A stretch of 43,661 bases of DNA. It comes from Hyphomicrobiales bacterium. GTDB lineage: Bacteria > Pseudomonadota > Alphaproteobacteria > Rhizobiales > Aestuariivirgaceae. Positions within the stretch are counted from its first letter, which is position 1; the number at the start of each line of letters is the position of its first letter. Shown here one piece after another: positions 1 to 43,661 of this stretch. The stretch covers positions 1-43,661 of the forward strand of contig JALVSR010000042.1 of the NCBI GenBank assembly GCA_027024225.1. Reading direction: 5' to 3'. A program made the translations under genes and the position numbers. Below the pieces are notes generated by a model. It saw nothing but the letters and a program-made list of their open reading frames with translations, did not search any database and was not told the DNA's origin.

Positions 1-206
1 CCGTAGCCGGCGCTGGCGCCGATGTAGAAGCCGGAAAAACGCGGGCCTGGCGTGTGGCGCGCCAGGTAGGATGCTTCCTTTTCGCTGCGCACCACCACTG
101 CGGCGGTGGGTTGCACGCGCAAGGCCTCGCGCCCTTTGTCTACATTTTCGCACGCCTGCAATTGCACCCATGCGCCAAGGCAAGAGAAAAACGTGCCAAT
201 ATCCAT
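1..206 (-). CDS. 5' portion of a putative outer-membrane beta-barrel protein, truncated by the window edge
   Basis: Open minus-strand frame missing from the ORF track because it has no stop in the window. It starts MDIGTFFSCLGAWVQ and reads ...TPGPRFSGFYIGASAGYG at the edge; 'GFYIGASAGYG' resembles the first strand of Omp25/opacity-type porins. A GAGGGG ribosome-binding site precedes the ATG. There is no clear signal peptide, so the start is uncertain. Confidence 0.45.
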   Translation of the reverse strand, partial: MDIGTFFSCLGAWVQLQACENVDKGREALRVQPTAAVVVRSEKEASYLARHTPGPRFSGFYIGASAGY

Positions 207-371
207 GTCTGACCCCTCTTCATGCTGTGGATGTGATGCATCCCCAGCCCTCAAGAAGGGTTTAGAAACCGGCCTTGGCGGCGCGTTGACGGCGTGGCGG
301 CGCGGCAGCGGTCATTTCGTGGCGGATTGGGCGCGAATGCGGCGCACAGGTGGCGGCCCAGCAACCGGGAA

Positions 372-682
372 CCACAACGTGGTGCCGGAGGACATCCGAT
401 GAATAACCAGCAGCTCGCTACGTCTGCGGAAGTGAAAAGCCACAACGTGGCCGCCGGAGGACATCCGATGAGACGCCATCGGCACTCTTGGTCTGCAAAA
501 GTCAAAGGCCACGACGTGGCTCGCCGCGTCGTCAGCGCGGTATCGCGCCTGAGGACGTCTGATGAGCTGCCAGCAGCTCGCTACGTCTGCGGAAGTGAAA
601 AGCCACAACGTGGCCGCCGGAGGACATCCGATGAGACGCCATCGGCACTCTTGGTCTGCAAAAGTTAAAAACCACAATGTGG
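372..682. repeat. Short imperfect tandem array carrying five copies of CCAC(a/g)A(c/t)GTGG at about 69-bp spacing
   Basis: Motif at 372-382, 440-450, 509-519, 603-613 and 672-682. A 95-bp segment is repeated exactly at 408-502 and 571-665. Confidence 0.85.
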
Positions 683-683
683 T

Positions 684-2195
684 TCAACGCCTTCTCAGGA
701 TGCTGCCCAGCACGCCGCGGATGATGGCCCGGCCCAGCTGCGTACCGATGGAGCCGACCATGGAGCGGATGAACCGCTCGGTGGTGCTCATGCGGCGGGA
801 AGAACGGCGGCTTTCGCGCTCCTCGCGCTTGCGGGCCTCCTCCTCGGCCTTGCGCGCCTCTTCCTCCGCGCGCAGGCGCTCCAGCTCCTCGGCGCGTTTT
901 TTCAGGATTTCATAGGCGCTTTCGCGGTTCACTTCTTCCTCGTAAAGGCCGAAGAGGGGGGAGTTCTGGATCACCTGCTTGCGCTCCGCTTCCGTAATCG
1001 GCCCCATGCGCGAGGAGGGTGGGCGGATGAGCGTGCGCTGCACCATGCTCGGCACGCCCTTCTCCTCCAGCGTGGAGACCAGCGCCTCGCCCACGCCCAG
1101 CTGGGTGATGACCTCCGCCGTGTCGAAGCGCGGGTTCTGGCGAAAGGTTTCGGCCGCCGCCTTCACCGCCTTCTGCTCGCGGGGGGTGTAGGCGCGCAGC
1201 GCGTGCTGGATGCGGTTGCCAAGCTGCGCCAGCACGCCATCGGGCACGTCCAGCGGGTTCTGCGTGACGAAATACACGCCCACGCCCTTCGACCGGATGA
1301 GCTTCACCACCTGCTCGATCTTCTCCACCAGCGCCTTTGGCACCTCGTCGAACAGCAGGTGCGCCTCGTCGAAGAAGAACACCAGCTTCGGCTTGTCCGG
1401 GTCGCCCACCTCGGGCAGTTCCTCGAACAATTCGGAGAGCAGCCACAAGAGAAAGGTGGCGTAAAGGCGCGGCGACTGCATCAGCTTGTCGGCGGCCAGG
1501 ATGTTGATGTAACCGCGCCCGTCGCGCGTGGTGCGCATGAAATCGCGGATATCCAGCGCCGGCTCGCCGAAGAACAGCTCCGCCCCCTGTTCCTCCAGCA
1601 CCAGCAGGCGGCGCTGAATGGCCCCGATGGTGCGCTTGTCGATGTTGCCGTATTCGGTTGTGAGCTCCTTTCCTCGCTCGGCCAGATCCTTCAGAAGCGC
1701 TTGCAGGTCCTCCAGATCCAGCAGCAACAAGCCCTCCTCGTCGGCGATGCGAAAGGCGATGTTCAGCGCCCCTTCCTGCGCCTCGGTCAGGTTCATCAGG
1801 CGCGAGAGCATCAGGGGCCCCATCTCGGAGATGGTGGTGCGCACCGGATGTCCCTGCTCGCCGAACAGGTCCCAGAAGATGGTGGGAAAGCCGCGGAAAT
1901 CGTAATCGTCGAAGCCGATCTTTTTCGCGCGCTCCAGCAGGAAGTCCTTCGGCTCGCCCGGCTGGGAGATGCCCGCAAGATCCCCCTTCACATCCGCCGC
2001 GAACACCGGCACGCCAGCATCGGAAAAGCCTTCCGAGAGGATCTGCAGGGTCACCGTCTTGCCGGTGCCGGTGGCGCCGGTGATGAGCCCGTGGCGGTTG
2101 GCGTAGGGCAGGTTGAGCCACTGCTTGATGGGTTTGCCGTCATCATCGAAGGCGGAGCCGATGAAAATCCGCTCCATGCTGGAATCGTCCTTCAT
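684..2195 (-). CDS. HerA-like helicase/ATPase (DUF853, YjgR-like)
   Basis: Walker [31 protein letters not shown], and Walker B-like [14 protein letters not shown]. The start is placed at [13 protein letters not shown]; the ORF extends to 2255. Confidence 0.85.
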
Positions 2196-2329
2196 GGGTG
2201 GTGCGCCCCCTTGTCGGTTGTGAGCCATGGATTTCCGCCGATCGCTGGCAAGCATGGGAAATTCGGCATGACGCTGTCAAGCGAAAGACGGCCGCCCATA
2301 GGGGTTCGCCGGTGGCCGCCCATGACGAA

Positions 2330-2354
2330 GGCCGGCGGTGTCACGCCGCCGGCC
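2330..2354. terminator. GC-rich hairpin, possible terminator or attenuator downstream of the podJ-like gene
   Basis: GGCCGGCGG-tgtcacg-CCGCCGGCC, a 9-bp perfect stem. Confidence 0.45.
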
Positions 2355-2519
2355 CCCCGGGGTGCCTCTCGCGCCGCTATCGCCGGCGATCTCACGCCAG
2401 GTTGCGCAAGGGTTGACCGATGAAACCGCCCCGCGCCCCACCCAGGCCCTTGTCCTTCAGAATTTGGGGGGCGCGAGGTGGTGGATGGTTCTTCCATTCA
2501 TTTTGGTATCATTTTGGTA

Positions 2520-5500
2520 TCAAGTGTGCGTGGCCGTGGCTGCGCGCAGGTGCTTGAGCAGCTCCATGCTCGGCTGGCCGTTCACCGGCAGGCGGCTTTG
2601 CAGCTGAAACAGCCGGATGGCATTGGCCGTGCGGTTGCCCATCAGGCCATCCACCGGCCCGACGTCATAGCCGAGCCCCTTGAGCAGCTTTTGCACCTCC
2701 ATCACCAGCGCCTTGCCCGTCGGTTCCTTCTCCGGCGTCAGGGAGGAGGCCTGAGGCCCGGAATCGTCACGCCATTCGGGCCGGTCGATAACGAGGATGT
2801 TGGCATTGCGCACCACTGGTTTCAGGCGGAATTCCTCGAGCCGTTTCCGCAAGACCGCCAGTTTGTCCGCGCCAAGGAATTCGCCCAGCTTCCTCGCCTG
2901 TGACGCGGCCATGGCGTCGCCCCGGGCGGCGGCCACGGAATACCAGAACCAGGCCTGCTCCAGATCTTGCGGCACGCCCTGGCCGCGGTGATACAGCACT
3001 GCCAGGTTGAACTGGCTGTCGCGCACGCCATGTTCCGCAGCCTTGCGGAACCAGTAGGCCGCCTTTTCGAAATCCGGCGTGCCCAGCTTGCCGGCCGCGT
3101 GCAGGGCGCCCAGGTTGTGCATGGCGCGCACGTTGCCCAACAGGGCCGCGCGCTCGTACCATTTGGCCGCCGTTGCGAAATCACGCGGCACCCCCAGCCC
3201 CTGTTCATGCATGGCGCCGAGGCGGAACATGGCCACGATCACGCCTTTGTCCGCCGCCTTGCGGAACCAGTGGGCCGCCTTTTCAGGGTTCTGCGCCAAT
3301 TTGTCATGCCCGCGCAAGTAGCGCGTGGCCACCATGAAGGCCGCCTTGCCATCACCCTCAAGCGCCGCCTGGCGCAGGGCCTCCGGGCCGATGCTTTCGG
3401 GCAGCGAGGGGACCGCCTGATGGGTGCTGGCGGCCGACATGCCGATGCTGCCGGTAACGATGTCGCTACCGTTCGTCAGGCTGGCGCTGGCCGTCTCCCG
3501 AGGCGTGAACAGCCCTGACGAAGCCGCACCGGCGGTCGGTCTTGCGCTGGCGCCGGCCGACAGGCTCGCCTGCTTGTCCTGGCCGGGCGCGGCCGGCCTT
3601 GCCGCTTCATCATGCCGGGGCGCGTTCTTCGCGGCCGGCTCGTTGGCTGGACCGGCATTCTCCCCGGGTTCCCCGGTGGCCGGAGCGGACGGCGTGGTTT
3701 GCGCCGCGCCGCCAGTGGTGGCAGAGGGGGCTCCTTGGGCCGTTTCTTCCGCCGGCATGCTGCTGACGGTGGGCTTTGCCACCGGTGGGGTCCTGGTGGA
3801 CGGATTCTGGGTGAGGTAGAGCGTGGCCGAGGCCAGCAAGACCGCGCCAGCCAGCATCAGGCGCCGCCGCGATTGGGTGGCTTCGGTCTGCCTTCCATCT
3901 TCCTTCATGGCCTGCTCCGGCAGATCCTTCCCGCCCTTCCGGCTGGTAAAAAGGCCCAGAATGGACTTGGACTTGCCCTCGGTGTCTTCATCTTTCGCAT
4001 CGGCCTGGGCTTCCGCACCGGGGGAGGCCGGCATGGCTGCCGCCGGCGCCGTGGCGGCATGGGGTGCGGTATCCTTCTGTTTGCGTCCCGGCATGAAACG
4101 GGCCAGGAAGCCGCCGCTCTCTTCCTTGTCCTTGCCTCCAGCGTCTTTCTGGCTGGCGGCCAGCGCGGCCCGCCGGGCGGCGGCGATGAAATCATCCTCC
4201 AGCTGCACGGGCCTGGCGGCGGCATTCGTGGCGGCGGGCGCGCCGGATGCCATGTCCGCTGTCACCGCGTGGGCGGGCGCATCGGTGATGGGACCATCAT
4301 TCGCGGGTGCCGCGCTCCGCGCATCATTGCCGGCGCCGACCGGGGCCTCGGCCATCAGGCGGGCGGAGATGCGCTCCGCGATGCGCTGGGGATCGTCATC
4401 GACATTTCCCGCGGCCGCTCCGGAGGGCTCGCCTTGCTGGCTGGCCGAGACCTGCCTGGCAGGTGAGGGCGCGTTCATGTCGGTTTCCGGGGCGGGAGCG
4501 CTTTCGGCCAGCAGATCCGCCGCGGCCATGTCCGTGTCCATCGTGCTGGTTTGCGGTTCGGTCCGGGGCGTCTCCGTCTTCGCCGTGGGGGAGGATGCTT
4601 GCCCCACCGGCCGCTCTTCCAGCTCGATCAGCCGTTCCACGATCTCGGCCAGCGTGGCCTGTGTGGCTTCCAGCATTTCACGCGCGTTGCGGTCGGCCTC
4701 GCGGGCGAATTTCTCGAGCTCCTGCAGGCCTTTCTTCAGGGCGGCGATTTCCTCGTCTCGGCCATCTTCCGCATGGGCCGCGGCGCCATCTTCCAGTGTC
4801 TGCTGCAATTGCTCGACAATGGCTTCCATCTGCTGCAGGCGCTGCCCCTGGGCCGAAACCTCGGCCAGGGCCGATTCGTGCGCGGCCAGCTTGTCGCCGA
4901 TGATGGCCAGCGGCTCGCCCAGCGCCTCTTCCACCATGTTGCGCAGGCCCAGGACCTGCTCCTCGATGGCGGCCACGCGCGCATCGTCGGCGGGAGCGCC
5001 GCCGGCGTGCGCGGCCTGCAGCTGGGCGCTCAGCGTGTCCAGACGTTCCCGCAGGGCCATCACCTCGGCGCGGTCGGCCTTGTCCTCTACCGCCGCCGAG
5101 AGATGCTCCAGCGAAGCCCGCACTTGTTCCAGCTCATCGCGGCCGACCTTTTCCTGCAGTTCCGTGCGCACCGCGTTGAGCTGATCATCGATGCGGTCGA
5201 TGTCGGTGCGCAAGCGTTCCACGTCCATGGCGCCGGCGGCCAGGTCCTCGATCTTGCCCTGCAGGCGCGCCACCATGGCGGCGATGCGCTCCTCGGTCGC
5301 GCGCACCTGCGAGCCGGTCTCGGCGCGGATCATCTCCTCCACGTTTTCCGGCATGGCCGGGGCGGTGGCGTGCTCCACCTTGGCCGCCAGCTCTTCCATG
5401 CAGGCGTCCACATAGGCGCGGGTGCTGCTCTCGGCGGCGGCGGTGATGTCCTCCAGGCGCTGCTGCAGGGCGTTGATGCGCTCTTCCAGCGTCTGCACGG

Positions 5501-6068
5501 CCTCCACCGGGCCACCGCCGCCCCGAGCCAGTTGCAGGGCTTCCGCCGTGCGCTTGCTCACTTCCTCGAGCTGCTCGCGCAGGCTGCCGATGGCTTCCGC
5601 CGTGCGTCCTTCCGCCAGCTCCAAGTGTTCGATGAGGTTGTGCAGCGCCGTTTTCAGCTCCGCGTAGCCTGGCACTTCCTCGGGCTTCTGGGGCGCGAAG
5701 GGCCGTTCCTCTTCCAGCCGCCGCCCCAGTTCTTCCAGCCGTCCGGCGATGGCGGCCAGCTGTTGCTGCACCAGTTCCTCGAATCCGTCCATCCTGCTGG
5801 CATTCAGAGCCATCTTTCCATTCTCCCCGACTATACCGTCACGGCCCGTGACCCTTCTGGCGCGACTGGCGGCCACGGCCGGCCGGGCATCACCGTCACC
5901 GCCGGACGGCGTAACGGGCACCGCATCGCGCAGCAGTTCCTGCAACTGATCGCGCACGCTGCGCAGCGCTCGTGCATCTCCGCCGCCGTTCTTCTTCCCC
6001 GCCATGCGCAAGGGCCTCTGGCTCGTGCATGCAAGGGCCTGGCGCGCTTCGTTTTGCGACCGGGCCAT
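2520..6068 (-). CDS. PodJ-like polar localization protein: coiled coil, single TM, Sel1 repeats, C-terminal peptidoglycan-binding domain
   Basis: Long coiled-coil N-terminus, TM segment RRLMLAGAVLLASATLYLTQN, Sel1-like repeats (KAAHWFRKAADKGVIVAMFRLGAMHEQGLGVPRDFATAAKWYERAA...), and a C-terminal PG_binding_1-like motif (LLKGLGYDVGPVDGLMGNRTANAIRLFQ). The true start could be 6005 or 5813. Confidence 0.8.
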   Translation of the reverse strand: MARSQNEARQALACTSQRPLRMAGKKNGGGDARALRSVRDQLQELLRDAVPVTPSGGDGDARPAVAASRARRVTGRDGIVGENGKMALNASRMDGFEELVQQQLAAIAGRLEELGRRLEEERPFAPQKPEEVPGYAELKTALHNLIEHLELAEGRTAEAIGSLREQLEEVSKRTAEALQLARGGGGPVEAVQTLEERINALQQRLEDITAAAESSTRAYVDACMEELAAKVEHATAPAMPENVEEMIRAETGSQVRATEERIAAMVARLQGKIEDLAAGAMDVERLRTDIDRIDDQLNAVRTELQEKVGRDELEQVRASLEHLSAAVEDKADRAEVMALRERLDTLSAQLQAAHAGGAPADDARVAAIEEQVLGLRNMVEEALGEPLAIIGDKLAAHESALAEVSAQGQRLQQMEAIVEQLQQTLEDGAAAHAEDGRDEEIAALKKGLQELEKFAREADRNAREMLEATQATLAEIVERLIELEERPVGQASSPTAKTETPRTEPQTSTMDTDMAAADLLAESAPAPETDMNAPSPARQVSASQQGEPSGAAAGNVDDDPQRIAERISARLMAEAPVGAGNDARSAAPANDGPITDAPAHAVTADMASGAPAATNAAARPVQLEDDFIAAARRAALAASQKDAGGKDKEESGGFLARFMPGRKQKDTAPHAATAPAAAMPASPGAEAQADAKDEDTEGKSKSILGLFTSRKGGKDLPEQAMKEDGRQTEATQSRRRLMLAGAVLLASATLYLTQNPSTRTPPVAKPTVSSMPAEETAQGAPSATTGGAAQTTPSAPATGEPGENAGPANEPAAKNAPRHDEAARPAAPGQDKQASLSAGASARPTAGAASSGLFTPRETASASLTNGSDIVTGSIGMSAASTHQAVPSLPESIGPEALRQAALEGDGKAAFMVATRYLRGHDKLAQNPEKAAHWFRKAADKGVIVAMFRLGAMHEQGLGVPRDFATAAKWYERAALLGNVRAMHNLGALHAAGKLGTPDFEKAAYWFRKAAEHGVRDSQFNLAVLYHRGQGVPQDLEQAWFWYSVAAARGDAMAASQARKLGEFLGADKLAVLRKRLEEFRLKPVVRNANILVIDRPEWRDDSGPQASSLTPEKEPTGKALVMEVQKLLKGLGYDVGPVDGLMGNRTANAIRLFQLQSRLPVNGQPSMELLKHLRAATATHT

Positions 6069-6488
6069 GTTGCCTGCTCACAAACGTCGACAATTAAGGT
6101 AAACATTTCATTAAGCGGCTGTATCTCCCGCCGCATTTGTGCGCTGACCGCAGCTGGGCAAAAAACGGAAGGGGTAAGAGACACCCAAGGGGGCGCCGCG
6201 CCAAGGGCCTCCAAGCGAGGGATCGGGGGATATGGGCCCGGCATTCACCCTTTCCGAAAACGGGTGAGCACGCGCATCATGCAAGATTGCAAAGGGGCTG
6301 TCTGGCGCAAACTGCCCGGCCCTGAACCTGAGGCTTCCGGTTCGGTGGGCGCAAACGGGGCACGGGGTGGTGGGTGGTTCGCAATACGTTTTTTGGGCTG
6401 GCCCGGACAAATTGCTCAACATCGTTTCATGTCATTGAAATCATCATGATTTCCCAACATCTCGACAACATGGTTTTCGAGGGTTGAG

Positions 6489-6526
6489 AGAAGCGCCAAT
6501 GGCGATTTTCTGCCATTGGCGCTTCT
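6489..6526. terminator. Strong hairpin, probable bidirectional terminator
   Basis: Perfect 15-bp stem AGAAGCGCCAATGGC / GCCATTGGCGCTTCT with 8-nt loop. Confidence 0.6.
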
Positions 6527-6541
6527 TTGCCATCCTTTTCG

Positions 6542-6614
6542 CAACTTATTGAATGTCAGGCATGAAAGCGCTTCGCAACGGCCCATGGGGCCGTGCTTGA
6601 CATTCAATGAGTTG
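6542..6614. repeat. 73-bp inverted-repeat element with an internal hairpin
   Basis: Arms CAACTTATTGAATGTCAGGC (6542-6561) and GCTTGACATTCAATGAGTTG (6595-6614) pair 18/20 with two G:U wobbles. The interior holds ACGGCCC-atg-GGGCCGT. Confidence 0.8.
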
Positions 6615-6835
6615 TGAAACGGCAAGCTCGTTATCTGGGCCAGCTTTTTTCGTGCGTTTCGGTGTCGGGCGGCTTTCATGCCCGGCATCGCCCGACACCG
6701 TGCCGTGGGCACCAAGGTGGCGGCGCAGCATGCCCGCCGCGACTGCAAGCGGAAACAAGCGGAAACGATCGAGATGGATCACGGAGTGCAATGGCTCGCG
6801 CCGCCAGGTCCGGCCCGAAGCCGGTGTAGGGCCAT

Positions 6836-8182
6836 TCACCCCGCCCCGGCCTTCGAGGACACGATGCGCACGGGCTGTCCGGGTTGCGGATGGGCCAGCC
6901 GGTGGCTCACCACCCGTACGCCCGCCGGCACCCCCGTCACGATGACCTTGCCTTCGTCCATGCCCAGCAATTTCACCGGCAGGCGGGCCAGCCGGCCATC
7001 ACGCACGATCATCACGCTGTTGCCATCGGCCAGCGCGGCTTCCGGCAGCAACACGACATCACGCAGCAGCGGCCCCCGCATGCGCACTTGCGCAAACGCG
7101 CCGGGCTTCAGCCAGGCCGCCTGTTGCGGGTCGTCGGGTGTGGCGTAAAGGCTTATCGCCCCACTCTTGCGATCCACCCGCGCGCCCTCGCGGGTGACGG
7201 TGGCCGGCAACGACACCTCTCCGGTGCGCGTGTTCACCACCACGCGCACCTTGCGCCCCACGGCCTGCTCGCCGGCGCGGCGCAGGGCCAGCAGCCGCGC
7301 CTCGGGCAGCTGGAACAGCACCTCCGGCGCATCGGCGTCCACGAGAGTGGCCAGCTGCACGCTGGGGCCTGCCTGTTGCCCCACTTCCGCTCGCACGTTG
7401 GTCAGCTGGCCGTCGAAGGGAGCGCGCAGGACGGTCTTTTTCAGGTTGTCCCTGGCCTTTTCCAGCGCCCAGGAAACGCGGGCGAGGACGGCCTGTCGTT
7501 GCGCCAGGCGGGCCCGGGCCACCGCCAGCGCCTGCTTGCGACTTTCCAGTTTTTCACGCGCGCTCAGGTATTTCTGCTGCTGTTGGTCCAGTTTCGACTT
7601 CGGCAGGGTGCCCCGCTGCACCAGCGTGCGCACGCGGTCGAATTCCCGCTGCGCCACGCGGAACTGCGCCTCGGCCTCGCGCAGCAGGCGCTGCTCCGAT
7701 TCCATCTTCCCGCGGGCCTCGGCCAGCAGGACTTCGGCCTCCTTCAATTGCGCTTCCGCCTCGCGGACCGCGGCGCGATAGACAAGGTCCTCGATCCGCA
7801 ACAGCTCCTCGCCCTTGCGCACTTCCGCGCCGTTTTTCCACTTCGCCGACACCTGGCTGATGCGGCCGGAAACGGGCATTTGCAACGTGGCCATGCGGGC
7901 GGGCGCCACCTCGCCGTAGAGGATCCACGTCGGCCGGATGCTGACGGGACGGGCCGTGATGACCTGCACGGCCACCGGCTTTTCCACCGCCTTGCGCACA
8001 TGGGGCGTGGGCGCAAATGCCATGATGACCTTCCAGCCGGCCGCGCCCAGGGCCAGCAGCACCAGCGCCAGCAACAGCTGCCGGCCGAGGCGCGCCCGGC
8101 GCGGCGCGGGGGGTGCTGCCGGCGTGTCCTCTTCCCCCGCCAGGGGTTGGGCGGGAATGTCCATTTCCGGGCGCTTGTTCAT
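6836..8182 (-). CDS. HlyD-family/efflux RND transporter periplasmic adaptor subunit
   Basis: N-terminal TM, lipoyl-like VAPARMATLQMPVSGRISQVSAKWKNGAEVRKGEELLRI, long helical hairpin, and TVLRAPFDGQLTNVRAEVGQQ. Confidence 0.85.
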   Translation of the reverse strand: MNKRPEMDIPAQPLAGEEDTPAAPPAPRRARLGRQLLLALVLLALGAAGWKVIMAFAPTPHVRKAVEKPVAVQVITARPVSIRPTWILYGEVAPARMATLQMPVSGRISQVSAKWKNGAEVRKGEELLRIEDLVYRAAVREAEAQLKEAEVLLAEARGKMESEQRLLREAEAQFRVAQREFDRVRTLVQRGTLPKSKLDQQQQKYLSAREKLESRKQALAVARARLAQRQAVLARVSWALEKARDNLKKTVLRAPFDGQLTNVRAEVGQQAGPSVQLATLVDADAPEVLFQLPEARLLALRRAGEQAVGRKVRVVVNTRTGEVSLPATVTREGARVDRKSGAISLYATPDDPQQAAWLKPGAFAQVRMRGPLLRDVVLLPEAALADGNSVMIVRDGRLARLPVKLLGMDEGKVIVTGVPAGVRVVSHRLAHPQPGQPVRIVSSKAGAG

Positions 8183-8343
8183 GTGTTCATCACATACAGG
8201 GAAGGTCTGGTGGACTTCTCATCCGTCCCAACATACCAGCAGGGACGGAAAAGCAAAAACTTAAAATGATTACAGGAAAATTCCCGCCCACATGCGTTTC
8301 ATCATTCTCCTGGCCCGGTTTGCATTCGGTGGAGTGGGGAGGG

Positions 8344-8724
8344 CTACAGGTCGTGATACTTGTCGGCGCGGCCCCTGGCCTTTTCCACGGGATACTTGCG
8401 CGCGTTCAGCTCGATCTTGCGGGCGGCCGCGGCGGCCAGATCAATGCCCGCCTTTTCCGCGATCAGCAGGAGATACAGCAACACGTCGGCGCATTCCTCT
8501 TCCAGTCGCGCGCGCAGCTTGTCATCCGTGGCCAGCGCCTTCTCCAGCTCCTCGTCGGTTTTCCACTGCGCCAGCTCCAGCGCTTCCGCCGCCTCCAGCG
8601 TCAGGGACAGCAGCAGGTTCTTCAGCGTGTGAAACCGCTTCCACTCCCGCGCGTCGCGAAAGGCAATCAGCCGGCGCGTAAGTTCCGCCAGGTCCGGGCT
8701 TTCCTCGTCTTGCCTCCTGGACAT
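8344..8724 (-). CDS. MazG-like nucleotide pyrophosphohydrolase
   Basis: LTLEAAEALELAQW...LEEECADVLLYLLLIAEKAGIDLAAAAARKIELNARKYPVEKARGRADKY. Start set at MSRRQDEE. Confidence 0.85.
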   Translation of the reverse strand: MSRRQDEESPDLAELTRRLIAFRDAREWKRFHTLKNLLLSLTLEAAEALELAQWKTDEELEKALATDDKLRARLEEECADVLLYLLLIAEKAGIDLAAAAARKIELNARKYPVEKARGRADKYHDL

Positions 8725-8740
8725 TTCTTCCCGCTCCCGT

Positions 8741-10258
8741 TCAACGCCAGAACGATGGCTGCAACACCACCAGCACGGTGAAGAATTCCAGCCGCCCCAG
8801 CAGCATGGCGATGGACAGTAGCACCTTCGCCGCATCCGGCATGGCGCGGAAGGTGCCCGCCGGGCCGATCATCTCCCCCAGGCCGGGGCCCACGTTGGTC
8901 ACCGCCGTGATCACGGCGGAAAGGGCGGTGACGAGATCCACCCCCGTCAGCGCCACCAGCATGCCAAATAGCCCTACCGTCATGAACAGCACCGAGACAT
9001 AGGCGAACACCGCCATGGCGATATCCTGCGTCACGGTGCGGTTCTCGTAGGCCATGCTCACCACCCGGTGCGGCATCACCAGGCGCTTCACGTAAGCCGC
9101 GATGGACATCATCATCACCTGGATGCGGAAAATCTTCATGCCGCCCGCGGTGGAGCCGGTGCAGCCGCCGAAGAACATGAACACCAGGAAGGCCGCCATG
9201 GCGAACACCCCCCAGCCGGAATAATCGGCCGTTGCATACCCGGTGGTGGTGATCACGCTGGTGACGTTGAAGGCCGCCAGCCGCAGCGCCTCCGCCGGCG
9301 TCATGCCCTTCTGCCAGATCAGCCACAGGGCAATGATGAGCACGCTCATCAGCAGCAGGGTGAGGAAGCCATGCACCTGCTCGCTGCCGAAGAAGGATGG
9401 CTTGCGCTCGCGGATCATGCGCACGTAGATGACCAGGGGCAGGGAACCGGTGATCATGAACACGATGCAAATCCAGTGCAGCACCGGGCTGGTGAAATAG
9501 GCGAACGAGGCGTCATGGGTGGAAAAGCCGCCTGTGGAAAGGGTGGTCATGGCGTGGTTCACCGCGTCGAACATGCGCATGCCCGCCAGGCGGTAGGCCA
9601 GCGCGCACATGGCCGTGAGCAGCACATAGACGAACGCCAGCCAGCTGATGAACTGCCGCGCGTGCGGCATGATCTTGTCGGAGCGATCCGAACTTTCCGT
9701 CTGGAACAGCTGCATGCCGCCCACCCGCAGGAAAGGCAGCATGATGAGCGCCATCACCACGATGCCCAGCCCGCCGACCCACTGCGTGAGGGAACGCCAC
9801 AGCAACAGGCCTTCGGGCAGACCGTCCAGCCCCGTCAGCACCGTGGCGCCCGTTGTGGTGAGGCCCGAGACGGCCTCGAACCAGGCATCGGTGAAGTCCA
9901 GCGGCTTTTCCATGAAGACGAAGGGAATGGCGGCGAATACCGAAAGCGTCAGCCAGCTGGCCACCGTGATGACGAAGCCCTCCTTCAGCCGCACCCGCTC
10001 CGACCAGGCATCGCGCGAGATGAGCACCATCATGGCGCCGATGAAGCCGGTGATGAGCGCCGAGCCGGCGAACACCTGCCAGTCGGGATTATTGGCCACC
10101 AGATCGGCCAGCATGGGCGGAATCATCAGCAGCGTCAGAACCAGCATCAACGCTCCCACCACGAACATCACGCGGTAGGGGTCGATGGCCGGACTGCGCC
10201 CGCCCACCCGGTGGGAGGCGCGTGTGGCCTTCTCCGCCATATGGTCGAACGTTTCCAT
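8741..10258 (-). CDS. trkH: TrkH-family potassium uptake protein
   Basis: Selectivity-filter-like repeats (SGLTTTGATVLTGLD, TTLSTGGFSTHD, SVITTTGYATADY, TAVTNVGPGLGEMIGPAG); C-terminus VLQPSFWR. Confidence 0.9.
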   Translation of the reverse strand: METFDHMAEKATRASHRVGGRSPAIDPYRVMFVVGALMLVLTLLMIPPMLADLVANNPDWQVFAGSALITGFIGAMMVLISRDAWSERVRLKEGFVITVASWLTLSVFAAIPFVFMEKPLDFTDAWFEAVSGLTTTGATVLTGLDGLPEGLLLWRSLTQWVGGLGIVVMALIMLPFLRVGGMQLFQTESSDRSDKIMPHARQFISWLAFVYVLLTAMCALAYRLAGMRMFDAVNHAMTTLSTGGFSTHDASFAYFTSPVLHWICIVFMITGSLPLVIYVRMIRERKPSFFGSEQVHGFLTLLLMSVLIIALWLIWQKGMTPAEALRLAAFNVTSVITTTGYATADYSGWGVFAMAAFLVFMFFGGCTGSTAGGMKIFRIQVMMMSIAAYVKRLVMPHRVVSMAYENRTVTQDIAMAVFAYVSVLFMTVGLFGMLVALTGVDLVTALSAVITAVTNVGPGLGEMIGPAGTFRAMPDAAKVLLSIAMLLGRLEFFTVLVVLQPSFWR

Positions 10259-10314
10259 TTGCCGCGTCAGCCCATGGTTTTCGCCGCCGTGCCGCCTGAT
10301 CCGGCGGCAAGCTA

Positions 10315-11127
10315 TCATGTTCGGGGAGTTCGTGCATCCCCGCCCGCGATCCCATTCTCAGTCTTCGCCGCCGCGAAAGGGTCGGGATGGTAGTCCACCC
10401 GCATGAGATACAATCCCTCCGGCGGCGCCACCGGGCCACAGGCGGCGCGATTGCACGCTTCCAGGGCCGCGCGCAGGTCTCCGGCCGTCCACTTGCCTTC
10501 TCCCACCAGTTTCAGCGAGCCGACCATGGAACGCACCTGGTTGTGCAGGAAGGAGCGTGCCGAGCAGGTGATGTGGATTTCCTCGCCCACGCGTTCCACG
10601 GCGATGGCGTCAAGCGTTTTCACCGGGCTTTCCGCCTGGCACTGGCTGGCGCGGAAGGTGGTGAAGTCGTGCCGCCCCACCAGCGCCTGCGCCGCCTCGT
10701 GCATGATGCCGGCGTTCAGCGCCACCGGCACGTGCCATACCCGCCCCCTGTCCAGCGCCGGCGGCGCAGGGCGGTTGAGAATGCGATAGAGGTAATGCCG
10801 GCGCATGGCGGAAAACCGGGCATGAAATTCCTCCTCCACCCGCGCCGCGGCCAACACCACCACCGGGTGCGGGCGCAGATGAAAGTTCAGCCCCGCTTGC
10901 AGCCTGTGCGCGGGCCAGTCCTTCTCGAGGGTCACGTGCGCCACCTGCCCACGCGCGTGCACGCCGGTGTCGGTGCGTCCCGCGCCCTGAACACGCACAT
11001 CCCGCTGGCCGGTGAGTTTCTCGATGGCTTCCTCCAGCACCTGCTGCACGGCCAGCCCATTGGCTTGGCGCTGCCAGCCGACGAAGGGGGCGCCGTCGTA
11101 TTCGATCTTCAAGGCATATCGCGGCAT
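10315..11127 (-). CDS. truA: tRNA pseudouridine(38-40) synthase
   Basis: [21 protein letters not shown]; catalytic [18 protein letters not shown]. Confidence 0.95.
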
Positions 11128-12116
11128 CAGGATTTGCTCCCGGTTTGCCGGTTTGAGGTTGTTTCCGGCGGAGGAATGCGCATGCCCGGCTTCACCGGAA
11201 ACCCGCGCAGGAAGGCTTCTCGCTCAAGCGGCGCCTTGCCCTCGCGCTGCAACACGAGTGGGCGAATGGCCCCCTCGCCACAAGCGATGGCAAGGTCCTT
11301 GTCCAGTATCTCGCCCGGCGCGGCCTTGTTCGTATCCGCATCCCGCGCCGGCTCGGCCTTCAGTATGCGCACGCGCACCTTTTCTTCTGGCTTCTCTGGC
11401 CTGGGCAGCCACATCCATGCGCCCGGATAGGGCGAAAGCCCGTGAATGTGCCGCAACACCTCTCGCGCGGAGCGGGAAAAGTCTATTTGCGTTTCTTTCT
11501 TGCTGATCTTCTCCGCATGGGTCACCCCCGCCTGCGGTTGCGGCACACAGTCGAGCGTGCCGCGCGCCTCCAGTTCTTGCATGGCCGCGGCCATCAGCTC
11601 CGCCCCCTGTTCCGCCAGCAGGTCGTGCAGTTCGCCGGCGGTGGTATCATCCGTGATGGGCACCTCCAGGCAACCACACACGTCGCCCGTGTCCAGCCCT
11701 GCATCCATGCGCATCACGCACACCCCACTGGTTGTGTCCCCGGCCATGATGGCGCGCTGAATCGGCGCCGCCCCGCGCCAGCGTGGCAGCAGCGAGGCGT
11801 GCAGGTTGAAGCACCCGTAGCGGGGGATTTCCAGCACCTTGCGCGGCAGGATGAGGCCATAGGCCACCACCACGATGACATCGGGCCGCAACGCCCTCAG
11901 CGCCTCCTGTTCATCTCTGTCGCGCAGGGATCTTGGCCAGCGCACTTCCACCCCCATCTCCCGCGCCGCCTGCGCCACCGGAGTGGGGCGCTCTTTCTTG
12001 CCGCGGCCGGCGGGACGTGGCGGCTGGGTGTAGACGGCTGCGATATCGTGCTGTTGCGCCAGTTTGCGCAAGGTGGGCACGGCAAAATCCGGCGATCCCA
12101 TGAAGATCATGCGCAT
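11127..12116 (-). CDS. fmt: Methionyl-tRNA formyltransferase
   Basis: [61 protein letters not shown]. Confidence 0.95.
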
Positions 12117-12217
12117 GACCGTTCTCCCCCTCGCACGGCTCCTGTCGTCCTTCTGCATGGCGCAAGGCCGATGAAAACACGCCCGCAATGCGGGCAGAGC
12201 GCCTGCTCCATAGGTAA

Positions 12218-12252
12218 GCCCCCGCAGCGCCCGGGACAAGCGCTACGGGGGC
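12218..12252. terminator. Hairpin between sciP and fmt (both minus strand)
   Basis: GCCCCCGCAGCGC-ccgggacaa-GCGCTACGGGGGC, 12/13 pairing. Confidence 0.5.
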
Positions 12253-12311
12253 ATCCTGTTGCAGGGTTGAGGTCGGCCAGGTCGGAACGAGGCGTCCGAT
12301 CGCCGCGGCGA

Positions 12312-12587
12312 TCAGGCGCGGTATTCCTTCAGCCGCGTCGTTCTCAGGCCCTTCAGCCCATATTTGTCGATGGCCCGCTGCCAGCTGAGGAATTCTTCCA
12401 CCGTCAGCGCATAGCGCTCACAGGCTTCCCGCAGCGACAACAGCCCGCCGCGCACGGCCGCCACCACCTCCGCCTTGCGGCGAATGACCCAGCGCCGGGT
12501 GCCCGGCGGCGGCAGGTCGGCAATGGACAACGGAGAGCCATCAGGCCCGATCACGACTTTCACTCGGGAAAGTACAGGATTACTCAT
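12312..12587 (-). CDS. sciP: DUF1153 protein, SciP-like CtrA inhibitor
   Basis: MSNPVLSRVKVVIGPDGSPLSIADLPPPGTRRWVIRRKAEVVAAVRGGLLSLREACERYALTVEEFLSWQRAIDKYGLKGLRTTRLKEYR matches the SciP/DUF1153 family pattern. The start could also be 12593. Confidence 0.9.
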   Translation of the reverse strand: MSNPVLSRVKVVIGPDGSPLSIADLPPPGTRRWVIRRKAEVVAAVRGGLLSLREACERYALTVEEFLSWQRAIDKYGLKGLRTTRLKEYRA

Positions 12588-12748
12588 ACGCATACACCCG
12601 TCAGAATACGATACACTAACACACAAACAACACGCGCTTTCGCGTCAACCATGGGCACCTTACCGCCACGCGACTTAAAAAACGTCTAAGCGAAGGCAAA
12701 CAATTTGCTAAGATCGCTGCCATTCCAGCACACCGCCACAACCGGCCA

Positions 12749-14023
12749 ATGATCAGGAGGAGAACTACACGCGTGACTTTGCCGGCCGATCATGTTCGCG
12801 CTCTTTCGCAAGGCCTGCTGGAGGCCGTGCGCGCCGCCACCGACCTGCCTCCGGGAGCGCGGGTGGTGGTGGCCATGTCCGGTGGCGTGGATTCCACCGC
12901 CACCGCCGGGCTGTTGTGCGCGGCCGGCTACGAGGTGGTGGGCGTGCACATGCGACTGGGATCCCCCGGTGGGGCGCATGCGGCGGGCAGAAAGGCCTGC
13001 TGTGGCGCGCAGGACATCCTGGACGCCCGCCAGGCGGCGGTGCGGCTGGGCATCGAGTTTCACGTGATGGAGCTGCGCGAGGCCTTCCGGCAAGAGGTGG
13101 TGGAGCCCTTCGTTGACAGCTATCTTGCCGGGCGCACACCCAACCCGTGCGTTGAATGCAATCGCACCGTGAAGTTCACCACCCTGCTGGCGCGCGCCCG
13201 CGAGCTGGGAGCGGCGGCGCTGGTGACGGGGCATTACGCCGAAATCCGCCGCCTGCGTCCCGGAAACGAGCGTTTCGGCCTGTTCACGCCCGCCGACATG
13301 AGGCGTGATCAGAGCTATTTCCTGTACGCCATCACGCAGGAGCAGCTGAATCACTTGCGCTTTCCGCTGGCGCGGCTGGAAAAGGCCGATGTGCGCCGCG
13401 CGGCGGCCGCGCTGGGGCTGGAGCACGTGGCCAACAAGCAGGACAGCCAGGACATCTGCTTCGTGCCCGAGGGAGGGTATCGTGCGCTCATCCAGCGCCT
13501 GCGGCCGGAAGCGAACCGGCCCGGCGAGATCGTGCACGTGGATGGTCGTGTGCTGGGCCGGCACGAGGGCATAGCCCGCTTCACCATCGGCCAGCGCCGC
13601 GGCCTGGGCGTTACCGTGGGATCACCGCTCTACGTGGTGGACATCGACGCGGAAACGAACCGTGTCATCGTCGGGCCGAAGGAAGCGCTGGCGCGCCGCC
13701 ACATCGTGCTGGAGCGGGTGAACTGGCTGGGCGATGCACCATTGCCCGAGACGCAGAAAGAGGCCCTGCCCATGCACGTGAAGATCCGCTCCACCCGCCC
13801 CGCCGTGCCCGCGCGCGCGTGGCGCGACGCCACGACGGAGCAGGTGCATGTGCTGCTGGATGCGCCGGAATACGGCGTCTCGCCGGGGCAGGCCTGCGTG
13901 TTCTACGAGCATGCCGGTTCCGGCGCGCGCGTGTTCGGCGGCGGTGTCATCACCCGTGCGCCGGCGGGGGAGGCGCTTGTGGATTCTCATGGCGCACGGA
14001 CATTTTCCGCGCGGACATCTTGA
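12749..14023 (+). CDS. mnmA: tRNA-specific 2-thiouridylase
   Basis: PP-loop [58 protein letters not shown]. Confidence 0.95.
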
Positions 14024-14167
14024 AAGTCTTTTCATGTGCCGATACTGGACGTATCGCGGGGCTCTGGTGTAGGGTGGCGCAAATCGCACGGGAGCGGCAG
14101 GCATTCCGCGGTTTGGCGGGCGGAATTTCCGTGGTTTGCCCGCATGATGGGGAATCATGGCGTGAAC

Positions 14168-14854
14168 ATGAATGGCAAACGACTGAATGGAGGCAAGGAA
14201 AGGGCGCTGGCAGACATCGATGAAGAAGCTGTCCGCAGGGCCTATGCCCGCTGGGCTCCCATATATGACTTCACTTTCGGCATCATTACCAATGCCGGCC
14301 GCCAGCAGGTCATTCGCCAGCTCAACAAGCGTCCGCCCAGCCGCATCCTGGAGGTTGGTGTGGGCACCGGCATTTCCCTCGCCTCCTACAAGCCCGAACA
14401 CCGCATAACCGGCATCGACCTTTCCCCCGACATGCTGGAGCGCGCCCGTGCGCGGGTGCGACGCCAGGGGCTGAAAAATGTCGAGGCCCTGCTGGAAATG
14501 GATGCCGCGGCCATGGACTTTCCCGATAATAGCTTCGACATCGTAGTGGCTTTCTATGTGCTCACGGTGGTGCCCGACCCGCAAAAGGTGATGCGGGAAA
14601 TGGCCAGGGTATGCAAGCCTGGCGGAGAGGTCGTGGTGGTCAATCATTTCAGCCAGGACGGCGGCCTGCGCGGCCTGATAGAGAAGCGTCTGGCCCGATA
14701 TGCCGAAAACCTCGGCTGGCGCCCGGAATTTCCGGAATCGGAAATCATGGTCTGCAATGACCTGGTGCTGGACGAGCGCCGGAAGGCCTTCCCGTTCGGG
14801 ATTTTCGACATTCTGCGTCTGCGCAAGACGCCGCAAGCCTCAGCCGCCATCTGA
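14168..14854 (+). CDS. pmtA: Class I SAM methyltransferase, Rhodobacter-type PmtA (phosphatidylethanolamine N-methyltransferase)-like
   Basis: VRRAYARWAPIYDFTFG; SAM motif ILEVGVGTGISL; YVLTVVPDPQKVMREMARVCKPGGEVVVVNHF. Confidence 0.75.
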   Translation: MNGKRLNGGKERALADIDEEAVRRAYARWAPIYDFTFGIITNAGRQQVIRQLNKRPPSRILEVGVGTGISLASYKPEHRITGIDLSPDMLERARARVRRQGLKNVEALLEMDAAAMDFPDNSFDIVVAFYVLTVVPDPQKVMREMARVCKPGGEVVVVNHFSQDGGLRGLIEKRLARYAENLGWRPEFPESEIMVCNDLVLDERRKAFPFGIFDILRLRKTPQASAAI

Positions 14855-14893
14855 TCAATTCGGCTGTCTTGCTTTCAATACGGGGGCTGTTTC

Positions 14894-15484
14894 ATGGGGG
14901 GACTTGTTTTTCTCAAGCGCTTTTTCGCCATGCCTGGCCAGGTCGGGTCTGTCATTCCCAGTAGCCGCTGGCTTTCGCGGGCCATGGTGAAGCAGTTATG
15001 CCCCCATCCCGACGAGGTGCTGCTGGAGCTGGGACCGGGCACCGGGGTGTTCACACAGGCCTTGCTGGACCATGGCATGCCGCCGGAGAAACTGCTGCTG
15101 GTGGAGCTGGATCCGAAGTTTTCCGAACTCCTGCGCAAAAGGTTCCCGCGCGTGCGCGTCTGCGAGGCCGATGTTGCCACCCTGCCGGAAATTCTGCGGA
15201 ACGAAGGCGTGGGGCCTGTCAGGCAAATGCTTTCCGGCCTGCCGTTCCGCAGCATGCCACCTGCGCTGCGCCATCGCATAGGGGAGGCGGTGGCCAAGAG
15301 CCTGGCCGGTGGCGGCATCTTGGCGCAGTTCAGCTATTTTCCCGTGCCGCCCCTGCCGCCGGAAGTTGCCGAGGCAAATGGCATGCATGGAAAAATAGCG
15401 CAATTCGTCACCTTCAATTTCCCCCCGGCCTTCATTTGGAAATACCATAAAAATTCCTCCATCAGCGGTGTGGCGCAGGCTTGA
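14894..15484 (+). CDS. Phospholipid N-methyltransferase, rRNA-adenine-dimethylase-like (Sinorhizobium-type PmtA family)
   Basis: FLKRFFAMPGQVGSVIPSSRWLSRAM; LLELGPGTGVFTQALLDHG; QMLSGLPFRSMP. Confidence 0.75.
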   Translation: MGGLVFLKRFFAMPGQVGSVIPSSRWLSRAMVKQLCPHPDEVLLELGPGTGVFTQALLDHGMPPEKLLLVELDPKFSELLRKRFPRVRVCEADVATLPEILRNEGVGPVRQMLSGLPFRSMPPALRHRIGEAVAKSLAGGGILAQFSYFPVPPLPPEVAEANGMHGKIAQFVTFNFPPAFIWKYHKNSSISGVAQA

Positions 15485-15582
15485 CTTTTTCTCGCATGGC
15501 TTCATATATGCCGTGTATCGCCAAACGGGGCGGAACGGGGCGGGCGGATGCATCGCCTGTTTCCGGCGCCTTGGCGTCTTCC

Positions 15583-15659
15583 GGCGGGGTAGCTCAGTTG
15601 GTTAGAGCAGCGGAATCATAATCCGCGTGTCGGGGGTTCGAGTCCCTCCCCCGCTACCA
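15583..15659 (+). tRNA. tRNA with CAU anticodon, most likely elongator tRNA-Met
   Basis: ggcggggtagctcagttggttagagcagcggaatCATaatccgcgtgtcgggggttcgagtccctcccccgctacca folds as a cloverleaf with encoded CCA. Confidence 0.93.
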
Positions 15660-15879
15660 CGAAATTCTCCCTGAAAATCCCTTGATATCCTCACTTGATA
15701 TCCTCAAACGGCTTGCCTGGCTGCATGGATATCCGCCTTGCGGCCGTTTGGCACGAAATGTTGCGGGCCGCTGCCAGGGGGCGAATTTGCCTTGTGAGTC
15801 GTTTTTTCTCCCGTGCGAGGGCGAAGTGGGGCTATAGAGGATTTCATCGGCGAAAGATTATTGCGACGGAGCGTATCAG

Positions 15880-16857
15880 ATGGCCATTCCCCGCAATCAC
15901 AAGAAGAAGTTCTCCGAACTGAGCGAGCGGGAAATCCTGGCGCTGGCCATTTCCGGCGAGGAGGAGGATGCGCGCATCTACATGTCCATCGCCAGCCGGC
16001 TGCAGGAGAACTTTCCGCATTCGGCCCGCATTTTCATGGAAATGGCGCACGAGGAGCTGGAGCACAAGCGCCGTCTGGAAGAGCTCTATCGCGAGAAGTT
16101 CGGCGACATCATCCCGCTCATCCGCAAGGAGGATGTGGCCGGCTTCGTCAGGCACTCTCCCGTGTGGTTGCTGCCCGATTTCGACATCGAACGCGCCCGG
16201 CGGCTGGCGCTGGTGATGGAGCTCGAGACCTATCGCTTCTACAAGCGCGCGGCGGAGAAGGCGAAAGACCCGAAAGTGCGCGAGCTGCTGGAATGGCTGG
16301 CCGAACAGGAGCGCCACCACGAATCCCTGGCCGCCAGGCTGGAGCTTGAATATGTGGACGCCGACGCGCGGCTGGAGGAACGCGAGGCGGCGCGGCGTCT
16401 GTTTGCCCTGCAGGTGGTGCAGCCCGGCCTGATGGGCCTGATGGACGGCGCGGTGTCCTCCGTCGCCCCCATCTTCGCCGCTGCGCTGGCCACGCAGGAT
16501 TCGTGGCAGACGTTCCAGGTGGGCCTTGCCATGTCGGTGGGCTCGGGCATCTCCATGGGCATCGCCGAGGCCTTGTCCGACGATGGCGAGCTGACCGGGC
16601 GTGGGCATCCGCTCATCCGCGGGCTGGCCAGCGGCCTCATGACCATGCTGGGGGGCCTGGGCTTCACCTGGCCGTTCCTGTTCTTCGAGTTCTGGACAGC
16701 CTTCTGGGTCTCCATCATCATGGTGGTGCTGGAGTTGGGACTGATCGCCTGGATCCGTTATCGCTTCATGGAAACCCCCCTGCACCGGGCCTTCATCCAG
16801 ATCGTGGTTGGCGGCGCCATTGTGCTGTTGGTGGGCCTGTTCATCGGCGGCGCATAG
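15880..16857 (+). CDS. mbfA: Membrane-bound ferritin MbfA: N-terminal ferritin-like domain fused to a VIT1/CCC1-like transporter domain
   Basis: Ferritin-like N-terminus (ISGEEEDARIYMSIASRL...MAHEELEHKRRLEEL...MELETYRFYKRAAEKAKD...LAEQERHHE), then a TM domain VQPGLMGLMDGAVSSVAPIFAAALAT. Confidence 0.9.
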   Translation: MAIPRNHKKKFSELSEREILALAISGEEEDARIYMSIASRLQENFPHSARIFMEMAHEELEHKRRLEELYREKFGDIIPLIRKEDVAGFVRHSPVWLLPDFDIERARRLALVMELETYRFYKRAAEKAKDPKVRELLEWLAEQERHHESLAARLELEYVDADARLEEREAARRLFALQVVQPGLMGLMDGAVSSVAPIFAAALATQDSWQTFQVGLAMSVGSGISMGIAEALSDDGELTGRGHPLIRGLASGLMTMLGGLGFTWPFLFFEFWTAFWVSIIMVVLELGLIAWIRYRFMETPLHRAFIQIVVGGAIVLLVGLFIGGA

Positions 16858-16903
16858 CGCGTGGTCCACCGTCCATCGCTCTTCATGTTTCTGCCCGGCG
16901 AAA

Positions 16904-16926
16904 AGGGCGCCCGGGATGGGCGCCCT
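16904..16926 (+). terminator. Hairpin downstream of mbfA
   Basis: AGGGCGCCC-gggat-GGGCGCCCT. Confidence 0.6.
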
Positions 16927-17032
16927 CGCTGTGTCTTCGTTTGCGAATGCGTGGCGCAAGACAGTGCGAGCGCCAGCCACGGCGCCTGCCGGCGGAATGG
17001 CCGCGGCAATCAGGAATCAGGCCAGCCAGAAA

Positions 17033-19801
<2,769 letters not shown>

Positions 19802-20255
19802 GTTTCCTACCTGTGTTGCAGAAATCTCAAGGCATCGCGTGATTCGCGGATACGCAATGCCGCTTCCGGATCGCGCCGGATTGTGTCCGCCTGATGACAA
19901 ACCGTATCTGCGGCGCGAATCCGGCATTTTCAAGTGCGTTCCTTAGCAGGAAAGCTGTGTGGGCGGCAAATGGCCTTGTCAATTCGCCAGGCGGGGGAGG
20001 CGGGTGCGGCCGAATGCGCAATCATGGTTGTCAGGCGTGGCAGATGCGTGTAATCCATGCACGCTGTCGGTCTGTTACGTGAGATATGGCGCACGCCTTG
20101 CCGCTGCCAGCAAATTGTTGCCGCATTCCGCAGGCACCCAGCTCAGGCCGGCAAGCGGGTTTTGTCGACATCAAGCAAGCAGCCCGATGAACAAGCAACC
20201 CAAAGCCGCACAGGCAGAAAGCCCAGGTTTTTTTGGCTGTCGCGGAACGCTGAAG

Positions 20256-21185
20256 ATGAAAGCCATGTTCAAAACCACGAAGACGCTCCTCGTTGTCTCC
20301 CTGTTCATGCTCGCGGCCCCCTTGGCCATGGCGCAGCAAAAGGGCGGCGCCGGCAAGGTCGATGGTGACAGGGCCAGCACCGTCGTCGCCCGGGTGAATG
20401 GTTATGAGATCACCGCGAAAGAAGTGGAGCTGGCGGCGGAGGACGTTGCGGCGCAGCTGAAGGACGTGCCGCCGAAGATGCGCTATCCGCTGATCGTCCA
20501 ATATCTCATCGAGCGTCATCTGCTGGCCCAGAAGGCGCTGAAGGAGGGGCTGGCCGAGTCGGAGGAATACAAGCGCCGTCTGCGATTCTACCAGTACAAG
20601 GCGCTGCGCGACGCCTATTTCCACAAGAAGATCAAGCCGCGCGTCAGCAAGGAAAGGATCAAGGAGGTCTACGAGCGCGAAACGAAGAAGATCAAGCCCA
20701 TCGAGCGGGTGCGCGCCCGGCACATCCTGGTTTCCACGAAGGAAGAGGCCGAGAAGGTGCTCAAGGAGCTCAAGGCGGGAGCGAAGTTCGAGGACCTGGC
20801 GCGCAAGTATTCCAAGGATGGCTCGAAGGAGTTCGGCGGCGATCTGGGCTACTTCACCGCCGACGAGATGGTGCCGGAGTTCTCCAAGGCCGTTTTCGCC
20901 CTGAAGGTGGGCGAGGTGTCGAAGCCCGTGAAGACCGAGTACGGTTGGCACATCATCAAGCTGGAAGACCGCAAGAAGGTGGGGCCGCGCCCGCTGGAGG
21001 AAGTGGCGCCGGGCATCGAGGCCCTGCTGCTGCGCCAGGAGGTGCAGAAGGAAGTGGCGCAACTGGGCAAGGCCAGCAAGATCGAACTGCTGGATCCGGA
21101 GCTGAAGAAGCTCCAGGAAGAAAATCGCAAGAAGCTCGAAGAGCTGAAAAAGAAGGCCGAGGCCGCGAAGAAGGCGAAGAAGTGA
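20256..21185 (+). CDS. Secreted parvulin-type peptidyl-prolyl isomerase (PpiC/SurA-like)
   Basis: Signal peptide MKAMFKTTKTLLVVSLFMLAAPLAMAQ; RARHILVSTKEEAEKVLKELKAGAKFEDLARKYSKDGSKEFGGDLGYF...YGWHIIKLEDRK. Confidence 0.92.
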   Translation: MKAMFKTTKTLLVVSLFMLAAPLAMAQQKGGAGKVDGDRASTVVARVNGYEITAKEVELAAEDVAAQLKDVPPKMRYPLIVQYLIERHLLAQKALKEGLAESEEYKRRLRFYQYKALRDAYFHKKIKPRVSKERIKEVYERETKKIKPIERVRARHILVSTKEEAEKVLKELKAGAKFEDLARKYSKDGSKEFGGDLGYFTADEMVPEFSKAVFALKVGEVSKPVKTEYGWHIIKLEDRKKVGPRPLEEVAPGIEALLLRQEVQKEVAQLGKASKIELLDPELKKLQEENRKKLEELKKKAEAAKKAKK

Positions 21186-21224
21186 TCTGTTCGCCCGCCC
21201 TTGGGTGGTGTCGGAGCAAACGGC

Positions 21225-22463
21225 ATGTCTCTTGATCTTGCGCCATCACCATTCGCTCCGGAGCGTTTTCCCGACCTGCCCGCCATCGCCGGCGTGCGGC
21301 TGGCGGTGGCCGAAAGCGGCCTGAAATACGCCGGACGGCCGGATCTGCTGCTGGCCATCCTCGCGCGGGGAACGCAGGCTGCGGGTGTGTTCACCCGGTC
21401 GGCCACGGCCGCCGCGCCCGTATTGCTGTGCCGCGAGTCGCTGCGGACCACCGGTGGCGTGGCCCGGGCGCTGGTGGTGAACGCCGGCAACGCCAACGCC
21501 TTCACCGGCGAGCGGGGCATGGAGACCGCGTGGCAAACGGCGGTGGAGGCCGCAGGCCTGCTGGAGGCCGACCCGGAGGAAGTCATGGTCTGCTCCACCG
21601 GCGTCATCGGCGAGCCGTTCGATGCCAAGGCGCTCACCCGGCACTTCCGCGACATGTTGCACGGGCCCGAGGCCACGTGGGAGCAGGCCGCGCGCGCCAT
21701 CATGACCACGGATACCTATCCGAAGGGCGCGCACGCTGGTGGCCAGGTCGGCGGCAAGCCGTTTCACGTCATCGGCATCGCCAAGGGCTCGGGCATGATC
21801 GCGCCCAACATGGCCACCATGCTGGCCTACGTCTTTACCGATATCGAGGCCCCCGCCGATTTGCTGCAACGGCTGCTGAACGAATGCGTGGCCGATACCT
21901 TCAACTGCATCACGGTGGATGGCGATACCTCCACCAACGACACCGTGCTCGCCTTCGCCACGGGGCAGGGGGAAGCGCGGGTGCGGGAAGACATGCCGGA
22001 AGCGGTGGCGGCCTTTCGCGAAGCGCTGCACGCGGTGTGCCATGACCTGGCCCTGCAAATCGTGAAAGACGGCGAGGGCATCTCCAAGTTCGTCACCATC
22101 CGCGTGAAAAGCGCGCCCGATGCCGCCGCCGCAAGGCGGATCGCCATGAGCATTGCCAATTCGCCGCTGGTGAAAACGGCCATCGCCGGCGAAGACCCCA
22201 ACTGGGGCCGCATCGTCATGGCCGTGGGCAAGGCCGGCGTGGAGGTGGACCAGAAGCGGCTGAAAATCTGGATCGGCGACCAGCTGGTGGCCGAAAACGG
22301 CGCCGTCGCGCCGGATTACGATGAAGCGAAGGCGGCCGAGCACATGAAGGGCCGCGAAATCGACATTGCCGTGAGCGTGGGCGAGGGCGGTGGCGAAATC
22401 ACGGTCTATACTTGCGACCTCACCCACGCCTACATCGACATCAACGCTGACTACCGCAGTTGA
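21225..22463 (+). CDS. argJ: Bifunctional glutamate N-acetyltransferase/amino-acid acetyltransferase ArgJ
   Basis: ALVVNAGNANAFTGERG; KGSGMIAPNMATMLAYVFTD; TSTNDTVLAFATG; GEDPNWGRIVMAVGKAG. Confidence 0.95.
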   Translation: MSLDLAPSPFAPERFPDLPAIAGVRLAVAESGLKYAGRPDLLLAILARGTQAAGVFTRSATAAAPVLLCRESLRTTGGVARALVVNAGNANAFTGERGMETAWQTAVEAAGLLEADPEEVMVCSTGVIGEPFDAKALTRHFRDMLHGPEATWEQAARAIMTTDTYPKGAHAGGQVGGKPFHVIGIAKGSGMIAPNMATMLAYVFTDIEAPADLLQRLLNECVADTFNCITVDGDTSTNDTVLAFATGQGEARVREDMPEAVAAFREALHAVCHDLALQIVKDGEGISKFVTIRVKSAPDAAAARRIAMSIANSPLVKTAIAGEDPNWGRIVMAVGKAGVEVDQKRLKIWIGDQLVAENGAVAPDYDEAKAAEHMKGREIDIAVSVGEGGGEITVYTCDLTHAYIDINADYRS

Positions 22464-22476
22464 ATCAAGTGAAATT

Positions 22477-22540
22477 GCCCTCCCCCATCGAAAGAAAAAG
22501 CGCTGATGAACAAGCGCTTTTTCTTTCGGTGGGGGAGGGC
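22477..22540. terminator. 28-bp-stem hairpin downstream of argJ
   Basis: Arms 22477-22504 and 22513-22540 pair over 28 bp with one G:U wobble; 8-nt loop. The core AAAGAAAAAGCGCT/AGCGCTTTTTCTTT resembles a bidirectional terminator. Confidence 0.75.
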
Positions 22541-22554
22541 GCACCAGCCTTTTC

Positions 22555-22629
22555 CGCTTCCATGTCCATGTCAAGGGCGCGAAAGCACCGCCTTTGGCGG
22601 GTGACCCCCTTGACATGGACATGGAAGCG
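22555..22629. repeat. 75-bp inverted repeat with a perfect 23-bp stem
   Basis: CGCTTCCATGTCCATGTCAAGGG (22555-22577) is the exact reverse complement of CCCTTGACATGGACATGGAAGCG (22607-22629). An internal mini-hairpin is formed by caccgcc/ggcgggtg. Confidence 0.9.
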
Positions 22630-22746
22630 CAACACTCCGGTCGCGTTTCCGCCCCATGGCCTTGACAGCCGGCAGCTGGTGCAACATTTCCCAAGGGCAC
22701 GAAAAACATACACGGACACTCATTATCGCTCAGAGGGGAACCCACC

Positions 22747-24464
<1,718 letters not shown>

Positions 24465-24551
24465 CGGAGTGTGCCGAACCTTCACATCGGCAAGGGGATT
24501 CGTGAAATTTCCACCCCGTTCGTGGGGGAAGGCAAGAAAATTTCGGATAAA

Positions 24552-24583
24552 AAGGCGCCAGCGGGAAAAGCCACTGGCGCCTT
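24552..24583. terminator. Bidirectional terminator hairpin between convergent trxB and the ompA-like gene
   Basis: AAGGCGCCAGCG-ggaaaagc-CACTGGCGCCTT with flanking A/T runs. Confidence 0.7.
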
Positions 24584-24623
24584 CCATGCATCTTGTCGTG
24601 GCTGCCAAGCTTGGCCGAAGGCC

Positions 24624-25310
24624 TCAGCGCGTGCGCGGGCGGATGCGGATTTCCACCCGGCGGTTCAGCGCCCGGCCCTCCGGTGTGCTGTTGTCCGCCA
24701 CCGGGTAACGCTCGCCAAACCCGCGCGCGTCGATGCGCCGCGCATCCACGCCCTGCGAGACGAGGTAGTGCATCACCGCCGCCGCGCGACGCTCGGAAAG
24801 CCGCTGGTTGTATTCTTCCGAGCCGGTGGAGTCCGTATGCCCGGCGATCAGCACATCCGTTTCCGGAAAACCATTCAGCACCGTCGCCACCGCGTTCAGC
24901 GTGCGGTAAAAGCGCGGCTTGATGTCCGCCCGGTCCACGTCGAAGGTGATGTCGGACGGCATCACCAGGCGGATGTCGTTGCCCTCGCGCACGATGCGCA
25001 CGCCGGTGCCCGCCAGCTTCTTGCGCAGCTCGGCCTCCTGCCTGTCCATGTAGGCGCCCACGCCCATGCCGGCGATGGTGCCCAGCGCCGCGCCGATGAG
25101 CGCGCCCTTCTTCGCCCCCTTGCCGGACTTCTTGCTGGCCAGCGCACCCACCAGCGCCCCCGTGGCCGCTCCGGCCACCGCGCCCGCGCCCGCTCCCAGC
25201 AAGGTGTTGGAGGCCTTTTCTTCGCCGGTGTAGGGGTCGGTGGTGCAACCCGCCAGCACCAGCGCGCCGGAAACCCCCAGCGCCAGAACCGTTTTTTTCA
25301 TGGGTTTCAT
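24624..25310 (-). CDS. OmpA-family lipoprotein with glycine-zipper segment (YiaD-like)
   Basis: Lipobox LVLAGCTTD; Gly-zipper GAGAGAVAGAATGALVGAL; OmpA_C motif LIAGHTDSTGSEEYNQRLSERRAAAVMHYLVSQGVDARRIDARGFGERYPVADNSTPEGRALNRRVEIRI. Confidence 0.9.
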   Translation of the reverse strand: MKPMKKTVLALGVSGALVLAGCTTDPYTGEEKASNTLLGAGAGAVAGAATGALVGALASKKSGKGAKKGALIGAALGTIAGMGVGAYMDRQEAELRKKLAGTGVRIVREGNDIRLVMPSDITFDVDRADIKPRFYRTLNAVATVLNGFPETDVLIAGHTDSTGSEEYNQRLSERRAAAVMHYLVSQGVDARRIDARGFGERYPVADNSTPEGRALNRRVEIRIRPRTR

Positions 25311-25432
25311 CCCCTCGGTTTGATTGCTTCGATACGCTGCGTGTTGTGCGCCTGAATGCCCCTTTTTTGCGGCGGATTTATGAACGGAATGTGGGGGCGG
25401 CAGACGACAAGCCGCGTCCGCATACAAGAAAA

Positions 25433-25458
25433 CGGGGCCGGAAAGGCTTCCGGCCCCG
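25433..25458 (-). terminator. Rho-independent terminator downstream of sat
   Basis: Minus strand reads CGGGGCCGGAA-gcct-TTCCGGCCCCG followed by TTTTC. Confidence 0.75.
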
Positions 25459-25497
25459 CCTCATGCTGTCGTCCATCTGCTGACCTTGCAGGTGCCC

Positions 25498-26685
25498 TCA
25501 GCTGTTCTTCAGCGAGGCATAGTATTCCTGCAGGATCTTCACCACTTCGGGGCGGGAGAACTCCGGCGGAATATCCTCGCCCGCGGCCAGGCGGCGGCGC
25601 TGCTCGGTGCCGGAAATCAGCACCCGGTCTTCCTTGCCGTGCGGGCAGGTCTTGCCCGAGGCCATGCCCATGCACTTCTTGCAGTAGAAGGTGATGTCCA
25701 CCTTGAACGGCTTGGTCACTAGCGCGCCTTCCCACAGCTCGTCGAAGATGTGCTGCGCGTCGAACGGGCCATAGTAGTCGCCCACGCCGGCATGGTCGCG
25801 GCCCACGATCAGGTGCGAGCAGCCGAAGTTCTGGCGAATGACCGCGTGCAGCAGCGCCTCGCGCGGGCCCGCGTAGCGCATCTCGATGGGATAGCCCGCC
25901 TGAATGACCGTGCCCGGCACGAAGTAGTTGTCGATCATCGCCTGGATGGCCTTGGTGCGGATCTCGGCCGGAATGTCACCGGGCTTGAGCTTGCCCAGCA
26001 CCTGGTGGATGAACACGCCGTCCAGCGTCTCTACCGCCAGCTTGGCCAGATACTCGTGCGAGCGGTGCATGGGGTTGCGCGTCTGGAAGGCCGCCACCTG
26101 CGACCAGCCGCGCTCCAGGAACATGGCGCGCGATTCCGCCGGGCGAATGAACAGGTCCTTGTATTTCTCGGCGTAGATGCCCTCGGAGAGCGCCTTCACC
26201 CGGCCGGCCAGGTTAACGTCCCCCTGGCTCATCACCGACTGCACGCCCGGGTGTTCCGGGTCGGTGGTGCGGAACACGTGCTGGCATTCGAACTCTTTGT
26301 CTTCCTTGCTCAGCTCGTATTTCTCGCTCACTTCCATCACCGCCATGATGGTGCCGGTTTCCGGGTCCACCAGCGCCACCTCTTCGCCCTCGTTGATGGA
26401 ATCGGCGATGTCCTTGTCCACCGGGCAAGTGATGGGAATGGGCCAGAACAGGCCGTTGGACATCTTCATGTCGCGGCACACGCCTTCCCAGTCCTCGCGG
26501 CCCATGAAGCCGGTCAGCGGTGTGTAGGCGCCCATGGCGAACATGGACACGTCCGACACCTCGCGCGAGCGCAACGGCACCTGCTTCAGCGTCTCGGCGT
26601 GCTTCAGCTCGTCATCGCGCTCCAGCTCCGGCAGCAGCAGCGGCATGACTTCATCGGAGCCATGCGGTGGCACCAGTTTCGACAT
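25498..26685 (-). CDS. sat: Sulfate adenylyltransferase, dissimilatory (ATP-generating) type
   Basis: [10 protein letters not shown]...; [62 protein letters not shown] cysteine cluster. Start supported by the MSK position at 26683-26685. Confidence 0.93.
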
Positions 26686-27084
26686 CTGATCGTCTCCCTC
26701 TCTTGCTAGTGGTTCCCGGATGGTGGCCGGGGCTGCCCCCCGCCGTCCCCCTCGGTGTGGTTCCGGTGCGCCGCCCAGCTCATGGGCAAGGGCGCCGGCG
26801 CACCCGGTCGAACAACCAGCCAAAGCCTTTAGCATCCCGCCGCGCCGCTGCAAATGCCAAAAATGCCCCGGCTTAGCTCCCCGCAGGCGCAAGGCACCCC
26901 TGGAAAGGCCGAAAATGCCATTTTGTCCACGCATGCGCGCCGGCGATCCGTCAAAAATGCGGCAGGAAGGGCGCACGAGGCCACTTGCCCGGTGCCCAAA
27001 AGCGGCTGTAACCGCGCATTCCTCAAACGAAACAGGTGCTTGTGGGCCTCATGCGCATATTTCGTGATATTCGCATATGTCCCC

Positions 27085-27113
27085 TTTTCAGCCCCTTGCA
27101 GACATGCTATAGA
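27085..27113 (+). promoter_or_regulatory. Possible sigma70-type promoter for the aprM transcript
   Basis: TTTTCA (27085-27090), 17-bp spacer, TATAGA (27108-27113). Eye-matched only. Confidence 0.35.
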
Positions 27114-27526
27114 CCGCCCCAAGCGTCGGTGTCTTCCCGCCGTGATCCTTGCGATGCAAGGATGTCCCGTGGCGGGCGGACCAGACGCCAAGAGGGAGAA
27201 AACTGCGCCGCCGGAGCGGCGTGGCTGGCAGAGCAGGGTAGCAGGTTTGGGGGGCTGTGCACTTCTCGCAAGGCGCGGCATTCTCCACGCTGGCTTCCCG
27301 TAACGCCGCAAGAAGGGTGCGGATGAAAGTGGCCGACATGCTCCCAGCGGGCGCGGCCACCGGGGTGTCCGCAAGGCCGGTCGCAAACGCTCCGGGCGGA
27401 GAATGAGCAGACCTTTTCAGGCGGGGGGCTTGAGGAATTTCTGGTCAGGGTGGTTGCCAGGGCTGTCATGGTTCCGCAAGTCCCGCACTATCGCCGGCAA
27501 CTGAAAGCTAAGGGGATTCTGTAGCA

Positions 27527-28348
27527 ATGATCACGACCAATCCATTCGCCGGGCTTGCCGAATATGGCATTACGCCGGGCATGATGATGGCGTTCGTCAT
27601 CCTGATGGTTCTGGCGGTGGTGGTGGGCACTGCCCTCGATGTGCTCCACAAGAAGAGCCACAAGTACTTCTTCGAGCATGAGGAGCGGATGAAGAAGCTG
27701 GCCACGCGCGAGCTGAGCTCGGCGGAAAAGACCAGCATGCTGATTCAGACCATCACCAGCGAGGTGCTGACCTCGTCCGAGTTCCACAACCCGAAGCGCC
27801 GCCTCGCGCATCTGCTGAAGATGTACGGCTTCGTGCTGTTCGTTCTGTCCAGCGCCGTGCTCATCTTTGCTTATCCGACCACGGCTGATGCGCCCTTCTG
27901 GGCCTTCCTGTGGCACCTGGGTGCCATCATGGTGGCCATTGGCGGCTACTGGTTCTTCTTCAGCCTGCGCGTGGATGTGCAGTCGGAAGGCAACAAGTGG
28001 TGGAACCTGAAGAAGCGCGACCTGTTCATCGTTTCTCTGCTGGCCACCGTCACCTTCGGCCTGCTGTGGTCGCTGTTTGGCACGGTGGTGCTGTTTGCCC
28101 TGTTCATCATTTCCACCGCGGTACTGTTCGGCTCCGTCTACTGGTCGAAGTTCGCGCACATGTTCTTCAAGCCGGCTGCGGCCTACCAGAAGCGCAAGCT
28201 GATGGCCGACGGTTCGCGCGAGAACCTGCCGCCGTTCTACAAGCGTGCGGAAGTGCTGGATCAGTCCACCATGGACCTGGTGCGCGACATTCCGAAGGAT
28301 CAGAAGTTCGGCCTGTGCATCATGAAGGACGAACCCAAGCATTACTGA
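27527..28348 (+). CDS. aprM: AprM, putative membrane anchor of adenylylsulfate reductase
   Basis: Multi-TM protein directly upstream of aprBA: MITTNPFAGLAEYGITPGMMMAFVILMVLAVVVGTALDVLHKKSHKYFFEH... Confidence 0.85.
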   Translation: MITTNPFAGLAEYGITPGMMMAFVILMVLAVVVGTALDVLHKKSHKYFFEHEERMKKLATRELSSAEKTSMLIQTITSEVLTSSEFHNPKRRLAHLLKMYGFVLFVLSSAVLIFAYPTTADAPFWAFLWHLGAIMVAIGGYWFFFSLRVDVQSEGNKWWNLKKRDLFIVSLLATVTFGLLWSLFGTVVLFALFIISTAVLFGSVYWSKFAHMFFKPAAAYQKRKLMADGSRENLPPFYKRAEVLDQSTMDLVRDIPKDQKFGLCIMKDEPKHY

Positions 28349-28398
28349 TCCTGCCGGATCGGGAACGAGGAAGTTTCATCAAGAGGGGAAGCTGAGAA

Positions 28399-28878
28399 AT
28401 GCCCACTTTTGTCTACATGACCCGGTGCGACGGATGCGGCTACTGCGTCGACATCTGTCCTTCCGACATCATGCACATCGACGACACCTGGCGTCGCGCC
28501 TACAACCTCGAGCCGGACATGTGCTGGGAGTGCTATTCCTGCGTGAAGGCCTGCCCGATGCATGCCATCGACGTGCGCGGTTATGCCGACTTCTGCCCGC
28601 TGGGCCACGCCGTGCGCGTGCACCGCGACGAGGAGGAAGGCATCATCGCCTGGCGCATCAAGTTCCGCAGCGGCCGCATCAAGGACCTGGTGGCGCCGAT
28701 CACCACCAAGCCGTGGGGCAAGTTCATTCCGAACCTCAGGGAGGTGGCGCCGCCCACGGACGAGCAGCGCAAGAGCCAGCTCTTGTTCAATGAACCGAAG
28801 TACATCCGGCTGGACGACGGCGACCTCTACACGCTGGAGTCACAGGGTCTGAAGATGAGGCAGGGAGTTTACTACTGA
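28399..28878 (+). CDS. aprB: Adenylylsulfate reductase beta subunit (two [4Fe-4S])
   Basis: MPTFVYMTRCDGCGYCVDICPSDIMHID...NLEPDMCWECYSCVKACPMHAIDVRGYADF. Confidence 0.97.
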   Translation: MPTFVYMTRCDGCGYCVDICPSDIMHIDDTWRRAYNLEPDMCWECYSCVKACPMHAIDVRGYADFCPLGHAVRVHRDEEEGIIAWRIKFRSGRIKDLVAPITTKPWGKFIPNLREVAPPTDEQRKSQLLFNEPKYIRLDDGDLYTLESQGLKMRQGVYY

Positions 28879-30764
28879 TGGCTTACAAGACTATCGTCGT
28901 CGACAATATCGACATCCTGGTGGTTGGCGCTGGTCTGAGCGGCACGGGTGCTGCGTGGGAGGCGCGCTACTGGGGGCAGGACAAGAAGATCGTCATCGCC
29001 GAGAAGGCGAACATCTATCGCTCCGGCGCCGTGGCCATGGGCCTGTACGCGATCAACTGCTACATGGGCACGCGCTTCGGCGAGAACAACCCCGAGGACC
29101 ACGTGCGCTACGCCCGTAACGACCTGATGGGGATGGTGCGCGAGGACCTTCTGTTCGACATGGCGCGCCACGTGGATTCGGCGGTGCACCAGTTCGAGGA
29201 GTGGGGCCTGCCGCTGATGCGCGACCCGGAGACGGGCAAGTATCAGCGCGAGGGCAAGTGGCAGATCATGATCCACGGCGAATCCTACAAGCCCATCGTG
29301 GCCATGGCCGCCATCAAGTCCGCCGACAAGGTGTACAACCGCATCTGCGTCACGCACCTGCTGATGGACGAGGCGAAGGAGAACCGCGTGGCGGGCGCCG
29401 TGGGCTTCAACGTTCGCACCGGTGACTTCTATGTCTTCAAGTCCAAGACGGTGATCGTGGCCGCCGGCGGCGCATCCATGATCTACAAGCCGCGCTCCAC
29501 TGGCGAAGGTGCGGGCCGCGTGTGGTATGCCCCGTGGTCGTCCGGCTCCGCCTATGGTCTGCTGATTCAGGCGGGCGCGAAGATGACCCAGATGGAAAAC
29601 CGCATCGTGCTGGCCCGCTTCAAGGACGGCTACGGTCCGGTGGGCGCCTACTTCCTGCACCTGAAGACCTACACCCAGAACGCCTATGGTGAGGAATACG
29701 AGTCCCACTGGTACGACGAGCTGAAGAAGATGGTGGGCGAGTATATCGACCACCACCCGGTGCCCACCTGCCTGCGCAACCACGCGCTCATCCGCGAGGT
29801 GCTGGCCGGCCGTGGTCCCATCCACATGGTCACCATGCACTCCTTCCAGGATCCGCACCTGGAGGAGGTGGGCTGGCACAACTTCCTCGGCATGACCGTC
29901 GGCCAGGCGGTGCTGTGGGCGGCCAACGACGTCGATCCGAAGTGCGAGAACCCGGAGCTGACCACCTCCGAGCCGTACGTGATGGGCTCGCACGCCACGG
30001 GTTGCGGCGCCTGGGTGTCCGGCCCGGAAGACGTCTCTCCGCCGGAATACTTCTGGGGCTACAACCGCATGACGACGGTGCATGGCCTGTTCGGCGCCGG
30101 TGACGCCGCCGGCGGCACGCCGCATGCCTTCTCGTCGGGCTCCTTCACCGAGGGTCGCCTGGCCGCGAAGGCCGCCTGCCAGTATATCGACGATGGCAAG
30201 GCCGAGGGCATCGTGGTTTCCGAGCGGCAGATCGAGGAGCTCCGCGAGAAGATCTACAAGCCGCTGGAAAATTACAAGATCTGGCGCAACGAGATCGTTG
30301 CCGGCACGGTCAGCCCGACGGTGCTGCTGCCCAAGCAGGGCCTCATCCGCATGCAGAAGATCATGGACGAATACTGCGGCGGCGTGAGCATGCAGTACAT
30401 GACCAACGAGAGGCTGCTGAACATCGGTCTGATGAAGCTGCAGCTGCTGAAGGAAGACATGGAGATGCTGGCGGCAGCCGACCTGCACGAGCTGCTGCGC
30501 TGTTGGGAGCTGCACCACCGCGTGCTGACCTCCGAGGCGGTGATGCATCACACGCTCTTCCGCAAGGAGACGCGTTGGCCGGGTTACTACTACCGTGGCG
30601 ACCACCTCTACCTCGACGACGAGAACTGGCACGTTCTCACCGTGTCTCGCCGCGATCCGAAGACCGGCGAGTACACCATGGAAAAGGCACCGCTGTATCA
30701 TATCGTCGGCGATGTCGAGGAAGAGTACGAGAAGAAGAAAAAGGCCAAGAAGAAAGCTTCTTGA
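28878..30764 (+). CDS. aprA: Adenylylsulfate reductase alpha subunit (FAD)
   Basis: DILVVGAGLSGTGAAWEARYWG; VAMGLYAINCYMGTRFGENNPEDHVRYARNDLMG; start overlaps the aprB stop (TGATG). Confidence 0.97.
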   Translation: MAYKTIVVDNIDILVVGAGLSGTGAAWEARYWGQDKKIVIAEKANIYRSGAVAMGLYAINCYMGTRFGENNPEDHVRYARNDLMGMVREDLLFDMARHVDSAVHQFEEWGLPLMRDPETGKYQREGKWQIMIHGESYKPIVAMAAIKSADKVYNRICVTHLLMDEAKENRVAGAVGFNVRTGDFYVFKSKTVIVAAGGASMIYKPRSTGEGAGRVWYAPWSSGSAYGLLIQAGAKMTQMENRIVLARFKDGYGPVGAYFLHLKTYTQNAYGEEYESHWYDELKKMVGEYIDHHPVPTCLRNHALIREVLAGRGPIHMVTMHSFQDPHLEEVGWHNFLGMTVGQAVLWAANDVDPKCENPELTTSEPYVMGSHATGCGAWVSGPEDVSPPEYFWGYNRMTTVHGLFGAGDAAGGTPHAFSSGSFTEGRLAAKAACQYIDDGKAEGIVVSERQIEELREKIYKPLENYKIWRNEIVAGTVSPTVLLPKQGLIRMQKIMDEYCGGVSMQYMTNERLLNIGLMKLQLLKEDMEMLAAADLHELLRCWELHHRVLTSEAVMHHTLFRKETRWPGYYYRGDHLYLDDENWHVLTVSRRDPKTGEYTMEKAPLYHIVGDVEEEYEKKKKAKKKAS

Positions 30765-30844
30765 ACCTGAGCGTAGACACGATGATTGCCGGAGGCGCAT
30801 TGGCCGCGCCTCCGGCATGATTTGATTGAAGGGAGTGAGTTGCC

Positions 30845-31264
30845 ATGGCCGACAATGGCAATGTTCGCGATTTGGCCGAAGACATGGTCAGGGCCTCGGA
30901 TCAGGCCGCGCCGACCAACATTACCCAGCTGACGGATGAAGAAATCCGCGAAGTGGCCGACAAGTACTGGGCGCATCTGATCAAGGCCTCCAATGACGGA
31001 AACTATGGCGAATTTGCGCGCTATCTGGCCCGTGAATTCGCTCAGGCCATGAACATGGTGGCCTTCAATCACCAGTATCACAATAGCGAATTGGCCAGGA
31101 ATCTCTCTGAAGATTTCGACTTTCTCGGCATCATTCGCCGCGGCGAGCATGTGACGGTCCTTTACCGCCAGCGATGCAAGGTGAAGGAGGGAGAATGGCT
31201 GGGCCGCCTGGTGCTGGGATTTGAAGACGGCAGGATCAAGATTTTCGGCGCTTCCTTCTTTTGA
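30845..31264 (+). CDS. Uncharacterised 139-aa protein, possibly NTF2/SnoaL-like fold
   Basis: Intact ORF directly downstream of aprA in the same orientation, preceded by a GGGAGTG-type RBS. Helix-rich N-terminal half followed by an alternating-strand C-terminal half (HVTVLYRQRCKVKEGEWLGRLVLGFEDGRIKIFGASFF). Confidence 0.8.
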   Translation: MADNGNVRDLAEDMVRASDQAAPTNITQLTDEEIREVADKYWAHLIKASNDGNYGEFARYLAREFAQAMNMVAFNHQYHNSELARNLSEDFDFLGIIRRGEHVTVLYRQRCKVKEGEWLGRLVLGFEDGRIKIFGASFF

Positions 31265-31294
31265 AGGCCAGGCGCAAGGGCAGGGGCCGGTTCC

Positions 31295-31822
31295 ATGAGT
31301 GAAAACGAAAAGGCCGAGAAGATTTCATACGGCAAGCTGGTAGAGCTGAAATATCGCCTGCTGGACGCCAAGACCGGCCAGGTGTTGAGCGCCGTTGAAT
31401 TTCCGCTCAACTACATTCACGGGCAGAACGAAATTCTCAGTTCCGAGATCATGAAGGAGCTCGAAGGCAAGCGTGCCGGCGAGGTCATCGAGCTGGAGCT
31501 GAATGGCGATGACCTGTTTGGTCCGCGCGATGAGAGCCTGGTCATCATCGAGCGACCGGAAAACGTGCCTGAGGAATACCGCAAGCCCGGCCTGCAGATC
31601 ATGATGCAGAACGAAAAGGGCGATGTGCGTCCCTTTTACGTCACCTACATGGATGACGAGAAGATCATCATAGACGGCAACAGTCCCTTTTCCGGGCGCG
31701 CGCTCAAGTTCGAGCTCGAGATCTTGGGAGTGCGCGAGCCGACCGAAGAGGAAATCGAAGCGGGCGGTATTGTACAGCCCGAGATGGTGAACCTGCCCGG
31801 CAAGAAGGTGCCGTTGAGCTGA
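31295..31822 (+). CDS. SlyD/FKBP-type peptidyl-prolyl isomerase-like protein
   Basis: SlyD-pattern segments GKLVELKYRLLDAKTGQVL, FPLNYIHGQNEILSSEIMKELEGKRAGE and YMDDEKIIIDGNSPFSGRALKFELEILGVREPTEEEIEAGG. No His-rich tail. Confidence 0.8.
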   Translation: MSENEKAEKISYGKLVELKYRLLDAKTGQVLSAVEFPLNYIHGQNEILSSEIMKELEGKRAGEVIELELNGDDLFGPRDESLVIIERPENVPEEYRKPGLQIMMQNEKGDVRPFYVTYMDDEKIIIDGNSPFSGRALKFELEILGVREPTEEEIEAGGIVQPEMVNLPGKKVPLS

Positions 31823-31965
31823 TGTGAGGTTTTTGGGCTGCCATGCCAGGCGGCCAGGCATGAAGTGGGCGATCGGTGCAAAATTTGCCGCTAGCCCGTT
31901 GCAAGCAACCGGCCTTGGCTGGTAAGAGAAACTGGGAAACAAACCACAAGCTGGAGGGAAAGCAC

Positions 31966-32124
31966 ATGGGTAAGCCTGCTGATCCGGCCACCGTGCCGCC
32001 GTGCAAGACTCGTTTCTATGAAACGCGTCCTCTGCCAAAAAACGAGAAGGGCTTCGTGGGCTTCGAAACCATCTGGGAGCCCTGGCACAAGGAAGCCGAG
32101 TATACCGTTCCGGAACGTCCGTAA
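31966..32124 (+). CDS. 52-aa microprotein, uncharacterised
   Basis: MGKPADPATVPPCKTRFYETRPLPKNEKGFVGFETIWEPWHKEAEYTVPERP with strong RBS ctGGAGGGaaagcacATG; a terminator follows its stop. Confidence 0.7.
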   Translation: MGKPADPATVPPCKTRFYETRPLPKNEKGFVGFETIWEPWHKEAEYTVPERP

Positions 32125-32151
32125 TACACATCGGTTCGGGCGATCATGAAG

Positions 32152-32175
32152 AGGCCATCCCGTCGGGGGTGGCCT
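32152..32175 (+). terminator. Rho-independent terminator after the 52-aa ORF
   Basis: AGGCCATCC-cgtcgg-GGGTGGCCT followed by TTT. Confidence 0.75.
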
Positions 32176-32393
32176 TTTCAATTTGGGCGTTGGGTCCCTC
32201 TGCCCGAATTGCGAACACGACTGTTCAAATGGGCGTCATGTGCTGGAATGGCGATTGCCATTTCGCTTTTCGACATATAGTATTCGCTGCATGTATATCC
32301 GGCCTTGCGGCTGCGGCTCGCTGGAGGGGAGAGCCTGCGCATTTCACGGCGCAAGCCGGGCCGTCAGCCCATCATGTCGAGGGAGGAATGAAA

Positions 32394-32837
32394 ATGAAAA
32401 TTCGTGAGTTTCTGGATGGTCAGCAGTCCACCGTCGTGGCCTGTCGCCGGGCAGACACCTTGCAGAGCGCGGCCATGCTGCTGCATTCCAATCATATCGG
32501 CGCCATGCCGGTGCTGGACGTGAATGGCAAGCTGGTGGGAATCCTGTCCGAACGAGATATCGTCTCCGCTCTGTCTCAACGGCCGCAGCAGCTGATGCAG
32601 CTCAAGGTGGGCGATGTCATGTCCTCTCCGCCCGTTACATGCAACGAGAACAAGGACATGTGTGACGCCATGCGGGTGATGCTGAGCCACAAGTTCCGCC
32701 ACCTGCCCATCGTGAGCGATAGCGGCGAGCTGAGGGGTATGCTGTCCATTCGCGACTGTCTGGCCATGCAACTGCGGGACAAGGAGCTGGAGGCCAACGT
32801 GCTGCGCGACAGCTTCATCGCCGCGCGTTACAGCTGA
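32394..32837 (+). CDS. Two-CBS-domain protein
   Basis: MKIREFLDGQQSTVVACRRADTLQSAAMLLHSNHIGAMPVLDVNGKLVGILSERDIVSAL...MSSPPVTCNENKDMCDAMRVMLSHKFRHLPIVSDSGELRGMLSIRDCLAM; GGGAGG RBS. Confidence 0.93.
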   Translation: MKIREFLDGQQSTVVACRRADTLQSAAMLLHSNHIGAMPVLDVNGKLVGILSERDIVSALSQRPQQLMQLKVGDVMSSPPVTCNENKDMCDAMRVMLSHKFRHLPIVSDSGELRGMLSIRDCLAMQLRDKELEANVLRDSFIAARYS

Positions 32838-32882
32838 ACGCCAGGAAGAGGCCATCCGGCATCCATCGCGAAACTTCAAGAG

Positions 32883-32903
32883 AGGCCGGCGCAGTGCCGG
32901 CCT
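32883..32903 (+). terminator. Rho-independent terminator after the CBS gene
   Basis: AGGCCGGC-gcagt-GCCGGCCT followed by TTC. Confidence 0.7.
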
Positions 32904-32957
32904 TTCATTATGCGCACCATGTCGCGCGCCGAGCACGCCCATCCTGGAGGCAATCAG

Positions 32958-34316
32958 TCATACTGCCTTGGCATGACGCTGCGGCTTGGGCTGATAGTAG
33001 GCGTCGAACGCGGTGCAGACCGTACGCACGAAAAGGCGCTTGTCTTCCGGCACCTCCACCACGCCGCTCTCCCTGTCAATCCTGCACAGCCCATCGGCCT
33101 CCAACGGCTCCAGTTTCTCATAGGCCTCGTCCAGAATCGCTGGATCAAACCCATGCTCCTGCACGATGGCGCGCGGATCGGCCCGCAGAAAGCACATGAG
33201 CTTTTCGATGATCTCCCCGCGCATGCGGTCTTCCGCCGTTAGCTTCAGTCCGCGGTCGATGGCCAGGCGGCCATCGCAAATGCGCGTGGCCCATTTCGCC
33301 ATGTCGCGGGCGGATTGCGCATAACCTTGTGGCAACGAGGAAATGGCGGAGCAGCCAAACCCGACGAGCGCATCGGCCGGATCCACCGTATAGCCCTGAA
33401 AATTGCGCCGCAACGTGCCTTCGTGCAGCGCGGCGGTCATGGAATCCTCATTGCGCGCGTAATGATCGAGCCCGATGGCTGTATAGCCATGTTGCTTGAG
33501 GGTTTCACCGATGGCGATGGCCTGTTCGTAGCGTTCCTCGATGCCGGGCAGATCCTCGTCGTGAATCATCTTCTGGTGTTTCTTGAACCAGGGCACATGC
33601 GCATAGCCAAACACGGCGATGCGGTCAGGCGCCAGCCCGGCGGCCAGTTTGGCCGATTCCACCACCGATTCCACCGTTTGCCCGGGCAGACCGTACATGA
33701 GGTCGAAATTGATGGCCGTGATGCCGGCCTCGCGCAGGTTGCGCACGCACTCGGCCACCATCTCGTAGGGTTGGATGCGATTCACCAGTTTCTGGACCCG
33801 CTCGTTGAAATCCTGCACACCGAAGCTGCCACGGTTGAAGCCCATTTCCGCCAGGGCAAAAGCCTTCGCGCGGCTGAGCGTGCGCGGATCCATCTCGATG
33901 GCGATTTCGGCATCGTCGGTGAATCCGAACAATTCCCGCACCTTGGCGACGATGCTGCCCAGATCCTCTTCCGTCAGATAGGTGGGCGTGCCGCCGCCGA
34001 AGTGAAAATGCCGCACCCGCCCCTGCGGCCCTTTCAGCATGGGCGCGGTCAGCTCGATTTCGCGCAGAAGGTTTTGGGTATAGCGCGCCGCGCGCTCATA
34101 GGTGTTGGGAATGGTGGTGTGACAGCCACAATACCAGCACATCTGCCGGCAGAAGGGGATGTGCACATACACCGAGAGACTCGCATCCTCGGGCAGTTCA
34201 CCCAGCCAGTTCACCCAGGTTTCCGGCGCGAAATCGCTCGCGAATTGCACCGCCGTAGGATAGCTGGTGTAACGCGGGACATCCTGCAGGGCATATTTTT
34301 TCAGCCGTTCGTCCAT
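32958..34316 (-). CDS. hemN: Oxygen-independent coproporphyrinogen III dehydrogenase
   Basis: RYTSYPTAVQF; radical SAM VYVHIPFCRQMCWYCGCHT; HFHFGGGTPTYL; GVQDFNERVQKLVNRIQP. Confidence 0.95.
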   Translation of the reverse strand: MDERLKKYALQDVPRYTSYPTAVQFASDFAPETWVNWLGELPEDASLSVYVHIPFCRQMCWYCGCHTTIPNTYERAARYTQNLLREIELTAPMLKGPQGRVRHFHFGGGTPTYLTEEDLGSIVAKVRELFGFTDDAEIAIEMDPRTLSRAKAFALAEMGFNRGSFGVQDFNERVQKLVNRIQPYEMVAECVRNLREAGITAINFDLMYGLPGQTVESVVESAKLAAGLAPDRIAVFGYAHVPWFKKHQKMIHDEDLPGIEERYEQAIAIGETLKQHGYTAIGLDHYARNEDSMTAALHEGTLRRNFQGYTVDPADALVGFGCSAISSLPQGYAQSARDMAKWATRICDGRLAIDRGLKLTAEDRMRGEIIEKLMCFLRADPRAIVQEHGFDPAILDEAYEKLEPLEADGLCRIDRESGVVEVPEDKRLFVRTVCTAFDAYYQPKPQRHAKAV

Positions 34317-34405
34317 GGCCTTCTTTCTACTCCGCCCGCTTCACCTCGCCAATGTGCGCGGTGCCGATTTTCCATCATTTAATGCAACACGGCCCGGCGG
34401 CCTCT

Positions 34406-35032
34406 TCAGCTCTCTTCACGCGCCGCCCTCAAGGCCGCCAGCAGTTTTTCGAAGGCTCGCGCGCGATGGCTCATGGCGTGTTTCTTCTCCGGCTCCATCT
34501 CGGCGAAGGTGATGTCATGCCCTTTCGGCACGAAGATGGGATCATAGCCGAACCCCTTCTCGCCCCGTGGCGGCCATACCAGATGCCCGTGCACCTCTCC
34601 GCGGAAGGTTTCCACATTGCCATCGGGCCAGGCCAGCGCCAATGCGCACACGAAATGCGCCTTGCGTTGTTCGGGCGTGGTGGCGCCCTTTTCGCGCAAG
34701 CCCTCCTCGACCTTTTCCATCGCCTTGTAAAAATCCTTCTCCGGCCCGCCCCAGCGCGCCGAATAGATGCCGGGCGCGCCTCCAAGAGCGTCCACGCACA
34801 GTCCCGAATCATCGGCCAGCGCCGGCAGGCGCGCGCCTTCCGCCGCGGCCCTTGCCTTGATGATGGCGTTTTCCTCGAACGTCTTGCCCGTTTCCTCCGG
34901 CTCCGGCAGACCCAGCTCGCCGGCGGAAACCACCTCAAGCCCCAAAGGGCGCAACAAGTCGCCGATTTCGCGCACTTTTCCCGGGTTGTGCGAGGCAATG
35001 ACGATTTTCGATCCCGGTGGCAATGGTTTCAT
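34406..35032 (-). CDS. rdgB: RdgB/HAM1 XTP/dITP pyrophosphatase
   Basis: [65 protein letters not shown]. Confidence 0.95.
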
Positions 35033-35184
35033 GTGGAGGTGCCTCCCTTCGGACAAGAACGGGATTCTGAAAGAAGCGTTCCAACACGCCGGAAGGGCAG
35101 AGGGTTCCGGCCGATGAAAGGATTGCCGTTTTGAAGCTTCTTGACAATAGGTGCCGGAGGCACGGGGAGGCGATGGCGCGCGGC

Positions 35185-36960
35185 CTATCCTTTTGCCGGG
35201 GCGGCGGGTTCGCCTCTTCGAGCGCTGCGCACCGCCGCCAAAAGGTCATCCGGATCGAACGGCTTGGGCAGGAAGCCATCCATGCCCGCGGCCAGGCAAC
35301 GCTGACGCTCGTCCTCGGAAGAGCCGGCGCTGAGCGCCAGCACCGGCGTGGGCTCGGCCCGCAGGTCACGCTCCAGCTGGCGCAGGGCCTGCGTGGCCTC
35401 CAGCCCGTCCATGCGTGGCATGTGAACGTCCATGAGAATACACGCCGGTTTTTCCAGTGCGCCGCGCAACGCCTGTTTCATCCATTCCAGGGCCAGCGAA
35501 CCATCATCCACGCGCCACACACGATATCCTTCCCGCTCCAGGATGGCGCGGGCGATCTGCGCGTTTACCGTATTATCTTCCGCGATCAGCACCAGTGGTC
35601 CCTTGCGCTCGGAGCGCCTGCCCGCCTTGTGCGCGCGGTGGCTCAAATGCCGCAGCGAGGCCACCGACAATGCGATCCGCTCCGGCGTATGCCCCTTTAC
35701 GAGACGTTCCTCGAAGGTGTTCCGGCGCAGGGGGCGCAGCAGGTATCCGTAAAGATGTTCGTCCTGCAGCAGGTCCTGCAGCCGCAAGCGCTCCTCCGGC
35801 GCCAGCAGCAGCCAGACGCGCGCCATCGGCTCGCCCGTTTCCAGCCGGTAGAGCGCCGCCCGCAGAGTGTCGGCATTGCGGCCATCGACGATGATCTCCG
35901 CGCCGGGATCGGCCAGAAGATCGTGCAACATCTCCGGCGCCACCACCTGCGCCTGGCCGCCATGGGCCTCGATGTAGCGTGCAAGGCTCTTCCGCGCCGG
36001 GCCGGCGGGCGCGACCACCTGAAAGCGCACGCCCCGCAGCGGTCGAGTCAAGGCTTCCTCATCCTTCTCATCGGCTTCCTGTTCGGCTACCGGACGCATG
36101 GGCAGAAAGACATGAAATGTCGCCCCCTTGCCCGGTGCATTGTCCAGCGCCAGCGTGCCCTGCAGGCTCGCCACCAGCTCCCGCACGATGGCCAGGCCCA
36201 GGCCCGCGCCGCCCTCCTGCGCCACGTCATGCGCCGCCTCGCGGGCGAAGGGGGTGAACAGCCGCTCTTCCACTTCTGGCGGCATGCCCGGGCCGGTGTC
36301 CGCCACCACCAGCCGCAGCCCCGCCGCCTCTCGCTCCAGCGAGATGAAGACGCCCCCCCGCCGCGTGAACTTGATGGCATTGCCGGCCAGGTTGAGCAGA
36401 ATTTGCCGCAGGCGCAACTCGTCGCCCAGCCAGCGGCCGCGCACGTCCGGCGCGATGAAACAGGCCATCTCCAGCTCTCGCGCATGGGCTCTGGGAGCCA
36501 GCATTTCCGTGATGTTCTCCACCACCCGGACCGGATCGAAGGGCTGGGAGGCGCAAGGCGCGCCGGCATCGGTGGCGCCCAGCGCGTTGGCCCGGGCCCG
36601 CTCCAGCAGCTCGTCCACCATCGACAACAGCAGGCGGCCGGAGGCATCCAGATTCTGCACGTAGCTGAGCTGTTCGGCATTCAGCGGCGTGTTGCGCAAC
36701 AGCTCCACCAGGCCGATAATGCCATGCAGCGGCGTGCGCAACTCATGGCTGACGATGGCCAGCATGCGGTCGCGGGTGGCGCTGTGTGCCGGCACCTCCG
36801 GGGCTGCGCGGCCGGGCGCGCTACCAGGGGAAGCACGTTCGGAAGGCCGGACGCGATGTTTCCGCCGCGGTCCGGCTCCGGTGCCGCGCCACGCCCGGGC
36901 CAGGCGCGACAACAGTCGACGTGCCAGCGAAAACGGAGGATGGCCGGAATCATGCACCAT
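35185..36960 (-). CDS. Cytosolic hybrid histidine kinase: HisKA-HATPase-degenerate REC-REC
   Basis: H-box [24 protein letters not shown]-box; G-boxes [11 protein letters not shown] and [15 protein letters not shown]-terminal receiver [18 protein letters not shown]...[18 protein letters not shown]...[15 protein letters not shown]. Confidence 0.92.
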
Positions 36961-37361
36961 TTTCGGGTGTCCTTTTTGCCAACATGGAAAGCTGACGATG
37001 CAATCCGCCCGCCAGCCAGGAAAAAAGCGTCCGGTGCGCGGATTCTGTTTTTGCCAGATAAGGAGTAAAGGCCACTTTGGCGCAAAGGGTCGAATTTTAG
37101 GGACCTTGCATGAAAGTGGTCATCGTTCGCGGGAGACATGCATGAGCGTGTGCCGACGAACTGGAAATCGCGCCTTTCATGCCCAAATTCCTGATGGGCA
37201 AGGGCGGTGCGCGGCAGGAAGCTTGTCCTGTCCCGCCCCCGATTGCCGAGAGTGCGGTTGTCATAATTTTGTCGCGCTTGCACGCTTCAAGCAGTAACGT
37301 GTGCAATGCGGCGCACATGCCAAACCGGCATGAACCGGCATAACATGGAAGAAGAGGACCG

Positions 37362-38060
37362 ATGCCGACCATCGCCCTGGTAGATGACGATCGCAACATC
37401 CTCGCTTCGGTGGCCATGGCCTTCGAGGCGGAAGGATTTCGCACCCGCACCTACACCGACGGTGCAGCCGCGCTGGAAGGGCTGCTGGAAGATCCGCCCG
37501 ATATCGCCGTGCTGGACATCAAGATGCCGCGGATGGATGGCATGGAACTGTTGCGCCGGCTGCGGCAGAAAAGCGACATACCGGTAATATTCCTCACGTC
37601 CAAGGACGATGAGATCGACGAGCTTTTCGGTCTGAAGATGGGGGCGGACGATTATATTCGCAAACCCTTTTCACAACGGCTGCTGGTGGAACGTGTGAAG
37701 ACCGTGCTGCGCCGCGCCCGCTCTCGTGCGGAAGGCGATGACGAGGAGTCCGACCGCGTCATTCGCCGCGGGAAGCTGGTGCTGGACCCCGACAGGCACA
37801 TCTGCCTGTGGAATGGCCATTCGGTGACGCTCACGGTGACCGAATTTCTCATTTTCCAGGCGCTCGCCCAGCGTCCGGGAATCGTGAAGACGCGCGAGGC
37901 GCTCATGGACGCGGCCTATGACGACCAGGTTTACGTGGACGACCGCACCATCGATTCCCACATAAAGCGGCTGCGCAAGAAATTCCGCGCCGTCGATCCG
38001 GACTTCAACGCCATCGAGACGCTCTACGGCGTTGGCTACCGGTTTCGCGAGGATGCATGA
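37362..38060 (+). CDS. chvI: OmpR-family response regulator ChvI
   Basis: [38 protein letters not shown]...[63 protein letters not shown]; winged-helix C-terminus. Confidence 0.93.
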
Positions 38061-38235
38061 TCCCGCAACAGCGGCCCAACGCCGCCCCGCACCGGCCGGA
38101 ATTCGCATTCTCGCGCAAGCCTGCTATATCTTTCAATGGGTTGTGAAATGGGTGACGAATGATGGCGGAATGCGAGCGGACATGCATGCGTATCGCACCG
38201 CTCTTCGGTCATGAACGGAAACGGGTGCTGCACGC

Positions 38236-40143
38236 ATGAAGGCCACGCTGGCGCGAAAGGCAGAGGAGACGGCGCGCGCCACGCCCGCAGACCAGGCGGC
38301 GGGCGGGGAAACGGAGCACGCCATCCCCGCGGCCGAAAGTGACGCCGCGTCACGCAAGGATGGCGCAAATGCCTTCTCCCGAGCACGACATGCCCCGGCG
38401 AGAGCCGCTCCAGCGGAGGCTTCCAACAAGGAAGAAGGGCAGGCCTTTCCACTGCTCGAGTGGCTGCGCAGGTTGCGCCCCACCAGCTTGCTGGCACGCA
38501 TCGTGCTCACCAACATCCTCGGCCTGCTCATCCTGGTTGGCGGCATTCTGTATTTCAACCAGTCCCGCGAGAGCCTCATCGACGCGCGCGTGGATTCGCT
38601 CATGACCCAGGCGCGCATCATGGCCGCGGCCATCGCCTCGGCCGCCACGGTGGACACCGGAGAGATCATCATCGACCCCGACCGCCTGCTGGCGGAAATG
38701 GGTGATGTCACGGCCTCACCCCCCAAATCGCTGTCCTGGATCATCCGGCCGGACAGGGTGGCGCCCGTGCTGCGGCGAATCACGCGCTCCACCGACACCA
38801 TCGCCCGCGTCTATGATGCGGAAGGGCTGTTGGTGGCCGATTCGCGCAATCTCTACGGCGGTCTGCTGGAACAGGAGGTCCCCGCCCTGCCGGAACAGCA
38901 GCCCGGTTGGTGGGAGCGCTTCTGGCGCTGGTTGGACAAGAAGCTGTTCGCCAACGAATATCCGTTGCAAAAGGACTATACCTTCTCCAACGGCAAGTCC
39001 TTTCCCGAGGTGCGCGCCGCACTCAACGGCGCATCCGTCTCCGTCGTGCGGGTGAACAAGCGGGGCGAAATCATCGTCACCGTGGCGGTGCCCGTCTCGC
39101 GCCAGCATTCGGTGCTCGGCACGCTGTTGCTTTCCACCCGCGGCGGCGAGATCGACGAGGTGCTCCGCGCCGAGCGGCGGCTCATCATCTTCATGTTCCT
39201 GGTGGCGGGCCTGGTGACGCTGCTGCTGTCGGTGTCGCTGGCCTCGCAGGTGGCCGACCCCATCCGGCGGCTGGCCAGGGCGGCGGAAAAGGTGCGCAAG
39301 GGCGTGGACAACCGGGTGGAAATCCCCGATTTCACCAGTCGCAACGACGAAATCGGCCACCTTTCCGGGGCGCTTCGCGACATGACGCAGGCGCTCTACA
39401 AGCGCATCGACGCCATCGAATCCTTCGCCGCGGACGTGGCGCACGAGATCAAGAACCCGCTCACCTCCCTGCGCTCCGCCGTGGAGACGCTGCAATTCGC
39501 CCGCACGAAGGAGCAACGCGACCGGTTGATAGAGGTGGTGACCCAGGACGTGAAGCGGCTCGACCGGCTCATCTCCGACATCTCCGACGCTTCGAGGCTG
39601 GATGCCGAGCTGGCCCGCAGCCATGCCGAGCCGGTGGACGTGGCCGAGCTGTTGCAGACCCTGGCAACGGTCATGAACGAGACCGCGCGCGAGGGCGAGG
39701 CGAAAATAGAGATCGTGCGCGATCCCCTGCCACGCGGTGTGCCGAAAAAGGATGCCTACGTGGTCATGGGGCACGATGTGCGCCTGGCCCAGGTGGTGCG
39801 CAACCTGCTGGCCAACGCCCGTTCCTTCTCGCCGGAGAACGGCGTCATCACCATCCGCCTGCGCCGCCCCCGCCACTTCGTGGAGTTCGCGGTGGAGGAC
39901 CAGGGGCCCGGCATTCCGCCCGAAAACCTCGAGAAGATCTTCCAGCGTTTCTACACCCACCGGCCGGCGCAATTTTTCGGTCAGAATTCCGGCCTCGGAC
40001 TGGCCATTTCGCGCCAGATCGTGGAGGCCCACGGCGGCCGCATCTGGGCGGAAAACATCACCGAGCGCCAGCCTGATGGCAGCGAGGTCATCAAGGGGGC
40101 GCGCCTGGTGGTGCGGCTGCCCCACGCCGCGCACCAGGCGTAA
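38236..40143 (+). CDS. chvG: Sensor histidine kinase ChvG
   Basis: Two TM segments with periplasmic domain, HAMP, H-box ESFAADVAHEIKNPLTSLRSAVETL, and VEDQGPGIPPENLEKIFQRFYTHRP...SGLGLAISRQIVEAHGG. Confidence 0.92.
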   Translation: MKATLARKAEETARATPADQAAGGETEHAIPAAESDAASRKDGANAFSRARHAPARAAPAEASNKEEGQAFPLLEWLRRLRPTSLLARIVLTNILGLLILVGGILYFNQSRESLIDARVDSLMTQARIMAAAIASAATVDTGEIIIDPDRLLAEMGDVTASPPKSLSWIIRPDRVAPVLRRITRSTDTIARVYDAEGLLVADSRNLYGGLLEQEVPALPEQQPGWWERFWRWLDKKLFANEYPLQKDYTFSNGKSFPEVRAALNGASVSVVRVNKRGEIIVTVAVPVSRQHSVLGTLLLSTRGGEIDEVLRAERRLIIFMFLVAGLVTLLLSVSLASQVADPIRRLARAAEKVRKGVDNRVEIPDFTSRNDEIGHLSGALRDMTQALYKRIDAIESFAADVAHEIKNPLTSLRSAVETLQFARTKEQRDRLIEVVTQDVKRLDRLISDISDASRLDAELARSHAEPVDVAELLQTLATVMNETAREGEAKIEIVRDPLPRGVPKKDAYVVMGHDVRLAQVVRNLLANARSFSPENGVITIRLRRPRHFVEFAVEDQGPGIPPENLEKIFQRFYTHRPAQFFGQNSGLGLAISRQIVEAHGGRIWAENITERQPDGSEVIKGARLVVRLPHAAHQA

Positions 40144-40239
40144 GCAAAGGGTTAACCATGCTCCGGCACCATGGCGCGACGGACACACGGCCCATGACGC
40201 CGGCACGATCATGCACACGTCGGCCCTCATGCGAAAGGA

Positions 40240-41667
40240 ATGCTCCCGGGGGTGGCTAGTTGGATTCACATGATGCGCGGTCTTCTTCGGTGGTTGGCGC
40301 CGATGCCGAAGGTCCCTTCCGGCCACCAGGCGCAAGCGCTCGCCCTGGCGTGGTCGCTGGCCCTTCTGGTTCCTGCGGCACATGCGCAACAGCCCGCCAG
40401 CCCCCCTCCGGAGCAACGTCAGCTCGAGCTGCTGAAACAGCGCATCAAGGAAGCCGAAAGGCAGCACCGGAACCTGCGGGAAGAACAGCAGGCGCTGCAA
40501 CGGGAGGCAGCGCGCATTTCCGGCGGGCTGGTGCGCATGGCGGCAAAAATGCAGGCGCTGGAACAACGCCTCTCCCAGGCCGAACGCCGCATTGCCGAGC
40601 TGGAAAGCCAACGCGGCACGTTGATCTCGCGCCTGCACGCGAACCGGGAGGCGATGGCGCATTTGCTGGCGGCCCTGCAACGGCTGCGGCGTGATCCGCC
40701 GCCCCCCTTCGTCACCAGCACCGAGGATGTGCTGAAAGCCGTGCGCAGCGCTCTCATGATGGGAGCGGTTCTGCCCGGTCTGGATGCCCGCGCCCGCAAA
40801 CTGAAGGCCGACCTGGAAAAGCTGGTGCGGCTGGAACGGCAACTGAAGGAAGAACGCCGGCAGCGGGCCCGGGCGCTGGCCCGACTGCGCGAAACGTCCG
40901 GCCGCATGCAAGGCATGCTGCGGCTGAAGGAAGACCTGCTGGCCCGCACCCGTCGGCGTCTGAGCCATCAGGCCCGGCGACTGGCCCGCCTGACCCGTCA
41001 GGCCAGGACGCTGGAAGAGCTGCTGGCGGCGCTGGAGCGCGAGCGTGAACGGCAACGACAGGCCCGCGCGCAACGGGAAAAGACGTTGAAGGCGCAAAGG
41101 GAACAAAAGCCAGAGCGAGAAAAGGCGATGGCCGAGGGCGAGCCGGAGCAGGGAGCGCCCCTCGGCCAGGAACGGAAAAAGGACACGCCCTCCGCCGGCC
41201 TCCGCCGTTTGGCCTTGGCGGATTTCGCCGTCCTCAAGGGGCGGCTGCCGTGGCCTGCGCAGGGGCGCAAGCTGGTGGGGTTTGGACAGAAAACGCCACT
41301 GCTTGGAAAATCGCGCGGCATATATCTCGCCACCCGCCCCGGCGCGGTGGTCACCACTCCGGTCAACGCCCGGGTGGAAATGGCCGGCCGGTTTCGCACA
41401 TATGGCAAACTTGTCATTTTGGAGGTGGGTGGAGGATATCGTATAGTGCTGGCCGGGCTGGCTCGGCTGAACGTGAAAACCGGAGACTGGGTGCGTGCCG
41501 GCGAACCACTGGGGCGGATGGGCGAAAGACCCGCTCCGGCCATTGTCATCGGCAATCGCATTGAACAGGGCCGTCCTATCCTCTACATGGAAATACGACA
41601 TCACGACAGGTTGCGAGATCCGGCCCGTTGGCTCATCCGGTCGCGCAAACAGGCATACAGGCAGTGA
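40240..41667 (+). CDS. EnvC-like murein hydrolase activator (coiled coil + M23/LytM domain)
   Basis: Signal-like N-terminus ending AHAQQ; long coiled coil; degenerate LytM domain GIYLATRPGAVVTTPVNARVEMAGRFRTYGKLVILEVGGGYRIVLAGLARLNVKTGDWVRAGEPLGRMGE. Confidence 0.85.
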   Translation: MLPGVASWIHMMRGLLRWLAPMPKVPSGHQAQALALAWSLALLVPAAHAQQPASPPPEQRQLELLKQRIKEAERQHRNLREEQQALQREAARISGGLVRMAAKMQALEQRLSQAERRIAELESQRGTLISRLHANREAMAHLLAALQRLRRDPPPPFVTSTEDVLKAVRSALMMGAVLPGLDARARKLKADLEKLVRLERQLKEERRQRARALARLRETSGRMQGMLRLKEDLLARTRRRLSHQARRLARLTRQARTLEELLAALERERERQRQARAQREKTLKAQREQKPEREKAMAEGEPEQGAPLGQERKKDTPSAGLRRLALADFAVLKGRLPWPAQGRKLVGFGQKTPLLGKSRGIYLATRPGAVVTTPVNARVEMAGRFRTYGKLVILEVGGGYRIVLAGLARLNVKTGDWVRAGEPLGRMGERPAPAIVIGNRIEQGRPILYMEIRHHDRLRDPARWLIRSRKQAYRQ

Positions 41668-41681
41668 AGCAAGTGGATCAC

Positions 41682-43106
41682 ATGAAAAACCTCATGCACA
41701 AGGCGGCGCTGGTCGGACTGGGTGCGCTGCTGGCCACCGGTGCGGGGCTCTCCCTGCAGGCCATCGGCAAAAACAAGGATGGCGCCGATACCGCCGAAAA
41801 GAATATCGAGATCTACCGCCAGCTGGATTTGTTCGGCGAGGTTTTCGACCGGATCCGACGCGAATACGTGGAAGATCCGGACACGAAGAAACTCATCGAG
41901 GCCGCCATCAGCGGCATGCTCAAGTCGCTGGACCCGCACTCCAGCTATCTCAATGCCAAGAGCTACAACGAGATGCTGGTGAACATCCGCGGCGAGTTCG
42001 GCGGGCTGGGCATCGAGGTGACCATGGAAAACGGCGTCATCAAGGTGGTTTCGCCAATCGATGACACGCCGGCGGCCAAGGCCGGCGTGCTGGCCGGCGA
42101 TCTCATCATCAAGATCGACGGCAAGCCGGTAAAGGGCCTCACCCTGGGCCAGGCCGTGGAAAAGATGCGCGGCAAGCCCGGCACCCCCATCACCATCACC
42201 ATCCTGCGCAAGGGCAGGAAAGAGCCCTTCGACATTCGCATCGTGCGCGACATCATCCGCATCCGCTCGGTGAAATGGTCGGTGGAAGGGGGCGACATTG
42301 GCTACATCCGCATCACCCAGTTCAACGAACAGACCGAGCCGCGGCTGAAGGAAGCCATCGCCGATCTGGAAAAGAAGCTGGGCGACAAGCTCAAGGGGTA
42401 CATCATCGACCTGCGCAACAACCCCGGCGGCCTGCTGGACCAGGCCTGGAAAGTGTCCGATGCCTTCCTGGAGAAAGGCGAGATCGTTTCCGTACGCGGC
42501 CGCCGCGAGGCCAAGCGCTGGGACGCCACACCGGGCGACCTGGCGCAGGGTAAGCCCATCGTGGTGCTCATCAACGGCGGCTCGGCCTCCGCTTCGGAGA
42601 TCGTCGCCGGCGCGCTTCAGGACCACAAGCGCGCCGTCATCATCGGCACGCGCTCTTTCGGCAAGGGCTCGGTGCAGAAGATCATCCCCCTGCCGCCCGA
42701 CCGCGGGGCCATCCGCCTCACCACGGAGCGGTATTACACGCCGTCGGGCCGCTCCATTCAGGCCCGCGGCATCACGCCGGATCACGTAGTGGAGCAGGAG
42801 CTGCCGGATGAGCTGAAGGACAAGGCCGATCAGCTGCGGATTAAGGGTGAGGCCGGCCTGGAGGGCCACCTCAAGAACGACAAGGCCGAGGAAGTGGCCT
42901 CGCCCTCGCTGGTCTATGTGCCGCGCGACAAGAGCAAGGACACGCAGCTGAAGGCGGCCATTCGGTTCCTGCACGGCGAAAGCATCGCCATGCTGGAGAA
43001 AAAGCCGGAAAACAGGGACAAGAAGTCCGAAAAGGCGCTTGAGGCGCATCAGGCGCAAAAGGCTGAAGAGAAAGACGGGCCCGAAGCCGGGAAATCCGAC
43101 AAATAA
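41682..43106 (+). CDS. ctpA: C-terminal processing peptidase (S41 family, PDZ)
   Basis: LDPHSSYLNAKSYNEML; PDZ GGLGIEVTMENGVIKVVSPIDDTPAAKAGVLAGDLI; catalytic LINGGSASASEIVAGALQDHKRAVIIGTRSFGKGSVQ. Confidence 0.95.
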   Translation: MKNLMHKAALVGLGALLATGAGLSLQAIGKNKDGADTAEKNIEIYRQLDLFGEVFDRIRREYVEDPDTKKLIEAAISGMLKSLDPHSSYLNAKSYNEMLVNIRGEFGGLGIEVTMENGVIKVVSPIDDTPAAKAGVLAGDLIIKIDGKPVKGLTLGQAVEKMRGKPGTPITITILRKGRKEPFDIRIVRDIIRIRSVKWSVEGGDIGYIRITQFNEQTEPRLKEAIADLEKKLGDKLKGYIIDLRNNPGGLLDQAWKVSDAFLEKGEIVSVRGRREAKRWDATPGDLAQGKPIVVLINGGSASASEIVAGALQDHKRAVIIGTRSFGKGSVQKIIPLPPDRGAIRLTTERYYTPSGRSIQARGITPDHVVEQELPDELKDKADQLRIKGEAGLEGHLKNDKAEEVASPSLVYVPRDKSKDTQLKAAIRFLHGESIAMLEKKPENRDKKSEKALEAHQAQKAEEKDGPEAGKSDK

Positions 43107-43171
43107 CGCTTCGCCGCCGTCGCCCCACTTTCTCTCGGCGGATGCGAACAAGAGAGACGGGAAAGAACGGA

Positions 43172-43200
43172 AGCCACGCTGCCTGCAAGGGAGCGTGGCT
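43172..43200 (+). terminator. Rho-independent terminator after ctpA
   Basis: AGCCACGCT-gcctgcaaggg-AGCGTGGCT followed by TTTT. Confidence 0.85.
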
Positions 43201-43236
43201 TTTTCAAATTTTCAAATCGGAAAAGTCGCCGGCGAA

Positions 43237-43600
43237 CTAAACGCATTTTGGTTTTTGGTTGCTGCGGTGGCGGCTGGTGAAGGCCAGCTGCAAGAGGGCC
43301 AAAAGGATCGCGATGATCCAGTTGATCAGCAGCCGGAAGTTGTAGCCCACGGCGGCCAGGATGGCGTTGACGGCATCGCCCAGCGGATGAGCCAGATAGT
43401 TGCGGCCCATGCGGTGGCCCGCCTTCAGATGCCCAATCACCGGCTCGATGGCCGCCCGCCGCTAGGCAATGTTCTTCTCCTGCACCGTGGTGTCCACGAT
43501 CACCCGCGTGAAGTCCGAGGGCCGCGCCGCCCCAAGCCGCACCGCCGCCTGCAGGCTCGCCTGCAACAGCGCCATCACCTTCTCCTCGCCCAGGCGCTGC
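43237..43600 (-). pseudogene. Decayed IS5-type transposase remnant with apparent internal deletion and in-frame TAG
   Basis: Minus strand reads ...MTRWRQRLGEEKVMALLQASLQAAVRL...SDFTRVIVDTTVQEKNIA*RRAAIEPVIGHLKAGHRMGRNYLAHPLGDAVNAILAAVGYNFRLLINW...; both halves are recognisable transposase segments. Confidence 0.85.
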
Positions 43601-43661
43601 CGCCAGCGGGTCATCACGAATCATGTGTTCGGCTCCAGCCCGCTCCCCCTCCCGACCACCC

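Follow-up and report, generated by a model that had tools for sequence, protein, structure and literature searches.

In the 43,661-nucleotide stretch of DNA analysed here (the window), sp52, a gene for a 52-amino-acid microprotein, codes for protein and evolves under purifying selection. It belongs specifically to AprM-type apr loci and is inherited with orf139 and a SlyD-like FKBP; its product is probably a small component devoted to the AprM-type enzyme system. One main route by which sulfur bacteria oxidise sulfite is catalysed by APS reductase; Allochromatium vinosum has other routes as well (PMC3779200). The apr cluster and the sp52 gene occupy the following positions in the window:

27527–28348, forward strand: aprM, membrane protein (synteny; weak match to NF038018, E = 6e-8)
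28399–28878, forward strand: aprB, APS reductase beta subunit with two [4Fe-4S] clusters (phmmer against A. fulgidus AprB 1jnr_B, 1e-36)
28878–30764, forward strand: aprA, APS reductase alpha subunit (TIGR02061, 1050 bits)
30845–31264, forward strand: orf139, NTF2-like protein of unknown function (AlphaFold model; same genomes as sp52)
31295–31822, forward strand: fkbp, SlyD-like FKBP-type protein (phmmer against SlyD structures, E = 4e-18; syntenic)
31953–31958, forward strand: Shine-Dalgarno sequence GGAGGG (window sequence; equivalent sites in sp52 relatives)
31966–32124, forward strand: sp52, 52-amino-acid microprotein gene (conserved frame, start and stop; dN far below dS)
32147–32180, forward strand: intrinsic terminator of sp52 (15-bp stem and U-tract)

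Translation of positions 31966–32121 gave exactly the 52 residues reported in the earlier note, followed by a TAA stop at 32122, and the open reading frame, its sequence and its coordinates (31966–32124) were thus exact. The strong ribosome-binding site claimed for sp52 is present as GGAGGG with a 7-nt spacer (31959–31965) before the ATG at 31966, and relatives have equivalent sites. A terminator of its own was likewise found, consisting of a perfect 15-bp hairpin (G-U pairs allowed; dG −30.3 kcal/mol, z = −5.1 versus shuffles) and a U-tract at 32147–32180. Relatives begin with the same MG, MS or MA start, with a Shine-Dalgarno sequence just 5' of it, and several carry in-frame stops a short way 5' of the start. 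The 30-residue N-terminal extension of an alternative 82-amino-acid version starting at 31876 is not conserved, because of these close upstream stops. The shared starting methionine and the upstream stops rule out the longer version, in agreement with the earlier preference for the 52-residue start.

To define the family, 84,980 species genomes were scanned, which yielded 390 relatives, 80 of which were kept. Homologues span the alpha-, beta- and gammaproteobacteria; their sources include records labelled Hyphomicrobiales and other alphaproteobacteria, Burkholderiales and other betaproteobacteria, Thioalkalivibrio isolates, a Solemya gill symbiont, a Thiobacillus MAG and one MAG placed in the Deltaproteobacteria by its record label alone. 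Kept relatives with an intact start are 52–57 residues long and retain the C-terminal motif TRQMxPNEKGFVGYETIWEPFQKEAEYxTPKxP. In an alignment of 73 members, 22 positions were conserved at a level of at least 90%, T20, G29, G32, T35, K42 and Y46 were invariant, and the C-terminus read YxTPKxP. Among six sequences from the same genus, dN was 0.02–0.19 and dS 0.28–1.02 over 15 pairwise comparisons, and the majority of differences fell at third codon positions. The window sequence and that of locus L029 differed at 1, 2 and 19 sites by codon position, 17 of the changes being synonymous and 5 non-synonymous. The check proposed earlier, conservation of the frame with synonymous-biased substitution, thus came out in favour of a translated gene across proteobacterial classes, and neither loss of the frame nor frame-breaking indels occurred in the relatives in which they were looked for. 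Searches with sp52 found no match in the Pfam and NCBIfam family libraries, in the PDB at the sequence level, or in plasmids by tblastn. Marginal matches (L021–L028, E 0.002–0.1) were set aside as chance, since several are interrupted by stops and none is close to an apr gene.

We found that the distribution of sp52 follows that of the AprM-type APS reductase and not that of apr as a whole. Two genome sets were used: 60 relatives, of which 28 had aprA at over 500 bits, and a phylum-wide set of 399 genomes, of which 42 had aprA; three genomes were common to both (G000, G003 and G059), two of them aprM-positive (G000 and G059). sp52 was present in 19 of 20 relatives with both aprA and aprM versus 1 of 8 with aprA but without aprM (Fisher p 5e-5), and in 9 of 9 aprM-positive versus 1 of 33 aprM-negative apr genomes of the phylum sample (Fisher p 2e-8), although these p values overstate independence because genomes share ancestry. 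It was found in none of the 357 phylum-sample genomes without aprA, and the two samples combined gave sp52 in 26 of 27 distinct genomes with both aprA and aprM. In both AprM-negative carriers (G043 and G170), the contigs are cut within the apr cluster, and in G010, aprM lies on a contig that ends there. G037 has an aprM-aprB-aprA contig without orf139, fkbp or sp52, and neither sp52 nor orf139 was found in its draft genome; AprMBA may therefore be able to work without sp52. The same division runs through the genus of the window: six genomes (G000, G002, G004, G006, G007 and G008) carry AprM and sp52, whereas four (G001, G003, G005 and G009) have another APS reductase and neither gene, AprA of G003 and G005 being 46–47% identical to that of the window. 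The available text of PMC2211403 keeps lineage I of the Apr of sulfur-oxidizing bacteria (SOB), with aprM, apart from lineage II, with qmo, and we matched our two apr groups to these lineages by aprM presence and AprA identity. As a separate observation, all six AprM-less aprBA loci examined (L126, L127, L128, L129, L130 and L131) encode near aprA a protein of 310–352 amino acids with a PF03692 CxxCxxCC domain (putative Zn/Fe-chelating), which may be the corresponding accessory dedicated to the other type of APS reductase.

Gene order was also informative. In 78 of 80 loci, sp52 has a member of the aprM-aprB-aprA-orf139-fkbp cluster as its neighbour; the two unlinked loci (L067 and L089) come from genomes with aprM elsewhere. 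The gene lies downstream of fkbp on the same strand in 58 loci, is convergent in 16, and is upstream of aprM on the same strand in 3; it sits between orf139 and fkbp in L013 and L014 and is divergent from aprM in L122 and L123. The linkage thus survives rearrangement, which argues for a functional bond and against sp52 being a passive operon neighbour. In a gammaproteobacterial MAG (L076) and the Solemya velesiana symbiont (L091), sp52 lies 3 kb from fkbp, and the gap holds the same four opposite-strand genes, encoding proteins of about 350, 215–220, 115 and 103 amino acids. In several close relatives of the window, sp52 is followed by a gene for a protein with two CBS domains (32394–32837 in the window); since this gene is mostly missing at this place elsewhere, it is probably outside the sp52 system.

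Two companion genes go with sp52. In the 60-genome sample, orf139 was restricted to AprM-type apr genomes and present in 19 of the 20 AprM-positive apr relatives, the exception (G011) having a fragmented apr cluster. It matched no Pfam or NCBIfam family; its AlphaFold model (pLDDT 80.5, pTM 0.76) places four strands on helices, with weak fold matches to NTF2-like proteins, and 29 of the protein's residues are invariant, among them those of IRRG and GEWLGR motifs. The FKBP, scored at apr loci, has 39 invariant columns across 19 relatives. It resembles the FKBP-type metallochaperone SlyD in sequence, a trait of this neighbour and not of sp52, but differs from it in showing no His/Cys-rich metal-binding tail. 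AprM shows a weak match to the membrane portion of QmoC (NF038018 positions 153–357, E 6e-8, far under the curated cut-off), has no homologue in the PDB, and is described in the available text of PMC3779200 as without similarity to known domains. Across 58 AprM sequences, four histidines (H41, H95, H211 and H272) are conserved; together with the QmoC-like match they make a heme or quinone role worth testing.

Next, the properties of the sp52 protein were considered. The 76 complete members have a median pI of 9.0, a GRAVY of −1.25 and no hydrophobic segment. The single Cys noted earlier is present in the window sp52 but is not a family trait, as it is missing in 71 of 76 complete members and present in 5; a role for it is contradicted by its absence outside the genus of the window, and a functional Cys was rejected on this lack of conservation. 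His is missing in 30 of the 76, and an electron-transfer signature in the form of conserved Cys/His cofactor ligands was not found among these members. Lacking redox ligands and a hydrophobic segment, sp52 is unlikely to be an electron carrier or to sit in the membrane. The predicted model (pLDDT 77, pTM 0.40) consists of a two-stranded beta-hairpin (residues 18–22 and 33–37) and extended arms, with no globular core. For a protein whose model lacks a core, conservation this strong is most readily accounted for by a binding partner, and the model suggests that the conserved positions could form a partner-binding surface. Foldseek gave no significant match for the model; AprB (3gyx_B) appeared only at E = 5, and with an hhalign probability of 0.1, the idea that sp52 is a homologue or duplicate of the AprB tail was rejected.

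Overall, sp52 is best read as a peptide without redox function, either a subunit or an assembly factor of AprMBA, that would act with the NTF2-like protein and the SlyD-like FKBP. The earlier note had suggested a partner role with AprBA or AprM; such a role gains strong, if indirect, support from the linkage and from co-occurrence with AprM-type and not AprM-less apr. AprBA would be the most likely partner, perhaps at its junction with AprM. In the reading we favour, at about even odds, sp52 would serve AprMBA as a peptide subunit, soluble, extended, basic and rich in proline, that would clamp onto AprBA, possibly at the site of its docking to the membrane partner AprM, and would stabilise the membrane-associated complex passing sulfite-oxidation electrons into the membrane. 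Here we infer the binding itself, AprBA as the partner, and the docking or stabilising action. Evolutionary-distance correlations with sp52 at equal column number were 0.73 for AprA, 0.72 for FKBP, 0.66 for AprB, 0.62 for orf139 and 0.56 for AprM, and thus pointed to no one partner. Choosing AprA as the partner from distance matrices (partial r 0.44) was rejected, because AprA is not separable from FKBP at equal variable-column numbers.

That an FKBP and an NTF2-like protein are encoded next to sp52 suggests a module for assembly as well as for structure, and the main alternative, somewhat less probable but to be taken seriously, is that sp52 is an assembly or maturation factor. In that case sp52, orf139 and FKBP would be a chaperone set maturing AprBA, through FAD or [4Fe-4S] insertion or AprM insertion, and sp52 would stay outside the final enzyme. 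This is consistent with the SlyD-like FKBP within the same conserved cluster, the shared genome distribution of orf139 and sp52, the frequent placement of sp52 in its own transcription orientation, and a distance correlation with FKBP equal to that with AprA. However, SlyD-type factors are usually broad-acting, whereas sp52 and orf139 occur only at AprM-type loci, and the AprM-less apr loci examined do without both. That sp52 is a small regulatory protein tuning APS reductase activity or expression, neither subunit nor assembly factor, appears improbable: a small, soluble, basic and often separately transcribed product would suit such a role, but the model has no DNA-binding fold, and an obligate tie to one enzyme type across classes with little presence-absence variation fits a core component better. 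That the frame is spurious, or that an untranslated but conserved RNA or leader was taken for a gene, is a negligible prospect. Although sp52 is short and has no family-library entry, its low dN relative to dS, third-position bias, conserved start, stop and ribosome-binding site, use of different stop codons, and conservation as a protein across proteobacterial classes, whichever strand the gene occupies relative to apr, all speak against it.

Returning to the subunit reading, we compared it with known systems. Small supernumerary subunits and microproteins of bacterial respiratory complexes are about 50 amino acids long and obligately tied to one enzyme. sp52 is like them in size and obligate association but differs in being soluble, with no transmembrane helix, and its binding is putative. 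The proposal also recalls QmoABC and QmoAB-HdrBC of the SRB-type APS reductase in involving a dedicated partner set joining AprBA to the membrane quinone pool; in contrast to these, sp52 has no redox ligands and is found with AprM-type apr, not the other type. For AprMBA of SOB Apr lineage I, the system with which, and almost only with which, sp52 is encoded, the available text of PMC2211403 and PMC3779200 names aprM as the sole conserved aprBA companion and does not mention sp52, orf139 or fkbp. We found no description of sp52 in the open-access literature; subscription papers, including the Meyer and Kuever 2007 gene-locus paper, may show the neighbouring genes. Alvin_1122, which by its locus tag lies beside aprA (Alvin_1121), appears in a transcriptome study (PMC11267869) as a regulated conserved hypothetical protein and could be any of the three companion genes.

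sp52 occurs in hundreds of sulfur bacteria, without an entry in the family libraries, and provides a sequence marker that separates the two APS reductase types in genomes and metagenomes. Tentatively, and with considerable doubt, the AprM-type APS reductase may be a larger machine in which AprM, AprB and AprA are joined by three more obligate components: the NTF2-like protein, the SlyD-like FKBP and a 52-amino-acid peptide that would lock AprBA onto AprM and let sulfite-derived electrons into the membrane. For the step in which the AprM-type enzyme passes its electrons to the membrane, sp52 and the two other dedicated genes offer concrete, deletable candidates.
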